From Polyangiaceae bacterium (lineage in GTDB: Bacteria > Myxococcota_A > Polyangia > Polyangiales > Polyangiaceae), in assembly GCA_013214025.1 (NCBI GenBank), contig JABSRN010000042.1, positions 62,001-126,000 on the forward strand: a DNA stretch of 64,000 bases, written 5' to 3'. The notes beneath the pieces were generated by a model. It saw only the letters and a list, made by a program, of their open reading frames with translations, was not told the DNA's origin and made no database searches. The number at the start of each line of letters is the position of its first letter. Positions within the stretch are counted from its first letter, which is position 1. Positions 1 to 64,000 of this stretch are shown piece after piece. The position numbers were made by a program, and so were the translations under genes.

Positions 1-29
1 ACCCAACCAATTCGGCGAGTCGAGTAGGT

Positions 30-1775
30 TCACTTTTCACTTTCGGGGCGAAGCAGCGGAAAGGCTATCACATCGCGAATCGACGGCTGCCCCGTGAGAG
101 TCATCGCCAAACGATCGATGCCCATGCCGAATCCTGCGGCCGGAGGCATACCGTGCTGGAGCGCGCGAACGTAGTCTTCGTCGTAGTCCATAGTTTCATC
201 CGCGCCCTGGGCCTTGCGAGCGACCTGATCCTGGAATCGAGCGGCCTGGTCGTCGGGGTCGTTGAGTTCGCTGAAGGCGTTGCACAGCTCCCGCGTCTCG
301 ACAAATAGCTCGAAGCGATCCGTTAGGCTGGGATCGGAGTCTTTACGACGGGCCAGAGGAGAAACCTCAGCCGGGTAGTCGATGACAAAGACCGGCACGC
401 TCTTGGACCCATCCGCCGAACGATAGTCTTCCGCCAAGAAGGGCTCCGCTAGGTACTCGTAGGCAGCGAACACTCGATCGCCATCCCGGCCGCAGCCCGC
501 TAGGCCCCGCCGGAAGTTGGTCCAGTCGATGGCACCGGAGCGCTCGTTGTGCTTCGCCCACTGCTTCACCAGAGCGTCCCCCGCTTCACGGTTTGGCGTC
601 TCCCCGGCGGAAGCCGGCGATATTTTTATGGTGTCGAGCTGCGCCAACACGTCTTCGGGCAAGCCGGCTTTGACCGCTGCCCGAGCGATCGCCTCGTGCA
701 TGGGCACCCGCGCGAAGGGCTCGTCGATAGTGAACTCTCTGGCCGCGACCCAGCCATCGTAGACATGTGCGAGGCCATCTTCTGTGAACCGAGCCTTCAA
801 GAACTGGTCCGCGTGGCGGAACAGCTCTTCGGTCATCGGCATCAACGTCTCGTAGGTCGCGTAGGCTTGATAGAACTCAAGCATCGTAAACTCGGGATTG
901 TGCCGAGTACTGATGCCTTCGTTGCGATAGCAACGGCCCACCTCGTACACCCGCTCGAAGCCGCCCACTAATAGACGCTTGAGATACAGCTCGGGCGCGA
1001 TGCGCAAGAACAGATTCAAGTCGAGGGCGTTGTGGTGCGTGTTGAACGGCTTGGCCGATGCTCCGCCTACCACCGAATGCAAAGTGGGGGTTTCGACCTC
1101 GAGGAACTGCCGGCGGTCTAAGTAATCGCGAACGCCCTGAATCAAGATCGAACGGGCGCGCAGGGCGAAAGCAACCTCAGGGTTGGCGACCAAATCGACG
1201 TAGCGACGCCGGTAGCGTAGTTCGACATCCGTTAGACCGTGCCATTTGTCAGGCAAGGGACGGATCGCCTTGCTCAACAAACGCAGCTGAGTCACCTGCA
1301 CACTCAACTCGCCGGTGCGTGTCACCATCACCGTGCCGCGGGCCTCGATGTGGTCCGCCATGTCGAGGGTCTCCAATACGGGGAAGTCATCGGCCAAGAT
1401 GTCCTTCTTGGCGAATAGCTGGATTTCCCCGCTGCCGTCCCGCAACTTCAGGAACGCCGCCTTGCCGAAACCGCGACGAGACATCATGCGCCCCAGTACG
1501 TGTACCGAATCGTCGCCAGCGAGACTCTGTACCTTGTCAGCGTCGTAACGCTCGCCCTCTTCTTCAGTCGCTTCGAGCTTGGCGCCCGCGAAACGCCTCC
1601 GCAGATCGATGATCCAAGAACGGTCAGCGGTGTCGACGTCGTTGGCAAAGGGGTTGTTGCCAGCGTCTAGAGACTTCTTCGCCTTCGCCCTTCGCGCGTC
1701 CATCAACCCCGCCTCGGTGGATTGGCTGTCTGAGTTGGCCTCGACGCCGCCCTGCTTGTTCTTTTTTGCGCTCAT
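30..1775 (-). CDS. lysS: Lysyl-tRNA synthetase, class II
   Basis: Cytosolic enzyme that charges tRNA-Lys with lysine using ATP. The 581-residue product has a charged, low-complexity extension of about 75 residues, then an anticodon-binding OB fold (about 88-172) and the class II catalytic core. Motif 2 appears as GRCYRNEG (about 280-287), followed by NPEFTMLE, and motif 3 as GMGIDRL near the C-terminus, which ends in the family-typical FPLLRPE. The bacterial enzyme is usually near 500 residues, so the extra length is the N-terminal extension. It lies 85 nt downstream of prfB on the same strand, the same prfB-lysS pairing known in Escherichia coli, so co-transcription is likely. The ATG at 1773-1775 has only a weak AAGAG upstream. 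The first 29 bases of the window hold nothing recognisable. Confidence 0.97.
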   Translation of the reverse strand: MSAKKNKQGGVEANSDSQSTEAGLMDARRAKAKKSLDAGNNPFANDVDTADRSWIIDLRRRFAGAKLEATEEEGERYDADKVQSLAGDDSVHVLGRMMSRRGFGKAAFLKLRDGSGEIQLFAKKDILADDFPVLETLDMADHIEARGTVMVTRTGELSVQVTQLRLLSKAIRPLPDKWHGLTDVELRYRRRYVDLVANPEVAFALRARSILIQGVRDYLDRRQFLEVETPTLHSVVGGASAKPFNTHHNALDLNLFLRIAPELYLKRLLVGGFERVYEVGRCYRNEGISTRHNPEFTMLEFYQAYATYETLMPMTEELFRHADQFLKARFTEDGLAHVYDGWVAAREFTIDEPFARVPMHEAIARAAVKAGLPEDVLAQLDTIKISPASAGETPNREAGDALVKQWAKHNERSGAIDWTNFRRGLAGCGRDGDRVFAAYEYLAEPFLAEDYRSADGSKSVPVFVIDYPAEVSPLARRKDSDPSLTDRFELFVETRELCNAFSELNDPDDQAARFQDQVARKAQGADETMDYDEDYVRALQHGMPPAAGFGMGIDRLAMTLTGQPSIRDVIAFPLLRPESEK

Positions 1776-1860
1776 GACACTCTTGTTGCGCGGTGTAACC
1801 TACGGGCCCAGGGCCGTCTACGCGGGGGCGAGACGGTGGAGCTGAAGCCTAGGGCCGCGG

Positions 1861-2974
1861 CTAATCTTGCTGCGTTTTCTCGCTATTCTTCATCAAAAAG
1901 GCTTCGATGAAGGCGTCCAAATCCCCGTCCAAAACAGCGTCGACCGCTCCGGTTTCATGCTCGGTTCGTAGGTCCTTGACGAGCTGGTAGGGGGCCAACA
2001 CATAACTCCGGATCTGGTTACCCCAGGCAATGGCGCCCTTGGTCGCCTCGTATCGAGCTTTATCTTCCTCGCGACGCGCCAGCTCTTGCTCATAGAGCCG
2101 AGCCTTGAGCATCTTGAGTGCCATCTTGCGGTTCTGAAGCTGGCTGCGTTCCGCCCGGCAAACCACGGCGATACCTGACGGCAGATGTTTCATGCGAACG
2201 GCTGTCTCGACCTTGTTCACATTCTGCCCGCCCTTACCGCCAGCCCGCATGGTCGATACCTCTAGGTCTCGCTCGTCGACTTCGATGTCAATCTCGTCTT
2301 CTACGTCAGGGGTCACTTCGAGTGCAGCAAACGAGGTTTGGCGACGGGCGTTGGCGTCAAAGGGACTGATTCGAACCAATCGATGCACGCCGACCTCGGC
2401 GCGCAGGTAGCCGTACACATCCTCGCCGCTAACCGTGAAGGATGCGCCATCGATGCCGGCTTCGTCGTTGGCTTGATAATCGATGATTTCTGTCTTGAAG
2501 CCTCGGCGTTCGCACCAACGAAGGTACATGCGCAGCATCATTTCCGCCCAGTCCTTGGCGTCCGTCCCGCCGGTGCCGGGGTGAATGCTGACGATAGCGT
2601 CCGCGTGATCTGCGGGTCCGTTGAGCATTCGGCTGAGTTCAGCCTTGCGTAGGACGGCGTCGATGCCAGCGGCTTGTTCGACAAGTTCGGTGAGGGTGTC
2701 TTGGTCGCCCTCCTCCTCAGCCATTTCGAATAGCTCGGCCGTATCGCTCACGTCGCCGCTCACCGAATTGACCAATGTGAGCTTCGCAGTGGTTACGGCT
2801 CGCTTGCGCAACAGCGCCTGGGCTTTGTTCTGGTCATCCCAGAAGCCCTCGGCTTGACTCAGTCGGTCGAGCTCGTCGACCGTACGTTCCAATTTCGGGA
2901 CGTCAAAGATGCCCCCTTAGCGCATCAACGCGCCTCTTAAGGTCGGCAAGCAAGGCTCGCATCTCGGCAGACAT
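1861..2974 (-). CDS. prfB: Peptide chain release factor 2, made by programmed +1 frameshift
   Basis: RF2 recognises UGA and UAA stop codons and triggers peptide release on the ribosome. The gene is in two frames. A 23-codon first part starts at ATG 2972-2974 and ends in ALRGHL at an in-frame TGA (2903-2905). Shifting +1 at CTT-TGA-C continues as [10 protein letters not shown] into the 343-codon main frame. The joined product is 370 residues, close to the 365 of E. coli RF2, and the span of 1114 nt equals 371 codons plus one base, as a +1 shift requires. The SPF codon-recognition tripeptide and the GGQ catalytic motif (in [10 protein letters not shown]) are both present. lysS follows. This is autoregulation rather than a broken gene. 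The start could also be the ATG four codons later. Confidence 0.95.
2902..2917 (-). promoter_or_regulatory. RF2 programmed frameshift site
   Basis: On the minus strand the sequence reads AGGGGGCATCTTTGAC. An internal Shine-Dalgarno-like AGGGGG lies just before the slippery CTT codon, followed by TGA and C. This matches the classical E. coli site AGGGGGTATCTTTGAC at all but one base. Low RF2 slows termination at the weak TGAC context and permits the +1 slip, so RF2 controls its own level. Confidence 0.95.
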
Positions 2975-3035
2975 GAGTTTGGGATGTACTCCCTGGAATG
3001 GGCGCGCGCCAGGGACTTCCTCCAACAGGGCGGGA

Positions 3036-3986
3036 CTAGGGTTTTTTCGGGGTTTCCGGCCGGGTTGAGGGCAGTATTTGCCCCCCATGCGACATCTTGT
3101 GGGCGCGAATGACCGCGGCGGGCCCTCCCGGGGCCTTTTCGGCGTCAAACCACCCCGCGCTGAGCACCTCGAGGGTGGCCTGGGCTTCGGCCAGCGTCAG
3201 GCTGGGACCCCAGCGCTCCTCAGGCAGTAAGTCCTCGCGGGCGAGTTGCAGGCGCGCGCCATACCATTCGAACAGTACTTTTAGCACCTCGCGCGTCAGT
3301 CGAAGTTCACTCTGACGACGGGACTCCCGGAGTCGCTCGATGGCCAATTCCGGTCGAGCAAACACGAGGCGATCGAGCCGCCAGTTGAGTCGCCCTTCCA
3401 ACCAGTAGTCAGCGCCGCCCGAACGCGTGTAGCGATCCGGATCGGCCACGGTGGGGGCCACCCGCACGGACTCATCGGTCGAACGCCCAGCGCGTAGCCT
3501 CAGTTCGGGGAACGCCGCGGAGTAGCGCGAACGCGAAGCCATACTCCGGAGGCGCGGCCCGGCCCGATTAAAACCCGCAGCTCGAAGGCAGGCGCGAACC
3601 AGTCGGCGAGCAAAACCTGAGCGCAACGCCTCTAGCCTCAACCCCGAGTCCGATGGCCCAGACCCGCCCGCGGTCGCCACACGCGCCTGGGGAACTTCCC
3701 CTTCAGTGAGCAGCTCCGAATCCCCCCTGCCCGTCAGCGGGACGGACCTATCTGCGGTGGGCTTTGGGGAGGCGCTCGAGTCCAACGGGACGGTCAGCTC
3801 AACGGATCCTGACGCTGATTGGCCGCCATGCGAGTCCCCAGCCACCGCCGCCCGTACGCCGATGGTCCAGCCGCGTTCCACAGGCGACAGCCCGTCCGAT
3901 TCGGCGTTGGCCGGCAGCGTCCAGCACATTCCCAATAACAAATAAAAAAGAGCCCAACAGGGAGAGCTCAGGGAGGAGTGAGTCAT
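3036..3986 (-). CDS. Secreted protein of unknown function
   Basis: A 316-residue product starting at ATG 3984-3986. It has a clear signal peptide: a short polar start, a hydrophobic stretch rich in Leu, Trp and Cys, and a likely cleavage after PANA near residue 28. No known domain is recognised. The middle is rich in Arg, Ser and Gly. The last 100 residues look helical and charged (LTREVLKVLFEWYGARLQLA). A role in the cell envelope is the most that can be inferred. It sits between the DUF4912-type gene and prfB on the same strand, but 92 nt and an inverted repeat separate it from the former, so it may be transcribed on its own. The upstream Shine-Dalgarno sequence is weak. Confidence 0.7.
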   Translation of the reverse strand: MTHSSLSSPCWALFYLLLGMCWTLPANAESDGLSPVERGWTIGVRAAVAGDSHGGQSASGSVELTVPLDSSASPKPTADRSVPLTGRGDSELLTEGEVPQARVATAGGSGPSDSGLRLEALRSGFARRLVRACLRAAGFNRAGPRLRSMASRSRYSAAFPELRLRAGRSTDESVRVAPTVADPDRYTRSGGADYWLEGRLNWRLDRLVFARPELAIERLRESRRQSELRLTREVLKVLFEWYGARLQLAREDLLPEERWGPSLTLAEAQATLEVLSAGWFDAEKAPGGPAAVIRAHKMSHGGQILPSTRPETPKKP

Positions 3987-4016
3987 GTTTCGGCTTCGGA
4001 GCCCAGCCCTCCTCAG

Positions 4017-4038
4017 TTGTCAGAAATCGCCCTGACAA
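4017..4038. repeat. Inverted repeat downstream of DUF4912-type gene
   Basis: TTGTCAG (4017-4023) and CTGACAA (4032-4038) form a 7-bp stem with an 8-nt loop, 40 nt past the stop of the gene at 4079. It could be a transcription terminator, but there is no T-run after it in either direction. Confidence 0.4.
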
Positions 4039-4078
4039 ATTCTGTCCATCGGTCGCGCCCGAGCGGTTCCCGGGACGG

Positions 4079-5284
4079 TCAGTATCCGTCGGAGCTCGCC
4101 CACTGGATCTGAGCTCGCTCCACCAGTTCTGCACTGACCTGCACGCCAATGGGCAGCTCTAACTCGGCTTCTGGCTCTGTGTTCAATCGAGCAGCTACCG
4201 CCAGGGGCGCAAAACCAGAGCCGTATCGCCAGCCAACACAGCATCGCGCGACCGCACCGGGGACTATTTCTGCCACGTCCAACATCGAAACAGATGCTAC
4301 CAAGGGCAGATCGCACAGGCTTTGCGTTGCGCCCTCCCAAGACGGCGAGGTCAGACTGAGGCGCAGCACGAGCTGGCCCTCGGGGTGGCAGCTCTGTGCG
4401 CCTTGCAGACTGCGCCGACTCACTTCCCAATATGCCAAGAGGCGATCGCCGGCGATCGCCGTCACCATGCCACTCACCTCAATCGAGGCATCGATGTCGA
4501 CAGGAGATCCGACAGCCGCGTCGCCGACAGCGCGCATCGTCAATGCTCCGCGACTGGACTCGACGGCAGACAATTCTTCCGCTTGAGAGCTTTGCTTTGC
4601 TGGTGCGCCGTTCACACGAGCTGCAGCGGACGGGTCTGGCGTTACCACCTCCTGCAGGGACCGCGCGGAATCCGGCGTCGCCTCAACGGGACTCCCCCGC
4701 ATCTCCGGCGAGGGATCAACAGGAGGAGCTGTTGTTACGGCGGCGGCGCGCGCCGCGATGCTCACGCTGTTTTCCCGAGCGCGCCCCGTGGTCGATGTCT
4801 TTTTCGAGGGGGCGTCGCCACTCGACTTGCGTTTTCGAGATTCAGCGCGTTTCGTCTTGATACGTTCTTTTAGCGCGCTGGCCGCTGCGTGCTCCGGCTC
4901 GGCGGCGAGGATCTCATCGAGAGTGCGCAGCGCCTTGCCTGTGTGTCCTTGAGCTGCGTAAATATCCGCAAGAGTCACCGTCGGCACTGCGCACGGTGGT
5001 TCCGGGGGGGCGTTCAAGCGAGTCTCACCACGAATCAACTTCGCGGCATCGGGCAAGTTGAGACCTTGCTCCACGACGCTGGCTAGGAGCGAACGAGCCG
5101 TGCCAAACCAGCCCGACTGGGGCTGGGGAGGTGCCGGCGGGGGGGCGTTCAACCGGACCAGCTCCGCCACGAGTTCTTCCCGGGTCATGACGCCCGGTCG
5201 GGAGACACCCATGGCGCGCGCCTCCGCCATCAGCTCGTCGCGCGAAAGCTCGCGAAACGCGTCGGCGTCACTGCGGGGCGACAT
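4079..5284 (-). CDS. Rho_N-like / TPR / DUF4912-type protein
   Basis: About 401 residues. Residues 10-45 (FRELSRDELMAEARAMGV, then TREELVAELVRL) resemble the small Rho N-terminal or SAP-like helix-turn-helix fold that often binds nucleic acid. A single TPR-like helical pair follows (about 105-145, TLADIYAAQGHTGKALRTLD). A basic, low-complexity middle then leads to a C-terminal domain of about 140 residues with LLAYWEVSRRSL, a signature of DUF4912. Rho_N plus DUF4912 is a known pairing in Deltaproteobacteria, and its function is not established. The gene follows ribF with 5 nt between. I chose ATG 5282-5284, where GGAG overlaps the ribF stop, but the Shine-Dalgarno spacing is very short, and a GTG five codons upstream that would overlap ribF is also possible. 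Confidence 0.65.
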   Translation of the reverse strand: MSPRSDADAFRELSRDELMAEARAMGVSRPGVMTREELVAELVRLNAPPPAPPQPQSGWFGTARSLLASVVEQGLNLPDAAKLIRGETRLNAPPEPPCAVPTVTLADIYAAQGHTGKALRTLDEILAAEPEHAAASALKERIKTKRAESRKRKSSGDAPSKKTSTTGRARENSVSIAARAAAVTTAPPVDPSPEMRGSPVEATPDSARSLQEVVTPDPSAAARVNGAPAKQSSQAEELSAVESSRGALTMRAVGDAAVGSPVDIDASIEVSGMVTAIAGDRLLAYWEVSRRSLQGAQSCHPEGQLVLRLSLTSPSWEGATQSLCDLPLVASVSMLDVAEIVPGAVARCCVGWRYGSGFAPLAVAARLNTEPEAELELPIGVQVSAELVERAQIQWASSDGY

Positions 5285-5289
5285 AACTC

Positions 5290-6273
5290 CTAATACCACG
5301 CCCCGGAGGCGGACGGGTCCGGCTCTCGGTCCCGTAGAAGTTCACGGGCTTGCTCGATATCTTTCGCGATTTGCGACTTCAGCTCCGGCAAACCTGAGAA
5401 TTTTTGTTCAGCACGAAGGCGCGCCACCAGATGCACCCGTAGCTTCTTGTCGTAGAGATCGCCGGCGAAATCGAGCAAGTGCACTTCTGTGCTCTGTCCT
5501 GCGCCCACTGTGGGACGCACCCCGATGTTCATCACGCCGACCGCTAACCGAGTTCCTGCTCCGGTCATGTCGTCACAGCGATCCACCGCCACCGCGTACA
5601 CTCCGTCGGGAGGGATGGCCTCGATGACGTCACTCAGATTCGCTGTGGGAACGCCGATCGTTCTGCCTCGTTGGTCGCCTTGGACGACAACGCCCGACAC
5701 AGAATGGGGACGCCCCAACAATTGCTCGACCAATTCCACGTCGCCCTTCAGGAGCCTCGCTCGGATGCGGCTGCTAGAGTACTCGCCCTCGGAGTCGCCC
5801 TCGAGTTGATGAGTTTTGGCAGTAAATCCGCACCGCTCGCCCAGGCCAGCCAGAGTTTCAAAATCACCGCTGCGCCGGTTCCCGAAGCGGAAATTTTCGC
5901 CCACCATCACGAGCCCCGCTCCCAAGGCGTCAACCAACAGGGACTGCACAAATTCGGCCGGCGACTTGCGAGCCAAATCCAACGTAAACGGGTGCACTAC
6001 GATGCACAGCTCGTCGTCCAGGCGGCACAGCAGTTCCACCTTCCGCTCGAGCGCCGTTAGACAGGATACGGAACCGCGACCGAGCACTTCTGCTGGATGT
6101 GGGGCGAATGTGAGCACCAATGGCTTGAGATTCCGTTCACGGCCCTCAGCTATCGCCTGCCGAATGACGGCTGCGTGACCCCGGTGCACGCCGTCAAAAT
6201 TGCCAATGGTCACCACAGAGCTCCCAGCGGGGGCACGGAGCGCACTAGCGTCTGAGATGCAGCGGGAGGACAC
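5290..6273 (-). CDS. ribF: Bifunctional riboflavin kinase / FAD synthetase
   Basis: Converts riboflavin to FMN and FMN to FAD in the cytosol. The 327-residue product has the N-terminal FMN adenylyltransferase domain, with the nucleotidyltransferase signature GNFDGVHRGH near residues 25-34 and SSSRIR near 160. The C-terminal flavokinase domain follows, with GRTIGVPTANL and the metal- and ATP-binding PTAN. The length is typical. The start is GTG 6271-6273, with no clear Shine-Dalgarno sequence. The DUF4912-type gene follows 5 nt downstream. ribA lies about 1.4 kb away on the other strand, so two flavin genes are close but not in one operon. Confidence 0.95.
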   Translation of the reverse strand: MSSRCISDASALRAPAGSSVVTIGNFDGVHRGHAAVIRQAIAEGRERNLKPLVLTFAPHPAEVLGRGSVSCLTALERKVELLCRLDDELCIVVHPFTLDLARKSPAEFVQSLLVDALGAGLVMVGENFRFGNRRSGDFETLAGLGERCGFTAKTHQLEGDSEGEYSSSRIRARLLKGDVELVEQLLGRPHSVSGVVVQGDQRGRTIGVPTANLSDVIEAIPPDGVYAVAVDRCDDMTGAGTRLAVGVMNIGVRPTVGAGQSTEVHLLDFAGDLYDKKLRVHLVARLRAEQKFSGLPELKSQIAKDIEQARELLRDREPDPSASGAWY

Positions 6274-6484
6274 GGGACGCCGTGTTTACTACACGACGGG
6301 TGCCCAGGCCACACCTCAGAGGAGGTGAAATCCGGTGATCCGGGGCTGAACGCGGCGAATTGGCCCAGCGGGGCTGGCATCGCCCCGGAACGGTTCGCCA
6401 CCCCGCCCCCCGGTAGCTCGAATCGCCCGGCGTCCCGCGGTACTGCTTGCCGCACCCCGGGACGGCGCGTATTCGTCGTAGTCG
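6274..6484. other. Divergent intergenic region with strong hairpins
   Basis: These 211 nt separate ribF and holA and must carry both promoters. Nested stems are visible: CACCTC (6312-6317) with GAGGTG (6322-6327), CCAGC with GCTGG around 6364-6376, and CGTCCCG (6431-6437) with CGGGACG (6458-6464). The last pair encloses a further CGG/CCG stem. The region is very GC-rich. No riboswitch or small RNA class could be assigned. Part of it may be a structured leader or a small RNA. Confidence 0.4.
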
Positions 6485-7564
6485 ATGACTCCGGATATCG
6501 CGCTCCAGCAACTTCGGGACGGTGAACTCCGGGGCCTGTACCTTGTGGTCGGCGAGGAACATCAACTCCGCGAACAGGTCGTCGCTACCATCAAGGCTTC
6601 TTGTCTGGAAGGGGGCATCGCCGGGCTGAACGAGGACCAATTCGACGCGGCGGAGTCCGGCGTCGAGGACGTGCTAGCGGCCGCTCGCACCACACCCATG
6701 ATGGCGTCCCGCCGATACGTGTCTGTCCGTTCCTTAGATCGCTGGGAGGGCAAGACCGACGGGAACTCGAAAAATAAAGTGAGCACAGCGCCACTCGATC
6801 AAGTGCTCGACTACGCGAACGATCCTGTCCCATCCACCGTATTGGTGCTGACCGCGAGCAAGCTGGATCCCCGACGGCGCCTGTTCAAGGCTGCGAAAAA
6901 ACAAGGCTGGCTCGTCAGCTGCGAGCCGTTGAGCGACCAGGCGCTGCGGAATTGGTTGGAGGGCGCGGTCAAACAACGGGGAGTCAGCCTCGGCCCCGGA
7001 GTAGCGCACCTGCTCGCGGAAACGACGGGCCCTAGCTTGTCCAACGTGGAAGACGCGTTGGAACGGCTGTCACTCTACGTCGGCGATGGTGGTGTCATCA
7101 CCGAAGATGTGACAGCGGAGTGCCTGTCATTGATTCGCCCCGCCACCGTCTGGGAGCTGCTCTCGGCCATCGGCGATCGCGACGTCGGACGAACGCTGTC
7201 CATCTTGCCCAAGGTCTACGAGGCGCAGGATCGCGGGCTGCGATTGCTCGGAGTTCTCGCGTGGTCGACCCGCCAACTCATCCGCTTTGAAGCAGCGCTT
7301 GCCGAGGGCATGAGCCCCCCGGACGCCGCCAAGGCCGCTAAGGCGCCGCCTTTTAAGGCTCGGGATCTTGCGGCCCAAGTGAAACGCATCTCCCGGCTGG
7401 AACTCGAAAGCTGGCTGGCGACCCTGGCCCGCGTCGATCTCGAGCTCAAAGGTGGCTCCAAACGGCCCCCCCTGGCTATTCTCGAATACGCGCTTATCGA
7501 TATGTGCCGCGCTGGGACGAGACGCCGCCAAGCCGCCCCCAACCGTCCTGGACGCCGGGCATGA
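6485..7564 (+). CDS. holA: DNA polymerase III delta subunit
   Basis: The delta subunit opens the beta sliding clamp within the clamp-loader complex. The 359-residue product matches the family length (about 340). It begins with the typical N-terminal region (LYLVVGEEHQLREQVVATI), includes the TPMMASRRYVSVR segment that follows the clamp-contact region, and has a helical C-terminal collar domain ending in ALIDMCRAG. The degenerate AAA+ fold lacks a Walker A motif, as is usual for delta. The start is ATG at 6485, and the Shine-Dalgarno sequence is weak. It is transcribed away from ribF, and ribA follows after 116 nt on the same strand. Confidence 0.92.
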   Translation: MTPDIALQQLRDGELRGLYLVVGEEHQLREQVVATIKASCLEGGIAGLNEDQFDAAESGVEDVLAAARTTPMMASRRYVSVRSLDRWEGKTDGNSKNKVSTAPLDQVLDYANDPVPSTVLVLTASKLDPRRRLFKAAKKQGWLVSCEPLSDQALRNWLEGAVKQRGVSLGPGVAHLLAETTGPSLSNVEDALERLSLYVGDGGVITEDVTAECLSLIRPATVWELLSAIGDRDVGRTLSILPKVYEAQDRGLRLLGVLAWSTRQLIRFEAALAEGMSPPDAAKAAKAPPFKARDLAAQVKRISRLELESWLATLARVDLELKGGSKRPPLAILEYALIDMCRAGTRRRQAAPNRPGRRA

Positions 7565-7680
7565 CACAAAAAACTGCCCCGGGATGGGAAAACATGCCTT
7601 TTTCCATGGCTTTAGCTGACGTCCCCTTGATCTAGCTGACCGAAGACGCAATATGCCCCCGCGCGTCCCTGTGCTCGACC

Positions 7681-8364
7681 ATGACCGAAAAACCAAAATC
7701 CTCCGAGTCCACCGCAGGCGGTCTGGAAGAACTGGCGTCCGCACCGTTGCCAACGGCGTTTGGTGAATTTCAGCTTCGGGTGTTTCGTTGGAACGATCCC
7801 GACGCCCACCCCGGCTTGAGCGACGAACACATCGCCCTCGTGCGTGGCGACGTTGCGGGAAAAACAGGCATCGCGGTCCGCGTCCATTCCGAGTGTTTGA
7901 CCTCGGAGGTCTTTAGCTCTCTGCGCTGCGACTGCCGAGAGCAATTACTATTCGCCCAAGACACCATCGCCGATCGCGGAGAAGGGGTGATCCTCTACCT
8001 TCGTCAAGAGGGTCGCGGCATCGGACTCGCCAACAAGATCCGCGCCTACGCCCTGCAGGATGCCGGCGCCGATACCATCGAGGCCAACCGCCTACTTCAC
8101 TTACCGGATGACGCTCGCCAATATGACGTCGCAGCAGCGATGCTCCAGGAGCTCGGTGTCAAATCCATCCGCTTGATGACGAACAACCCTTCGAAGATAT
8201 CCGAGCTGGAAGAGTTGGGAATTGACGTCATCGAACGGCTGCCCATCCACATCCCGGCGAACCCCCACTCCGCCGCCTACTTGGAAACCAAGCGACGTCG
8301 CTTTCAACATGAGCTACCCAGTCACACGCTCAACCCAAAAGTCAGCGACCCCGAAAAAAACTGA
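7681..8364 (+). CDS. ribA: GTP cyclohydrolase II
   Basis: Opens GTP to give 2,5-diamino-6-ribosylamino-pyrimidinone phosphate, the first committed step of riboflavin synthesis. The product is a stand-alone 227-residue enzyme without a fused RibB domain. The zinc ligands are the three cysteines in HSECLTSEV and LRCDC (C-x10-C-x-C), and the substrate and catalytic segment YLRQEGRGIGL is intact. The N-terminal 25 residues and the Lys/Arg-rich C-terminal tail are slightly longer than usual. The start is ATG 7681, with no evident Shine-Dalgarno sequence. It converges with glmU, whose stop is 48 nt away. No FMN riboswitch was seen upstream. Confidence 0.95.
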   Translation: MTEKPKSSESTAGGLEELASAPLPTAFGEFQLRVFRWNDPDAHPGLSDEHIALVRGDVAGKTGIAVRVHSECLTSEVFSSLRCDCREQLLFAQDTIADRGEGVILYLRQEGRGIGLANKIRAYALQDAGADTIEANRLLHLPDDARQYDVAAAMLQELGVKSIRLMTNNPSKISELEELGIDVIERLPIHIPANPHSAAYLETKRRRFQHELPSHTLNPKVSDPEKN

Positions 8365-8412
8365 GCCCCCAGACGGCAGTCACGGTTCGGGTGCAACTCC
8401 ACGAAAGCCAGC

Positions 8413-9843
8413 TCAGCTATCAGACTTAGCTGCTTCTGCTTTTTTCTTGTCGGCTGCCCCTTTGAGACGAGACTTGAGTCTTGAGGCATAGCCCAATTTG
8501 TTGTCCTGCTTAACACGACTGATCGCCAGTGCGTCCGCTGGGACGTCTGTGGTGACGGTGGCTCCGGTCGCCACATAGGCACCGTCCCCAATCGTCAGGG
8601 GCGCTACCAATTGTGAGTCGCTCCCAATGAAAGCGTCCTTTCCGATGATGGTCTTCGACTTGCTGAAGCCGTCGTAGTTGCAAAAAATCGTACCGGCACC
8701 GATGTTGGCACGCTCTCCCACATCGCCGTCCCCGAGATAGGCGAGGTGATTCGCTTTCGCGCCCTTGTGCAGTTTCGTTTTCTTGGTCTCAACGAAGTTG
8801 CCAACGTGGGCGTCCTCCCCGATGTCACTGCCGGGGCGCAAATGTGCGAAGGGGCCGATTTGTGCCCCGAGTCCAACCGAACTCTCGGTAATGACCGAGT
8901 ACGGTTTAACATAGGCGTTCTCCGCGATGGTCGAGTCCGTCACCACGGTGCCCACGTCCAGCACGGCACCGCTCGCGATATGGGTCCTGCCTCGCAGGCA
9001 CACACCCGGCCCCAAGGTGGCCCCGGTTTCGACCGTCACGGTGTCGTCCACCCGGGCTGAGCTGGCGACCCGAGCCCCAGCCAGCGCCAATTCTCGAGCA
9101 GACCGGGCGTAGAGCTGCTCTTCACAAGCCACCAATTGGAATTGGTCGTTCACGCCCTGCATCGCCGTGATCGCCCCGGAGACCGCCACGACGTGGCGCC
9201 CGGAGACCCGGGTGAGGGAGACAATGTCCGTCAGGTAATACTCCGACTGAGCGTTCGATGAATCGATCTTGCTGAGACTCTCACGGAAGGCGGCAGCTTC
9301 CACTAGGTACACGCCCGCGTTGATCTCAGTCGTCGCGCGCTGGGCTTCGCTCTTCAAATCTCGGTCTTCACGGATCTCAGTGACGTGGCCGTCGGCATCC
9401 CGCAACACGCGACCGTAGCCGGAGGGATCGTCGAGATCGCAGCTCATGAACGCTACGCGCACGTCGTCCGCGTTGGCGGCCTCCACCAGCGGAGTCAAGT
9501 CCGTCGCCCGAAGCAGAGGCGTGTCCCCACAGAGCGTCAACACGCCGCCTTCGATATCGCCAAGCGCTTCGAGCCCGACGCGCGCCGCGTCTCCGGTGCC
9601 TCGCGGTGGATCTTGAATGGTCGTCGTCACTATTCCCGCCGCAAATGTTTCCGTGAGGTAGGCACTGACGAGCTCTTCGTTTCCGGGGCTCAAGACAACC
9701 ACGACCTTTTTCGCCCCAGCATCAATGGCGGCCTGAACCGAATAGTGAAGCAAAGGGCGCCCAGCGATAGGATGCATCACCTTGCTCAGCGAACTCTTCA
9801 TTCGCTTGCCTTGACCCGCCGCTAATACAATCGCAGTTAACAT
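8413..9843 (-). CDS. glmU: Bifunctional GlmU (GlcN-1-P acetyltransferase / GlcNAc-1-P uridyltransferase)
   Basis: Makes UDP-GlcNAc for peptidoglycan and lipopolysaccharide in two steps. The 476-residue product starts with the uridyltransferase signature LAAGQGKRMKSSLSKVMH and carries CGDTPLLR. The C-terminal left-handed beta-helix of hexapeptide repeats begins near residue 250 (ARVDDTVTVETGATLGPGVC) and includes the acetyl-CoA and catalytic region NFVETKKTKLHKGAKANHL. The end is a Lys/Ala-rich tail slightly longer than in E. coli. It is last in the minus-strand run after the chemotaxis and transglycosylase genes, but 175 nt and a possible promoter upstream suggest independent expression. Confidence 0.96.
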   Translation of the reverse strand: MLTAIVLAAGQGKRMKSSLSKVMHPIAGRPLLHYSVQAAIDAGAKKVVVVLSPGNEELVSAYLTETFAAGIVTTTIQDPPRGTGDAARVGLEALGDIEGGVLTLCGDTPLLRATDLTPLVEAANADDVRVAFMSCDLDDPSGYGRVLRDADGHVTEIREDRDLKSEAQRATTEINAGVYLVEAAAFRESLSKIDSSNAQSEYYLTDIVSLTRVSGRHVVAVSGAITAMQGVNDQFQLVACEEQLYARSARELALAGARVASSARVDDTVTVETGATLGPGVCLRGRTHIASGAVLDVGTVVTDSTIAENAYVKPYSVITESSVGLGAQIGPFAHLRPGSDIGEDAHVGNFVETKKTKLHKGAKANHLAYLGDGDVGERANIGAGTIFCNYDGFSKSKTIIGKDAFIGSDSQLVAPLTIGDGAYVATGATVTTDVPADALAISRVKQDNKLGYASRLKSRLKGAADKKKAEAAKSDS

Positions 9844-9905
9844 CGTGTTCCTTCGTTCCCGCGGATTCGGCTTCGCGCCAGCCGAGTCACTCTCTGACCG
9901 CGGCC

Positions 9906-9933
9906 CTTATAACGCCATTTCCCTAGGGGTCGA
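9906..9933 (-). promoter_or_regulatory. Possible housekeeping promoter of glmU
   Basis: On the minus strand TCGACC (9928-9933) and TATAAG (9906-9911) are separated by 16 nt and lie about 60 nt upstream of the glmU ATG. They resemble -35 and -10 boxes at 4 of 6 and 5 of 6 positions. This is a weak match made by eye. Confidence 0.3.
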
Positions 9934-10018
9934 GAGAATCTACAACGAACGCCTACCCAGCGCGCGCTAGCCCAGAACCTCCATCAGCCAGCACCCACAG
10001 CGGAGGCCGGCTGTGATT

Positions 10019-12076
10019 CTACTGAGCTGGGGAAGCCGTGGCGACGGAAGGTCGAGGCAAGGCGGACGCGTCGGGAACGCGCACCGGGGGAAGAGGACGC
10101 GCGGGCACGGGCACGCGCCTGGCGCTCTTGACTCGCCCCTTTTTAGTATACACCACGACCGGCTCCCCTTCGCTGAGCTGACGGCGCCTGGAATGGCGAT
10201 TAATGCGCTCCATCATACCGGAGCTCATGCCATAGCGACGCCCAATTTTCGTCAGCGTGTCTTTTGCCCGAGCGGAAACAGTGAGTCGCTCACGACCCCG
10301 CAGGCCTTCGAAGTGGTCAAAAAACGTTTTGGTGCCAGCTATCAACACCCGGGAGTCGGCTGGAGTGGAGTATCGGACACCGGAAAGGTCACGCCCTTTC
10401 GGCACGAAAATTTGTAGGACCATCTTCGCTTGCAGCCCGGCCGTCTTGTCCAGGGAGTTGTAGGTCAACACCTCCGCCTCAGACACACCAAACGCCCCCG
10501 CGATCTGCGGTAGGCTATCGCCCGATAGCACCTGATAAAATACCCGATCGCGGCCGGGATACTGAAAACGCTGGGCAGGCACCACAATGGGAGCCGAAGG
10601 CGCGGGTGCAACGGATCCCGACTTCGGCACCATCAGTATTGTACCCTTAGCCATTCGCTCCGAACTCCCCAGGCGGTTCAGCCGCCTCAGAGCTTTCGCG
10701 CTAGTGCGAGCTCGTCCTGCGATGCTCGCGATCGTGTCTCCAAAGCGCGCCGTGAGCACGTTGAACTTCTTGCGCTTCGAACGTTTCGCCAGTGCCCGGG
10801 TCGCTTGCTGACCGCTACCGCGAGGGACGTGTACACGCCAGCGCTTCTTACCCCGACTCCCCGACGACGGCGGCGTGCGTCCCGCTAGGTACTGAGGGTT
10901 CAGCGCGGCGATGGCTTCCGGCGCCACGCCCGACGCCCGAGCGACGTCAGCCAACGGCACACCTGGGTTTGCGTACACCACGTCGAAACTCACCGCTGCG
11001 TCTGGCTTGATCTTGTGCAAGCCAAACGCCTTTTTGTTGTTCATCACGACGGCGATGGCGAGAATCTTGGGAACATAGAGCGTGGTTTCCCAAGGGATCC
11101 CCGCTTCGAACCTACCCAATCGCCAGAAGTCGTTCGTGTTGAACTTGCGTACGGAGCGAGTGAGCCCGTTGTGACCCATATTGTACGCTGCCATCGCGAG
11201 GTCCCAGTTGCCGAAGCGCCGATGCAAATCGCTGAGGTAGCGAGCCGCAGCAACCGTCGCGCGTTGGGGATTGAGACGTTCGTCCACCCAGCGGTCCACT
11301 GTCAGTCCGTACATCCGCCCTGAGTCCGGCATGAACTGCCATAAACCTGCGGCGCCGGCCGGCGATCGGATATTCGGATTATGCCCGCTCTCGATCAAGC
11401 TCAGCCACACCAAATCCGATGGCAGTCCGTGCCTCGCGAACTCCGCCTTCAGCGCCGCCGTGTAGCGCCCGATTTTGCGTGCCCAAATACTCCCGATAGC
11501 GCGCCCACGCTTGGTGTCGCGATAGAAGCGCAGATACTTGATGACCCGTTCGTCCATCCGGACGGGGATGTTCGGCATGCTCAAGCTGCGCAGCCATTCC
11601 TCTTCCAACGCACGAGGCTCCGCCGCCTGATTTCCAGCCTGGGGAACCGCCTTAGGACCGCCGGGGAAATCCCACGACCAACCCGGACGCACGCCTTCGA
11701 TGGCCTTGGGAAACAGTACCCGCTCAGCGTCTTCCAGCGCCTGGAGTTCAGGATCTGAAACTTTTCCGGCCAGCTCCTCGTCCGTAGCGCCTTGGGCGAC
11801 TAGCCGGCGAGCTGCCCCATCTGGAGATCCGGCTGTCATGCCCTCCGGGAGAGTCGACTTCGGAGCGTTGGGCGCTCGCCCCACGCGGTGCGACTTTGCG
11901 GCTGTTGAGCTCCCCGCCGGGGCCGGCGATGCGGGCAGTAGGCGACGCTCTGCTGAAACAGCCCGCGAGCCAGAACCCGGTCCTGGCCCGACCTCGGCAG
12001 TCGCCAATTGGGGAACCAGCCCGACGATCAATGCGGTCAACCCCGCACAAAAAACACGACTTCTGCGTGAGCGCAT
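10019..12076 (-). CDS. MltD-type lytic murein transglycosylase with LysM repeats
   Basis: Periplasmic or outer-membrane enzyme that cleaves peptidoglycan glycan strands. From ATG 12074-12076 the product has 685 residues, starting with a basic, hydrophobic signal peptide that ends near ATA. The SLT catalytic domain spans about 200-340, with catalytic Glu229 in LSLIESGHNP, then GAAGLWQFMP and the AAYNMG motif. Three LysM-like modules that bind N-acetylglucosamine strands follow (about 420-480, 505-555 and 580-640). The tail is Arg/Pro-rich. The mature N-terminus is low-complexity, and no lipobox is seen. A TTG 12 codons upstream would also fit but would place residues before the signal peptide. 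The gene follows cheB by 64 nt and may be read with the chemotaxis operon. Confidence 0.9.
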   Translation of the reverse strand: MRSRRSRVFCAGLTALIVGLVPQLATAEVGPGPGSGSRAVSAERRLLPASPAPAGSSTAAKSHRVGRAPNAPKSTLPEGMTAGSPDGAARRLVAQGATDEELAGKVSDPELQALEDAERVLFPKAIEGVRPGWSWDFPGGPKAVPQAGNQAAEPRALEEEWLRSLSMPNIPVRMDERVIKYLRFYRDTKRGRAIGSIWARKIGRYTAALKAEFARHGLPSDLVWLSLIESGHNPNIRSPAGAAGLWQFMPDSGRMYGLTVDRWVDERLNPQRATVAAARYLSDLHRRFGNWDLAMAAYNMGHNGLTRSVRKFNTNDFWRLGRFEAGIPWETTLYVPKILAIAVVMNNKKAFGLHKIKPDAAVSFDVVYANPGVPLADVARASGVAPEAIAALNPQYLAGRTPPSSGSRGKKRWRVHVPRGSGQQATRALAKRSKRKKFNVLTARFGDTIASIAGRARTSAKALRRLNRLGSSERMAKGTILMVPKSGSVAPAPSAPIVVPAQRFQYPGRDRVFYQVLSGDSLPQIAGAFGVSEAEVLTYNSLDKTAGLQAKMVLQIFVPKGRDLSGVRYSTPADSRVLIAGTKTFFDHFEGLRGRERLTVSARAKDTLTKIGRRYGMSSGMMERINRHSRRRQLSEGEPVVVYTKKGRVKSARRVPVPARPLPPVRVPDASALPRPSVATASPAQ

Positions 12077-12140
12077 CGGTTCACACGTAGCGACAGAACC
12101 CGATCCGGTCAAATTACCGGCGGCACTCAGGCTTCAGAGC

Positions 12141-13202
12141 CTATAATTTGCTAACTAACTGCGCGATTCGCTCGGCAATCTTCGGCAGCGGCACGCTCTC
12201 ACTCACGACCCCGGCACGCACCGCCGCCCTCGGCATCCCATAGACGACGGCCGTTTCTTCGCTTTCAGCGATTACGCTGCCCCCCGCCGCGAGTATGGCC
12301 CTCGCGCCCTCAACTCCGTCATCCCCCATTCCGGTCAGAATGATCCCGATAGCCCGAGCGCCGAAAACCTCCGCCGCGCTCGTCAACAGGCGGTCCCCGC
12401 TGGGGATGTATCGGTCCGTACGCAGCGGTGCCGACAAGCGCAGGCGGTGCGGTGGACTGGAGTGGTACGCCAGTTCCATGCACTGACGACCGGGGCAAAT
12501 GAACACTCGGTGGGCCTGAACGTGGTCGGCACCCGCAGCTTCAGTGACGTGAAGCTCGCAGTAGCGGTTCAGCCGCTCCGCGAAGGTAGCCGTAAACTTT
12601 TCTGGCATGTGCTGGGCAACGACCACCGAGTAAGAGGCGTTCGGCTTGAGCTCCGCCAAGATCTCTGTGAGCGCTGTGGGACCACCGGTCGATGAGGCGA
12701 TTGCCACGATAACGCGAGGTGCGCTCGCGGGTTTCTCGTAAGGCCTCGGCGCCAAGCTCCGGTGGGGCGCCGAGCGGGAAAGCAGCGCTGTACTGCGCAT
12801 ACTCCGAACCAACATCACCTTCTGGATCAGCAAGTCCTTGATTTTGAACAAGGATTCGGTGGAGCTATCTGGCTTGGCGACGAAATCGATGGCACCGAGC
12901 TCCAAGGCGCGAAACACGTTCTCTTTCTGCGAATAGCTGGAGACGATGATGACCGGTGTAGGCCGGGCCGCCATCAGCATGCGCAGAAAGCTAAAGCCGT
13001 CCACCTTCGGCATTTCGAGATCAGCGGTCACTGCATCGGGGCGGAGCTGCGCGACCAACTTCAATGCCTCACTGCCGTCAGAAGCCGTGCCCACTACTTC
13101 GATTTCCGGATGCCCCCGGAGCAACTGGCTGATGGCGTGCTGATTCTGACGGGAATCATCCACCACAAGTACCCGTAATTTAGGCTGCCCGCCGGCGCTC
13201 AT
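12141..13202 (-). CDS. cheB: Chemotaxis protein-glutamate methylesterase CheB
   Basis: Removes methyl groups from, or deamidates, chemoreceptor glutamates, and is activated by phosphorylation. The 353-residue product has a receiver domain with the acidic pair VDD (15-16) and phospho-acceptor Asp61 in TADLEMPKVDG, and a linker of about 60 residues. The methylesterase domain follows, with the catalytic Ser in IASSTGGPTAL (about 170), His in VVAQHMPEKFT and Asp in LTGMGDDG. All catalytic residues are present. The ATG start has AGGGGG six nt upstream. It is the last chemotaxis gene of the operon, 58 nt after cheR. No receptor gene is in the window, so its target lies elsewhere. Confidence 0.96.
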   Translation of the reverse strand: MSAGGQPKLRVLVVDDSRQNQHAISQLLRGHPEIEVVGTASDGSEALKLVAQLRPDAVTADLEMPKVDGFSFLRMLMAARPTPVIIVSSYSQKENVFRALELGAIDFVAKPDSSTESLFKIKDLLIQKVMLVRSMRSTALLSRSAPHRSLAPRPYEKPASAPRVIVAIASSTGGPTALTEILAELKPNASYSVVVAQHMPEKFTATFAERLNRYCELHVTEAAGADHVQAHRVFICPGRQCMELAYHSSPPHRLRLSAPLRTDRYIPSGDRLLTSAAEVFGARAIGIILTGMGDDGVEGARAILAAGGSVIAESEETAVVYGMPRAAVRAGVVSESVPLPKIAERIAQLVSKL

Positions 13203-13260
13203 TCGAGCCCCCTATCTGTGATTCCGACTCGTGCCACGACGGTCCGCTCGTTCCCCACCC

Positions 13261-14133
13261 TCATAGGGTTTGCCGGGCTTCCGTGCGCATTGGCTTCATA
13301 TACACCAAGTCTTCTTTCAAATGCAGCAGTTCGAAGGCCGTGGACACGTTCAATAGAGACTCGGAGTGACCGAGAAGTAATATGCCGCCGGACACCAGGC
13401 GGCGATAGAGGTTATCGATCACCCGGCGGCGCGAATTTTCGTCGAAGTAGATCAGAACATTTCGACAAAACACAACGTCCACAGGACCGACGATCGCTAG
13501 GTTGGCGCGATCCATCAGGTTGAGGTGGCCGAACTGACAGTATTGCCGAAGAAACTCCGCTACCTGAAAACCCTCTGGGTGAGGAGCGAAATATTTGTCG
13601 CGCACGGTCGGCTCGATCGTCCGAAACGACCCGCCCGCCCTGTATACGCCACGACGCGCTGCCGCGATTCGACTCTTGGTGATGTCGCTCCCGATGATTC
13701 GAACATCCCAGTCGTCGAACAAGCCGCTCCGATGCACCATCATTGCAATGGTGTAGGCTTCCTCGCCCGTGGAGCAACCCGCGCTCCACAACACGAGATT
13801 TTTGGTGCTGGCATTTTTCTCCGCAAGCGCCGGAAGCAGTTCCTTCTCAAAACTTCGGAGCTGATATTCTTGACGGAAAAAATAAGTCTCGCTGGTGGTC
13901 AGGACTTCGATGGCCTCATCAAATTCCCTGGCCGCGTCGCTACTGAACCGAAGATGTTTGTAGTACTCCGCAAAGCTGTCGAGCTCAAGTGCCGCCAATC
14001 GCTCACCGAGCCGTCTATCGAAGAGGTACATCGACGAGTTGTCGAAGTGCAGACCACAGCGGTCGTAAACAAAATCTCGCAGTAGGCGAAACTCGATGGG
14101 CTGTAGCGGCGGGTAGCGTTCAAATACGCTCAC
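13261..14133 (-). CDS. cheR: Chemotaxis protein methyltransferase CheR
   Basis: Transfers methyl from S-adenosylmethionine to receptor glutamates. From GTG 14131-14133 the protein has 290 residues: an N-terminal helical domain (VFERYPPLQPIEFRLLRDFV) and a Rossmann methyltransferase domain with LWSAGCSTGEEAYTIAMM, SDITKSRI and VVFCRNVLIYFD, all CheR hallmarks. The GTG overlaps the TGA of the upstream HEAT-repeat gene as GTGA, and GGAGAGG lies 6-10 nt upstream, which fixes this start. A longer reading frame exists upstream but is only the shadow of the HEAT gene. The beta-subdomain that binds receptor pentapeptides cannot be assessed by eye. Confidence 0.95.
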   Translation of the reverse strand: MSVFERYPPLQPIEFRLLRDFVYDRCGLHFDNSSMYLFDRRLGERLAALELDSFAEYYKHLRFSSDAAREFDEAIEVLTTSETYFFRQEYQLRSFEKELLPALAEKNASTKNLVLWSAGCSTGEEAYTIAMMVHRSGLFDDWDVRIIGSDITKSRIAAARRGVYRAGGSFRTIEPTVRDKYFAPHPEGFQVAEFLRQYCQFGHLNLMDRANLAIVGPVDVVFCRNVLIYFDENSRRRVIDNLYRRLVSGGILLLGHSESLLNVSTAFELLHLKEDLVYMKPMRTEARQTL

Positions 14134-16226
14134 GAGCCCTCTCCAGGGTTGCTCGGCGGCATGCTCGGATGGTTGCGCCCTTCTATCTCCGCTAGCGCCG
14201 AGGACAGCGCCTCCCGGACTAAGGCCTCCTTTTCGGTGGACAAATGCCCGCGCAGCAAACGCTTCGCATCGTCGCCTCCATGCCGGGCGAGCAGATCTGC
14301 GGCGAGCCGCCGCACGTCCCATGCCGCGTGGTCAAGACACGCACCGAGGTGCGTCGGCACCCGCGGGTCCTCGTAGGCAACCAGTACTTGGAGTGTCGCC
14401 TTCACCACCTCGGGCTCTTGGTGGCTCAATCCGATGATCACGCCGGCCAGCTTCCCGTCCAGCGCCATGGCTTCGACTGCCGCCACCGCGCGTGCGGGCC
14501 TGGCTTCTCGTGCCAGCCCTTCTAGAAGCTCACGCGCCCGTAGAGCCTTCACCGTACCCAATGCGTGAATGGCTGACGTAACGAGAGCCTCGTCAGTGCC
14601 TGAGGAGACCAGGTCGAACAGGTATTCTAGGCCCAACGACTCCCCGCCAGCTCCCTTCATCTGGCCGAGGGTTCGGATCGCCGCCAACTGGACCTCGCGA
14701 GCCTCATCTGTCAAAGCGAAAGCAACCGCCCGAGTGGCCGCAGCTCCGGGCATGGTTCGGAGGGCCTTCAGCGCGGCCCGCCGACAATGAGTTCGCTCAT
14801 TGGACACCGTGGCGGTCAGAAACTCTACATCTCGAGGGGCCACCCCATGGCCAGACACGGTCAATGCCGCAATCACGACCGCTGCGAAGGCCGCATCGGG
14901 GCCATCGCAGCTAGCTTGGTTCGCCATCTTCCGAGCCGCCACTGGATAGCGAGTCGCGCAAGCCGACACCGCCACCTCCGCGGAATGCCTCACCTGTGCC
15001 GCCACGTCTCCACGGAGCCACGGCACGCTCTGTTCCAAGCTTTCCTCGTCTCCCACCAACGCCACGGCAGCCAACCAAGATCGCGCCATGCCGGGTTCGC
15101 GGTCTGCAATCGCTTCGTTGATAGCAATCAGAGCTTCCGCGCGGTTGCTATCATCGGCGATCGCACCCAGCAATCGAACACAGGCCGAGCGGATCTCCAC
15201 GCCCCCTTCTCTAGCGTTGGCCACAAGCGTCCCCACTGCCATAGCTCCAATCTGGTGAAGCGCCGCCTCTGCGTCTTCCGCCAACTCGACGGAGCCGAGC
15301 GCTTCCACTGCGACTTTTGCGTCTTCCCCCCCTCCGAGTACGCCGAGAGCGCGGAGCGCGGCTCTTCGTTCCTCGAGCGGCGCGTCAGAGTCTTGACTGA
15401 GGCCGCGTAGGAGCTCACGGCACTCTTCGGCAACGGATACAAACGCCGCCTTCGCGCTGTCGGCGCACTGCTCGCCGACGGCTAGGTAGTCACCCAGCGC
15501 GCTCAGTGCGCTTGCCCTCTTGGACCGGTGCCAAAACTCCACAGCGTGCGCAAGGTGTTTGCCCACGGCGAGGTCGCCGCCCCGAGCCGCCGCCACCATG
15601 GCCGCCGTATCGAGCATGGGATCTGAGAGGAACGACTCCAATCGGCTGTCCCAAGGGATACGAAGCCCCAACAGGTTGATCGAATTGAGCGTCACCAAGC
15701 GCAAAAACGCGTCTTCATTGCCCAACGCCTTAACGAGGATACTCGCTGCTTCGCCGGTGCTGACCACCCCCACCGTGGAGAGAGATTCAAGAGCGGCCGC
15801 GACCACGTTCTGGTCGTCGTCCTGTGCCATGTCGCCGAGAATGCGCACAGCGGCGCGTTCGCCCGTGCGAGCGAGCGCTTCCGCGGCGAGCTTGCGCCCG
15901 TCGGAATCTAGTTGATCGCGAACTTTATCAATCGCCTTGACCGCATCGATGCCGTAGCTGCCCAGTGACTCGACCGCGGCGTTCCTCAACCCTACGTTGG
16001 ACCCTGAGACCAACGTGTCCACCAGGGCAACGAGCAACTCGGTATTCGGCGCCAGCTGGCTGGCTACCTGAGACGCCTCTTTTCGTACGCGCCAATCTTC
16101 GTCAGCGAGGGCCTTCATCACCCGCTCAACCAAGTCGACAGCACCGGTAGTGCGAAAGTCCGCAACCTCCCGCCGGCGAAGCTCAGGGTCTGTCTCTATC
16201 CCGTCTTCTTGCCTGCCGTCCGTCAA
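14130..16226 (-). CDS. HEAT-repeat protein of the chemotaxis operon
   Basis: A 698-residue protein made almost wholly of HEAT/PBS-lyase-like repeats of about 30-35 residues (for example VRKEASQVASQLAPNTELL, LRNAAVESLGSYG, VQLAAIRTLGQMKGAGG, VRRLAADLLARHGGDDA). Such repeats form a superhelical protein-binding scaffold. It has no signal peptide or enzymatic motif. Its ATG overlaps the stop of the upstream cheW (ATGA) and its stop overlaps the cheR start (GTGA), so it is translated as part of the chemotaxis set. HEAT-like proteins occur in some Myxococcus chemosensory clusters, which supports a role as partner or adaptor for CheA/CheW or CheR. That role is inference. Confidence 0.85.
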   Translation of the reverse strand: MTDGRQEDGIETDPELRRREVADFRTTGAVDLVERVMKALADEDWRVRKEASQVASQLAPNTELLVALVDTLVSGSNVGLRNAAVESLGSYGIDAVKAIDKVRDQLDSDGRKLAAEALARTGERAAVRILGDMAQDDDQNVVAAALESLSTVGVVSTGEAASILVKALGNEDAFLRLVTLNSINLLGLRIPWDSRLESFLSDPMLDTAAMVAAARGGDLAVGKHLAHAVEFWHRSKRASALSALGDYLAVGEQCADSAKAAFVSVAEECRELLRGLSQDSDAPLEERRAALRALGVLGGGEDAKVAVEALGSVELAEDAEAALHQIGAMAVGTLVANAREGGVEIRSACVRLLGAIADDSNRAEALIAINEAIADREPGMARSWLAAVALVGDEESLEQSVPWLRGDVAAQVRHSAEVAVSACATRYPVAARKMANQASCDGPDAAFAAVVIAALTVSGHGVAPRDVEFLTATVSNERTHCRRAALKALRTMPGAAATRAVAFALTDEAREVQLAAIRTLGQMKGAGGESLGLEYLFDLVSSGTDEALVTSAIHALGTVKALRARELLEGLAREARPARAVAAVEAMALDGKLAGVIIGLSHQEPEVVKATLQVLVAYEDPRVPTHLGACLDHAAWDVRRLAADLLARHGGDDAKRLLRGHLSTEKEALVREALSSALAEIEGRNHPSMPPSNPGEGS

Positions 16227-16738
16227 TATTCCCCCTTCCAGTTCGGCTTCTGGCCACCGTCGACAGCGGACACGACACCATCAAAAGCAGATGTGTCCAG
16301 CACAAACACCATCGAATCTTCGTAGCTGGTAACCCCAAGAACCACGCCTTCCATCGCTCCGTCAACGTTGGGCGCAGAGCGAATCGGTTGGCCAGCGGTG
16401 CCAAACACATCAGTGATGGAATCAACCGCCAAACCAAGGTCGCCACCCGGAGTACGAATCAGTATCCACTTGGTTCGAGATGAGGGCTCGCCTTCCGGCG
16501 CCCCGAAACGCTTTCGTAAATCGATCACGGGGATCACATCGCCGCGGTGGTCGGCCACCCCTGCCACAGCAGCAGGGAGGTGCGGAAGCTGGGCTAACGG
16601 CACGGGAACAATTATTTCGCGGACGGTCTCGATGCGCACCGCGTAGTGCACATCCGCCACAATAAATCCCACGAGGCTACGATCGGGGTCATGCCGTAAA
16701 CGGCTCCGTCGTTTGGGGGTGCCAATGGCCCGTGTCAT
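16223..16738 (-). CDS. cheW: CheW adaptor (first of two)
   Basis: Couples receptors to the CheA kinase. The 171-residue product has a CheW fold (about 18-150) with FIVADVHYAVRIETVREII, the conserved VAGVADHRGDVIPVIDLRKRF and ILIRTPGGDLGLAVDSITDV. It has a basic N-terminal stretch of about 17 residues (RRSRLRHDPDR) and a polar tail. Its ATG overlaps the stop of the upstream cheW as ATGA, and its own TGA overlaps the ATG of the HEAT gene. It differs clearly from the neighbouring CheW, so the two probably have separate partners or positions in the array. Confidence 0.92.
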   Translation of the reverse strand: MTRAIGTPKRRSRLRHDPDRSLVGFIVADVHYAVRIETVREIIVPVPLAQLPHLPAAVAGVADHRGDVIPVIDLRKRFGAPEGEPSSRTKWILIRTPGGDLGLAVDSITDVFGTAGQPIRSAPNVDGAMEGVVLGVTSYEDSMVFVLDTSAFDGVVSAVDGGQKPNWKGEY

Positions 16739-17181
16739 GACGTGATGCTCCTCATGTCCAGCAGCACGATGAGTTCGCCGTCCGGACGACCGATGCCCGC
16801 AACGTGATCCGATAGATCGGCGCCAAGCACGGCGTTGGCCCCCTCAATTTCTGACTCGAGCAGCCGGGAAACTTGAAATACCTCGTCGACATAGAGACCC
16901 ATGAGTTCCGCGCCCTCAGTGCGGGTGAGCAGAATACGTGAGTTGCGAGACGCAGGCGCTTCTGCCAAGCGCAACACCCGACGAAGATCCACAACCGTCA
17001 CCAACATCCCTCGTACGCTACAAATGCCAATGGTCGTCGCATTGGCGCGCGGCACTTCAGTCAACGCCGGCGGGTTCACAATCTCTTGAACGCGGATCAA
17101 CTCCACCCCGTAGGTATCCTCTGCCAGGCGAAATACCAGATACTCGCGTACCGGTTCTTCGTTGCGTTCCCGCAACGACAT
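16735..17181 (-). CDS. cheW: CheW adaptor (second of two)
   Basis: A 148-residue CheW-fold protein with YLVFRLAEDTYGVELIRVQE, ICSVRGMLVTVVDLRRVL and ELMGLYVDEVFQV. The start at ATG 17179-17181 is fixed by a strong AAGGAGG four nt upstream. Nine extra codons in the open frame before it would hide this ribosome-binding site. It follows cheA by 23 nt and overlaps the next cheW by 4 nt. Two adaptors with one kinase suggest two receptor types or a mixed array. No receptor is encoded nearby. Confidence 0.93.
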   Translation of the reverse strand: MSLRERNEEPVREYLVFRLAEDTYGVELIRVQEIVNPPALTEVPRANATTIGICSVRGMLVTVVDLRRVLRLAEAPASRNSRILLTRTEGAELMGLYVDEVFQVSRLLESEIEGANAVLGADLSDHVAGIGRPDGELIVLLDMRSITS

Positions 17182-17204
17182 GGGGCCTCCTTCGCAGCCT
17201 TCGG

Positions 17205-19355
17205 TCACGACGGCCTCGCGCGCATGGTTGTCACCGCATCATGGCCCGCTAGAGCCTCCTCGATGATCGCTCCCGCATCCAGAACCAGGGCGACCCGCTG
17301 ATCTCCCAGCTCGCTGGCGCCCGCAAATCCGCGAACGTGTCGCAGGGTAGGGCCCAAACCTTTCACTACGATATCTTGCTGTCCCAACAGGTCGTCGACA
17401 ACCAGACCCAAGCGCCGCGCACCCATCGTCGCCACGACGACCGACTTGTATCGAGGCCCCTCGTGCGGCAGCGCCGGCTCTTTGAGCTCAAAAAACCGGT
17501 CCAAACGGCACAGCACCAATGTCGACCCACGCAGAGTCATCACCTCTCTCCCATCCACCGTGCGCACTAGTTTCTCGTCGAACATCAGCGCTTCGGCCAC
17601 GCTGCTCAGGGGCAGAGCGAAAGTGCGCCCCAGCAAGCGAATCAATAGGGCGTTCACAATCGCCAGGGTGATCGGCAGCGTGATCACCAATTGGGTACCA
17701 ATGCTGTACTCACTTTGGATATCGATAATGCCGCCCAGCTTGTTGATATTCGTTTTCACGATATCCATGCCGACACCGCGCCCGCTATATTCGCCAGCCT
17801 GTTCTCTCGTGCTGAGGCCGGGCAAAAAAATCAATCCCAGAGCTTCCGCGCGACTCAACATTTCGACTTCGTTTGCCGCCAGGTGTCCGGCGCGAACCGC
17901 TCGCTCAACAACGGCCGCCTCGTTGACCCCCTGCCCGTCATCCTCAATCTGGATGACTACATGGTTTCCCTTTTGGTAAGCGTTCAACGCGATGGTGCCA
18001 GCTACCGGCTTGCCAATCGCCTTGCGTTGCTCCGCACTCTCGATGCCGTGATCGATAGAGTTGCGGATAATGTGCATCAGTGGGTCGCCCAGTTCTTCGA
18101 CGAGCAACTTGTCTATCTCCGTCTGGGCGCCCGTGACCACCAGACGAATTTCCTTACCCATGTCCCGACTGATTTGCCGAACCACCCTTGAAAGACGATC
18201 GAAGAGCTGGCCGAGCGTGACCATGCGAACCTCGAGAATTCCGTCCTGAAGCTCCGAGAGTCGTCGCTCAAAACTTCGTTGGATACGGGACACCTCTCGC
18301 CGTAGCTCCCGATCCTGAGTGTTCCGAAGCCGGTCTCCGAGGCGATTGAGAGCGCTCTTCACAATGGCGAGCTCGCCCACGACATTCATCAGTCCATCCA
18401 GCTTCCGGATGTCCACTCGCACCGTGTCGGCCACCGAACGCAACATGGGCACGGCGGGCACGTTGAGCTCCGCATTCACCGGCGGCTCGGTCCGAGGGTT
18501 GTCCCCCACGGCCACGGTGCTGCCGGCCGTCTCCTCTCCCACCGCAGCGAAAGAGGACGTCCCAAGCGCATGTGTCGACAGCGACGATATCCCTGTGCTC
18601 GCAGAAGCCTGGGAAATTCGTGGAATGGCTGTAATCGTAAGATCCGTTCCTCCCAGCGCTGCCTCTAGTTGCTCAAGACTCGAAGAAGAGGCCATGAGCA
18701 GATCGAGTTCAATAGCATCCGCGCTGGGGGCATCGCCCGTGGGCAAGTACGTGATGATCTCCCCATGGGGTTTAGCCTTCGCCTTTACGTCCTCCAGTGC
18801 CTTATCGATGGTCGCCAAGTCGAAGCGGACCCGAATGCGAAACAGCGCCTGACCGGCATCCATATTCGTCTTGAGCCGGTGCTCTTCGTACTCCGTGAGC
18901 ACCGCTAGTAGCCCCGGCTCCAAATCGAAGGCCATCTGATCGGGCGCTTCCTCAACGGCTGACTCGCCGAGGGTACCCAAAACCCCCATCAGCTTTTCGA
19001 TTTGGGGTTGGTTCAGGCCTTCTTCGCCACGCTCAGCCGCTAGCATCGCGCCGTAGCAGTCGACCGCCGCAAACAACACATCGAGAACGTCTGGAGACGC
19101 CTTCAATCGGCCCAGTCTGAGCCGGTCGAGAACGTCTTCAAGGGTGTGGGACACTCGGCCCATTTCGGTCGCGTTGAAGAGACCCGCCAAGCTTTTTAGC
19201 GTGTGCACTGCCCGGAAAGCTTCGTTGATAATCGAAGGGTCCGCTGCTCCGATTCCCTGCTCATCCAGCGCGAGCAAGTTTCGAGAGAACATCTCGATGA
19301 GCTCTTGCGCCTCCGAAAAGAATTCTTCCCGCGCTTTATCGATACCGTCAGTCAC
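17205..19355 (-). CDS. cheA: Chemotaxis histidine kinase CheA
   Basis: Autophosphorylates and passes phosphate to response regulators. From GTG 19353-19355 it has 716 residues. The Hpt domain carries His51 in AVHTLKSLAG. A helical and low-complexity linker of about 200 residues follows, with no clear P2 domain. Then come the dimerisation helices (VRVDIRKLDGLMNVVGELAI), the ATPase N-box HIIRNSIDHGIE, G1 EDDGQGVN and G2 GRGVGMDIV, and a C-terminal CheW-like regulatory domain. The GTG overlaps the cheY stop as GTGA, matching the coupling style of this operon. An upstream in-frame start would add 12 residues inside cheY. Confidence 0.94.
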   Translation of the reverse strand: MTDGIDKAREEFFSEAQELIEMFSRNLLALDEQGIGAADPSIINEAFRAVHTLKSLAGLFNATEMGRVSHTLEDVLDRLRLGRLKASPDVLDVLFAAVDCYGAMLAAERGEEGLNQPQIEKLMGVLGTLGESAVEEAPDQMAFDLEPGLLAVLTEYEEHRLKTNMDAGQALFRIRVRFDLATIDKALEDVKAKAKPHGEIITYLPTGDAPSADAIELDLLMASSSSLEQLEAALGGTDLTITAIPRISQASASTGISSLSTHALGTSSFAAVGEETAGSTVAVGDNPRTEPPVNAELNVPAVPMLRSVADTVRVDIRKLDGLMNVVGELAIVKSALNRLGDRLRNTQDRELRREVSRIQRSFERRLSELQDGILEVRMVTLGQLFDRLSRVVRQISRDMGKEIRLVVTGAQTEIDKLLVEELGDPLMHIIRNSIDHGIESAEQRKAIGKPVAGTIALNAYQKGNHVVIQIEDDGQGVNEAAVVERAVRAGHLAANEVEMLSRAEALGLIFLPGLSTREQAGEYSGRGVGMDIVKTNINKLGGIIDIQSEYSIGTQLVITLPITLAIVNALLIRLLGRTFALPLSSVAEALMFDEKLVRTVDGREVMTLRGSTLVLCRLDRFFELKEPALPHEGPRYKSVVVATMGARRLGLVVDDLLGQQDIVVKGLGPTLRHVRGFAGASELGDQRVALVLDAGAIIEEALAGHDAVTTMRARPS

Positions 19356-19741
19356 CCGTCGCGTCCCAGCTGGCGAATGGCTTCGGCGCACAAGGCATCG
19401 GCAGTAAACGGCTTTTCGATGTAAACGTTCGCACCCAAACGGAGGCCACGGTCCTTGTCGCGTTGGGCCTTCTGCGTCGAGATCAGGATGATGGGAGTGT
19501 TCTTGTGCTGGTCGCTCTTTCGCATGAACTGCACCAGCTCGAGACCGTTCACGTCCGGCATGTTGATGTCCGTGATGACGAGCTCGTATGGGCCGCGGGG
19601 CAGAAGCCTGAGCGCTTCAAAACCGCCCGCTGCTTCAACGACTTCGCCGTCGTCACCCAGCACCGCCGGATTGGCCACCAAGGCGCTCCGCACGAAGGCG
19701 CGCATGCTCATAGAATCATCGACCAGAAGGATTTTAGCCAT
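19352..19741 (-). CDS. CheY-like single-domain response regulator
   Basis: A 129-residue receiver domain. The acidic pair is VDD (8-9), the phospho-acceptor is Asp58 in VITDINMPDVNG, the Thr/Ser switch is in ILISTQ and the conserved Lys is in EKPFTADAL. There is no output domain, so it acts through protein contacts, probably as the CheA substrate. I chose ATG 19739-19741 because the receiver fold begins at once (MAKILLVDDS). A GTG five codons earlier is possible. It heads the chemotaxis operon unless the small ORF just upstream is translated. Its stop overlaps the cheA start. Confidence 0.93.
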   Translation of the reverse strand: MAKILLVDDSMSMRAFVRSALVANPAVLGDDGEVVEAAGGFEALRLLPRGPYELVITDINMPDVNGLELVQFMRKSDQHKNTPIILISTQKAQRDKDRGLRLGANVYIEKPFTADALCAEAIRQLGRDG

Positions 19742-19934
19742 GAACGAAAACCCCACCGCGGACAGACGTGAGTGGCGCAGCTAGTTCTGCGATGCCGTTC
19801 CCACGTGCAGTGCCCAAGCACACCGATAGTCCCCCCGATTTACACCGATTCACGGTCGCCATCGTAGCAGCGCCCAGGGCCCGCATAGTTCGCAAAAGTC
19901 CCGCGTATATAAGGAGTGGCATCAACTCAATCAT
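19734..19934 (-). CDS. Possible 66-residue leader ORF upstream of cheY
   Basis: An ATG at 19932-19934 is preceded by GGAGGGG with ideal spacing (ACA before ATG), a better ribosome-binding site than that of cheY. The 66-codon frame begins with a hydrophobic helix (MIELMPLLIYAGLLRTM) and ends in a TAA that overlaps the first codons of cheY by 8 nt, the same overlap style as the rest of the operon. No homology is recognised, and the C-terminal half looks like arbitrary Gly/Arg/Ala sequence. It could be a small membrane protein, a coupling leader or chance. Confidence 0.35.
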   Translation of the reverse strand: MIELMPLLIYAGLLRTMRALGAATMATVNRCKSGGLSVCLGTARGNGIAELAAPLTSVRGGVFVHG

Positions 19935-20137
19935 TGTCCCCTCCGATACGGTCGGGACGGCCAGTCCCGCGAAGTCCAAAACGGGGCATCGTTCGCCAAC
20001 GCAACCCACTGCCCACCAATAGTTCGCTCTATCGACACACCGGATTTTGCCACTTTTTCGCGACGTTCGCCTTCCCAGACGAGCCCATTTGGGCCCGCCC
20101 GGCGACCGGGCCGGATTTCGTGCTAGTGCGGACGAAC
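19935..20137. other. Intergenic region between chemotaxis operon and plus-strand genes
   Basis: The region between the two transcription units, about 200 nt (about 400 nt if the small ORF is discounted), must hold divergent promoters. I see no convincing -35/-10 pair, dyad or structured RNA in it apart from the GGAGGGG of the small ORF. A TATATA at 19905-19912 lies within that small ORF. Confidence 0.3.
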
Positions 20138-20566
20138 ATGAAACCACTGACGTTGCGAAAAAAGGTGATGCGGCGCGTAAAAAAAGCGGCCGTACGGCGC
20201 TACGAGAACGCGAAGCAAAACAGTGCCGTTATCTCCGCGGCCTTAGCCAGCCGCCAGAACGCGGGTCCGTTGGTACCCGACGACGATCTGCCGGTCGTTG
20301 CCCGGATGGTGATTGAGATTCGCTCGGACGGTACTCGCACCATCGCCCGCGGGGCACTGGAGGACACCGTCGGGGGAGAACACGTCTCCATCGACGCGCG
20401 GGGCTCCTCTCCCGTCGAGCTCGCCGCCACTCTCGCCAAGACGATATTTTCCATACCCAAGATCGCCCGCCAAGCGGCACTGGACCGGCAGAGCGGTGTG
20501 GCGCCTCCAGAAGCTGTGGCCACCGCGATCCCCCACAAGAGCAGCATCGACGTCCCCGAGGACTGA
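20138..20566 (+). CDS. Hypothetical protein, 142 residues
   Basis: From ATG 20138 the product has a very basic, helical N-terminus (MKPLTLRKKVMRRVKKAAVRR), then a compact region with ARMVIEIRSDGTRTIARG and a helical stretch (VELAATLAKTIFSIPKIARQ). It has no signal peptide or known motif. The open frame reaches 74 codons further upstream, but that part has no start with a ribosome-binding site and reads like non-coding sequence. It lies 67 nt upstream of dusB on the same strand and could be co-transcribed. The basic start would suit nucleic-acid binding, which is a guess. Confidence 0.6.
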   Translation: MKPLTLRKKVMRRVKKAAVRRYENAKQNSAVISAALASRQNAGPLVPDDDLPVVARMVIEIRSDGTRTIARGALEDTVGGEHVSIDARGSSPVELAATLAKTIFSIPKIARQAALDRQSGVAPPEAVATAIPHKSSIDVPED

Positions 20567-20633
20567 GCGAGACGAACCTTCAGCGCCAGTTCACCCATCA
20601 GGGCGAATCGGGCAAACACGACGCGATAGAACT

Positions 20634-21812
20634 ATGGACAGCGAGTACAAGAGCGAGATCAATCGAGACGTGCCGCTCGCGCATCCGGGTGAATTTGGCC
20701 CCATCGCCTTGGGCAATCTCAAGGTGTGGCCCCCCGTGGTCCTGGCGCCGATGGCCGGCGTGACCAACTATCCATTTCGCAGCCTGTGTCGCGAGTTCGG
20801 CGCCGGACTGTACGTGAGCGAGATGATCACGGCACGCCCGCTGGCCGAGGGGCGAGAACAGACGCTCCGTCTCGCAGACTTCGGCGACGACGAAACCCTA
20901 CGCAGCCTCCAGCTCTACGGCGTCGATCCCTACTACGTGGGTGAGGCCGTAAAACGCCTCGTGGACGAGGGTCGAGTGCACCACATCGACATGAATTTTG
21001 GCTGTCCCGTACGCAAAGTGACACGCAAAGGAGGAGGCTCCGCCATCCCGCTCAAGCCGCGCTTGCTGCAAAACATCGTTCGCGCCGCCGTTAGCAATGC
21101 GGGAAGCGTCCCCGTGACGATCAAGTTTCGCATGGGTATCAACGACAAGTACCGCACCGATCTGAACGCAGGCCGAATCGCTCAAGAAGAAGGCTGCGCG
21201 GCGGTGGGCTTGCACGCTCGCACCACAGAACAGCTCTACGACGGAGAAGCACGATGGGAAGCCATCGCCGCCCTCAAGGATGCGCTATCCATCCCTGTGT
21301 TCGGCAACGGTGACATCTGGGAAGCGCCGGATGCGTTGCGCATGATGCGCACGACGGGCTGCGACGGGGTGATCGTCGGGCGAGGTTGCCTCGGCAGACC
21401 GTGGCTGTTTCGCGACTTAGTAGACGTCTTCGACAACCGAGAGCCCCGCAATCCGCCGGCCCTGGGCGAAGTGGCCGACATCATGCTCGATCACGCTCGT
21501 CGGCTCTCCGACTGGATGGGGGAACGCCACGCCATGCGCGCGTTCCGCCGCCACTCCACCTGGTACACGAAGGGGTTTAGGGGGAGCGCTCAACTGCGCC
21601 ACAGGCTGATGCGAATCACCACACTCGACGGACTGGTCGAGGCACTCGGAGACATTGACCGAGAGCAACCCTTCCCGCCGTCCGCCATGCGCGTGCCGCG
21701 AGGCAAGAGCTCGGGCACCCAAACCGTTACGCTCCCCCAGGGCTACCTAGACGAGCTCGACGATGCAACACCGCCGGATGCGAGCGCAGAAGACGCGAAC
21801 GACGGCGGTTAG
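20634..21812 (+). CDS. dusB: tRNA-dihydrouridine synthase (DusB-like)
   Basis: Reduces uridine to dihydrouridine in the tRNA D-loop, using FMN and NADPH. From ATG 20634 there are 392 residues. The TIM-barrel start is LAPMAGVTNYPFR, the catalytic Cys is in MNFGCPVRKVTRKGGG, FMN contacts include KFRMG and GLHARTTEQ, and GNGDIW and GVIVGRGCLGRPWLF are present. A helical tRNA-binding domain follows. The acidic C-terminal tail is extra. A longer frame starting at 20313 overlaps the previous gene and is not supported. It ends 4 nt from the converging hslR-like gene. Confidence 0.95.
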   Translation: MDSEYKSEINRDVPLAHPGEFGPIALGNLKVWPPVVLAPMAGVTNYPFRSLCREFGAGLYVSEMITARPLAEGREQTLRLADFGDDETLRSLQLYGVDPYYVGEAVKRLVDEGRVHHIDMNFGCPVRKVTRKGGGSAIPLKPRLLQNIVRAAVSNAGSVPVTIKFRMGINDKYRTDLNAGRIAQEEGCAAVGLHARTTEQLYDGEARWEAIAALKDALSIPVFGNGDIWEAPDALRMMRTTGCDGVIVGRGCLGRPWLFRDLVDVFDNREPRNPPALGEVADIMLDHARRLSDWMGERHAMRAFRRHSTWYTKGFRGSAQLRHRLMRITTLDGLVEALGDIDREQPFPPSAMRVPRGKSSGTQTVTLPQGYLDELDDATPPDASAEDANDGG

Positions 21813-21816
21813 GGGC

Positions 21817-22173
21817 TCACTCGCGACGAAAACGCAACAGAGCTCGGCGCTCGGCCTTGGTCGGTCTCCCTGTCCCTCGCTCCCGCGCCGGGAAGCGATC
21901 TTCCTTGGGCGGCGGCGGTGGAGACCGGTCGACGTAAAGTTCGCTAGCGAGCTTGGCCGACAAGCGTTTCTCCGCGAGACCTACGACATCCAATATCACG
22001 AAGCCCCGAGGACAGTGGGCCGTCACCTCCACTCCAATAGTTACGGGGTGGCTCGAACGCACAATCAGGCCATCCACTTGCACGTTGCCCCGGGCGCAAG
22101 CCTGTTGGGCCAGCGTCCGAGACTTAAAAATGCGGACGGCACACAACCACCGATCCACGCGAACTTTCACCAC
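21817..22173 (-). CDS. hslR: S4-domain RNA-binding protein, Hsp15-like
   Basis: A 118-residue protein with an S4 fold in the first 60 residues (VRVDRWLCAVRIFKSRTLA, then ACARGNVQVDG), followed by a basic Pro/Arg-rich tail (PPPPPKEDRFPARERG). Hsp15 binds stalled 50S subunits carrying nascent chains and helps recycle them. The arrangement and length suit that family, though other short S4 proteins look similar. The start is GTG 22171-22173 (a second GTG follows directly), with no good Shine-Dalgarno sequence. Its promoter must lie in the 80 nt that also contain the palindrome at 22246-22264. Confidence 0.8.
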   Translation of the reverse strand: MVKVRVDRWLCAVRIFKSRTLAQQACARGNVQVDGLIVRSSHPVTIGVEVTAHCPRGFVILDVVGLAEKRLSAKLASELYVDRSPPPPPKEDRFPARERGTGRPTKAERRALLRFRRE

Positions 22174-22245
22174 TCATTGGCGATAGCTCATTCCGAATCG
22201 GAACGCTCCAACAGAAACTGCTCAACTTTGGTGCCCCGCAGCCGG

Positions 22246-22264
22246 TCTGATCACCGTGATCAGA
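22246..22264. promoter_or_regulatory. Perfect 19-bp palindrome, candidate operator
   Basis: TCTGATCAC-C-GTGATCAGA is a perfect dyad with 9-bp arms around one central base. It lies between the divergent hslR-like gene and the plus-strand gene at 22256, and overlaps that gene's proposed GTG start. A dimeric regulator could bind it and repress one or both genes. The regulator is unknown. Confidence 0.55.
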
Positions 22265-22801
22265 AACATAGACGGCGAAGCTGCGTCCCAAAGCGGTTTG
22301 TTCTTTCATCCAAGCATTCCAGACGTCAATTTTCTGGGGAACTGGGCCCGTGAGCAATCTCAGCTCAAACTCGCCATTGTGACGGTGGGGGAGTTCTGCG
22401 AATTACCGCCGCGGGGACTGTTCTTTAATTCCAGCGGATCGACAGACTTGCTCGAGCCCGAGCTTCTGTATTGGTTGAGCGAGGTAGAGGAAACGGGACC
22501 GCTTCGAGTGCCACGCGTGTTTCTACCAGTGTTTCGCTGCAACCATGTGCTCGCCGTGCCCCTGCACACGCCCATCTGGCAAGCAGGCGTCATTGCGATT
22601 CCGCTGCCGACCCCGTGGCAGAAGCTAGCTCGGGAGATGGAGGCCGTAGGCTGTGAGTTCGCGTTGAACGCAGAATGTGCCGACCGGAAGACCGCCCTCG
22701 CACAGCTGGCGATTCGCCCTGTCAGCGCCCGGCCGCCTCCCATTCTCCACCGGACCGCGTCCATGCCCCCCCCGAGCATCGCACTTCGGCAACCCGCCTA
22801 G
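22256..22801 (+). CDS. Hypothetical protein, 181 residues
   Basis: The frame opens at GTG 22256 and has protein-like composition: alternating hydrophobic strands (LKLAIVTVGEFC, VFLPVFRCNHVLAVPL, GVIAIPLPTPWQKLAREMEA) suggest a mixed alpha/beta fold. It has no signal peptide or recognisable family. The GTG lies inside a perfect palindrome, so either expression is controlled at initiation or the true start is further in (for example near GTG codons 43-45). The next gene starts 69 nt downstream on the same strand. The function is unknown. Confidence 0.5.
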   Translation: MIRNIDGEAASQSGLFFHPSIPDVNFLGNWAREQSQLKLAIVTVGEFCELPPRGLFFNSSGSTDLLEPELLYWLSEVEETGPLRVPRVFLPVFRCNHVLAVPLHTPIWQAGVIAIPLPTPWQKLAREMEAVGCEFALNAECADRKTALAQLAIRPVSARPPPILHRTASMPPPSIALRQPA

Positions 22802-22870
22802 GGCACCGACTCCTGCGACGCGGCCTTGCGCGTTTGGCTCGGAGCCAGCTTCGGCTATGCTCAGGCCCCT

Positions 22871-23536
22871 GTGAATTTTATCGCCCACGCTATCGCCGCG
22901 GTGCGCTCCGGCCGCTCCAGCTTGCACGGCTTCGGAGCCATGATGCCAGACTTGGCGAACATGCTCCGGCTCCCTTCCCCCGCAGTTAGCGGAGAATTAG
23001 AGATGGGCATCCGCGTCCATGTGGCAACGGACAAATCATTCCACGAACTACCACGCTTTCTGCAAGCACAACACAGCGCACGACAGCATCTGCGTCAGCA
23101 AGGCGTTCGTCGAGGCAGCGCCTTGGCGCTGGGGCACATCGGCGTCGAAATGATGTTGGAGACGGGTTTTTATCAAGACGCGCCCACATGGAGTCACTAC
23201 CAAGACAGTCTACGCTCAGGACTCGAATGGCTGAATTCGTCTCCTGTTCTCTGGCGTCATCAAGACGCGACTGAGCGAATGCATTCCCTCGTCGGTCGCT
23301 TGCTCGAACACTCCGGCGATGCCCCGACGCCGGAGCGCATCGCCTACGGACTGGAGAGATGCGTGCAAGGGCGGTCCCGGCTAGAAATCACCGACGCGGA
23401 CCGCCCGGCAGTCCAAGCCTGGGTCCAGACCGAGATGAACGGACTCGCGAATATGGCCGAAGCGTTTATGGAAGAAACCTTGATGACCCTCGACAAGTCC
23501 CTCGCTTCGTCGAATTCGGCAAAAAACGCTGACTAA
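22871..23536 (+). CDS. ACP phosphodiesterase (AcpH)-like hypothetical protein
   Basis: From GTG 22871 the protein has 221 residues and begins VNFIAHAIAAVRSG, reminiscent of the MNFLAHL start of the acyl carrier protein phosphodiesterase family. GIRVHVATDKSFHELP resembles that family's GI-x-x-H-x-x-x-D pattern, and ALGHIGVEMMLE sits where a second metal-site segment is expected. The family removes the phosphopantetheine arm from ACP. The similarity is by eye only and low elsewhere, so a different helical metal-dependent hydrolase is possible. A TTG 15 codons upstream is an alternative start. The next gene is a GntR regulator 70 nt away. Confidence 0.5.
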   Translation: MNFIAHAIAAVRSGRSSLHGFGAMMPDLANMLRLPSPAVSGELEMGIRVHVATDKSFHELPRFLQAQHSARQHLRQQGVRRGSALALGHIGVEMMLETGFYQDAPTWSHYQDSLRSGLEWLNSSPVLWRHQDATERMHSLVGRLLEHSGDAPTPERIAYGLERCVQGRSRLEITDADRPAVQAWVQTEMNGLANMAEAFMEETLMTLDKSLASSNSAKNAD

Positions 23537-23606
23537 CCGGCGGTTATTTCGCTACCGCCCCTGGTTGCGGCCATTCACCAAGACGGGATCCGGCAGGAGG
23601 GATAGT

Positions 23607-24440
23607 ATGCACCCGATGAGTCCGCGAGCCCCCAACATAGCCGACAAGATCTTCGACGATCTGAAGCACCAAATTCTCGCGGGGGCGCTGCCGGCGGGTT
23701 CTCGCCTCCCGGGTGAGCGTGATCTAGCAAAACGCTACAATACGAATCGCAACACCCTCCGGGAAGCCGTTCGCATGCTTGAACAGAGCGATTTGGTTAC
23801 GGTGCGACACGGGCAGGGCGTGACCATCGCGGACTTTCGCCACACCGGAACGTTGGATCTGCTGGCTCCCTTCCTGCAAGCAGCGCCGGATCCCACCGAG
23901 GTCGCTAACATCGTCAAGGACGTGTTGGAACCACGCACGCTATTTCTTGAGTACGCCACCGCCTTGGCGGCGCGACGTGCCACTGACGCCGATATTCAAA
24001 AAATCCGCGACCTGACCGAATTGTTGATTGCTGCCTTCGAAGCCGGAGATCCTCAAGTAGTGGCTCATGGATTCCAGCGGTGGCTTGACGCTTTAGTCGA
24101 TGCCGGTCACTCCGTGGCGATCCGTTGGATCGCCAACCCGTTTTTCAAGGCCACGCGTGAAATATTCGATCGCTTTCCGATGCTTTGGGTTCTCGAAGAA
24201 ACCTACCCGGACCATCTGCGGGAGCTGGTGGACGCTCTCGAAGCCGGCGATGAAAAGCGCGCCAGCTTGGCCACCCGAACCTACTACGACAGAGTGGACG
24301 ACAAGATCCGTGAACTCCTGGGAGCGGCCGAAAGCGGTCTGCTCGAAGAGCTAGCTGGGATGGCTGCGCTGGGCGGAGCCCCCCCGGAGCGCCCCAACGC
24401 TGTCGACGCACCGCGAACTCCACCCACACACAAGGCTTGA
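23607..24440 (+). CDS. GntR-family transcription regulator, FadR/FCD type
   Basis: A DNA-binding repressor or activator of 277 residues. The N-terminal winged helix (about 12-80) has the GntR hallmark GSRLPGERDLAKRYNTNRNTL, then REAVRMLEQSDLVTVRHGQG. The C-terminal part is all helical, as in the FCD/FadR effector domains. The start at ATG 23607 is decided by a perfect AGGAGG six nt upstream (23595-23600). Genes before and after it on the same strand do not obviously form a pathway, so the ligand and targets cannot be named. The tail is Pro/Ala-rich. Confidence 0.9.
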   Translation: MHPMSPRAPNIADKIFDDLKHQILAGALPAGSRLPGERDLAKRYNTNRNTLREAVRMLEQSDLVTVRHGQGVTIADFRHTGTLDLLAPFLQAAPDPTEVANIVKDVLEPRTLFLEYATALAARRATDADIQKIRDLTELLIAAFEAGDPQVVAHGFQRWLDALVDAGHSVAIRWIANPFFKATREIFDRFPMLWVLEETYPDHLRELVDALEAGDEKRASLATRTYYDRVDDKIRELLGAAESGLLEELAGMAALGGAPPERPNAVDAPRTPPTHKA

Positions 24441-24473
24441 GCGCCGGCCGCTCGTGTCTACAGTAGGTCTGTC

Positions 24474-25310
24474 ATGTCTAAGGTACTGATCGCCGGGTGT
24501 GGGTTCGTGGGGTGCGCATTGGGCGCCGAGCTCAAACGACTGGGGCACGAACCCATCGGTCTGAGACGGAGCCCGGGGGACATTGGCTTTCCCCTTGTGG
24601 TCGCTGATCTATCAAAGCCGGAGACGCTTCGGGTCATCTCCGACGTCGACGCGATCGCCTTCACTTCAGCCGCAGACAACTTTTCCGAAGCCGGATATCG
24701 CTCTGCCTATGTGACCGCTCTTGAGTCTCTGCTCAGCATATTCGCCAGCCGCTCGAAGCCCCCTAAAAGGATTGTGTTTACGTCGAGCACGAGCGTGTAC
24801 GCTCAAAACGATGGCGCCTGGATAGATGAGCGTTCGCCAGCCCAACCGAAGGCGTTCTCTGGCAGCATCATGCTGGAAGCCGAAGGCGCGCTCCACGCGA
24901 CCCCAATCGAGTCCGTCACCCTCCGGTGTTCCGGCATTTACGGACCCGGGCGCACGCGACTGATTGATCAGGTGCGGACCGGTGAAGCAAAGCTGGCTGC
25001 GGCAGAGTCTCCCTTCACCAATCGTATCCACCGCGATGACGTCGCCCGAGCAGTGGCCCACTTGCTCTTCTTGCCCAACCCCGACTCGCTTTACGTCGGT
25101 TCCGACGACGACCCAGCGCCTCGCAACCGAGTCTTTGAATGGTTGCGGGAGCAACTCGATGCCCCTCCGCTCGGGAGCAGCGAAATATTGGGCAAACGGG
25201 GCGGCAACAAGCGCTGCCGCAACGCCCGCCTCAAGGCCTCCGGCTTTGAATTCAAATACAAAAGCTTCCGCGACGGCTACAGCGAAATGCTGAGCCGAAG
25301 CGGCCCGTAG
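24474..25310 (+). CDS. NAD(P)-binding epimerase/dehydratase-like SDR protein
   Basis: A 278-residue atypical short-chain dehydrogenase. The N-terminal Rossmann motif is KVLIAGCGFVGCALG (GxxGxxG). VFTSSTSVYAQ follows, holding the Ser of the catalytic region, but the usual YxxxK is not obvious (the expected place reads SGSIMLEAE). RCSGIYGPGRTRLID is typical of the family. It resembles the YeeZ-type proteins, whose substrate is unknown. Loss of the Tyr/Lys pair would suggest a changed or absent redox function. It starts 34 nt after the GntR gene and may form an operon with it. It converges with the dehydrogenase at 25322. Confidence 0.85.
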   Translation: MSKVLIAGCGFVGCALGAELKRLGHEPIGLRRSPGDIGFPLVVADLSKPETLRVISDVDAIAFTSAADNFSEAGYRSAYVTALESLLSIFASRSKPPKRIVFTSSTSVYAQNDGAWIDERSPAQPKAFSGSIMLEAEGALHATPIESVTLRCSGIYGPGRTRLIDQVRTGEAKLAAAESPFTNRIHRDDVARAVAHLLFLPNPDSLYVGSDDDPAPRNRVFEWLREQLDAPPLGSSEILGKRGGNKRCRNARLKASGFEFKYKSFRDGYSEMLSRSGP

Positions 25311-25321
25311 CCCCCAGCGGT

Positions 25322-26350
25322 CTAGCCGTTGAGACGTTCGATAACGGCCTGAGCGAAACCTTCCGTGCCCAGCTCTCCGCCAAGATCCCCCGTGGTCTTG
25401 CCATCATGCAACGCCGAATTGTAGGCGTTCTTGATTTTCAGAGCGGCCTTGGCACAGGCCTCGTCCGCTTCAGAGGTGTGGATGTGATTCAGCATCATCG
25501 TGGCACTCATCAGCAGCGCCAAGGGATTCGCTTTATCCTGACCAGCAATGTCCGGCGCCGAGCCGTGCACGGCCTCGAATACGGCTTCGGTGTCACCGAA
25601 GTTCGCCCCCGGGGTAGCGCCCAACCCACCGACCATGCCCGCGCACAGGTCTGACACAATATCTCCGTAGAGGTTCTCACAGAGCAGAATGTCGAATTGC
25701 GTGGGGTCCTGAACGAGCCGCATACAGGCAGCATCAATGATCATCTCATTGTACTTGATGTTCGGATAGTCCCGCTCGTGCACCTTCCGGGACTCCTCGA
25801 TGAACATCCCGTCGCTCATCTTCATGATGTTCGCCTTGTGGAAGGCGGTGATCTTCGTGCGCTGGCGGTGAGTCGCGTAACGGAACGCCCACATGGCGAT
25901 TCTGTGACACGCCGGGCGTGTCGCCACCTTCATCGAACACACGACGCCATCGGTGATGTCGTTCTCTACGCCGCTGTAGAGACCCTCGGTGTTTTCGCGG
26001 ACGATCACCAAGTCGACGTTCTCGTAACGGGTCTTGACCCCGGGCAAACTGCGCACCGGGCGCACTGCCGCATACAATTTCAACGTCTTGCGCAACGCCA
26101 CGTTAACCGAACGAAAACCGCCGCCGACCGGCGTCGTGCACGGCCCCTTGAGCGCGTACTTGTACTGACGAATCGCTTCGACAGTTTCCTTAGGCAGAAG
26201 CTCATTGTGACCGGCGGCCAGAGCGGCTTCCCCAGCGTGATGCTCGACGAACTCGAGTGGAGCATCTGCAGCAGCAAGAATGAGGCGCACTGCGCGGGAC
26301 ACCTCGGGACCGATTCCGTCGCCGGGAATCATCACAACCGTATGAGACAT
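25322..26350 (-). CDS. NAD-dependent isocitrate/isopropylmalate dehydrogenase family
   Basis: A 342-residue beta-decarboxylating dehydrogenase. It has IPGDGIGPEV at the N-terminus, the substrate Arg cluster around RPVRSLPGVKTRYENVDLVIVRENTEGLYSG split across residues 95-125, catalytic Tyr/Lys regions, the metal Asp residues in ENLYGDIVSDL and the NAD-binding EAVHGSAPDIAGQ. RENTEGLYSG and the absence of an NADP-type loop favour NAD-dependent isocitrate dehydrogenase over 3-isopropylmalate dehydrogenase, which would be next to leuCD. A homoisocitrate or tartrate enzyme cannot be ruled out. The upstream region shared with the divergent TetR gene holds a dyad and direct repeats that may control it. 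Confidence 0.88.
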   Translation of the reverse strand: MSHTVVMIPGDGIGPEVSRAVRLILAAADAPLEFVEHHAGEAALAAGHNELLPKETVEAIRQYKYALKGPCTTPVGGGFRSVNVALRKTLKLYAAVRPVRSLPGVKTRYENVDLVIVRENTEGLYSGVENDITDGVVCSMKVATRPACHRIAMWAFRYATHRQRTKITAFHKANIMKMSDGMFIEESRKVHERDYPNIKYNEMIIDAACMRLVQDPTQFDILLCENLYGDIVSDLCAGMVGGLGATPGANFGDTEAVFEAVHGSAPDIAGQDKANPLALLMSATMMLNHIHTSEADEACAKAALKIKNAYNSALHDGKTTGDLGGELGTEGFAQAVIERLNG

Positions 26351-26460
26351 AAAAACCTATTTCAGAGAGGGGGAGAGGGTCGGTTTAGCCCAGCGCGTAC
26401 CCCTGGCGAGGCACAATTTCATATCGGGCAGACTGAGTTTCACGGAAGCCGCATTGTTTC

Positions 26461-26487
26461 TGAATTGTTCAATATTAGAACAATTCA
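26461..26487. promoter_or_regulatory. Inverted repeat operator candidate between dehydrogenase and tetR genes
   Basis: TGAATTGTTC (26461-26470) and GAACAATTCA (26478-26487) are perfect 10-bp arms around AATATTA, in a distinctly AT-rich stretch. The size and symmetry suit a TetR-type dimer. The site lies 110 nt upstream of the dehydrogenase ATG and 140 nt upstream of the regulator. Confidence 0.6.
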
Positions 26488-26524
26488 ATTTGACCTTTTT
26501 TCCAATCAATTACAGGTACTTATT

Positions 26525-26550
26525 GTCAACCGAGGTCAATCGAGGTCAAT
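26525..26550. repeat. Three direct repeats GTCAAY with 10-bp period
   Basis: GTCAAC (26525), GTCAAT (26535) and GTCAAT (26545) are joined by CGAG, so the copies repeat once per helical turn. They lie about 80 nt upstream of the tetR-type ATG. Direct repeats in phase suggest cooperative binding by an activator. Confidence 0.5.
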
Positions 26551-26628
26551 CTTTAGCCAAACGCAACGAAGCGGAAACATTTGAGTCTATGATTGCGTAA
26601 GCCAAGAGATTCGGAGAATCTTCAATTC

Positions 26629-27288
26629 ATGAGTGCTTCTAGCTTAGAAGACGAGGACTTCGACCCCTCTTTTACCCCATTTTCCCCAACCCTTCTAGAC
26701 CAGGATCGCGGCACCCGTGCCCGACGAGAATTTTACGCGGCGGTATGGGGCGAACTCAGAGACAAGGGATACGCGGGCCTCAACGTCTCCGGCGTTGTTA
26801 ATCGCGCCGGCGCGTCCCGGGGGCGATTTTACCACCACTTCAAGAACCTCGAAGAAGCGCTACTGAAAGCCTACCGCCATCACAGCGACCTCAGCTTTCG
26901 GCGGGCACAAGAAGCCGCTGAAAATGGGCTGCCCGTGGAAGAGGCGCTGGTGACGGAGCTACTCGAAACTCTGCCCACCTCTCCAGGCCGATATCTGGCC
27001 GATATCGAGCTGATGCTCGTGAGCATGCGGAACGAACGCATTCACAAGCTGTTCATGGATGATTTTGAGCTGCGACTCCAACAGGCAAGCGACTTGGTTC
27101 AGCTGGGCGTCGAAAGAGGGGAGCTCACCGATGAGCGGAGCGCTCGCTCTGTAGCCGAGCAGCTCTTTACCGGAGCCTATGGGATATATTTGCTCTACTT
27201 CGCCAGAAGAAACAGTGGAGAGCTCGTGGCTCAGCTTCAATCCCACTTGCGCTCAGTCTTCGCGAGTGTACGAGCTCCAATCAAGTAG
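26629..27288 (+). CDS. TetR-family transcription regulator
   Basis: A 219-residue regulator from ATG 26629 (GGAG 12 nt upstream; a TTG 12 codons earlier is less likely). The N-terminal acidic stretch is followed by the TetR helix-turn-helix (about 32-80): [38 protein letters not shown] and KNLEEALL. The ligand-binding helical domain fills the rest. It is divergent from the dehydrogenase gene and separated from it by a region with a perfect inverted repeat, the usual layout for a regulator that controls itself and its neighbour. The ligand is unknown. Confidence 0.92.
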   Translation: MSASSLEDEDFDPSFTPFSPTLLDQDRGTRARREFYAAVWGELRDKGYAGLNVSGVVNRAGASRGRFYHHFKNLEEALLKAYRHHSDLSFRRAQEAAENGLPVEEALVTELLETLPTSPGRYLADIELMLVSMRNERIHKLFMDDFELRLQQASDLVQLGVERGELTDERSARSVAEQLFTGAYGIYLLYFARRNSGELVAQLQSHLRSVFASVRAPIK

Positions 27289-27429
27289 AAGGCTCCTTCG
27301 CCGCGGGGCACCCGGTGTCGGCTAACTCACTAGGATCCCGAAATTCGTTCGCCCATCTGCGCGACCTTCGCGGACGCGCCCCAAGCTGCGTAGGCTGTGC
27401 GAGCCGCCCGCGGGCTGCGCTTTCTGGAC

Positions 27430-27714
27430 TCATCGTCGGAGTGACAGGGCGCCGAGAGTTCGTTGGCAACGAGCTACATCACTCACCCAGTTGCCCTCCC
27501 CCGCTTGGCTAATCGCCACCTGGAACTTGGCAAGGGCTCCCAGCTCTTCGCCATCGACGGAGAGAAGCACGGCCTCCAATAGGCTCAATCGATGCGCGAA
27601 ATTAACCAGCGCAATCTCTGCCAGACATCGTAACGATTCGATGCTCCGCTGGATGAGCTCGCGGTACGCTTTTCGTTCATCTAAATCCTCCGTCTGACGC
27701 CAGGCTGCGCCCAA
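27430..27714 (-). CDS. Possible small hypothetical protein, 94 residues
   Basis: The frame runs from TTG 27712-27714, three codons after an in-frame stop, so it cannot be longer. The composition looks helical and protein-like (EDLDERKAYRELIQRSIESL, VNFAHRLSLLEAVLLSVDG), with no known motif, signal peptide or membrane segment. The only available start codons are weak, and no clear ribosome-binding site is present. It lies downstream of the Sel1 lipoprotein gene on the same strand. It could be a gene or a decayed remnant. The remaining bases of 27289-27429 hold nothing I recognise. Confidence 0.35.
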   Translation of the reverse strand: MGAAWRQTEDLDERKAYRELIQRSIESLRCLAEIALVNFAHRLSLLEAVLLSVDGEELGALAKFQVAISQAGEGNWVSDVARCQRTLGALSLRR

Positions 27715-27796
27715 ATCTGGTTAGTTGCCAACCTCACCGCCACGAATGATTCTGGACTGTTTCGTCAGCCGACAGCCGTGGGTATGGGCGACGGCA

Positions 27797-28432
27797 TCAT
27801 TCGGCGCTCAGCCGGGCGCTTTTTTCGCAGGCCCAGTCCTCTCCCTCAGAACACGCGGCCTGGAACAGGCTGAGCACCTCATCACGATCTTGGTCTACTC
27901 CGCTTCCGTCAAGATACATGAACGCCAACTTAGAACAACTGTGCGCGTGGTGTCCTTCGCAGGCTTTCCGGAACAGAAACGCTGCATGGCTCAGATCTCT
28001 CCGAACCCCGAGCCCTTCACGGTACTTGAGCGCAAGGTTGGCGCAAGCATGGACATCGCCCGCGTCACAGGCCTGCTCGTAGAGCTCGGCGGCGGCCTCG
28101 TCATCCTGAGAGAAAAACAGCCCGATTTCGTGCATGACTCCGAGGTGCGCACAGCCTTGCGCGAGCCCTTGCCGGCAGGAGAGCTCGTAGTACTGCGCCG
28201 CACGGCGGTAATCCGTTTCCCCGGCTTCCCCCGTCTCGTACATCACCCCGATCGCACCGCACGCATGTTTGTCACCGGCGTCGCATTCCGACAGGCAAGT
28301 ACCAAGCGATGTGCAGTGCACATCCGGGTCCGACAGACTGTGTTCGTAGTCCCAATGCGCCGACGAACAAGCCAAGCCCAACAGCCCGACCACGCCAAAT
28401 AGCCAGTTTTCGTAGCTCCTGCGCCCCTCCAT
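27797..28432 (-). CDS. Cysteine-rich Sel1-repeat lipoprotein
   Basis: A 211-residue exported lipoprotein. Its signal peptide ends in the lipobox LGLAC (Cys at about 22). It then has four or five Sel1-like (TPR-related) repeats of about 36 residues, each with paired cysteines (for example AAQYYELSCRQGLAQGCAHL and DAGDVHACANLALKYREGLG), as in Hcp-type proteins where disulfides tie each repeat. It probably acts as a periplasmic or surface binding scaffold. The partner is unknown. The promoter region upstream (28433-28676) is shared with comM and contains a 10-bp inverted repeat. Confidence 0.85.
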   Translation of the reverse strand: MEGRRSYENWLFGVVGLLGLACSSAHWDYEHSLSDPDVHCTSLGTCLSECDAGDKHACGAIGVMYETGEAGETDYRRAAQYYELSCRQGLAQGCAHLGVMHEIGLFFSQDDEAAAELYEQACDAGDVHACANLALKYREGLGVRRDLSHAAFLFRKACEGHHAHSCSKLAFMYLDGSGVDQDRDEVLSLFQAACSEGEDWACEKSARLSAE

Positions 28433-28565
28433 GACGCCAGGACGCTAGATGAGTCACGAGGGAATGAACAGCAGGAAACGCCGCTCGCTGAGGCCGAACA
28501 AGTTTCGCTGAATGAACCGAAAGTCAGCGAATCACTGGACACCAAATTACTGGGCAGCAAGTTAC

Positions 28566-28592
28566 TAGGAGGTGGCGCCCACCCACCTCCTA
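28566..28592. repeat. 10-bp inverted repeat upstream of comM
   Basis: TAGGAGGTGG (28566-28575) and CCACCTCCTA (28583-28592) flank a 7-nt loop in the 244-nt divergent region between the Sel1 lipoprotein and comM. One arm contains an exact Shine-Dalgarno consensus, yet no start codon follows at the right distance. It may be an operator or a hairpin in a leader. An imperfect TTACT repeat lies just upstream (28547 and 28562). Confidence 0.5.
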
Positions 28593-28676
28593 CCGGTCAC
28601 CGCCACAACCGCGCGGCAAGAAAGCGCGTCGTTATCGCCACCTTTCTAACGGCACACTCCCTGCAATGTCCCGTGC

Positions 28677-30254
28677 ATGGTCGCTACCTCCACCGTCAAC
28701 GGCGCAATTCTCGGAAAGCCTCTCGGTCTCGGCACCGCACACACGAGCGCCCTTCTCGGGCTCGACGCCCACACTATCCGTGTCGAAGTGTGCTGCTCCC
28801 GGGGGCCTTCGTTCTTCACTCTCGTTGGCCTAGCGGAGGCCGCCGTCCGTGAAGCTCGCGTGCGGGTCGCCAGTGCCTTAGCGCGCCTCGGCGTACTGCT
28901 CGACGAACACGCCATCACAGTCAACCTCGCACCTGCCGGTTTCCGCAAGAATGACGCGTCCTTAGACGTACCCATCGCGCTCGCGGTACTGGCCGCACTG
29001 GAGCACATCCCCGACCAAAGCCTCGATTCAGTACTCGTACTGGGCGAGCTCTCTCTCAACGGCGAGCTCCGGCCCATCCGCGGCGCGTTGCCACAACTGT
29101 GCGGGGGCAAAGATCGCGGCATGAGTTACGCTATCGTTCCAAAGGGAAACGAAGACGAAGCGGGCATGGTGCGGGGCATGCCCGTCTATGTCGCGACCAC
29201 TTTGGGCGACGTGATCGAACACCTGGCCCAGCGTCGCCGGCTGCCACTCGCTACGAAATACTCCTTCGCGCCGACGCCAAACGATGCCTTCGCGCCAGAC
29301 ATGAGCGAGATCCGCGGTCAAGCCACCGCGCGGCGAGCCTTGGAAATCGCCGCGGCTGGCGGGCACAACTTGCTACTCGTCGGGCCGCCCGGCGGCGGCA
29401 AGACACTGTTGGCGCGAACCATGCCCGCCTTGCTTCCGCCGCTCGACTTCGACGAAGCCGTCACCGTCACGTCGATTCATAGCGTCGCTGGATTGATCAC
29501 CGGAGAAGGGGCGATCACGTCCCGACCCTTTCGCGCTCCACACCACTCCGTCAGCGAGGCGGGACTGGTCGGCGGCGGCGAATTGCCTCGGCCGGGTGAG
29601 ATCAGCCTGGCCCATCATGGAGTGCTCTTCCTCGACGAGTTCGCTGAGTTCCGACGGAGCGCTCTGGAGGCCTTGCGTCAACCGCTCGAAGACGGCCGGG
29701 TGTGCATCTCGCGGGCTCGCGGACAAGCGTCGTTTCCAGCGAGCCCCATCGTGGTGGCGGCGGTCAACCCCTGCCCGTGCGGGTACTTCGGCCACCCCGT
29801 GCGCAAGTGTCGTTGCACCGATCTGCGTCGTTCATCCTATTTACAAAAGCTGTCTGGGCCCCTGCTGGACAGGCTAGACATTCACGTGACGGTACCACCC
29901 GTCGGCATCAGCGCATTGTGCAGTCGTCAGCCGGCCGAAAGCTCCACTACCGTAGCCGCACGGGTGCTCGCGGCACGGCAACGCCAGTGGGCCCGGAGGG
30001 GTGACGCCGTTACCGCCAGCTGCAACGCGAAACTCAACAACAGCGAGCTGGACAAGATCGCACCGCTTACGGACGCCGCTATCCGACTGCTCACCACTGC
30101 TGTCGAGCGCTTGGGCTTGAGCGCCCGGGGCGTCGCCAAAATTCGCCGCGTGGCCCGTACCATCGCCGATCTCGAAGATAACCCCCGGGTGAGCAACGCC
30201 CATTTGTCCGAAGCGCTCCAGGGGCGGTTGTTGGATCGAGATCCGGGATTGTAA
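28677..30254 (+). CDS. comM: ComM/YifB-type Mg-chelatase-like AAA+ ATPase
   Basis: A 525-residue protein of the ComM family. ComM is a hexameric helicase that promotes branch migration during natural transformation, and homologues are widespread in non-competent bacteria. The N-terminal ChlI-like domain (FFTLVGLAEAAVREARVRV, LAPAGFRKNDASLDVPIAL) is followed by the AAA+ core with Walker A GPPGGGKT and Walker B GVLFLDEFAEF. PCGYFGHPVRKCRC is a conserved cysteine segment. The C-terminal Mg_chelatase_C helical domain has AKIRRVARTIADLE. The length is as expected. It lies next to radD in convergent orientation (29 nt apart). Confidence 0.94.
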   Translation: MVATSTVNGAILGKPLGLGTAHTSALLGLDAHTIRVEVCCSRGPSFFTLVGLAEAAVREARVRVASALARLGVLLDEHAITVNLAPAGFRKNDASLDVPIALAVLAALEHIPDQSLDSVLVLGELSLNGELRPIRGALPQLCGGKDRGMSYAIVPKGNEDEAGMVRGMPVYVATTLGDVIEHLAQRRRLPLATKYSFAPTPNDAFAPDMSEIRGQATARRALEIAAAGGHNLLLVGPPGGGKTLLARTMPALLPPLDFDEAVTVTSIHSVAGLITGEGAITSRPFRAPHHSVSEAGLVGGGELPRPGEISLAHHGVLFLDEFAEFRRSALEALRQPLEDGRVCISRARGQASFPASPIVVAAVNPCPCGYFGHPVRKCRCTDLRRSSYLQKLSGPLLDRLDIHVTVPPVGISALCSRQPAESSTTVAARVLAARQRQWARRGDAVTASCNAKLNNSELDKIAPLTDAAIRLLTTAVERLGLSARGVAKIRRVARTIADLEDNPRVSNAHLSEALQGRLLDRDPGL

Positions 30255-30283
30255 ACGAGCCGCCGCGAGTCCGCCGATCGAGA

Positions 30284-32062
30284 TTACAGAAACGCTGTCC
30301 GATATCGCCCCTCGTAGTCAAAGACGCGGGTCTGCACACGCATCCACGGTCGCCGACCCCGTTGGCCTTTCTGTTTGCGGGCAAACACAAAATCTGGCTG
30401 AGGCAGCAGTCCTTGGAGGCGAATCGCTTGCTCGGCCAGCTCTAGCTCCAGCGGGTGGCGTCCCGAGGCTAGACGGCGACCAAATGCTCGGTTGAAGACT
30501 CCGCGCTGTTTCACGTTGGCAAAATCGAAGCGCTCGCTCAGCGTTGTTCCGTCCTCGTCATGGTAGGTGATCTTGAGCCGGCTGCCCTCTTGGCTGAGCG
30601 TCATGCTCGCGACACGCAGTACGAGGCCGTCCTTGAGGCGTAGCGCGTTCTTCAATTGTTCGTCAGGGTCGACGAGGGGGCGCTCGCACGAACCACACGA
30701 GCGGGCCGCGATGTCGTTTTCCGCGCCACAGCGATCACACTCTTTGAAACGGAAGCGATATTCGCAGCGCTGTCGTTTGCCCGATTCATCTAGCGTCACG
30801 CTCTGACAACGTCGTCCGTAGTGCTCGAACACTTGGCCGTCCTCATCCACTTGACCCCAGAATTCGTTCTCGTACTCGCAGATCGGGCAAGGCACCGCGA
30901 CCACCTGGCTATCCGACGTGGGCTTGATCTCGCCAATCTCTGGGGCAAATACGTCGAATCCGTTACCCGCGTAGTCCACGACCAAACAATCGGACTTGCC
31001 CGGCGACAGCCGCAGACCCCGACCCACGATTTGTTGGAACAAACTCACCGATTGGGTCGGCCGAAGAATGGCAATCAGATCCACATGCGGCGCATCAAAG
31101 CCCGTCGTCAGTACGGATACGTTCACTAGATAACGCAACTGGCGCGCGCTGAACGCGCCCAACTGTTCGTCCCGCTCGGTTCCGGGAGTCTCGCCCAAGA
31201 TGAGTGCCGTCTCCTCTGACGGCAAGTAGCCGGCGATCTCCCGGGCGTGATCCACGGTCGCGGCGAAGATCATCACACCTTGGCGATCTTGACGCTCCGC
31301 GATCTCGACGATCTGCTCCACGATCGCCTCGGTCACCCGCTTATGTCTCACCAACAGGGCATTCACTTCCGCCTCGGCGAAGCCGCCGTGGCGCCCCGCA
31401 CCCACCGCCGGGAAATCATACTGAGCGATGGGAGCATCTTCGATCTCAGGACGCGTCAGATAGCCGCCATCGATCATTTCACGAAGAGACACCTCGTAAA
31501 TACAAGAATGAAACGGGCGTTCTTCGTCTGTGCGGGCAAAGCCGCGATAGTGGTAGCGATAGGCCCACCCCATGCCCAGCCGGTACGGGGTGGCAGTAAG
31601 CCCCAGCACCTTGAGCTTGGGGTTGGACGCTCTCAGGTGCTCGATCACACGATCGTACTGCGAGCCGTCTTCGCCACTGACTCGATGACACTCGTCGATG
31701 ACCAACAGGGAAACGGTACGACCAAAGTCACGCAGGTTGCGCGCCACAGACTGTACGCTACCGAAAGTAACGGGCTGGCCCGCATCCTTCACTCCCAACC
31801 CTGCCGAGTAGAGCCCGGCCTCGCCATAATCCGTCGATTCGTCAGCGGCCGTGAGCGCTTCGTACTTGGCGTAATTTTGTTCGCATAGCTCTTTGACATG
31901 AGCCAGCACGAGCACTGCGCCCTTCGCCAAGCGAGCTAGCTCGGCGATCACAATGCTCTTGCCCGCCCCCGTCGGCAGTACGAGCACTGCCGGCTCGATA
32001 CTTTCCCGAAAATGATCGACGGTCGCTTGGACAGCCTGCTGTTGATAAGGGCGAAGGCGCAC
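30284..32062 (-). CDS. radD: RadD/YejH-type DEAD/DEAH-box helicase
   Basis: A 592-residue superfamily 2 helicase matching E. coli RadD (586 residues), which takes part in DNA double-strand break repair and RecA-dependent exchange. The motifs are Q-like RPYQQQAV, Walker A PTGAGKS, DECH, motif III LGLTATP and motif VI QIVGRGLRLSPGK. The zinc-binding segment with paired cysteines is CPICEYENE and CDRCGAENDIAARSCGSC, after the helicase core (about 395-470). ATG 32060-32062 begins MRLRPYQQ, the normal N-terminus. recA is about 4 kb away on the other strand. 124 nt and an inverted repeat separate radD from the diheme gene upstream. Confidence 0.92.
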   Translation of the reverse strand: MRLRPYQQQAVQATVDHFRESIEPAVLVLPTGAGKSIVIAELARLAKGAVLVLAHVKELCEQNYAKYEALTAADESTDYGEAGLYSAGLGVKDAGQPVTFGSVQSVARNLRDFGRTVSLLVIDECHRVSGEDGSQYDRVIEHLRASNPKLKVLGLTATPYRLGMGWAYRYHYRGFARTDEERPFHSCIYEVSLREMIDGGYLTRPEIEDAPIAQYDFPAVGAGRHGGFAEAEVNALLVRHKRVTEAIVEQIVEIAERQDRQGVMIFAATVDHAREIAGYLPSEETALILGETPGTERDEQLGAFSARQLRYLVNVSVLTTGFDAPHVDLIAILRPTQSVSLFQQIVGRGLRLSPGKSDCLVVDYAGNGFDVFAPEIGEIKPTSDSQVVAVPCPICEYENEFWGQVDEDGQVFEHYGRRCQSVTLDESGKRQRCEYRFRFKECDRCGAENDIAARSCGSCERPLVDPDEQLKNALRLKDGLVLRVASMTLSQEGSRLKITYHDEDGTTLSERFDFANVKQRGVFNRAFGRRLASGRHPLELELAEQAIRLQGLLPQPDFVFARKQKGQRGRRPWMRVQTRVFDYEGRYRTAFL

Positions 32063-32110
32063 GAATTAACGAGTAATACGAACGAGGGCTTCCGCCAACG
32101 GATTCAGTCA

Positions 32111-32133
32111 CTGACACGGCCTTGGGGTGTCAG
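32111..32133. repeat. Inverted repeat downstream of diheme lipoprotein gene
   Basis: CTGACAC (32111-32117) and GTGTCAG (32127-32133) form a 7-bp stem with a 9-nt loop, 54 nt past the stop of the diheme gene and before radD. It is a candidate terminator without a T-run. Confidence 0.35.
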
Positions 32134-32186
32134 ACCCTGTCCGCCCAATAGCGAGCCAATGGCGGGAATCAGTGCGACCGGACGAA

Positions 32187-33248
32187 CTAGGGCTGAAGCT
32201 GTGCGATCCAAGTTCGCAACCGCTCCAGGCCCGCCTCATCTCGCAACTGAACTCCGAAGGGGGGCATCGGATCTCCCGTGGTGCGCTCGAAAGCGGATAT
32301 CAGCACGCTGGAGTCCGGATCACCCGGCACCACGCGGATCCCTGGCTCTACCCCGCTTGACTCGGTGGCACGACCAATCAGGTTCCCCTCCGCCACGGTG
32401 TGACGGAGGTCAAACGTCGTGTTGGGCCCGCGGGGTTCGCTGCCGTTGTGGCAGCTGACACAATTGCCCTGAAGGTAGCCGAGCACGTCGCGAGTCAGAG
32501 CGTCGGAATTTACGATTTCTTCCGGGTTTGCCGGCGGTGTCTCGACAAATGCCGCCGACAGGTCGCCCAACTGCAACGCGAGCTGCAACTCGTTGAATCC
32601 CAGCACAGTGCCGGGAGACGATTCGTGGCAGGCACGACACGCCAAAGCAGAGGGGATCTCGTGAGTCACGATTTGCCCGCCCACGGACACTTCGACAGGA
32701 ACTCCAGTCGGACTGGTGACGAGCTGAGCGTCGCTCGCGTCCGGCTCCCACGCATAGACAGCAAACTGCCTACCGTCGACTTGCTTGCGGATCACGCGGG
32801 TCTCGATGGGTCGTCCGGTGACCGGCTCGCTGAAGGTCTTGAACAACACGGTGGCGACGGGCAATTCCCATTCGGGGCCGCTCGCATTGTCGACCGGTGA
32901 CGGTAGGAAAACGTGACGCTGCTTGCTCAATCCGTTGGACCACAGCGGCAAGTAACTCAGCACGCGATCCGTTGGCGCCATGTCCGGCGCGCCTGGGAAC
33001 AAGCCGATCTCGCTCAATCTCCCCGGTAATGCCTGCAAAGCATCGTCGAAAAAGCGCGGTGCCGCGGCCGCCTCGAGCACGGCACCTGGCGGAGTGCCCG
33101 TATCCATGGAGCCTGTATCGCGAGAGCCTGTATCGCCGTCTGCTGTATCAATGATGCCCGCTTCGCGGTCGGAAGCCGGGTCCTCGCCACATGCCAGCAA
33201 ACCCAGCGCCGCGGCTATGATGACCGCTCGACGAAAATCAGCTGGCAT
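32187..33248 (-). CDS. SO2930-family diheme c-type cytochrome lipoprotein
   Basis: An exported 353-residue lipoprotein (lipobox LLAC after MPADFRRAVIIAAALGL). It has two CxxCH heme sites, CRACH and CVSCH. Matches to the SO2930/HNE_0200 family include LSEIGLFPG, LPLWSNGLSKQRHVFLP, VLFKTFSEPVTGRPIETRVI and VPGDPDSSVLI near the end, with PMPPFG. The member genes are normally paired with sugar-dehydrogenase-like proteins, as here. It is presumably a periplasmic electron carrier or oxidase. The linker after the lipid Cys contains Asp-Thr repeats encoded by a 15-bp tandem repeat (about 33098-33149). ATG 33246-33248 has AAGGA upstream and starts 5 nt after the partner's stop. The longer frame upstream overlaps that gene. 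Confidence 0.88.
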   Translation of the reverse strand: MPADFRRAVIIAAALGLLACGEDPASDREAGIIDTADGDTGSRDTGSMDTGTPPGAVLEAAAAPRFFDDALQALPGRLSEIGLFPGAPDMAPTDRVLSYLPLWSNGLSKQRHVFLPSPVDNASGPEWELPVATVLFKTFSEPVTGRPIETRVIRKQVDGRQFAVYAWEPDASDAQLVTSPTGVPVEVSVGGQIVTHEIPSALACRACHESSPGTVLGFNELQLALQLGDLSAAFVETPPANPEEIVNSDALTRDVLGYLQGNCVSCHNGSEPRGPNTTFDLRHTVAEGNLIGRATESSGVEPGIRVVPGDPDSSVLISAFERTTGDPMPPFGVQLRDEAGLERLRTWIAQLQP

Positions 33249-33253
33249 CTGTT

Positions 33254-34756
33254 TCAGTCCTTCAACACCGCACGCACGAAACGACCGTCTAAGTACGCCG
33301 TCGTAAAACAATTGCCGTAGGCGCTCGCATACACAAATCCGTCCGCCCCTTGCCTCCAAGCAGTAGCGTGCGCCATGTGCCCGGCGTGTTCGTCATAGAC
33401 AACACGGCCCTCGCCATTCAGCGTCATACTACGCACCCAACCTCCGCAAAAATTCCCGTACAACATGCGCTGGTCGAAACGGCCATCGTAGGGATCGTTC
33501 TCGACGGGTTCGTATTCGAGCCCGGTCCACACCACCCGGCGCTGGGTCGGTTCCACGTCGGGGTCCTCCAAGGCGGGCCAAGTATCCAGTGCGTTCGTCC
33601 AGCTGGCCACCGGATCGCTCACCCCCACACACGGGCCCGTGCATACGCCGTCGTGCTGGTCCCACCCGAAGTTCTGTCCGTCAAAGGCGCCCAGAACGTT
33701 AACCTCTTCGAAATCGCCACCGACATCGCCGATCCAGAGTCGGCCTCGCTGATCGAGGTTGCCGCGCCACGGCGAGCGCAGACCGTAGGCGACGATGTTG
33801 GCATCTCGCCCGGCAAGACCAACGAAGGGGTTACTCGACACCGTCTCGTAGCCGGATTCATCCACGCCGCGCCGCGGTCTCACGCGAATCACCGACCCCA
33901 AGGGATTCGATAGCTCTTGTGCTCGAGGACTGTCGTCCTTTTCCCCCACCAAGGCCCAGAGATTGCCTTCGCCATCGAAACCAATCGAGCCGATATTGTG
34001 CCAGGCCTGGGGAGCGTTGTCCTCTCCCAGCCGTATCACTACAGCGCGGGAAGAATTCGCGAGAGCGTAGTTGGTCGGATCAAACAGGTGCCGAGAGACG
34101 ACGCTGTCGTCCCGACTCTCGCAGTAGCCGAAGTAAACATAAGCGTTGTTTGCGAAATCCGGATCGAAGGCTAACGAGATCAGCCCGCAGTCATGAAAGT
34201 CATAGCTGGCGTCGAGTTCGAAACCGCCGATCAATCGCGCGGTGTCGCCCTCCAAGGAATAGTGAAACACCGCCGCACCGAAATTGCCGTCCCCTTTGCC
34301 CTTCTGGAGGAGCAAGAACTCGCGAGTCCCCGGAATAAACGCAAAGTCAGTGATCGCAGTGGGTGTGCCCTCCAGATAGATTTCCTCAAAGGCGAGATGC
34401 AGCGGTGCTGGCGGTGCTACCTGCCCGGGATCTACGTCGGCACCGCTCTCCGGATTTACCGGAGCTGCGCCATCCGGCTGGGGCCCCGCGTGTCCGTCAA
34501 CCACAGCGTCGCTGCCCGCCTCCACGACATCCGGACGCAGCCCGGGCCGCGCCGCGCCATCCATAGAAAACGGGTCAATTCCGTCACCCGAGCTGGAGCA
34601 ACCCGCGAAGACCACCACGCTTAGCCCGCCCAGGGCGGATAGAAATCTCAGCCACTGGGTCGCTGAGTGTTGGGTCCTTGGGTGTCGGGTCCGTGAGTAT
34701 TGGTTCCGGGAGTACTGGTTCCGATTGTACGTACGCCGCAGTCGAGATCCCTGCAA
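33254..34756 (-). CDS. Soluble glucose/sorbosone dehydrogenase-like lipoprotein
   Basis: A secreted beta-propeller protein of 500 residues in the glucose/sorbosone dehydrogenase (PQQ-dependent aldose dehydrogenase) family. The lipobox FAGC lies near residue 53, followed by an Asp/Pro-rich linker (about 55-115). The propeller has repeated blade motifs such as GLISLAFDPDFANNAYVYF, GNLWALVGEKDDS and GRLWIGDVGGDFEEVNVL. It is probably an outer-surface or periplasmic dehydrogenase passing electrons to the adjacent diheme protein. The substrate is unknown. The N-terminus before the hydrophobic segment is odd: five pentapeptide repeats of RNQYS type. The only in-frame start I see is TTG 34754-34756, and the true start is uncertain. 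Confidence 0.85.
   Translation of the reverse strand: MQGSRLRRTYNRNQYSRNQYSRTRHPRTQHSATQWLRFLSALGGLSVVVFAGCSSSGDGIDPFSMDGAARPGLRPDVVEAGSDAVVDGHAGPQPDGAAPVNPESGADVDPGQVAPPAPLHLAFEEIYLEGTPTAITDFAFIPGTREFLLLQKGKGDGNFGAAVFHYSLEGDTARLIGGFELDASYDFHDCGLISLAFDPDFANNAYVYFGYCESRDDSVVSRHLFDPTNYALANSSRAVVIRLGEDNAPQAWHNIGSIGFDGEGNLWALVGEKDDSPRAQELSNPLGSVIRVRPRRGVDESGYETVSSNPFVGLAGRDANIVAYGLRSPWRGNLDQRGRLWIGDVGGDFEEVNVLGAFDGQNFGWDQHDGVCTGPCVGVSDPVASWTNALDTWPALEDPDVEPTQRRVVWTGLEYEPVENDPYDGRFDQRMLYGNFCGGWVRSMTLNGEGRVVYDEHAGHMAHATAWRQGADGFVYASAYGNCFTTAYLDGRFVRAVLKD
34651..34723. repeat. Five imperfect 15-bp tandem repeats at the 5' end of the dehydrogenase gene
   Basis: On the minus strand the unit is about CGGAACCARTACTCN, with copies decaying from exact towards the lipobox end. 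They encode RNQYS, RNQYS, RTRHP, RTQHS and ATQWL. The copies keep the frame, so slippage would change only the number of pentapeptides. Confidence 0.7.
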
Positions 34757-34821
34757 TCGCTTCAGACTACCGGAAGGGAACTTCTACGGCGGGGCCTCTC
34801 CTATCGTGATATGAACGCGTC

Positions 34822-35088
34822 GTGTCTGCGAAAAACCCGTTCCGCCTAATCCTCCTGGCCCCGCTACTGGTGGCGACCCTCCTGCTTGGCGGGTGTAACC
34901 CCAAAGCGCCGCCGCCGCCGGTAGAGGTATCAAAGAGCGGCACGGAGTTCGAGCCGCCAGTGAAGGTCGAGCAAATACCGAAACAAGCCTGGTACTGCGA
35001 CATGGGAACGGTCCACTACGCTCGCCACGAAAAAGGCGACGGCAAATGTACACTCTGCGGCATGGACCTTACCCAAGCTCCCCAATAA
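34822..35088 (+). CDS. Small lipoprotein with heavy-metal-binding domain
   Basis: 88 residues from GTG 34822. Signal peptide with lipobox LLGGC (Cys at about 25), a short Pro-rich spacer, then a C-terminal module YCDMGTVHYARHEKGDGKCTL split before CGMDL: residues C, M, H, H, C, C and M are arranged like the small heavy-metal-binding domain found at the N-termini of copper/silver efflux proteins (pattern YxCPMH...GxCPxCGMxL). It probably binds copper or a related metal at the membrane face. A thioredoxin-like lipoprotein follows 46 nt downstream, an arrangement seen in metal or cytochrome maturation contexts. It is divergent from the sugar-dehydrogenase gene. Confidence 0.75.
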   Translation: MSAKNPFRLILLAPLLVATLLLGGCNPKAPPPPVEVSKSGTEFEPPVKVEQIPKQAWYCDMGTVHYARHEKGDGKCTLCGMDLTQAPQ

Positions 35089-35134
35089 CGCGTCCGGCAC
35101 ACCGCCCGTCCACATCGCCCAGGCCATCGCCATC

Positions 35135-35860
35135 GTGACGCCAATCGAGAGCCGCATCCGTTCTGCACGCCGCCTCCCCTTCGCGCTCGCACTACTGTTC
35201 GCCGTAGTCGCCTGCTCCAAGCCCGATACACCCACGTCATCCGCATCCGGGGCGCCCTCCCCCGTCCCCGCCACAACCATCAGCCCGATTCCCATCAGCC
35301 CAGCGACGACCCAAGCGGCCGCACCGACTGTTCCCCCAGCCAGCGTCCACGCATCAGCTGCGCCCCCCATCGAACTACCCGATGGTCTCATCGGCATCGA
35401 CGGCCCCGGCGTGCTCGCGGAAGTAATCAAACGCAAACAGATTGGCGTACTGGTCAACATATGGGCGAGCTGGTGCGGCTCCTGCAAAGCGGAAATGCCC
35501 ATGCTCGAAAAAGTGCGCGCGGACTACGCCTCCGAGGGCATCGGCGTGCTCTACGTCTCGGTAAACAAACCCAGCAACGCAGAAAAGGCCGTCGCGTTCT
35601 TGACCGAACGCAAGCTCCCCCTACCAGGCTTTTTGGTCACTAGCCGGCTCGGCCCATTCAAGCTCGCCATGAACCCACGCTGGAGGGGCTCACTCCCCGC
35701 CACCTTCCTCTTCGACGGCGACGCCAAGCTCCAATACTACTGGGGCGCACAAGTCTTCGAAGAGGAGCTCGTACCCATCCTGGACGGCTATCTCGCCGGC
35801 GAGAACATCCAGGGCGAAGCCAATTTCCTGATCTCCCCCGGCAAGACTGAATCGCACTGA
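35135..35860 (+). CDS. TlpA-family thioredoxin-like lipoprotein
   Basis: 241 residues from GTG 35135. Signal peptide with lipobox VVAC (Cys at about 27), a long Pro/Ser/Thr/Ala-rich linker (about 30-85), then a thioredoxin fold with the redox site WCGSC in LVNIWASWCGSCKAEMPML, and the cis-Pro region GSLPATFLFD. TlpA/ResA-like proteins reduce disulfides in the periplasm, often for cytochrome c maturation or copper delivery. With a metal-binding lipoprotein upstream and a diheme lipoprotein nearby, that role is plausible but inferred. The linker length suggests the domain reaches away from the membrane. Confidence 0.9.
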   Translation: MTPIESRIRSARRLPFALALLFAVVACSKPDTPTSSASGAPSPVPATTISPIPISPATTQAAAPTVPPASVHASAAPPIELPDGLIGIDGPGVLAEVIKRKQIGVLVNIWASWCGSCKAEMPMLEKVRADYASEGIGVLYVSVNKPSNAEKAVAFLTERKLPLPGFLVTSRLGPFKLAMNPRWRGSLPATFLFDGDAKLQYYWGAQVFEEELVPILDGYLAGENIQGEANFLISPGKTESH

Positions 35861-36208
35861 ACCGCACCGAACCTGTCGGCATCCGTTCTTCCATCCCCAT
35901 TGGATCAACACGTCGTCAGCACGAAAAGTCCGGCGCCGCTGCTTATCGGCAAGGCGCACGCGCATCAGCGCCACCGCGTTCGCTCACTCCCACGGTTCGA
36001 TCACCCCCAGCGTTCGATCACCGCCGAGCGCCGGTAACCGCCGCGCGCTGAGGCGAAGACCGGGCTGTTATCCCGCGAAATGAGCCACCGAGACTCCGGC
36101 ATGGTCTCTGCACACTACTCGCCACACACCAACCGTGGCCGATTTACCGCGCCACCATCGAGGTGCTGTGTCCGTCCAGACGCCGTACCGACAGAAAGAT
36201 AAAAGAGC
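35861..36208. other. Intergenic region upstream of recA
   Basis: These 348 nt hold no supportable gene. An exact direct repeat GTTCGATCACC occurs at 35995-36005 and 36012-36022 (17-bp period). I found no match to the E. coli-type CTGT-N8-ACAG or the GAAC-N4-GTTC LexA boxes, and no clear -35/-10 pair. Confidence 0.5.
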
Positions 36209-37240
36209 ATGCCAGAAAAGAAAAAGAACAAGTCCACCAACCAGGATCTGAACCGCATCATCGGCGAAATCGAAAAAGACCACGGCATCGGGTCCATCAT
36301 GTTCCTCGGCAACAAATCCGTCAGCAAAGACGACAACGCGATCCCTACCGGCTGTATCGCCCTGGACCGTGCCGTCGGCGTCGGAGGCTACCCCCGCGGC
36401 CGCATCGTTGAAATCTTCGGTCCCGAATCGAGCGGCAAGACCACGCTCACCCTACACGCCATCGCTGCGGTACAAGCGGCGGGGGGCAACGCCGCCTTCA
36501 TCGATGCCGAGCACGCCTTCGACTTGCGCTACGCCAAAGCCATTGGCGTAGACATCGATCGTTTGTTGATCGCACAGCCCGACTACGGTGAACAGGCACT
36601 TGAAATCGTCGACAGCCTCACCCGCTCAGGGCTGCTCGACTTGATAGTAGTCGACTCCGTCGCCGCCCTCGTGCCTCGTGCAGAAATCGAAGGAGACATG
36701 GGCGCCTCTCACATGGGTCTGCAGGCTCGACTCATGAGCCAAGCCCTACGCAAGCTGACGGCCACCGTGAACAAAACGCAAACAACGCTGATGTTCATCA
36801 ATCAGCTACGGCAAAAAATCGGTGTAGTGTTCGGAAACCCAGAGACGACAACCGGCGGCAACGCGATGAAATTCTATTCGAGCCTGCGTCTCGATGTACG
36901 GCGCATCGGCAAGGTCACGGCTGGAGACGACTTGGTGGGCAACCGAACACGCGTGAAGCTCGTCAAGAACAAGTGTGCCCAACCGTTCACGGAAGCCGAG
37001 TTCGATATTCGCTGGGGCATCGGAGTCGATGCGCTCACGGACTTGATCGACATCGCGGTGAGCGACGGAGTGCTAGACAAAAACGGTGCCTATTATTCCT
37101 TCGCCGGCAAGAGCATCGGACAAGGCCGAGAAAAAACCCGCGAGGCCCTCAAGCAGAACGCAGAGCTCCGAAAGAAAATCCACAACGCGATTCGCGCGGC
37201 CGAGGCCAAGACCGAACAGTCCTCGGCGATGGCCGCCTGA
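36209..37240 (+). CDS. recA: Recombinase RecA
   Basis: Forms filaments on single-stranded DNA for homologous recombination and triggers LexA self-cleavage. The 343-residue product has Walker [10 protein letters not shown] (71-79), Walker [14 protein letters not shown], loop L1 [21 protein letters not shown], split here as [10 protein letters not shown] and [11 protein letters not shown], and loop L2 near [20 protein letters not shown]. The C-terminal DNA-gateway domain is present, with a short tail that is less acidic than usual ([14 protein letters not shown]). KNKCAQPF replaces the common KNKVAPPF. The ATG start has AAAGATAAAAGAGC upstream. It is alone on its strand and converges with the DUF2723 gene. 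Confidence 0.97.
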
Positions 37241-37301
37241 CCCGAGTCTCTCTCCTCACTCAAGCGGCAGAGTCGGGAGAGGCCCTTGACCCCAGGAGTC
37301 A

Positions 37302-39131
37302 TCAGGGTACCGGACGGCCCAGCGGCAAAGACGCGCCGATTTTTCGCGCGTGCTCAGCTCGACCGGCCAAGCCAGCGCGGTCGAAAACACCCGCCAGTTG
37401 TGCCCAAGGGCGCACATATTCCCCGGCCAGCCGTGAGGCCCACGGATCCATCAATGGCTCCGGCGATAGGTCAAACTGAAACTCTGCGAACAATTTCTCG
37501 TTCATGACGAGCAACTCCGCAGGGTGTGGGAGGGAAGCTGTAGCAGGCAAAATACGAATCAGCGTACCCACCGGATAGCTCGGTAGCTGCGCTGGGATAA
37601 GCGGCGAAAAAACGTTCGTCATGTATAGCGGGCGACCGGATGCCAACAAGCTGATCGCGAGCTCCGGGGTCTTCACATTGGCAGCGGAGATTCCGCGCAA
37701 CGCGAACCCCAGTCGCCTTTCGATTTGTTGCTGATACCAAGCATATCGCAATAGATGAACGTCGATGTAGACCACATCAGGCCGCAGGTGCAGAGCCCTG
37801 CGCACGTATGAAAAACCAAAACTTCGCAGATCGCCAGAGCCCAACAGCAGTGCCCTCGGCTCTGCGGAGACCAAACAATTGCGCAGGTAAAGTTCGATAG
37901 CAGGACGATGATGGTTGGCCACCGTCGGCCCTGCGAGCATCACAGCCAAACCCACCCAGCCTAGGCCTCCCCAGACCGAAGCCGTCCGCGCCCAACGAAG
38001 CTCGCTCAGCTGTGCCGAAACAGCGCTCAAACCCCTCGCAACAAACACGGTAAAGATCGTCATCGGCAAGACGTAAAATCGTTCCGCCACCGCCGCCGCG
38101 ACACCGATCGGTGCCAAGTTGAATCGCGACACAAAGACGGGTCCCGCTAACAGCAAACTGAGAAGCAGCATGACGGCTCCCCAAGGCGTCGGCTGCCCTC
38201 GCCGGCGAAAGGCCACGACGATGCCGACCAAGCCCACACCGGCGGGCAACCACAGGAGCTCGCCCGCGACAGCCCGACTCAGGGTGGCGATCTGCAGAAG
38301 GGGCTGTATCTCGTCATCCCGCAACCCGAGCGAAAATGTCCCAAAGTCCAGCCGCAAGAAGTGGTGCATCAGTCCGCTGAACGTGCGCGTGTTGCCCCAC
38401 ACCATCGCTTCGGGTGCGGATGGCGCCATCAGACTGAGGTACGGCAGGAGGCCCAGAGCCAGTCCAGTCACGCCCAGGCCGACGCTGACTGCTGGCCGAT
38501 TCGAAGCGCGCACCCAGCGCAAGACCGCCCACAACCCAACGGGCGTGAGCAACACAACGGAATGGTGACCGGAGATTCCGAGCCCCGCGGCGAGACCCAG
38601 CCAGAAGACATGACGGGACCGTGGCCAGCTCAGCTGTGGAGCACAGAGATAGAGCACAATGGCGGCCATCAGTGCGTTCAACGCGAACACTTCAGCAGAA
38701 GTGGACAGGCGCCAATACAGCGGTGACGACGCCAAGATGCCAACGGCGAGCGCCGCTGGTCCGCGACGGGCGCCCCACGCCACGGCGGCAAGGTACAGAA
38801 CGGCCACCGACGCCGTCCCCAAGAGTGCCGTCGCTAGGCTGGCGTTATGGGCGGGGCTCAGCGACGGAAGCCAGCTGAGCGATCGAAGGTAAATCGTGTA
38901 GAGCGGAAAGCCGGGAGGATGAGCTACTCCTCCCGCCGCCGCTATCGCTGAGAACTCCCCGTTGTCTCCGCCCAACACCACGCTCGAGCTCGTCGACAGA
39001 TAGAGCACGGCCGCGCCGACCACCAACAGCCCCCCCCACACGTGCCGTCGCCAGCTGGCGCCATCCAAAAACGAACGTGAAAACATCAGAGTATTGCGGG
39101 CTCCCGGAGAGGAACAATCAAGTGTACTCAT
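37302..39131 (-). CDS. DUF2723 polytopic membrane protein (glycosyltransferase-like)
   Basis: A 609-residue inner-membrane protein with about 10-12 predicted transmembrane helices in the first 400 residues and a C-terminal soluble part. The DUF2723 signature is VVLGGDNGEFSAIAAAGGVA followed by HPPGFPLYTI near residues 50-85, where the Asp and Glu may be catalytic as in GT-C-type transferases. SAEVFALNALM is also typical. Members in Bacteroidetes have been linked to protein O-mannosylation. The activity here is unproven. The start is uncertain: ATG 39129-39131, or ATG 39084-39086 after which the first helix follows more directly. It converges with recA. Confidence 0.85.
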   Translation of the reverse strand: MSTLDCSSPGARNTLMFSRSFLDGASWRRHVWGGLLVVGAAVLYLSTSSSVVLGGDNGEFSAIAAAGGVAHPPGFPLYTIYLRSLSWLPSLSPAHNASLATALLGTASVAVLYLAAVAWGARRGPAALAVGILASSPLYWRLSTSAEVFALNALMAAIVLYLCAPQLSWPRSRHVFWLGLAAGLGISGHHSVVLLTPVGLWAVLRWVRASNRPAVSVGLGVTGLALGLLPYLSLMAPSAPEAMVWGNTRTFSGLMHHFLRLDFGTFSLGLRDDEIQPLLQIATLSRAVAGELLWLPAGVGLVGIVVAFRRRGQPTPWGAVMLLLSLLLAGPVFVSRFNLAPIGVAAAVAERFYVLPMTIFTVFVARGLSAVSAQLSELRWARTASVWGGLGWVGLAVMLAGPTVANHHRPAIELYLRNCLVSAEPRALLLGSGDLRSFGFSYVRRALHLRPDVVYIDVHLLRYAWYQQQIERRLGFALRGISAANVKTPELAISLLASGRPLYMTNVFSPLIPAQLPSYPVGTLIRILPATASLPHPAELLVMNEKLFAEFQFDLSPEPLMDPWASRLAGEYVRPWAQLAGVFDRAGLAGRAEHARKIGASLPLGRPVP

Positions 39132-39348
39132 CAGCCAGAACTGGCGACAAGGGTCCCTGAGAATCGACGGGCCCAGGTAGCGCTCTCAAAGGCGGCTGCC
39201 GCGAGGGACCAAAACGGGCAGGCCCTGCGTTTGAAACGGGGGCTTTTGCGCTGGGAAGGGCCCGCCTTCGCACGGCGACCCCTGCGCGCCCGGATAATGG
39301 GCGAAAAAGTTTGCATTCTTCCGCTGCGCGATAGAGTCGTGGGGACTC

Positions 39349-40077
39349 ATGATGAAGCGATGGACTGCAGCGATTGTTTTCGCCACGTGCCTCACGGCCG
39401 GGCCCGCTAGCGGTTTCAACAAATATTTGGTGATCCCCAGCGAAGCTGAGGTCAAGCGTAGCCCGGCTCATCAATACGCCAACATGAGCAACGATCAGGC
39501 CTTCGCCGAGCTCCAGCAGCGCCGAGTGAAATACCATCGTGAACCGGGCGGAGTCCGCGGTGTCCGGGCGCCTATTCGGCTCGACGGAGCTATCAACGGC
39601 GTGTTTGTACACTCCGTACTGCCCGCCAAGGAACGACCCGGCACCCCCTTCGAGATCCTCGACGCCCGATTGGCGCTGTCTCTGTACGATCTCGCCAAGG
39701 TTCTAAAGAGCCACGATATCGTGGAGGTCGTGCACTTCACTATGTACCGCCCGCCGCATACCCATCGCAACGACCCTAATTACGCCCAGACCCGCCACCC
39801 CGGCGGCATGGCGATCGATCTGGGAGCGTTAAAGAAGCGAAATGGCGACTGGCTAGCCGTCGGCCCTCATTGGCAGGGCAAGCTGGGCGCGAAGACCTGT
39901 GGCATAGGTGCCCGGAAGCTGCTGCGCCGCCGGGCCCGGGAACTCATCAGCATCGCCTGCGAAGTCGCGGATCAGCGGATTTTTCACTATATGCTCACCC
40001 CCCACTACGACGAGCCCCATGCGGACCACTGGCATCTGGAAATCAAGCCAAAAACCCGCTGGTTTTTGATCAACTGA
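39349..40077 (+). CDS. Secreted extensin-like / M15-type peptidoglycan peptidase
   Basis: A 242-residue exported protein with a signal peptide ending near ASG (about 22). The C-terminal half has RHPGGMAIDLGALKK and HADHWHLEI, the spaced His/Asp/His zinc ligands of the extensin-like C-terminal and M15 D-Ala-D-Ala peptidase families. MYRPPHTHRND is another His-rich segment near the active site. It is probably a zinc peptidase acting on peptidoglycan crosslinks in the periplasm. The specificity is not determined. Two adjacent ATGs begin the frame. It lies upstream of mgtE on the same strand after an 88-nt gap with a 16-bp tandem repeat. Confidence 0.75.
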   Translation: MMKRWTAAIVFATCLTAGPASGFNKYLVIPSEAEVKRSPAHQYANMSNDQAFAELQQRRVKYHREPGGVRGVRAPIRLDGAINGVFVHSVLPAKERPGTPFEILDARLALSLYDLAKVLKSHDIVEVVHFTMYRPPHTHRNDPNYAQTRHPGGMAIDLGALKKRNGDWLAVGPHWQGKLGAKTCGIGARKLLRRRARELISIACEVADQRIFHYMLTPHYDEPHADHWHLEIKPKTRWFLIN

Positions 40078-40080
40078 TCC

Positions 40081-40112
40081 CTCGCCCAAGCCAGCACTCG
40101 CCCAAGCCAACC
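40081..40112. repeat. 16-bp tandem duplication upstream of mgtE
   Basis: CTCGCCCAAGCCAGCA (40081-40096) is followed directly by CTCGCCCAAGCCAACC (40097-40112), matching at 13 of 16 positions. It begins just after the stop of the previous gene. It looks like a replication-slippage duplication. A regulatory role is possible but not shown. Confidence 0.7.
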
Positions 40113-40165
40113 AGTCAGCGAGCTGCACTAGACTTCGGCAGCCAAGGTTTGCTACCTCCGAAGTT

Positions 40166-41545
40166 ATGAAGCTCGCGCAACTGATCGGTCCCGAGCTCGA
40201 GCGACTCGTCCAGGAGAACCCGAAGGAGCTGCGCTCCTTCCTGAACGACGTGCACCCCGAAGATCTAGCGGACTTCGTGGATGATCTCGGCAACGAGAAG
40301 GTCGCTCGCATGTTGCGGGATCTCCCGACAGATTACGCAGCCCAGGTATTCGAACGCTTGGATGACCATCGCCAAGAGGCCCTCGCCGGCCACCTGGGCG
40401 TGACGGACACCACCGAGCTCGCCATCGAGATGGACGCCGACGAACGCACGGATTTTTTGAGCGTGCTGCCGCCGTCCCTGCGCGAGCCGGTGATCACCCA
40501 GATCGAAACCCTCGATCCGGAAGTCGCGGACGACGTCGAGGAGCTGTCCCGATGGGAAGACACCGTCGCCGGCGGCTTGATGACGACAGACTACATCTCC
40601 GTGCCGCCGACTCTGAGCATGGGAGAGGTGATCAACGAACTCCGTAACCGTGCGCAAGAAGCGGAAACTATCGAAACGGTGTACGTGCTCGAACAACACG
40701 ATCGCCTGGTGGGCGTACTGCCCCTACGCCGCATACTTCTCGCCGCGGAAGCCACCCGTGTCGACGAGGTGATGATTCACAACCCCATCGGCGTAGAGCC
40801 TGAGCTGGATCAGGAAGATGTCGCTCGCAAGCTCGCTAAATACGACTTGGGCACGATTCCCGTGATCGACAAGGGGACGCTGCTCGGTGTCATCACCTCT
40901 GACGACATCCTCGACGTGCTCACCGAAGAGCAGAGCGAAGACGTGCACAAGATGGGCGCCATCGAGCCAGTGCGCGACGGCTACTTCGAGACGAGTTTTT
41001 TATTGTTTCTAAAAAAGCGCGCACCGTGGCTGCTCATCTTATTCCTGGGCGGCTTCATCGCCACCATGATCATGAAGGCCTACGACCAAGTGCTCGTCTC
41101 GATCACTCAGCTGACCGTCTACCTGCCGCTGCTGATCTCTGCGGGTGGCAACTCCGGTTCTCAGTCGTCCACGTTGATCATTCGAAGCCTCGCCGTGGGT
41201 GATGTTGAATCATCAGATTGGTGGCGTGTGTTTGTTCGCGAATTCGGGCAAGGCCTCGTATTAGGAACGATGCTGGCCACCCTAGGGGTCGCGCGCGTCT
41301 ATTTTGCTGGCGACGGCATCGGTCTCTCAGCCCTAGTGGGGATCACCATTATCGGCATTGTGCTCATGGGCTGCGTAGTGGGCGGCATGTTCCCCCTGCT
41401 CTTGCATCGTCTGGGAATCGATCCGGCTACCAGCTCGACACCGTTCATCGCCACGTTGATCGATGTACTTGGGATCGGCCTCTACTTGGCTCTAGCCAAC
41501 TATTTTCTCCTGGAAACAATGAGCCGGTTGCCGGCGGCCGGGTAG
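40166..41545 (+). CDS. mgtE: Magnesium transporter MgtE
   Basis: A magnesium channel of the inner membrane, 459 residues, typical length. The N-terminal magnesium-sensing helical domain (HPEDLADFVDDLG, RMLRDLPTDYAAQVFERL) is followed by two CBS domains (about 140-265, with LGTIPVIDKGTLLGVITSDD). Five transmembrane helices then form the pore, with the conserved SAGGNSGSQSSTLIIRSLA motif that contains the ion-selective region. The sensing domain closes the pore when magnesium is high, so regulation can be purely protein-based. No magnesium riboswitch is seen in the short upstream gap. A GC-rich dyad overlaps the stop. Confidence 0.96.
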   Translation: MKLAQLIGPELERLVQENPKELRSFLNDVHPEDLADFVDDLGNEKVARMLRDLPTDYAAQVFERLDDHRQEALAGHLGVTDTTELAIEMDADERTDFLSVLPPSLREPVITQIETLDPEVADDVEELSRWEDTVAGGLMTTDYISVPPTLSMGEVINELRNRAQEAETIETVYVLEQHDRLVGVLPLRRILLAAEATRVDEVMIHNPIGVEPELDQEDVARKLAKYDLGTIPVIDKGTLLGVITSDDILDVLTEEQSEDVHKMGAIEPVRDGYFETSFLLFLKKRAPWLLILFLGGFIATMIMKAYDQVLVSITQLTVYLPLLISAGGNSGSQSSTLIIRSLAVGDVESSDWWRVFVREFGQGLVLGTMLATLGVARVYFAGDGIGLSALVGITIIGIVLMGCVVGGMFPLLLHRLGIDPATSSTPFIATLIDVLGIGLYLALANYFLLETMSRLPAAG

Positions 41546-41561
41546 CCGGGTAGCCGCCGGC
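41530..41561. repeat. GC-rich inverted repeat at the end of mgtE
   Basis: GCCGGCGGC (41530-41538) and GCCGCCGGC (41553-41561) are perfect 9-bp arms with a 14-nt loop that contains the stop codon and a duplicated GGTAGCCG. It could act as a terminator or 3'-end stabiliser, but no T-run follows. Confidence 0.45.
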
Positions 41562-41670
41562 GGCCTCAAATGCGCCGGCTGCCGAGTCAATCGACGGATA
41601 TGTCGGATGCCCGTTGACATCAGCACCCTTCCCGGGAAAATTCGCGTCCACGGGGTCCCTTTAGAGAAGC

Positions 41671-44600
41671 ATGCCGGCGCTCAGCTCACTGCTAATTAAG
41701 CGGAAAGTCGCCTCCACCAGCGACGTCCAAGAAGCGCTCGCACGGCAGGTGCTCTACGGCGGCGATCTCGTCACCAACTTGCTTGAGCTGTGCGCGCTCG
41801 ACGAACCCGAGCTCACTCAATCTCTCGCGGAGAGTTTTCAGCTACCACCGGCGCCGATCGGCGCGCTGCCCACCAGCGCCCACGCGGTGCTCGGTCTCGT
41901 CCCGGGAGACGTTGCGCTCCGCTACGGCATCTACCCGATGGGACGAGAAGGCGATTGTCTAATGGTCGCGGTCGCCGAACCCATGCCGATGGCGGTCGAA
42001 GACGACGTCAGCTCAGCCCTCGGTGTGCGCATTGAGCAGCATGTCACCCCGTTGCCGCGAGTGCGGCAAGCGATCGCCAGAGACTACGGTCTCCCCTTGG
42101 ATTCACGTTGCCAAGCCGTGCTCATTCGACTGCAAGGCACGCAACCCCAATCCATTCAGCCTGAGCCAGCGCCAGCCAAATCAGTGTTGGGTGCGCCAGA
42201 TCTCGTGTCGTTGCCCCAGCCCCCGACCGTGCCCCCCATCGCACTACCTGGAGCGACCGGCACCGGCGCGACCGCCGGAGGTGCACCGATGGTGCGTCGG
42301 GACACCCGCCCGGGTACCGGCGCTCCACCGCCGCCATCGTCCCCTCCCGAACCGATCCGACAAAGCGGCGATACCGAACGGCCTCCTGCCATGCGCGTTC
42401 GGCCGCCCAGCGTCGCTCCGCCCGCCATCCCTATTTCGCCCGCACCAATTCCAAAAACCGCCACGGGCGGCATGCCCACGTCGACACAGCCAGTGGCCGT
42501 GCCCGGTGGCACCCAACGTCCAACGGCGATACACGCCACGGCGACACAAGCCACTACCGACAGCCCACAACCCGTGACGACAGCCCTCCGCCGCTCCGCT
42601 ATTCCGGCAGCCCGTCAGGCGAAAACTCGTCCCAAACCTCGGGGTCCCTACACGCCGGCACGCGCCGAAAAAGATCTGCTGGAAGCGAAGACGCGCGACG
42701 ACGTGCTCTCCGCCTTCCTTCACTTCGCCTCGCAATATTTTGAGTACACCGCGATCTTCGCCGTGCACGGCGATCTCGCCGAAGGCCGTATCGCTGATGG
42801 GCCGGGCGCGCCCAGCTCCCTGGTGGCCGGCATCGGCGTCCCGCTCGATTTGCCCAGTTCCATCTCTCGGGTTATCGAGCGCGGTAACTGGCTCCTCACC
42901 CGTCTCGAGCCCGACGGACTCGACGCTGATCTAGCGAATAATCTCCAGCGCCCTATCGGCAAACAAATCCTGTTGCTGCCCACGCTCGTAAAGACGCGGT
43001 GCGTGCTTGTTCTCTACGGCGATCACGGTCGCGACAGCGTGAATTTGGAAGCTGTGGGCGACGTGTTGGCCTTCGCTCCTCTCGTGGCATCCGCTCTTGA
43101 GCACGTCATCATGCTGCGGAAGAAAGCCGTTCGCTCGGCGCTGCGGCCATTGCCCGCCCGCGGCTCGAACTTTGAGCCACGCCCGCCACCGGAAACCCGC
43201 GCTCAAACGCTCGCCAGGGCGCTTGAAATATCACCCCCGAGCACCCGCCGAGCAGCCGCCCCCACGGGGAGCACTCACCCCCCATCCTCCCCTGCCGAGC
43301 ATCCCTCGGAGCCCGCAACTGCCGGCACCGCCGCGTCCGAAAATCCGTCCGCATCCACCCCGTCTTCACCAGCGCCGAATGCCATCGAGCCGTCCGCACC
43401 AGTGCTGGAGGCCGCCAAGCCCGAGACGGAGCCTGATGCTGCCCCCAAGGTGCACGAGTCGATGGCACAGCCCAAGGTTGAGATCGCTCCGGCGATCCAG
43501 CCGAACGACGAGCTGACCACTCGGGCCCCGGAGGTCGTCCAGGCAAAACTCAAAGAGATGCAAGTGCCGACCGGCGAACCGCCGGTCGCCGAGAGCTCCG
43601 ACAAAACCGACGAGCAGGAGTCTGAAGAAGAAGCCCCGCCCTTGAGCGAGTGGGACATCCCCGACGATCCCATGCCCTCTCCGTCGTCAATGGCTACGTC
43701 CAGCGCCGCGCCGCGCCAGCCCGAAACCTTGCCCGACCTGCGACACGACGACCCGCCGGTGCAGCGCAACCGACACAGTTCTGGTGAACATCGATTGCCG
43801 TCGGTGATTGTCGACCAGAGCTCGGACATGGCGGCTCTCGTATCCAAATTGCTCGACGGCGATTCAAACGCCATGCAGACCCTGCGAGAACTCGGCGGAT
43901 CCGCCGCCGGCGCCTTGGTCGCAGAATTTCCCGGTCCGATTCGACACGATTCGTCTATCCCGGGCCCGATCGCCGCATCCGAAGCCGGACCCATCTTGAG
44001 TTTGCTTTCGGAGATCGGCGAAGAGGCGGTGCCATTTCTTATCGTGCGAACGAACGATAAGAGTCCGTCCGTCCGCGCCTGGAGCACCCGCTTGCTCGGG
44101 GAGATACCGACGATCGAAGGCGCCCAAGCCATCGTACGCCGCTCGCTAGATTCTGACCCCACTGTGCGAAAGTCCGTAGTGGATGCCGCGAGACTGCTCG
44201 ATCCCCAGAGCGAAGCGCGAGCCATTATCCGCGACGGCTTGTGCCAAGCCATGGTGGACACTGGCCAAGACATGTACGCTCGCATCGCAGCTCTGGAATG
44301 TTTGGTGGAGCTACGCGAAAAACGAGCGATCCCGAAGTTGATTCAACTTCTCGACGACGTAGCCGAAAGCATCGCTCAATCCGCGCACTGGGGTTTACTC
44401 ACCCTGGCTCGGCAAAATTTCAAACAGCGGTCCTCCGAGTGGCAAAAGTGGTGGGCGAGCAACCAGAATCGCGATCGCATTGAGTGGCTGATCGACGCTC
44501 TCGGGCACGACGCGCTAGAGGTTCGCAGCGCCGCCGGCGACGAACTGAAACACATGACAAAAGAATACTTCGGCTACTACAGCGACCTTCCCAAGAAGGA

Positions 44601-44673
44601 GCGGGCCAAGGCGCAATCGCGTTACCGCGAGTGGTGGGCCCGCGTGGGACAGGCACGATTCGGTACCAATTAG
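41671..44673 (+). CDS. MshEN - GAF-like - HEAT modular protein, 1000 residues
   Basis: A large cytosolic protein with no signal peptide. Residues 1-140 resemble the MshEN/GspE-N domain (LLIKRKVASTSDVQEALARQ, PIGALPTSAHAVLGLVP, YPMGREGDCLMVAVAEP), a fold that can bind c-di-GMP. A Pro/Thr/Ala-rich linker (about 150-325) follows, then a GAF-like sensor (about 330-485, KTRDDVLSAFLHFASQYFEY) and a second acidic Pro/Ser-rich linker (about 490-700). The C-terminus carries HEAT-like repeats (about 710-990, SPSVRAWSTRLLGEIP, RIAALECLVELREKRAIPKL), ending in a Trp-rich EWQKWWASN and EWWARVG pair. There is no ATPase or output enzyme, so it is probably a signal-sensing scaffold. It lies between mgtE and a tiny membrane protein with no obvious operon. 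The function is unknown. Confidence 0.75.
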   Translation: MPALSSLLIKRKVASTSDVQEALARQVLYGGDLVTNLLELCALDEPELTQSLAESFQLPPAPIGALPTSAHAVLGLVPGDVALRYGIYPMGREGDCLMVAVAEPMPMAVEDDVSSALGVRIEQHVTPLPRVRQAIARDYGLPLDSRCQAVLIRLQGTQPQSIQPEPAPAKSVLGAPDLVSLPQPPTVPPIALPGATGTGATAGGAPMVRRDTRPGTGAPPPPSSPPEPIRQSGDTERPPAMRVRPPSVAPPAIPISPAPIPKTATGGMPTSTQPVAVPGGTQRPTAIHATATQATTDSPQPVTTALRRSAIPAARQAKTRPKPRGPYTPARAEKDLLEAKTRDDVLSAFLHFASQYFEYTAIFAVHGDLAEGRIADGPGAPSSLVAGIGVPLDLPSSISRVIERGNWLLTRLEPDGLDADLANNLQRPIGKQILLLPTLVKTRCVLVLYGDHGRDSVNLEAVGDVLAFAPLVASALEHVIMLRKKAVRSALRPLPARGSNFEPRPPPETRAQTLARALEISPPSTRRAAAPTGSTHPPSSPAEHPSEPATAGTAASENPSASTPSSPAPNAIEPSAPVLEAAKPETEPDAAPKVHESMAQPKVEIAPAIQPNDELTTRAPEVVQAKLKEMQVPTGEPPVAESSDKTDEQESEEEAPPLSEWDIPDDPMPSPSSMATSSAAPRQPETLPDLRHDDPPVQRNRHSSGEHRLPSVIVDQSSDMAALVSKLLDGDSNAMQTLRELGGSAAGALVAEFPGPIRHDSSIPGPIAASEAGPILSLLSEIGEEAVPFLIVRTNDKSPSVRAWSTRLLGEIPTIEGAQAIVRRSLDSDPTVRKSVVDAARLLDPQSEARAIIRDGLCQAMVDTGQDMYARIAALECLVELREKRAIPKLIQLLDDVAESIAQSAHWGLLTLARQNFKQRSSEWQKWWASNQNRDRIEWLIDALGHDALEVRSAAGDELKHMTKEYFGYYSDLPKKERAKAQSRYREWWARVGQARFGTN

Positions 44674-44782
44674 GGACAGATCGTAAAGCTGATCTCGGAT
44701 AATCGCAATATATGCCCCAGTTTAACGCATCGCAGCGTACAAGCTCGACACTCGTCATTTCGGCCCCTATGCTCGGCTCCAA

Positions 44783-44980
44783 GTGAACCAACAGAAGATC
44801 GATTTCGCTCTGGAGCATGCCAATCGGGCGCTTTCCTCCAAAAGAGAGCCCTTGGTTTCAGATCTGAGCCCATTGGAGTTCGGCACCGACGACCACCAGG
44901 ACGCGCTGTGGGAACTGACGGCAGTCGTGGCTGCAGGCCTCCTCGCGAGCCTATTCGTACTCGCCGTCTCCTGGATTTAG
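44783..44980 (+). CDS. Small single-pass membrane protein
   Basis: A 65-residue frame from GTG 44783. The first 40 residues are polar (KIDFALEHANRALSSKREPL), and the last 20 form a convincing transmembrane helix (TAVVAAGLLASLFVLAVSWI), making it a possible tail-anchored protein. It lies 109 nt after the MshEN-GAF-HEAT gene on the same strand. No family is recognised, and the ribosome-binding site is weak. The clear hydrophobic end argues for a real gene. Confidence 0.5.
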   Translation: MNQQKIDFALEHANRALSSKREPLVSDLSPLEFGTDDHQDALWELTAVVAAGLLASLFVLAVSWI

Positions 44981-45061
44981 CCCCACAATCGCGAGGGGCC
45001 CAAGCGGGCACGATCCAGTGATGAAGCTACGCAGTCAAGATAGACGAACCCGCGGGGAGGA

Positions 45062-45538
45062 CTACTCCTCTTCTTGCTCGGGATCCTTCAGTTCGATCTC
45101 AATATTCACATCAGCGGCCTCGCCATCAAACGGCGGCACCTTGACGTGTTTGTAGCCCTTCGTGACGCAGTTACCGGTCTTGCTGCCATCCAGCGGAGAC
45201 GGCAGGGAGACACTATGGACCGAACCATCCGGCTCAAATCGAATTTGGACATTGAAGTCACCGCGAGGTTCGTCCTTACCCTCGACGACACCGGTGCAGC
45301 TCTCCGCTGACCGCGTGGCGCGCTGAAGCTCCATCTTGGCCTGGCGTTTATCGAAGGCAATGGTTTCGTGCTCGACGTCGGCGTACTTGTCGTCCTTGGC
45401 GTTTTTCTCGTCATCCTCGGCCAGCTGAAGCTGTTCTTCGAGGATCTCCTCGGGCGTCTTGGCACCCTGACCGGTTTCGCTAAGTCCCCCGCAAGCGCTG
45501 AGCGCTAGCCCCACCGTGACGATAATTACTCGCTTCAT
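45062..45538 (-). CDS. Lipoprotein with AgmX/PglI-type C-terminal domain
   Basis: A 158-residue exported lipoprotein (lipobox LSAC, Cys at about 16). A charged helical stretch (about 28-65, EEILEEQLQLAEDDEKNAKD) is followed by a small C-terminal domain with the pattern CTGVVEGKDEP, VQIRFEPDGSVHSVSL, GNCVTKGYKHVKVPPFDG. That is the TonB-like tail found in AgmX/PglI and many other Myxococcota proteins, with a conserved Cys pair that may form a disulfide. It may work with envelope-spanning complexes. The exact role is unknown. It ends in an acidic run (DPEQEEE) and lies 135 nt downstream of the NtrC-type gene. Confidence 0.75.
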   Translation of the reverse strand: MKRVIIVTVGLALSACGGLSETGQGAKTPEEILEEQLQLAEDDEKNAKDDKYADVEHETIAFDKRQAKMELQRATRSAESCTGVVEGKDEPRGDFNVQIRFEPDGSVHSVSLPSPLDGSKTGNCVTKGYKHVKVPPFDGEAADVNIEIELKDPEQEEE

Positions 45539-45673
45539 GCCGCGTATCGTAATGGAGCATCCGGGCTTCCGCTACTAACTGTCGCCGTCGCCGACTCGAG
45601 GCGCTCTCTCACTCAAACATTCCGTCCGCAGGCGAACGCGCCGCGGTCCATATCCTGTCTCCGGATTCAACGT

Positions 45674-47038
45674 CTAGAGATCCGTGACCTTGTAATCCTT
45701 GATCTTGTAAAGCAACGCCCGGTGGCTAATCTCGAGCACTTCTGCGGCCCGAGTCCGATTGCCCTTGGTCTTTTGAAGGGCCCGACGAATGAGGATCTCT
45801 TCAATGATTCGTGTCGTCTTCTTTACACTCAGTTCACCGCTCGCCAATTGCATCTGAACGGAGTCCTGAGCTTCACGGATACGCTCGGGCAAATCCACTG
45901 CGACGATTTGCGCGCCTTCAGCGAGCACCATCGCGCGCTCCACGGTGTTCTCCAGTTCCCGAACGTTGCCGGGCCAGACGTACTCATAGAGCAGTCGTCG
46001 GGACTCGGTATCCAACCCCCGAATGTCCGTGCCCAGGCGCACGTTGTTGCGCGTGATGAAGTAATCGACGAGCACCGGCACGTCTTCCCGTCGGTCGCGA
46101 AGCGGCGGGACATGAATCGGCAAAACATTGAGCCGATAGAACAAGTCCTCACGAAAGCGACCGGCCTCGGTCTCTTTCGTGAGGTCACGATTTGTCGCCG
46201 CGACGATGCGTACGTCGACTTCGACGCCTTTCGTTTCCCCGAGTCTGCGAATCGGATCGCCTTCGAGTACCCGCAACAATTTCACCTGGAGGGCTACGGG
46301 TAACTCGCCAATCTCGTCTAGAAACAACGTGCCTCTGTGAGCGTTCTCGAACAAACCTTCGCGATCCCGGTGGGCATCTGTAAACGCCCCTTTTCGATGC
46401 CCGAAGAGCTCGCTCTCCAACAAATTCTCTGGAATCGCACCGCAGTTAACGGCAACGAAGGGATGAGATTTCCGACCGCTGGCCGAGTGAATAGCTCGGG
46501 CGACGAGCTCCTTGCCCACGCCGCTCTCTCCGGTGACCAGTACCGTCGTTTTGTAATCGGCGATCTTCGCGATGGTGCGAAATACCGTTTCCATCGCACC
46601 GCTCTTCGCGAGAATGCCTTCGAATTGGTGCTCCTTGCGGATCTCCGCTCGGAGGGCCCGATTCTCCTTACGCAGCAGCTCCCGTTCCTCGGCCTTGCGC
46701 AATACGAGCACGACTTCGTCTGGCTTGAACGGTTTCTGGATGTAGTCGTACGCGCCGGCCTTCATGGCATCGATCGCCTGATCCACGTTTCCGTAGGCGC
46801 TCATGACGATCACCGTGGCGTCGTTGCCCTTGGCTTTGAGGGTGGCGAGCAGATCCAGCCCTCCCATTCGTGGCATCTTGACGTCCGTCAAGACGACGTC
46901 AGGACCAAAGCTTTCCACCAGATTGAGGGCTTCCTCCCCGCTGGCCGCAGTCTCCACCTCGTAACTATTGCGCTTGAGGAGAGTTTTCAGGACAAGCCGG
47001 ATGTTTTCCTCGTCGTCGACTACTAAGATGCGTCTCAC
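45674..47038 (-). CDS. NtrC-family sigma-54-dependent response regulator
   Basis: 454 residues from GTG 47036-47038. Receiver domain with Asp52 in VLTDVKMPRMGG, then the AAA+ activator domain: Walker A GESGVGKE, Walker B GTLFLDEIGEL, sensor region VRIVAATNRDL. The C-terminal Fis-type helix-turn-helix is TKGNRTRAAEVLEISHRALL. The sigma-54 contact loop reads GAFTDA rather than the usual GAFTGA. No partner histidine kinase is adjacent. The frame extends 13 codons upstream to a TTG preceded by AAGGAG-rich sequence, but the receiver domain begins directly at the GTG. It is divergent from the NamZ-like gene. Confidence 0.93.
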   Translation of the reverse strand: MRRILVVDDEENIRLVLKTLLKRNSYEVETAASGEEALNLVESFGPDVVLTDVKMPRMGGLDLLATLKAKGNDATVIVMSAYGNVDQAIDAMKAGAYDYIQKPFKPDEVVLVLRKAEERELLRKENRALRAEIRKEHQFEGILAKSGAMETVFRTIAKIADYKTTVLVTGESGVGKELVARAIHSASGRKSHPFVAVNCGAIPENLLESELFGHRKGAFTDAHRDREGLFENAHRGTLFLDEIGELPVALQVKLLRVLEGDPIRRLGETKGVEVDVRIVAATNRDLTKETEAGRFREDLFYRLNVLPIHVPPLRDRREDVPVLVDYFITRNNVRLGTDIRGLDTESRRLLYEYVWPGNVRELENTVERAMVLAEGAQIVAVDLPERIREAQDSVQMQLASGELSVKKTTRIIEEILIRRALQKTKGNRTRAAEVLEISHRALLYKIKDYKVTDL

Positions 47039-47159
47039 TCTGCAAAAAATGCTACCCCGGCGGGGACTCCTTTGCAACGAATTGCGTAGCTAAGACCGCC
47101 CGGAGCGGCACCATTAACCACTTATTAACACTGAGCTTATTCAGACTGAGGATTTTCTT

Positions 47160-48368
47160 ATGTGGGGCATCGATAGACTTTCAAACGGCGAGCTGTCCGA
47201 ACTCCGCAAGCGACTGCGTGGGGGCGGGGTCGCCGCGCTGACCCATGCCGCCGCGGTCAACAAGAACGGGCGAGACCTGATCGGCGTCTTGGACGAGCTA
47301 GGCGTCCACCCGACTCGGCTCTTCTCTCCGGAGCACGGCATGGCGGGAGCCGCCCAAGCCGAAGAAGCCGTCGCCACCCCCGACACCGACGACGGTCCGA
47401 AACTGATCAGTCTCTACGGTGAGGACAAGGCATCCCTCAAGCCACGCCCCGAAGATCTGGAAGGCATCGACGTATTGGTGATCGACTTGGTCGACGTCGG
47501 CAGTCGTTACTACACCTACGTCTGGACCGCATTGCTGGCGGCCCGCGCCGCCCACAAAGCGGGAGTGCATACTGTCGTGTTGGACCGCCCCAACCCCCTG
47601 TCGGGATCTCCCAGCGCGGCCGAGGGCAAAGCCCAGGCCGAGGGTTTCACGTCCTTCGTCGGGCTCGAACCCATTCCGATCCGCCACTCCCTCACCATTG
47701 GTGAACTACTCGCCTACGTGTTCGCCCGAGACGAAATTGAACTCGGTAAAGACGGAGCACTGAGCGTTGTCAGCACGCGAGGCTGGGAGCGGCATCAGAC
47801 CGCCCACGCCTGGAGCCGCCCCTTCTCCCCTCCTTCGCCCAACATGCCCTCTAGCGATACGGCACTTGTGTATCCCGGCGGCTGTTTGGTCGAAGGAACC
47901 AACTTGTCCGAAGGACGCGGAACGACCCTCCCCTTCCGCTTGGTCGGTGCCCCCTTCCTCAACGCGGCAAAACTGTGTGCAGACATGAACGACGCCGCGC
48001 TGCCGGGAGTGGAGGTGCGAACCGCGTCCTTCAAGCCGAGTTTCGAGAAACACGCAGGCGAGATGTGCCACGGGGTGTTCCTCACGGTGACTCACGAACA
48101 GTCCTTCCGCCCCGTCGCCACCTACCTGTCGCTCCTGTCCCTCGCTCAAGCTCAGGCTCCGGAACAGTTCGCCTTCCGAACTGAGACCTACGAGTTCGAG
48201 AGCGAAATTCCCGCCTTCGATCTGCTCACGGGATCGGCTGCCGCTCGTGAGGCCATGGTGGCCGACTGCTCTGCAGAAGATCTCATCGCCCTAGTCGCCC
48301 CCGTGGACCCCAGCTGGAGCGATACCATCCTCGAAGCCGAGTCCCGACTACGCAAAGCGCGAGCCTAG
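47160..48368 (+). CDS. namZ: DUF1343 protein, exo-beta-N-acetylmuramidase NamZ-like
   Basis: A 402-residue protein of the DUF1343 family, whose characterised member NamZ removes terminal MurNAc from peptidoglycan fragments. Features are LFSPEHGMAGAAQAEE, LISLYGEDKASLKP, DLVDVGSRYYTYVWTA, VLDRPNPLSG and GGCLVEGTNLSEGRGTTLPF, all highly conserved in the family. Many members have a signal peptide, and none is visible here, so it may act in the cytosol in cell-wall recycling. ATG 47160 has GAGGA seven nt upstream. It is divergent from the NtrC-type gene and converges with pepP, with an inverted repeat between. Confidence 0.9.
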   Translation: MWGIDRLSNGELSELRKRLRGGGVAALTHAAAVNKNGRDLIGVLDELGVHPTRLFSPEHGMAGAAQAEEAVATPDTDDGPKLISLYGEDKASLKPRPEDLEGIDVLVIDLVDVGSRYYTYVWTALLAARAAHKAGVHTVVLDRPNPLSGSPSAAEGKAQAEGFTSFVGLEPIPIRHSLTIGELLAYVFARDEIELGKDGALSVVSTRGWERHQTAHAWSRPFSPPSPNMPSSDTALVYPGGCLVEGTNLSEGRGTTLPFRLVGAPFLNAAKLCADMNDAALPGVEVRTASFKPSFEKHAGEMCHGVFLTVTHEQSFRPVATYLSLLSLAQAQAPEQFAFRTETYEFESEIPAFDLLTGSAAAREAMVADCSAEDLIALVAPVDPSWSDTILEAESRLRKARA

Positions 48369-48425
48369 GGACTGCGACTGTTCGAAACAACGAAGGCGAA
48401 TCCGAAAAACCCGTAGGGAGTTGCG

Positions 48426-48455
48426 CCAGCTTGACCTCGCCACGCGTCAAGCTGG
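48426..48455. repeat. Inverted repeat between convergent namZ and pepP
   Basis: CCAGCTTGAC (48426-48435) and GTCAAGCTGG (48446-48455) are perfect 10-bp arms with a 10-nt loop, located in the 100-nt gap between two converging genes. The position suits a bidirectional terminator, though T-runs are absent. Confidence 0.5.
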
Positions 48456-48468
48456 TGATGCGGATTGG

Positions 48469-49887
48469 CTAGCCGGCACTGCCGCGGGACGCCGGCGCCA
48501 TCAGGTCTTCTATTTCGTCTGCGGTCTTGCCGAGGGCCGCAGTTAGAACTTCTGGTTGTTGGTCCGTCACCAGCACGTCATCTTCGATTCGGATGCCACG
48601 TACGTCGGAGAATTTCGCCAGCTGCGCGCGATCGATAGCGTCGGCAAAGGGCGCCATGCTAGTCTCATCCTCCAGGATCGCGGCCACTTGATAAAAGCCA
48701 GGCTCAACAGTAACGGCCATGCCCGCCTCAAGATCGCGATCGAGACGGAGTTGAGCATCCCCGGGTGCCGTCAGGCGCTCCCGCCCCGGCGCGTACCCAG
48801 CGCGATCGCCCAGATCCTCCATGTCGTGCACGTCGAGTCCCAGCAGATGCCCCACGCCATGGGGAAAGAACACGCCCGCCACTCCCCGTTCGTACAGTTC
48901 CGCGGGGTCGCCCCGGCATATTCCCAGCTCGACCAAGCCTTGCAACATCGTTCGAGCGGCTGTGCGGTGGACTTCTAGGTAGCGCTGACCTGGCCGAATT
49001 TGTTCGATCGCCTCAAGTTGTGACCGCAGTACCACGTCGTACAGTTCGCGCTGAGTCGTGGAAAAGCGCCCGTTGACAGGCCAAACACGCGTCACATCCC
49101 CAGCGAAACCTTCAAGGGATTCCGCTCCGACGTCCGCGAGAATCAACTCGCCGTCGTGAAGCTGCCCTTCGTGGGACTCATTGTGCAAGATGTCGCCTCG
49201 AACAGACACGATCGAATGGTAGGCAGTCGTCATGCCCGAAGCTGTAATCACAGATTCCATCGCCGCTGTGACGTGCGCTTCGCGGCGAGCGCCTCGGGTC
49301 GCACTCATTCCCGCACGGTGCGCAGCAACTGTCACCGTCGCCGCTTGCCTCAGCTGAGCCATCGCGCCGTCGTCATGCTTCAGGCGTAGCTCGATCATCG
49401 CGTCGGCGAGCTCGGCATCGGCATCGACAACTTCTGCGCCCATTCCGGCATCGATATCGCGGTCGAGCAATTGGCTGAGCCAATCCGCGGCTTCCGTGTC
49501 TTGGGGCGGCAAACACGCACAGTCTGCTGGCGGCGACAGTTCCGACAAGGGCAGCACCTCGATGCCCAATTCGGACACAAGCTCATCCAAGCCAGGCGTC
49601 GGCCCCGTCCACAGAGTATCCGCGGGATCCGGCGGCGCCGTGTACAGCGCCCACCGGTCGTCCTCTCGCAACAAGAAACTGCCGTCAAAATGTCGCCCGA
49701 CTAAGTACAGAAAATGACTCTCACTGCGCAGTGGGTACAGATTCAATCGAAAATTTCGGACGCGTCGAATGCCCGAAGCCAATAATATCGGCCCAGCAAG
49801 GCGCTCCATCAAGCGGCGGCGGCGCCCCGCGAACACCGAAGTCAAACTGCGCGTCGGCCAAAATGCCTGGCCCGATTGTTCTGTCAC
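48469..49887 (-). CDS. pepP: Xaa-Pro aminopeptidase (aminopeptidase P, M24B)
   Basis: Removes the N-terminal residue from peptides with proline in second place. About 472 residues: an AMP_N domain (FAGRRRRLMERLAGPILLAS, SHFLYLVGRHFDGSFLL) and a pita-bread M24 domain with the dimetal ligands in LILADVGAE, DVTRVWPVNG, FPHGVGHLLGLDVHD, TVEPGFY and RGIRIEDDVLV, all intact. I favour GTG 49885-49887, with GAGG ten nt upstream. TTG 49900-49902 would overlap the pgpH stop as TTGA, which resembles the coupling seen elsewhere. Either way it follows pgpH closely and is probably co-transcribed. Confidence 0.94.
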   Translation of the reverse strand: MTEQSGQAFWPTRSLTSVFAGRRRRLMERLAGPILLASGIRRVRNFRLNLYPLRSESHFLYLVGRHFDGSFLLREDDRWALYTAPPDPADTLWTGPTPGLDELVSELGIEVLPLSELSPPADCACLPPQDTEAADWLSQLLDRDIDAGMGAEVVDADAELADAMIELRLKHDDGAMAQLRQAATVTVAAHRAGMSATRGARREAHVTAAMESVITASGMTTAYHSIVSVRGDILHNESHEGQLHDGELILADVGAESLEGFAGDVTRVWPVNGRFSTTQRELYDVVLRSQLEAIEQIRPGQRYLEVHRTAARTMLQGLVELGICRGDPAELYERGVAGVFFPHGVGHLLGLDVHDMEDLGDRAGYAPGRERLTAPGDAQLRLDRDLEAGMAVTVEPGFYQVAAILEDETSMAPFADAIDRAQLAKFSDVRGIRIEDDVLVTDQQPEVLTAALGKTADEIEDLMAPASRGSAG

Positions 49888-49898
49888 TGCGGGAATCC

Positions 49899-51800
49899 TC
49901 AACGAACGCTTCGAAGACTTCGTTTACTTGTGCTGCCGGGCGGCGGCTGTTCCGTGCTGCCATCCTCCGGCGGCTCGCCGTCTTCAGCCTCCGTCGGTCC
50001 CGGAAAAACGCTCTCTACGCTCGTGTCACGCACTTCAATCTCCGGCGCGGAACGGCGTTGCATCACCTCTGAGGGGACGCCGAACTGTTCGGCCTGCTCC
50101 GCCTGCCACTGGTACTTGATGCGGTGGTGATTCATGTTCACCAACATATCGACGACGCGATTCACCACGATGCTCAGATCCGCCATGTCGAGCCCAGACT
50201 CATCCAGCTGCCCTGCTTTAAGCTTCATGAACAGGATGCGCTGAACCATGGTCTCGAACTTTTCCCGATCGGGATTGTCGACCGTACGCGATGCCGCCTC
50301 GATGGAATCCACCAGCATGAGGATCGCCGTCTCCTTCGTCTGGGGTTTCATCCCCGGGTAACGAAAGTGGGACTCGTCCAAGCGACGGGGGTTGCCCTGG
50401 GCCTTGCACTGATTCCAGAAATACTCGACGAGCTGAGTCCCGTGGTGGGTGTAGGCGAACTCCACAACGGGTTCCGGGATGTTGCCCTCCCGCAAAATAC
50501 GGGTACCCAACACCACGTGCGCCATGATCGCGTCCGCGCTGACGTCGGGCTCCAAGTCGTCGTGGGGGCTTTTTTCACCGGGACCGAGGTTTTCGACGAA
50601 GTATTTGCACTGAACGCTCTTGCCCAGGTCGTGATAGTAGGCGCCGACCCGAGTGAGCAAAGCGTCGCCGCCGATGGCGCTGGTAGCCACCTCCGCGAGA
50701 TTCGCCATTGCCCGGGAGTGCTCCCAGGATCCGGGAGCGTCTTTCATCATTTTCTTGAGCAGCGGCTGCTCAAGATCCGTCAGATCTAGTAGACGCTCGC
50801 GAGGCACGTTCCCCATGAGCCGTTCAGCGGGGGAGCGAAACATCATGCCAATGACGCCCGACAGCACGCCACCGCCCAAGCAGGCGAGCAGTCGCGACTG
50901 CATCGGATCTTTCAGATCCGCCAACACGTCGAAGCGCCCCTCGATAGTGACCATCATGGCCACGAACAAAGCCGCCGTGCTGAGCCCACCGAACACACCG
51001 GCACTGAGCATATGTTTGGGGTGCTTACGATCGAGATAGAGGAGGATCGTCGCCATGCCGCGAACCAGCAGCACGCTGAGCAGCAACATATCGAACCGCA
51101 TTAGTGTCGCGACACAGAAGGCGAGCACCACCGTCACAATGAACCCCGTGCGGCGGTCGAAACTGGTCGCCACCCACAGCGGAACAGCCGCCAAGGGGAT
51201 CCAAAACTCCGGCAGAGGCGTGAAGAGCAGGAGCAGCTTCGAGCCCAGCATCATCAGCCCCATGGCGACAAACAGCCCGATCTGCGCTCTCACGAGCCTC
51301 AACCGGTTCTGCCCGAACTTCCGAAGGTAGGATGTGAGGGTCATCGACAGAGTAAAGAAGATCAGGAACACGCCCAGCGTGCCCACCAGGCTCGGTGGAC
51401 GCCGCATCTTGGCCATCGCCACCGCCGTGCGGTGACCAGGAGAATCTGGATCCAGCAGTTGGCCCCGGGGGATCGTGAAATTGACGTGGGACGGGATCGC
51501 CGCCTCAGGCACTCCCTCGACATCCATCGCGGGACGAGGCGTGTAGGGGCTACGGAGGGTGGTCGGCGCCAGTTCCCCGAGTTCCGGCTGATAGGCGCTG
51601 ACCAGCAAGTCGCCGACGTGGATCAACGTGAACAACGCCGCAGCAACAATGCTGAGCACAAGGCCCGCGATGGGGCCGGCTCTAACGCGGGTTCGCAACA
51701 TGAGCTGACGGAGGGCGACCCGGGGATCGCGCTCCCGAAGGAATACCCCGTCAGAATCAGGTCTGCAACGCCTGCCGCGCTGGTAGCGGGCCTGTTTCAT
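49899..51800 (-). CDS. pgpH: PgpH-type membrane c-di-AMP phosphodiesterase (7TM-HD)
   Basis: Hydrolyses cyclic di-AMP. The 633-residue product has a first transmembrane helix (about 42-66), an extracytoplasmic segment of only about 70 residues containing LAPTTLRSPYTPRP, then six or seven helices (about 140-330) and a cytoplasmic HD domain. The HD domain shows WEHSRAMANLAEVA, GAYYHDLGKSVQCKYFVENL, SADAIMAHVVLG and YTHHGTQLVEYF, with the His and Asp ligands in place. Family members usually have an external HDED sensor of about 250 residues, so this sensor is much reduced. It is divergent from folP-cdaA-cdaR, so synthesis and breakdown genes share a promoter region. The C-terminal tail is acidic and Pro-rich. 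Confidence 0.88.
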   Translation of the reverse strand: MKQARYQRGRRCRPDSDGVFLRERDPRVALRQLMLRTRVRAGPIAGLVLSIVAAALFTLIHVGDLLVSAYQPELGELAPTTLRSPYTPRPAMDVEGVPEAAIPSHVNFTIPRGQLLDPDSPGHRTAVAMAKMRRPPSLVGTLGVFLIFFTLSMTLTSYLRKFGQNRLRLVRAQIGLFVAMGLMMLGSKLLLLFTPLPEFWIPLAAVPLWVATSFDRRTGFIVTVVLAFCVATLMRFDMLLLSVLLVRGMATILLYLDRKHPKHMLSAGVFGGLSTAALFVAMMVTIEGRFDVLADLKDPMQSRLLACLGGGVLSGVIGMMFRSPAERLMGNVPRERLLDLTDLEQPLLKKMMKDAPGSWEHSRAMANLAEVATSAIGGDALLTRVGAYYHDLGKSVQCKYFVENLGPGEKSPHDDLEPDVSADAIMAHVVLGTRILREGNIPEPVVEFAYTHHGTQLVEYFWNQCKAQGNPRRLDESHFRYPGMKPQTKETAILMLVDSIEAASRTVDNPDREKFETMVQRILFMKLKAGQLDESGLDMADLSIVVNRVVDMLVNMNHHRIKYQWQAEQAEQFGVPSEVMQRRSAPEIEVRDTSVESVFPGPTEAEDGEPPEDGSTEQPPPGSTSKRSLRSVR

Positions 51801-52016
51801 ATGCCCAGATCGAAGTCGGGCTGTAAGTCCCCCGCTAACTGCTGACCGAAGTACAAAACGAAACAGGGCCCCCGGACAGCCAGCTCGCCAGGTTCTCCCC
51901 GCAGCTGCCCGCCGCGCGCGGCTTCCAAACCGCGTAAGCCCCTACGCCATAGTGCGAAACTGGCGGGTGATCTTAGTGATTTGCCCTTCGACTCGAGCTT
52001 GCTAGTTTGGTTCGAT
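51801..52016. other. Divergent promoter region of pgpH and folP-cdaA-cdaR
   Basis: About 216 nt that must carry both promoters. I see no long dyad, no clear -35/-10 pair, and nothing resembling the ydaO-type c-di-AMP riboswitch. Part of the right end may be coding if folP starts at TTG 51981. Confidence 0.35.
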
Positions 52017-52940
52017 GTGGGCACACTGTTTACTCTGATTGAGTCACTCTCCAAGTTGCGCCGAGTCGCGATCATGGGCGTGCTCAATGCGACCCCCGAT
52101 TCATTTTCGGATGGGGGCCGATTCGACACAGGAGCTCAAGCTGAGGCTCGAATTGAAGCACTCCTTCAACAAGGAGCGGACATCCTCGACATCGGCGCAG
52201 AGTCCACGAGACCAGGAAGCCAAGCGGTGGACGCCCAGCAACAAATTGATCGCGCGAAACCAGCCGTCGCTCATGCGGTGAGTCTGGGAGCGGTCGTGTC
52301 CATCGACACGACCGACCCGGAGGTGGCCGACCACATGCTGAGTCTTGGCGCACGTATCGTCAACGATGTCTCTTGCGGGGCCAATCCCGAATTGGCTCAT
52401 GTCACCGCCTCCCACGGAGCCTCCTTGGTGCTCATGCACTCGCGGGCTCCGCAGTCCGACATGTCCGGCTTCTCCGAATGGCCCGACGATGACTACGACG
52501 ATGTCACCGCCGAGGTCAGTGCCGAACTCCGCATCGCCGCAGACCGCGCTATCAATGCCGGTGTATCTCCGAACGACATCGCGATTGATCCTGGCTTCGG
52601 TTTCTCGAAAAATGCCCGCCACTGTTTCGAAATACTCGCACGCCTCAGAGAACTCCGAAATTTAGGCTACGCGCTGCTCGTCGGGCCTGGCCGAAAATCT
52701 TTCATCGCGTCGGTCGATCCTTCGGGTCCCGCCGAGCGCCTCGGCGGAACCATCGCCGCTTGTTTGTTGGCAGCCGAGCGCGGCGCAGACATCGTGCGCG
52801 TGCACGACGTCCGCGAAGTCCGTCAAGCTCTGGCCGTGATCGACCGCACTGGCGCCGTTCGCACTAGCGCCGTTCGCACTAGCGCCGAAGACATCGGGAC
52901 CGGATCCGCGAGCAAGCCACCGGAGGTGCCGGATGCTTGA
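52017..52940 (+). CDS. folP: Dihydropteroate synthase
   Basis: Joins p-aminobenzoate to the pterin pyrophosphate in folate synthesis, and is the sulfonamide target. About 307 residues from GTG 52017 (TTG 51981 is an alternative). Signature regions are IMGVLNATPDSFSDGG, DILDIGAESTRPGSQAVD, VSIDTTDPEVADHML, IVNDVSCGANPELA, AIDPGFGFSKNARHCFEIL and LLVGPGRKSFI. The C-terminus ends in a tail with an exact 15-bp tandem duplication that repeats AVRTS. The stop overlaps the cdaA ATG by 8 nt, so cdaA is probably translationally coupled. The folP-cdaA-cdaR order is also seen in other deltaproteobacteria. Confidence 0.95.
   Translation: MGTLFTLIESLSKLRRVAIMGVLNATPDSFSDGGRFDTGAQAEARIEALLQQGADILDIGAESTRPGSQAVDAQQQIDRAKPAVAHAVSLGAVVSIDTTDPEVADHMLSLGARIVNDVSCGANPELAHVTASHGASLVLMHSRAPQSDMSGFSEWPDDDYDDVTAEVSAELRIAADRAINAGVSPNDIAIDPGFGFSKNARHCFEILARLRELRNLGYALLVGPGRKSFIASVDPSGPAERLGGTIAACLLAAERGADIVRVHDVREVRQALAVIDRTGAVRTSAVRTSAEDIGTGSASKPPEVPDA
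52854..52883. repeat. Exact 15-bp tandem duplication near the folP 3' end
   Basis: GCCGTTCGCACTAGC occurs twice in a row (52854-52868 and 52869-52883), with a preceding degenerate copy (CGCACTGGC). It keeps the reading frame and encodes AVRTS twice, outside the conserved barrel. Confidence 0.85.
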
Positions 52941-54249
52941 AGGTCTCACTGCGTACCTGCATAAAGCGCCTGAACTCCAGGCATTCGGGCGCGACGTTCT
53001 AGATATTCTGATCACCTACTACATCGTCTACCGCGCCTTGTTGGTGCTGCGAGGTACACGCGCCGTGCAAGTGGGTGCCGGCATGGTCCTGGTGTTCGCC
53101 CTGTACCTGGGGGCACAAGAACTCCAGCTCTCCACGGTGCTCAGTCTGCTCAGCGCATTCCTATCCAGCGCGATATTGATCTTGGTTGTCGTATTTCAGA
53201 ACGACATTCGCCGCGGGCTGATGCGCGTCGGCAGCCGAGCCAAGTTCGGTGCGGCACGCTCCTTCGAAGACAAGGTCATCGAAGAAGTCGTAGAGGCAGC
53301 CACCACACTGGCTCGTCACCGTACCGGCGCCATCATCACCTTCGAGCAGGACGCCGATCTTGACGAATTCGTCGGGGCACACGTCGGGCAAAATATCGAC
53401 GCTGCCGTGACCCGGGAATTGCTAGTGGCCCTGTTCGTCCCGGAGGCCATGAACAAGCTGCACGACGGTGCTGTGATCATCCGCGAGTTGCGCATCGCCA
53501 AAGCCGCCGTGTTTTTCCCGATGCCCGAAGGCCGTGTCGCCGATAACAGTTTTGGTTCACGCCACCGCGCCGCCCTCGGTATCACCGAGGAGACAGACGC
53601 CGTCGTCATCGTGGTCAGCGAAGAGCGCGGGTCCATCAGCTTTTGCTTCAATGGCAACATCGTCGCTAATCTCGACGGTCCTGGCCTTCGGTCGGCGTTA
53701 GCCGGGGTGTTCTCCACCACCGGGCCCAAGAAGAAAAAGCCCCAAGCACCCAAGCTCGCGGGGCGTCCATCCGTTCCCTCGGTGCCGCCAAAACCCGCCC
53801 CCGCGGTCGAGCCAGAGAGACCTGTGGAGGCCGTGGTGGAGGTCGACGCGGAAACCCGCCCGATCCGAATCCATACCTCAGAAGCCGAAGCCGAGGAGGG
53901 TGCCCCCATCAGCGACGGCGCGACCGAGGCCGTTAGCGATGTGATCGAGGCGGAGCCGCCCCCGCCGGCCCCGTTGCGCAAGAGCGCTCAGGAACCCTCG
54001 GAAGACGACGAAGACGAAGCCGCGCCACCTCCCCTGCGCAAAGTGAGCACGCCAGAGGACACACCGTCGGCTAGCCAGGAGGATGGCGCCCCCCTGACCG
54101 CCAGCATTGAAGAAGGTACCGGCGAGACCCGACCCATGCCCAAGGCATCCACCGAAGACAATCTGGGTCCGGCGGGCAAGTCGGCAGATTCAGATTCAGA
54201 TTCAGATTCAGATTCAGATTCAGAGACCAACGGAAGCGATCCCGCATGA
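52933..54249 (+). CDS. cdaA: Diadenylate cyclase CdaA with long acidic tail
   Basis: Makes cyclic di-AMP from two ATP. The 438-residue product has three N-terminal transmembrane helices (about 22-40, 47-63 and 68-88) and a DAC catalytic domain (about 105-260), with DGA at 178-180 (NKLHDGAVII) and RHR at 210-212 (GSRHRAALGI), both essential motifs. CdaA is normally about 270 residues. This one adds a disordered C-terminal tail of about 170 residues rich in Pro, Glu, Asp and Lys, ending in six Asp-Ser repeats. The ATG overlaps folP by 8 nt, and the stop overlaps cdaR as ATGA. The tail could modulate localisation or partner binding. That is inference. Confidence 0.94.
   Translation: MLEGLTAYLHKAPELQAFGRDVLDILITYYIVYRALLVLRGTRAVQVGAGMVLVFALYLGAQELQLSTVLSLLSAFLSSAILILVVVFQNDIRRGLMRVGSRAKFGAARSFEDKVIEEVVEAATTLARHRTGAIITFEQDADLDEFVGAHVGQNIDAAVTRELLVALFVPEAMNKLHDGAVIIRELRIAKAAVFFPMPEGRVADNSFGSRHRAALGITEETDAVVIVVSEERGSISFCFNGNIVANLDGPGLRSALAGVFSTTGPKKKKPQAPKLAGRPSVPSVPPKPAPAVEPERPVEAVVEVDAETRPIRIHTSEAEAEEGAPISDGATEAVSDVIEAEPPPPAPLRKSAQEPSEDDEDEAAPPPLRKVSTPEDTPSASQEDGAPLTASIEEGTGETRPMPKASTEDNLGPAGKSADSDSDSDSDSDSETNGSDPA
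54187..54222. repeat. Hexanucleotide microsatellite (GATTCA)6 at the cdaA 3' end
   Basis: Six exact copies of GATTCA encode Asp-Ser six times just before the cdaA stop. The unit is a multiple of three, so copy-number change alters tail length without a frameshift. Codon choice is uniform in all copies, pointing to recent expansion. Confidence 0.95.
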
Positions 54250-55214
54250 AAGCTGGATTCGCAAGCCGCTTGAACAACTGGCTCAAGGAAGCCCTCACGG
54301 ACAACCTGGGTATCAAAGCCCTCAGCCTGGTGTTCACCCTGGGCCTCGCCTTCGCGGTGCGAGGTCAACATGACGAGCAACAACGCACCATTCCAGTGGA
54401 CGTGGTGCTGCGCCTGCCGGCCCAAGAGCAAAAGCGCGAATTGATGACCACGATGCCAGCAGCTGTGCATATTACGGTTAGGGGCACGACCCGCGCCATC
54501 GACCCGTTGATTCAGCAGGGCATCGCTCCCTTGGAGCTAGATCTCCGAGACGGCCAGACCACACGACTCGCCCTCGAGCCACACATGTTCAGCGTCCCGC
54601 CGGATGTCGAAGTAAAGATCGTGGACCCCGCCACGATCGATCTCGCCTGGCAAGACGTCGAAACCCATCGCATTACGATTCAAGCCGCGATCACGGGTAC
54701 CCCCGTCAAGGGTTATCAGGTGAAAGGCGAACCGGTTGTGAGTCCTGCAGCAGTGGTAGCGGTCGGCCCCCGCTCCCAAGTCGAGTTGATGCAATTTGCC
54801 CGAGTCGCAGCCTTTGATGTCTCTGGATTGACCGACGGAACACACAAGCGACGTATCGCTTTGGATCCCCCGCCGCCACGGGTCACGTTCCTGGGCCCAG
54901 CAGGTGCCTTCGTCGAGGTGACGATCGAGCGACGTCAGACTCAAGCCCAGTTCAAGAATCGCCCCGTCCAGGTCGTCGGTGCGGACGCCAACTTCACACT
55001 GAGCCCGGTCGCGGTGGACATCACCGTTGTGGGCTCGCCGGAAGTCGTCAACGCCCTCAGAGACGAGCAAATTGTCCCCCATGTTGATTTCAGCCAGACC
55101 AACATCGATTTTGCGAAGACGAAACACGGCGCGCTCACCCTGCCGGTGATCCTCGAGTTGACCAACGCCAAGGCCGGGGGCATTCAGCCCCCCCGCATCA
55201 CGGTCAAATGGTGA
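54246..55214 (+). CDS. cdaR: CdaR-like YbbR-domain protein
   Basis: A membrane-anchored regulator of CdaA. The 322-residue product has one N-terminal transmembrane helix (about 22-40, GIKALSLVFTLGLAFAV) and an extracytoplasmic part built of about three YbbR-like beta domains (for example VDVVLRLPAQEQKRELM, ITIQAAITGTPVKGYQVKGE and VAVDITVVGSPEVVNAL). In Firmicutes CdaR binds CdaA and changes its activity. The ATGA overlap with cdaA fits a joint complex. glmM, the usual next gene, is missing: the downstream gene is convergent and only 4 nt away. Confidence 0.9.
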   Translation: MKAGFASRLNNWLKEALTDNLGIKALSLVFTLGLAFAVRGQHDEQQRTIPVDVVLRLPAQEQKRELMTTMPAAVHITVRGTTRAIDPLIQQGIAPLELDLRDGQTTRLALEPHMFSVPPDVEVKIVDPATIDLAWQDVETHRITIQAAITGTPVKGYQVKGEPVVSPAAVVAVGPRSQVELMQFARVAAFDVSGLTDGTHKRRIALDPPPPRVTFLGPAGAFVEVTIERRQTQAQFKNRPVQVVGADANFTLSPVAVDITVVGSPEVVNALRDEQIVPHVDFSQTNIDFAKTKHGALTLPVILELTNAKAGGIQPPRITVKW

Positions 55215-55218
55215 CCCC

Positions 55219-55980
55219 TCAGGGAACGAGATCGAGTCGCAGTCGCGATCTCGCGTTCTCATAAAAAGACGCCAAGGCTGACGCCAGACGGTTGGCAACG
55301 TACCAACGCCGTAGGTCGGCTGCGATTTCGCGGAACGGTTTCGCAGAGTATGGCGTGCTGACTCCCCGGTGCACATTGCGTAGCTCCGCTTCGCTCGGCC
55401 GCAGCATCGGTGTCACCATGCGATCCAGATAAATGCTCGCTCGAGCCTGGCGTCGCATCATGTAAAAAATCTCGGAATGTTCGATACCTTCTGCGTGAGC
55501 CGCCTCAGCTAATACGGCCTGGCCCCCAATCCGTTGCAACAAGGCGAGCCTGGCGGCCTGTACCCGGGACTCCACATCTTTAGCGCTGGGGGCTGGGACG
55601 ATGTCCAACGCCCCCAGCAATGTTTCAGCGATATGGCGCTCCATCGCGCGCCGCAGATGGCGTTCTCGATACTTGCCGTCCTTGGATTTGTGGCTGCGAT
55701 CGGACAAAGCCACCAAGCGAGCCTCGAAGGCCAAGCGGCGCTCGTATATAAAACGCGGCGAACGGGTTCCGCCAATTTCGGGAGCGCTGAACCGCGCAAC
55801 AACGCGATCCACCGCGGCACCGGCTGGAGCTGGAGATTCAGATTGAGCCTGCGCTGTAGAGGCCTGCGCAGACGTTAGACAAAGCGCGAATAGCAACGGA
55901 ACCGTGCGAGGGCAGGGTCGGCTCAACATCAACGCCATTCTAATCGTGAGCACACGGCTGCCAGCGGGCACGACAAGCAC
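55219..55980 (-). CDS. Secreted SurA-N-like hypothetical protein
   Basis: 253 residues from GTG 55978, or 239 from ATG 55936-55938, which begins the signal peptide directly and is my preference in biology, though neither has a good ribosome-binding site. Cleavage is probable near AQA. The mature part is helical and Arg-rich, with RRLAFEARLVALSDRSHK and RRQARASIYLDRMVTPMLRP followed by SEAELRNVH, a pattern reminiscent of the N-terminal chaperone region of SurA/PpiD-type folding factors, without any parvulin domain. It may be a periplasmic chaperone-like protein. It follows the UPF0158 gene by 20 nt and is probably co-transcribed with it. Confidence 0.6.
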   Translation of the reverse strand: MLVVPAGSRVLTIRMALMLSRPCPRTVPLLFALCLTSAQASTAQAQSESPAPAGAAVDRVVARFSAPEIGGTRSPRFIYERRLAFEARLVALSDRSHKSKDGKYRERHLRRAMERHIAETLLGALDIVPAPSAKDVESRVQAARLALLQRIGGQAVLAEAAHAEGIEHSEIFYMMRRQARASIYLDRMVTPMLRPSEAELRNVHRGVSTPYSAKPFREIAADLRRWYVANRLASALASFYENARSRLRLDLVP

Positions 55981-56000
55981 CAGGCTGCAATGAACACAAA

Positions 56001-56774
56001 CTAGCGCTGCGCAGAGACTTTGCGAGAAGACGTCGGTTCGTCATCGTCGGTATCGGGGGTGGCAGACGCAATTCCGCGAGCCGCAACCACTTGGGTCATC
56101 GGATCCTTCGTGAGCCGAGATTGACGCCGGGCTCGCAAAAACTCTGCGAAGGCGACGACTTTTTCCAAATCTCGAGGAGGCAGGGAGGACCCCAGAGAAT
56201 CCAGTTGGGCCCGTAAATCATCGCCCAAGGTTGAAATACCAGCGGCCGCAATCCGCGCAGCGGACGGCTCCTCAGCGCTCGGCGGTGCGGACTCCCGAAG
56301 TGCCCCTACCCACTCATCGCGCGCAACAGGGGCCAGTGCGTGGGCTGCCAACCAAGCTTCCATAAATACGCGGAGTCGCTCACTACGGAAGGTGAACCAT
56401 CGCTCGCGCTCGGTGCCGAATCCCATCAGTACGTCTTTGAAGCGTCGGAACGCGCCCTTGCCGTCGATCGCACGAGTTAGTTCTTGATGGAGCGCACCCT
56501 CGTCAAGCATCTGAATGAAGCGTTCCATCCAGCGGTATTGTTCACGCGAGCTGACAGGCTCGACGCGAAGATAGGCGGCGTCTGTGGCAATGCGCGCGTG
56601 CATCTCCGGATCGGCCACGCCGTCCACCACACGGAGAACTTCTCCGGTGGTCAGTTGCAGATAGCTGTGCACTTCGGGTGCGTTGTTTTCAAACGCGTCC
56701 TCCAAGGCTTCCCAGTCCACCGGGACGTCACGCGGGACGCCAGAGTTCGAGTCTGATTTATCTTTGTTAGTCAC
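56001..56774 (-). CDS. UPF0158-family protein
   Basis: A 257-residue cytosolic protein. The UPF0158 pattern is clear in the first 150 residues: VDWEALEDAFENNAPEVHSY, TTGEVLRVV, a Tyr-rich segment with QYRWMERFIQML and the hallmark AIDGKGAFRRFKDVLMGF followed by RERWFTF. The second half is Ala/Glu-rich and lacks recognisable domains. The biochemical role of the family is not known. The start is ATG 56772-56774. Upstream lies glpK on the same strand after 134 nt with only weak GC-rich stems. Confidence 0.85.
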   Translation of the reverse strand: MTNKDKSDSNSGVPRDVPVDWEALEDAFENNAPEVHSYLQLTTGEVLRVVDGVADPEMHARIATDAAYLRVEPVSSREQYRWMERFIQMLDEGALHQELTRAIDGKGAFRRFKDVLMGFGTERERWFTFRSERLRVFMEAWLAAHALAPVARDEWVGALRESAPPSAEEPSAARIAAAGISTLGDDLRAQLDSLGSSLPPRDLEKVVAFAEFLRARRQSRLTKDPMTQVVAARGIASATPDTDDDEPTSSRKVSAQR

Positions 56775-56907
56775 GACGTCCTATGAACCAGTGTAGGGCT
56801 GTCTGGTGCTCTCCGCCAGGGGCTCCAGCCGAGCTGCGACGCTTCAGTAGTTGTTTAGGTTCCCCCGACTGGGAGCGACCGTCACGCCCTTGGCGTTATC
56901 AACGTAC

Positions 56908-58431
56908 TCAACCCGGCCGCGGAGGCTCAACCGATCGACTTCGGCGCACCGCGTCATCCCAAGACGCTATCGCCCGACTGCGTGCGGAGCCACTCAACTC
57001 AGGCTCAAAGCTGCGCTGGGTCTTCGCCATGCGCCCGGCCTCAGCGGGTCCACTGAACAGTCCCGCACCGATGCCCGCAAACATCGCGGCACCACGAGCC
57101 GTGCTCTCCAGCTCCGCCGGTCTATCCACCGTCAGGCCAGAAAAATCGCTCTGCATTTGCATCAGTAGATCGTTGGCCGCCGCTCCACCGTCGACCCGCA
57201 TGCGAGGAATATCACTCTCTAAATCCGCGGCCATGGCACAGGTCAGCTCAGTCACTTGCAGTGCGATCGCCTCAAGGGTCGCCCGAGCTAAATGTGCCTT
57301 AGTCGTTCCACGGGTGATCCCGGTTATGAGTCCGCGCGCGTCGGCGTCCCAGTGGGGGGCTCCCAGCCCCGCCAACGCCGGTACAAACACCACTCCTCCA
57401 CAGTCTTCTACACTGAGAGCCAATTCCTCTATTTCTGGAGCCGAATCGATGATTCCGAGTCCGTCTCGCAGCCACTGGACCGCGGCACCCGCAACAAAGG
57501 TACTGCCTTCCAGGGCGTACACGGCTTCATCGCCGATTTTCCAGGCCAGGGTCGTGAGCAAGCCATGGCGACTTCGCACCAATCGGCTCCCGGTATTCAT
57601 TATGGCAAAGGCTCCCGTGCCGTAAGTCGTCTTGACCTCACCCGGGGCAAAACACGCTTGCCCAAATAGAGCCGCGTGCTGATCGCCCGCGACACCAGAT
57701 ATAGGAACGCCGTCGGGCAAAAAATCCAAACCTCGAGTCACGCCAAAATCTGCAGCTGACGGCAATATTTTCGGCAGGACGGACTCCGGGATCCGAAGCA
57801 GCTGACACTGCGCGGCGTTCCAACTTTGGTCATCCAGGCGCATCAACAACGTACGGCTGGCATTGGTCGCGTCCGTCGCGTGCACTTGGCCACCCGTCAT
57901 TCGCCAAATCAGAAAGCTGTCTACGGTGCCGAAGGCGAGCTTGCCTTCATCGGCGGCCGTGCGCGCACCGTCCACATGATCCAGAATCCACTCAACCTTG
58001 GTCCCGGAAAAATACGGGTCCAGGAGCAGTCCCGTCACCTCGCGCACTCGGTCCAGCTCGCCCGCTTCACGCAATTCCTGACAGCGGCCCGCGGTCCGGC
58101 GATCCTGCCAAACAATTGCCCGATGAACGGGGCGACTATCCGACCGCTGCCACAGCACCGTGGTCTCCCGCTGATTAGTGATGCCCACCGCAGAGATGTC
58201 GGTGGCCTGCACACCCGCCGCCGCGAGAGCTCCCCGGACGGACAACCGCACGCTCTCCCAAATCTCCTCGGGATCGTGTTCGACCCAGCCGAGCTCCGGA
58301 AAGTACTGAGGAAACTCGAAATTTTCCCGGCCGAGGGTCTCTCCCGTGGTCGACATCACCAGCGACGTAGTGCCCGTAGTCCCCTGATCGATAGCTAAAA
58401 TGTGCCCGCCCCTGCCATCTGATTGCGTCAT
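56908..58431 (-). CDS. glpK: Glycerol kinase
   Basis: Phosphorylates glycerol to sn-glycerol 3-phosphate in the cytosol. The 507-residue product is of normal length. It has the phosphate-loop start AIDQGTTGTTSLVM, GWVEHDPEEIW, ITNQRETTVLW, the catalytic Asp region SGVAGDQHAALFGQ, TTYGTGAFAIMN and ALEGSTFVAGAAVQWL, and MRVDGGAAANDLLMQMQSDF near the C-terminus. No glpF or glpD is next to it. The promoter region is shared with the divergent cyclase gene and contains a 17-bp palindrome nearer to the cyclase. Confidence 0.97.
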   Translation of the reverse strand: MTQSDGRGGHILAIDQGTTGTTSLVMSTTGETLGRENFEFPQYFPELGWVEHDPEEIWESVRLSVRGALAAAGVQATDISAVGITNQRETTVLWQRSDSRPVHRAIVWQDRRTAGRCQELREAGELDRVREVTGLLLDPYFSGTKVEWILDHVDGARTAADEGKLAFGTVDSFLIWRMTGGQVHATDATNASRTLLMRLDDQSWNAAQCQLLRIPESVLPKILPSAADFGVTRGLDFLPDGVPISGVAGDQHAALFGQACFAPGEVKTTYGTGAFAIMNTGSRLVRSRHGLLTTLAWKIGDEAVYALEGSTFVAGAAVQWLRDGLGIIDSAPEIEELALSVEDCGGVVFVPALAGLGAPHWDADARGLITGITRGTTKAHLARATLEAIALQVTELTCAMAADLESDIPRMRVDGGAAANDLLMQMQSDFSGLTVDRPAELESTARGAAMFAGIGAGLFSGPAEAGRMAKTQRSFEPELSGSARSRAIASWDDAVRRSRSVEPPRPG

Positions 58432-58584
58432 GGCACGAGTCTAACCTGAATTTGACCCCGAGTTGGGACCGCCATTGGCCGACCGCTTGAGCTGAGGCGG
58501 CCAGCCGGAGAGGGCCCAGAACCGGCCCAGACAGACCTCCCCTGCGGGAAACCACCGCTACTTACGGAATGTCGCCGGGCGTAT

Positions 58585-58601
58585 CAAGCCAACTTGGCTT
58601 G
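58585..58601. promoter_or_regulatory. 17-bp palindrome upstream of the cyclase gene, candidate operator
   Basis: CAAGCCAA-C-TTGGCTTG is a perfect dyad with 8-bp arms and a single central base, ending 35 nt before the cyclase ATG and 154 nt from glpK. It suits a dimeric repressor or activator of the cyclase. The binding protein is unknown. Confidence 0.55.
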
Positions 58602-58636
58602 TCCTGAGCGAGCACCACGGTTAGCCTCAGAACCTC

Positions 58637-60508
58637 ATGGGTCGGCTCACTCTCACCACACCTGAGGGACAGCAGGTTGTCGAGCTGCTGCCAGAGAACT
58701 CTCTCGGGCGGCATCCGAGCAATACGATCCAGCTCTTGGACAAGATTGTGTCCAAGGAGCATTGCCGCGTCATCCAACGCGCCGGCTCCTTTGTTCTCCA
58801 GGATCTCGGCAGTCTCAACGGGACCTACGTCAACGGCGAGCGAGTCAGCGGCGAACGCGCCTTGCGACACGGCGACGAAATCGTGTTGGGCGCCACCCGC
58901 GCCCGATTCGAAGAAACAGCTGGCTTGCAGCAGGCACCCGCTTGGCAATCCGACAAACCAGCGCCGAATGCAAACGCCCCCGGAGCGCACCCACCCGGAT
59001 CGCAGCAAGCTCCCCGTTCCTATCAACAACAACCCAGCACCGCAGGGGTAGCGCCCGCTCCCGCCATGCAACCCGCGTCGGTGCAAGCCGCCACCCTCGG
59101 TTCTCACGGCCAAGGACAACCCGCCGCTCGTCAGGGCTTCACGCCCGCCGGTACCCCGTTGCCGGGCTCGGCACCTGGCACACACCCCAGCAGCCAGACC
59201 CGAGTGGACGTCAGCGACGCTGGGCGCTCCATCGGCACCCAGATCACAGCCACGGAAAAGGGCTTCGTCCCGTACGACCAGCTCGCCACCGATCCCAAAC
59301 AGCTGGCCGCTGACTACGAGCGCCTGCGGCTGAACCACGAGCTGTCCCGCGAGATCTCCATGACGCGAGATCTCGACAAGCTGCTGAACCAAATCCTGAT
59401 CAGCATGTTCCGGTTCGTTCGCGCAGACCGTGGCGTGATCTTTCTCAAAGAGAAAGACGGAGAGCTGAAGCCCGGAGCCAGCCTGCGACGAGACGGCTCT
59501 GAGTCTTCGATCACAGTATCCAGCACGATCTTGAATCACGTAATCAAGGAGCGCGCGACAGTCCTAACCCACGACGCGGCGATGGATTTTGCCGGCTCCA
59601 AGGGCAAGAGCATGATCCTCAACCGGATCAGCTCCGCCATCGTGGCGCCGCTACTGCACAACGATGAAATTCTTGGTGTCATCTGGCTCGACAGCGAAAC
59701 TCTCGCTCAGTTTCAGCCCAAGGACATGGAAATGGTGACCTCCATCGCAGCCCAGGCAGCGATGTTCATCGAGATCAACATTCTTGGGCAGAAGGTACAG
59801 CAAGAGATCGTCGCCCGGGAACGCTTCAGCCGACTGCTTTCGCCCAACGTTGCCGAAAAGGTGCTCTCCGGCGAGATGATCGTGAAAAAGGGAGGCAACC
59901 TCGTGAAGCGCTGCACCGTGTTCAATTCGGACATCCGTGGCTTCACCCGCATGAGCGACGGCGCCGATCCTGAAGGCATCGTCGAGATGCTGAACGACTA
60001 CTTCGAGCACATGGTCGAATTGATCTTCAAGTACGAAGGCACCCTCGACAAGTTCATGGGTGACGGCATTATGGCGCTCTGGGGAGCGCCGGTACTCGCC
60101 GAGGACGACGCCCTGCGCAGCGTCTCATGCGCCATCGAACAAATTCGGACTCTCGAATTCTTCAACAAGAATCGAGTCGCCTCAAATCAGGCCGCCCTCA
60201 GTGTCGGCATCGGTATCCACACCGGTCCTCTGGTCGCCGGCTACATCGGTAGCTCCAAGGCGCTCAGCTACACGGTTATCGGCGACACCGTGAACACCAG
60301 TGCCCGGCTCTGCGGCGTGGCCGAAGGCGGTCAGATCATCGTCAGCCAAGAGACCCTGGACGATCTTAAAGGGAAATTTGCCTACGAAGAGATGCCTCCG
60401 GCCCAGCTCAAGGGCAAAGCCGCTCCCTTTACGATGTACCAGATCCTCGGCACTCATCCCACGGTTCAGATCCCGGCATCCGTGCGGACTCGACAGCCAG
60501 CGAGGTAG
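58637..60508 (+). CDS. FHA-GAF class III adenylate cyclase
   Basis: A 623-residue cytosolic signalling protein. The FHA domain (about 1-95) has LGRHPSNTIQLLDKIVSKEH and GSLNGTYVNGERV, so it can bind phosphothreonine. A Pro/Gln/Gly-rich linker (about 100-215) follows, then a GAF sensor (about 240-390). The class III cyclase domain (about 420-600) has FNSDIRGFTRMS (metal Asp), KFMGDGIMALWGAP (second Asp, with the adenine-selecting Lys before it) and VIGDTVNTSARL (adenine-selecting Asp, transition-state Asn and Arg). The Lys/Asp pair predicts cAMP rather than cGMP. FHA suggests control by a Ser/Thr kinase, and none is encoded nearby. Confidence 0.92.
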   Translation: MGRLTLTTPEGQQVVELLPENSLGRHPSNTIQLLDKIVSKEHCRVIQRAGSFVLQDLGSLNGTYVNGERVSGERALRHGDEIVLGATRARFEETAGLQQAPAWQSDKPAPNANAPGAHPPGSQQAPRSYQQQPSTAGVAPAPAMQPASVQAATLGSHGQGQPAARQGFTPAGTPLPGSAPGTHPSSQTRVDVSDAGRSIGTQITATEKGFVPYDQLATDPKQLAADYERLRLNHELSREISMTRDLDKLLNQILISMFRFVRADRGVIFLKEKDGELKPGASLRRDGSESSITVSSTILNHVIKERATVLTHDAAMDFAGSKGKSMILNRISSAIVAPLLHNDEILGVIWLDSETLAQFQPKDMEMVTSIAAQAAMFIEINILGQKVQQEIVARERFSRLLSPNVAEKVLSGEMIVKKGGNLVKRCTVFNSDIRGFTRMSDGADPEGIVEMLNDYFEHMVELIFKYEGTLDKFMGDGIMALWGAPVLAEDDALRSVSCAIEQIRTLEFFNKNRVASNQAALSVGIGIHTGPLVAGYIGSSKALSYTVIGDTVNTSARLCGVAEGGQIIVSQETLDDLKGKFAYEEMPPAQLKGKAAPFTMYQILGTHPTVQIPASVRTRQPAR

Positions 60509-60621
60509 CTGGCCCAAACGATAGATCGCCCAAACGGCGCGTCACGGTGAGCCGCCGGCGAGCTCGCGCTCAGCCGTGGGCTCGGCCCGAATTGCCAGAC
60601 AGCCCCATCGCGAGGCAGAAT

Positions 60622-60640
60622 GAGCGCGCAATACGCGCTC
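60622..60640. repeat. Inverted repeat between cyclase and gap
   Basis: GAGCGCG (60622-60628) and CGCGCTC (60634-60640) form a 7-bp stem with a 5-nt loop, 114 nt past the cyclase stop and about 100 nt before gap. A terminator or leader hairpin is possible. No T-run follows. Confidence 0.35.
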
Positions 60641-60737
60641 GCTCCACCCATTGGGCCAAGTCATGCTACACGCTACGCCCCGCACACTACACTGATCCTC
60701 ACCGGGTCGGCGTTCTCCGCGACTTGTAGATTTGGCA

Positions 60738-61763
60738 ATGACAACAATCGGCATCAACGGCTTCGGACGCATCGGGCGGTGCATATTGCGCAATTGGCTG
60801 GAGCGTCAGGGCACCGAGCAGCTCGATCTCAAGATCGTTGCCGTCAACGACCTGTCCGACCCCGCTACGCTCCTCCATCTCCTCCGCTACGACTCTGCTC
60901 ACGGGCCGTTGAATCGCCCCAGCGTCGAAACGCCGACAGGCTTCGACGCCGACGGTCATTCCATTCGGGTTCTCGCCGAACGGGACCCGGCGCTTCTCAA
61001 TTGGTCCGAGCTGGGCGTCGACATTGTCTTGGAGTGCACCGGGCTGTTTACCGATGCCAATCGGGCCCGGGCTCACTTGGACGCCGGAGCACGCAAAGTG
61101 ATCATCGGTGCGCCAGCGGAGAATCACGACCACACCATCGTGATGGGCGTCAACGACGCAACCTACGATGCCGACCGTCACCAGATCATCTCCAACGCCT
61201 CGTGCACCACCAACTGCCTGGCTCCCTTAGCTCGCGTCATGCTCGACGAGTTCGGTATCGAGAGCGGCTTGATGACTACGGTGCACGCGTACACCAATGA
61301 TCAAAGTCTGCTGGACGTGCCGCACCAGGCGGGGAACTTGCGACGATCGCGCGCGGCGGCAACGAGCATCGTTCCGACAACGACCGGGGCTGCGCGCGCC
61401 GTGAGTCAAGTCATCCCAGAACTGGCCGGCAAACTCGACGGCGTCGCATTCCGCGTCCCGGTGCTGGACGTGTCTCTAGTGAATCTCACTCTTCAAACGG
61501 TAAAGAGCGTCAGCCGAGACGCTATCCACGAAGCCATGCGGGCAGCGGCCAGCCACGGGGAATTGGCCCCCTATCTCGAATACACTGAGGAAGAACTCGT
61601 GAGCTGCGACTTCATCAGTCACCCCGCCTCGAGCATTTTCGATGCCACCCAGACGGTGGTGCTCGGCGACCGCTTCTGCAAGATCTCCGCCTGGTACGAC
61701 AACGAGTGGGGCTTCGCCAACCGAATGCTCGATTTAGCTCAGCTAATTTCGAGCCGCGCCTAG
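60738..61763 (+). CDS. gap: Glyceraldehyde-3-phosphate dehydrogenase, type I
   Basis: A cytosolic glycolytic enzyme converting glyceraldehyde 3-phosphate to 1,3-bisphosphoglycerate with NAD. From ATG 60738 there are 341 residues (a TTG two codons earlier is less likely). It has the NAD-binding GINGFGRIGR, catalytic Cys156 in SNASCTTNCLAP, the following His region (TVHAYTNDQ) and RRSRAAATSIVPTTTGAA for phosphate binding. The C-terminus WYDNEWGFANRM is family-typical. It is the first gene of a gap-pgk-tpiA glycolytic operon. Confidence 0.97.
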   Translation: MTTIGINGFGRIGRCILRNWLERQGTEQLDLKIVAVNDLSDPATLLHLLRYDSAHGPLNRPSVETPTGFDADGHSIRVLAERDPALLNWSELGVDIVLECTGLFTDANRARAHLDAGARKVIIGAPAENHDHTIVMGVNDATYDADRHQIISNASCTTNCLAPLARVMLDEFGIESGLMTTVHAYTNDQSLLDVPHQAGNLRRSRAAATSIVPTTTGAARAVSQVIPELAGKLDGVAFRVPVLDVSLVNLTLQTVKSVSRDAIHEAMRAAASHGELAPYLEYTEEELVSCDFISHPASSIFDATQTVVLGDRFCKISAWYDNEWGFANRMLDLAQLISSRA

Positions 61764-61956
61764 CTGTTTGTGCGGCGTCTGGACGTTCTGCCGCAGATTG
61801 GACGATTTCGCCGGGGCTGGCCCGAGGGCTGGACGGCATTCTGCTCATTGCGGCGGTCCCGCAGGTGTACCGAAAGCGGAACTCGAGCGGCGTTTGCCGG
61901 GAACGACGAGGCCCGCACAAGCGACACTTGCGACCCCCAATTTTCGCCGGTATGCG

Positions 61957-63207
61957 ATGTCCGCCATGACGACTCAGCTTGACGGGATCCAGTGCATAGA
62001 CGAACTTGAGATCGAAAATCGTCGAGTCTTCATTCGCGTCGACTTCAACGTCCCCTTCGACAAGAAAACGGGCGAAATAACCGACGCCGATCGCATCCAA
62101 CGGGCGATACCGACAATCGCTCACGCATTGGAGCGTGGGGCGCGTGTCATTCTTGGCTCGCACCGGGGCAGACCCAAAGGCACCGCCGTCGACAGCCTGA
62201 GCCTGGAACCATGCGCGGCGAAGCTGAGCGAGCTCGGTGGGTGGGAAGTCTTCTTGCCGGACGACTGTCTGAGCGATGCGGCGGTCAAGGTCATCGGCGA
62301 GCTACGTGCAGGACAGCTCTGTTTGTTGGAAAATCTCCGCTTTCATCCCGGTGAAGAATCGAACGACGAAGGCTTCGCAAGAGACCTATCTGATCTATTC
62401 GACGTCTACGTCAACGACGCCTTTGGCGCGGCTCACCGAGCCCACGCGTCCGTCAGCGCCCTGCCGAAACTCATCCCGGAGCGCGGCATGGGCTTCCTGC
62501 TTCGCGACGAGCTAAAATCCCTCGCCCGACTCCTGGAGCAACCTCAGAAACCCTTCGTCGCAGTACTCGGCGGAGCGAAAGTTAGTGACAAGATCGGAGT
62601 CATCGAGCGTCTGATCGTGAAAAGCGATGCGCTCTGCATTGGTGGCGCCATGGCAAATACCTTCGCCGCAGCGACCGGACGAGAGATGGCGGAGTCCTTG
62701 TTGCAAGCCGATGGTTTGCCCCTGGCCCGCACGCTGATTGAAAAGGCGCGCGACGCGGGCACCAAGTTGCTCCTTCCGTCGGATTTCGTGGTCGCCGACA
62801 GCGCGGACGCCAACTCCGGCACTGTAGCCGTCGGAGGCCTCACCAGCGGCTCGATGGCCCTGGATATTGGGCCCAAGACCGTGGAAAGCTTCAGCGCCGA
62901 AATTGCCGCTGCCAAGACGGTATTTTGGAACGGCCCGATGGGGTTGTTCGAGAATCCCGCCTTCGCCGCCGGTAGCACTGGTATCGCCCACGCCCTGGCC
63001 GAGACGGAAGCGTTCAGCGTGGTAGGTGGCGGAGACAGCGCCGCTGCAGTTCGCGCGGCTGGTGATAACTTGGCGAGCCAGCTCGATTTCATATCTACCG
63101 GCGGGGGAGCAGCGCTGGAACTCATCGAGGGCAAGCAGTTGCCAGGCGTCGAAGCGCTGCGTACGACGCCGCGCCCCATCGATCCCGCAGAGCAACTGCC
63201 AGAGTGA
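61957..63207 (+). CDS. pgk: Phosphoglycerate kinase
   Basis: Transfers phosphate from 1,3-bisphosphoglycerate to ADP. About 416 residues from ATG 61957 (ATG 61966 also fits; the longer open frame from 61768 is not supported). It has RVFIRVDFNVPFD, LGSHRGRPKG, LLENLRFHPGEE and NDAFGAAHRAHAS in the N-terminal domain, LGGAKVSDKI between, and FWNGPMGLFE, GGGDSAAAV and ISTGGGAALELIEGKQLPG in the nucleotide domain. Some variation from the usual sequence is present (HRGRP, GAAHRAH), as in many bacteria. It lies 193 nt after gap and 60 nt before tpiA. Confidence 0.96.
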   Translation: MSAMTTQLDGIQCIDELEIENRRVFIRVDFNVPFDKKTGEITDADRIQRAIPTIAHALERGARVILGSHRGRPKGTAVDSLSLEPCAAKLSELGGWEVFLPDDCLSDAAVKVIGELRAGQLCLLENLRFHPGEESNDEGFARDLSDLFDVYVNDAFGAAHRAHASVSALPKLIPERGMGFLLRDELKSLARLLEQPQKPFVAVLGGAKVSDKIGVIERLIVKSDALCIGGAMANTFAAATGREMAESLLQADGLPLARTLIEKARDAGTKLLLPSDFVVADSADANSGTVAVGGLTSGSMALDIGPKTVESFSAEIAAAKTVFWNGPMGLFENPAFAAGSTGIAHALAETEAFSVVGGGDSAAAVRAAGDNLASQLDFISTGGGAALELIEGKQLPGVEALRTTPRPIDPAEQLPE

Positions 63208-63267
63208 CGGGCCGGAACGGCGCCCGGACTGTTTGCAGAATCACCAACTCCCTCTATGGTTCGCCCC

Positions 63268-64000
63268 ATGGCGGAAAGAAAACCCCTCATCGTCGGCAAC
63301 TGGAAGATGTTTCACGGCGGAGCATCCGGCTGCGAACTCGCCGTGGAGCTGCGGCGTTCGCTGGCAGATATCGACAAGGTGGATCTTGTCGTCGCCCCGC
63401 CGTTCACGGCACTGGCGGCTGTGGCGCACGAGCTGGACGGCTCGCGCATACAGGTCGCCGCCCAGAACACGCATTTTGAGGCGAGCGGCGCCTATACCGG
63501 CGAAGTCAGCTGCCAGATGCTGCTGGAGTCTGGGTGCAGTTGGACACTCGTAGGCCACAGCGAACGCCGGCAACATTTCAGTGACACCGATGAAAGCGTT
63601 GGCCTCAAGGTCAAATCCGCCCTCGCAGCGGGTCTGTTACCTATCGCGTGCGTAGGCGAAACCCTGGAACAACGGGAGGCAGGAACGACTCTGGATGTGG
63701 TTCATCGTCAGGTCGACGCCATCATCGATGCCATCGGCGAGTCGAGCGCGGAGCCCGGTCTCACCACTATCGCATATGAACCGATCTGGGCCATCGGCAC
63801 CGGGAAGGTGGCGGGGCCGGAGCAGGCCCAGGAAGTCCACGCAGCCATTCGCGCCCGACTAGCCCGGGATTCCACTCAACTGTCTGAAATTACACGAATT
63901 TTGTACGGTGGCAGCGTAAAGCCCGGGAATTCAGCCAGCCTTATGGCGTGCACCGACATTGATGGTGCGCTAGTGGGTGGCGCATCCCTCAACGCTGAAA
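63268..64000 (+). CDS. tpiA: Triosephosphate isomerase (cut by window end)
   Basis: Interconverts dihydroxyacetone phosphate and glyceraldehyde 3-phosphate. The frame starts at ATG 63268 (an in-frame ATG at 63256 is possible) and runs off the right end after 244 codons, so only about the last 5-10 residues are missing compared with the usual 250. Catalytic residues are Lys13 in VGNWKM, His97 in VGHSERR and Glu171 in AYEPIWAIGTGK. The phosphate-binding YGGSVKP and GGASL are present. It ends the gap-pgk-tpiA cluster as far as seen. Confidence 0.96.
   Translation, partial: MAERKPLIVGNWKMFHGGASGCELAVELRRSLADIDKVDLVVAPPFTALAAVAHELDGSRIQVAAQNTHFEASGAYTGEVSCQMLLESGCSWTLVGHSERRQHFSDTDESVGLKVKSALAAGLLPIACVGETLEQREAGTTLDVVHRQVDAIIDAIGESSAEPGLTTIAYEPIWAIGTGKVAGPEQAQEVHAAIRARLARDSTQLSEITRILYGGSVKPGNSASLMACTDIDGALVGGASLNAE

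Follow-up and report, generated by a model that had tools for sequence, protein, structure and literature searches.

A chemosensory operon in a 64,000 nucleotide stretch from a Polyangiaceae bacterium (assembly GCA_013214025.1, contig JABSRN010000042.1, positions 62,001 to 126,000; hereafter the window) includes, among its che genes, a gene for a large HEAT-repeat protein, and raises the question of which part of the pathway that protein serves. Few targets of CheY are known outside the flagellar motor. One of them is the HEAT protein Cpc7 of Myxococcus xanthus, which is reported to interact with CheY7 (PMC11514114), an interaction described as regulating development (PMC11514114, PMC9040617).

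The operon and its embedded HEAT-repeat gene

The ORF listing, reading of the sequence and Pfam searches confirmed the gene order given in a first-pass annotation, with cheY1-cheA-cheW1-cheW2-HEAT-cheR-cheB running on the minus strand from 19741 to 12141 (Table 1). From cheY1 to cheR, successive genes are joined by 4-nt overlaps, and 58 nt separate cheR from cheB. The annotation had described the overlaps as ATGA or GTGA. GTGA is found at cheY1/cheA, cheA/cheW1 and HEAT/cheR, and ATGA at cheW1/cheW2, but the cheW2/HEAT overlap is TTGA and the HEAT gene starts with TTG, immediately preceded by a purine-rich AAGGGGG. As the HEAT gene does overlap both of its neighbours, its dose may be tied to those of CheW and CheR. 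An alternative cheA start at 19391 (728-aa ORF) would lengthen the overlap with cheY1. A scan for promoters and terminators gave no signal above that of shuffled sequences.

Table 1. Coordinates in the window of the operon genes, the conserved HEAT region and the downstream neighbour.
Feature	Coordinates	Strand	Description
cheY1	19352..19741	-	129 aa, single receiver domain; Pfam Response_reg 1.7e-22
cheA	17205..19355	-	716 aa, GTG start 19355; Hpt-dimerisation-HATPase-CheW, without receiver domain; Pfam
cheW1	16735..17208	-	Pfam CheW 5.1e-29
cheW2	16223..16738	-	Pfam CheW 7.5e-30
HEAT-repeat gene	14130..16226	-	698 aa, TTG start; Pfam HEAT_2 6.7e-30
N-terminal HEAT repeats, approximately residues 15-190	15660..16180	-	most conserved part; invariant W45, R46, R48, R81
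cheR	13261..14133	-	290 aa, without TPR; Pfam CheR 2.5e-52, CheR_N 1.5e-13
cheB	12141..13202	-	receiver + methylesterase; Pfam; NCBIfam PRK00742 above cut-off
MltD-like secreted lytic transglycosylase	10019..12076	-	SLT + LysM; Pfam; likely start ATG 12076

CheY1 has intact Asp, Ser and Lys residues for phosphorylation, and the catalytic D, S and K are invariant across 80 orthologues. Pfam searches found no CheZ, CheC or CheX in the operon, and no MCP was recognised by Pfam or HMM searches, either in the operon or among the neighbouring genes that were tested.

The HEAT protein consists of HEAT repeats only, with no catalytic signature in Pfam. Its AlphaFold2 model, obtained with a 68-row alignment, is a continuous all-helical solenoid of 41 helices with a mean pLDDT of 94.2. 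Conservation alternates along the protein, being highest in repeats one to five, in the inner helices (W45-R46-V47-R48, G79-L80-R81-N82, R111-K112 and N140) and lowest in the middle. Orthologues of about half the length, such as those in loci L195 and L196, retain the N-terminal half. Matches in the PDB were set aside as a clue to function, being generic HEAT/ARM solenoids (PP2A-A, importins and designed alphaReps).

Of 116 relatives, 79 gave a match to the HEAT protein. A separate scan of named genomes gave matches in Polyangiaceae MAGs, Polyangium, Minicystis rosea, Sorangium cellulosum, Labilithrix and Sandaracinaceae. A profile matched in 165 of 377 genomes of the phylum (E <= 1e-20), though some of these matches are to HEAT proteins that are unrelated and lie outside che clusters. 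After removal of duplicates and of loci truncated by contig ends, all 85 complete HEAT-bearing loci retained cheY1, cheA, two cheW, cheR and cheB in the same order across Myxococcota, with the HEAT orthologue in the same slot. The arrangement is therefore not due to chance, and the HEAT gene is a genuine and conserved component of the system.

In distant families (L183-L188 and L170) an MCP gene lies between cheW2 and the HEAT gene. This is the position of mcp7 in the M. xanthus Che7 cluster, and an operon-borne receptor may therefore be ancestral.

Joint absence of cheY1 and the HEAT gene

Relatives with an orthologous CheA but no HEAT gene provided 15 complete HEAT-less loci, and in 14 of these the first cheY gene, cheY1, is absent as well. 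Eight are Polyangiaceae loci (L223-L230) that keep cheA-cheW1-cheW2, six of the eight also retaining cheR and cheB with cheW2 adjoining cheR; the joint absence recurs in L198, L200, L202, L204, L205 and L209. The one HEAT-less locus with cheY1, L207, also lacks cheW, cheR and cheB. Otherwise, cheA and cheW are retained in HEAT-less loci, cheB usually and cheR often. In L204 and L205 another receiver-domain protein occupies the HEAT slot.

No remnant of either gene was detected in the 14 loci by tblastn, using sampled orthologues for HEAT. The best CheY-like matches were the CheB receiver or a later cheY2, and in control loci both HEAT and cheY1 were matched in 8 of 8. As cheY1 and the HEAT gene are four genes apart, with cheA-cheW-cheW between them, one simple deletion cannot remove both. 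In a CheA tree of 101 loci, 9 changes in HEAT and 8 in cheY1 were counted, and among 7 supported independent pairs cheY1 changed with HEAT in 6 and against it in none (p = 0.031). The corresponding figures are 4-5 of 7 for cheR and 3 of 7 for cheB. This shared pattern of retention and loss for cheY1 and HEAT at che loci is new here.

The pattern could simply reflect general decay of redundant operons, with no special link between the two genes. L198 and L200 are on very long CheA branches and have also lost cheR, as decay would predict. However, four distinct clades (L224/L225; L223/L227/L230; L228; L204/L205) have cheA, cheW, cheR and cheB intact, and in the first three of these cheW2 and cheR abut with a gap of 48-99 bp, making decay a highly doubtful explanation.

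The same loci bear on the possibility, close to the first-pass suggestion that the HEAT protein may bridge CheA arrays to a non-flagellar output, that it is a scaffold needed by those arrays, or more broadly an adaptor through which CheA/CheW or CheR would be held at the array or the membrane. Such a role would fit the translational coupling of HEAT to cheW2 and cheR, and the loss of cheR with HEAT in the tree comparison. Partial correlations between distance matrices, as a measure of evolutionary rate, likewise link HEAT with CheB (0.37) and CheR (0.34); they place these slightly above CheY1 (0.23) and do not separate CheY1 from them. However, the values for CheW1 and CheW2 are about 0, and at least eight Polyangiaceae genomes without HEAT keep cheA and both cheW, and mostly cheR/cheB and the receptor gene. 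L223, L224, L225, L227, L228, L230, L204 and L205 lack HEAT yet have all of cheA, both cheW, cheR and cheB. A link to CheR is also suggested by a relative (G073) in which a single ORF fuses the N-terminal half of HEAT to CheR, but half of HEAT is gone in this case and no second fusion was found among 56 genomes of the order to which G073 belongs, so the fusion was not accepted as proof of contact. Since arrays persist without HEAT, a scaffold role for it with CheA/CheW is unlikely, and the case against one with CheR is less firm; taken as a whole, the scaffold reading is one we consider unlikely.

Receptor, output and proposed role of the HEAT protein

The assembly (5.77 Mb, 97% complete) contains three CheW domains, all in the operon, and the genome therefore has one CheA and two CheW proteins. 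It has one intact MCP, of 577 aa, on contig 149 (L033:5652-7385), which begins with a short hydrophobic hairpin at its N-terminus and has a long coiled coil in the cytoplasm; a second MCP match, on contig 141, represents a broken fragment. With a single CheA and a single intact MCP, the contig 149 protein is likely to be the receptor for the pathway. Its best matches in relatives fall outside che contigs and show 58-83% identity over the aligned part, compared with mostly 50-63% for CheA. Genomes that lack an orthologous CheA, for example G005, G016, G023, G071, G081 and G086, also lack a close MCP match, the exception to this correspondence being G021 (88% complete), which has CheA and no MCP match. 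The system had been described as receptor-less, which holds for the operon but not for the cell.

No FliG_C match was found in the genome, while four control genomes were matched. The flagellar switch that marks flagellar chemotaxis was thus not found, and because there is no FliG the output is probably non-flagellar, as the first-pass annotation had suggested. Five PilT-family ATPases scored above cut-off in the genome, and a link to the type IV pilus is possible. The annotation had also raised a link to cell-wall enzymes on the basis of the MltD-like transglycosylase gene, which lies 3' of cheB on the same strand and is followed by glmU. This link is a weak one, as just 11 of the 85 loci have the transglycosylase immediately downstream, and it was rejected as a general output and read as local synteny. 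It is probably a neighbour outside the chemosensory system.

Because cheY1 is missing with HEAT while cheA and cheW persist, the HEAT protein is read as a partner or target of CheY1. The operon probably encodes the sole pathway of the cell, of Che7/Che8 type, with HEAT as a specific CheY1 partner or target on the output side and not an array scaffold. The contig 149 MCP would feed a CheA-CheW1-CheW2 array adapted by CheR and CheB, and CheA would phosphorylate CheY1. CheY1, probably in its phosphorylated form, would then dock on the N-terminal HEAT repeats, at their conserved inner face, a putative CheY docking groove, and the remainder of the solenoid would pass the signal to a non-flagellar machine. 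The physical binding, its dependence on phosphorylation and the docking site are what we infer from the co-loss, from the reported Cpc7-CheY7 precedent, and from the N-terminal repeats being both the most conserved and those kept in truncated orthologues.

Several observations count against this role for HEAT. The independent pairs are few (7), cheR tends to follow HEAT, one relative has the HEAT-CheR fusion, and the partial correlations given above do not single out CheY1. L207 lacks HEAT and has cheY1, though its cheW, cheR and cheB are also lost.

Co-loss with cheY1 would be explained equally well if HEAT controlled the phosphorylation of CheY1, as a phosphatase platform or a sink for phospho-CheY1, and were not an effector. 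An operon with no CheZ, CheC or CheX would suit such an arrangement. The HEAT protein, however, has repeats only and no catalytic signature, and the M. xanthus precedent is described as a CheY7 interaction that regulates development; control of phosphorylation in place of an effector role is thus very unlikely.

More broadly, it is conceivable, if somewhat doubtful, that a non-flagellar chemosensory system found across much of Myxococcota has CheY-HEAT as its standard output module. CheY~P would switch the HEAT solenoid, which would take the place of FliM, and on several occasions the module would have been lost whole, the same array then driving another output. That the HEAT gene tracks cheY1 and not the array genes across the phylum turns an isolated observation in M. 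xanthus into a general, testable hypothesis, and an organism that has a single CheA, a single intact MCP and no FliG would offer a minimal system for testing it.

Comparison with known chemosensory systems and HEAT proteins

The comparison with M. xanthus used published locus tags and architecture tables, as searches of the genome collections yielded no Myxococcaceae sequence; TIGR02269, a Myxococcus paralogous family, had no member above cut-off among the 377 phylum genomes. Che7 (MXAN_6965-6959) has the order cheY7-cheA7-cheW7-mcp7-[MXAN_6961]-cheR7-cheB7, where the one gene that separates mcp7 from cheR7, MXAN_6961, is unlisted (PMC3945109). Che8 (MXAN_4759-4751) has the order cheY8b-cheA8-cheW8b-cheW8a-[two unlisted genes]-cheR8-cheB8-cheY8a and no MCP (PMC3945109); its function is stated as not identified (PMC9040617).

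The operon described here shares with both the order cheY-cheA-cheW(-cheW)-X-cheR-cheB, a CheA of Hpt-dimerisation-kinase-CheW architecture without a receiver, a CheR without TPR and a CheB with a receiver. On gene order and architecture, it would belong to the Che7/Che8 type, a kind already known from myxobacteria. It resembles Che8 in having two cheW genes and no MCP in the operon, and CheR8 is, like CheR here, 290 aa long. Unlike Che8, it has no second cheY after cheB, and the Che8 genes in the HEAT slot are known by position alone. The resemblance to Che7 lies in a HEAT protein belonging to the system, Che7 being reported as associated with a HEAT-repeat protein (PMC9040617), whereas the Che7 operon contains an MCP gene and a single cheW. 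From its position, MXAN_6961 may be Cpc7. As with Cpc7, the protein here is a HEAT-only protein encoded in a che cluster, but Cpc7 is described as having 27 helices, against the 41 predicted here, and the two are likened by architecture and not by sequence.

HEAT repeats are also found in PBS-lyase/NblB proteins. The match of the HEAT protein to the NblB equivalog is weak (27.4 bits against a cut-off of 300), and membership of the phycobilin lyase/NblB family was rejected since the score is far under the cut-off. A functional parallel is provided by OE2401F of Halobacterium salinarum, a HEAT_PBS protein encoded in a che region. It interacts with Che proteins, and output requires it: when it is deleted, the Che system is uncoupled from the motor (PMC2666748). 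In contrast to the system proposed here, OE2401F acts together with the archaea-specific CheF (DUF439) and with the archaeal flagellum, and it bound CheD and CheF, not CheY directly. The likeness is taken as functional only.

Chemoreceptor genes inside and outside the operon

The sole intact chemoreceptor (MCP) gene in the source genome has no linked che genes and adjoins a gene for an NtrY-like histidine kinase, which is also found near the MCP gene in 4 of the 9 relatives examined. A second MCP hit, a frame-broken fragment, neighbours an orphan CheY gene and a gene whose product is weakly CheX-like; these three are leftovers of another chemosensory set. In more distant Myxococcota (loci L183-L188 and L170), an MCP gene is located between cheW2 and the HEAT gene, suggesting that the operon formerly carried its own receptor.

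Locations of chemoreceptor, HEAT and HEAT-position genes
Feature	Location	Strand
Intact MCP	L033 (contig 149) 5652-7385	
MCP fragment, frame-broken	L034 (contig 141) 4679-6720	
HEAT-CheR fusion	L076 (relative) 8362-10500	-
Receiver-like protein in HEAT position	L204 (relative) 6878-7525	-
Receiver-like protein in HEAT position	L205 (relative) 6934-7671	-
MshEN and HEAT protein, 1000 aa	Window 41671-44673	+

Variation at the HEAT position and reduced operons

At two relatives' loci that lack both HEAT and cheY1 (L204 and L205), the position between cheW2 and cheR is occupied by a gene whose product, 215-245 aa long and receiver-like at its N-terminus, is possibly a replacement output. The operons at L198 and L200, also from relatives, are strongly reduced, with very long CheA branches and weak or diverged MCP matches, and are systems decaying or altered in function. 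In one locus only, an N-terminal HEAT half and CheR are fused in a single open frame.

A further HEAT protein

The window also encodes another HEAT protein outside the che operon, with an N-terminal MshEN domain preceding C-terminal HEAT repeats. MshEN domains are known as c-di-GMP receivers in pilus ATPases.
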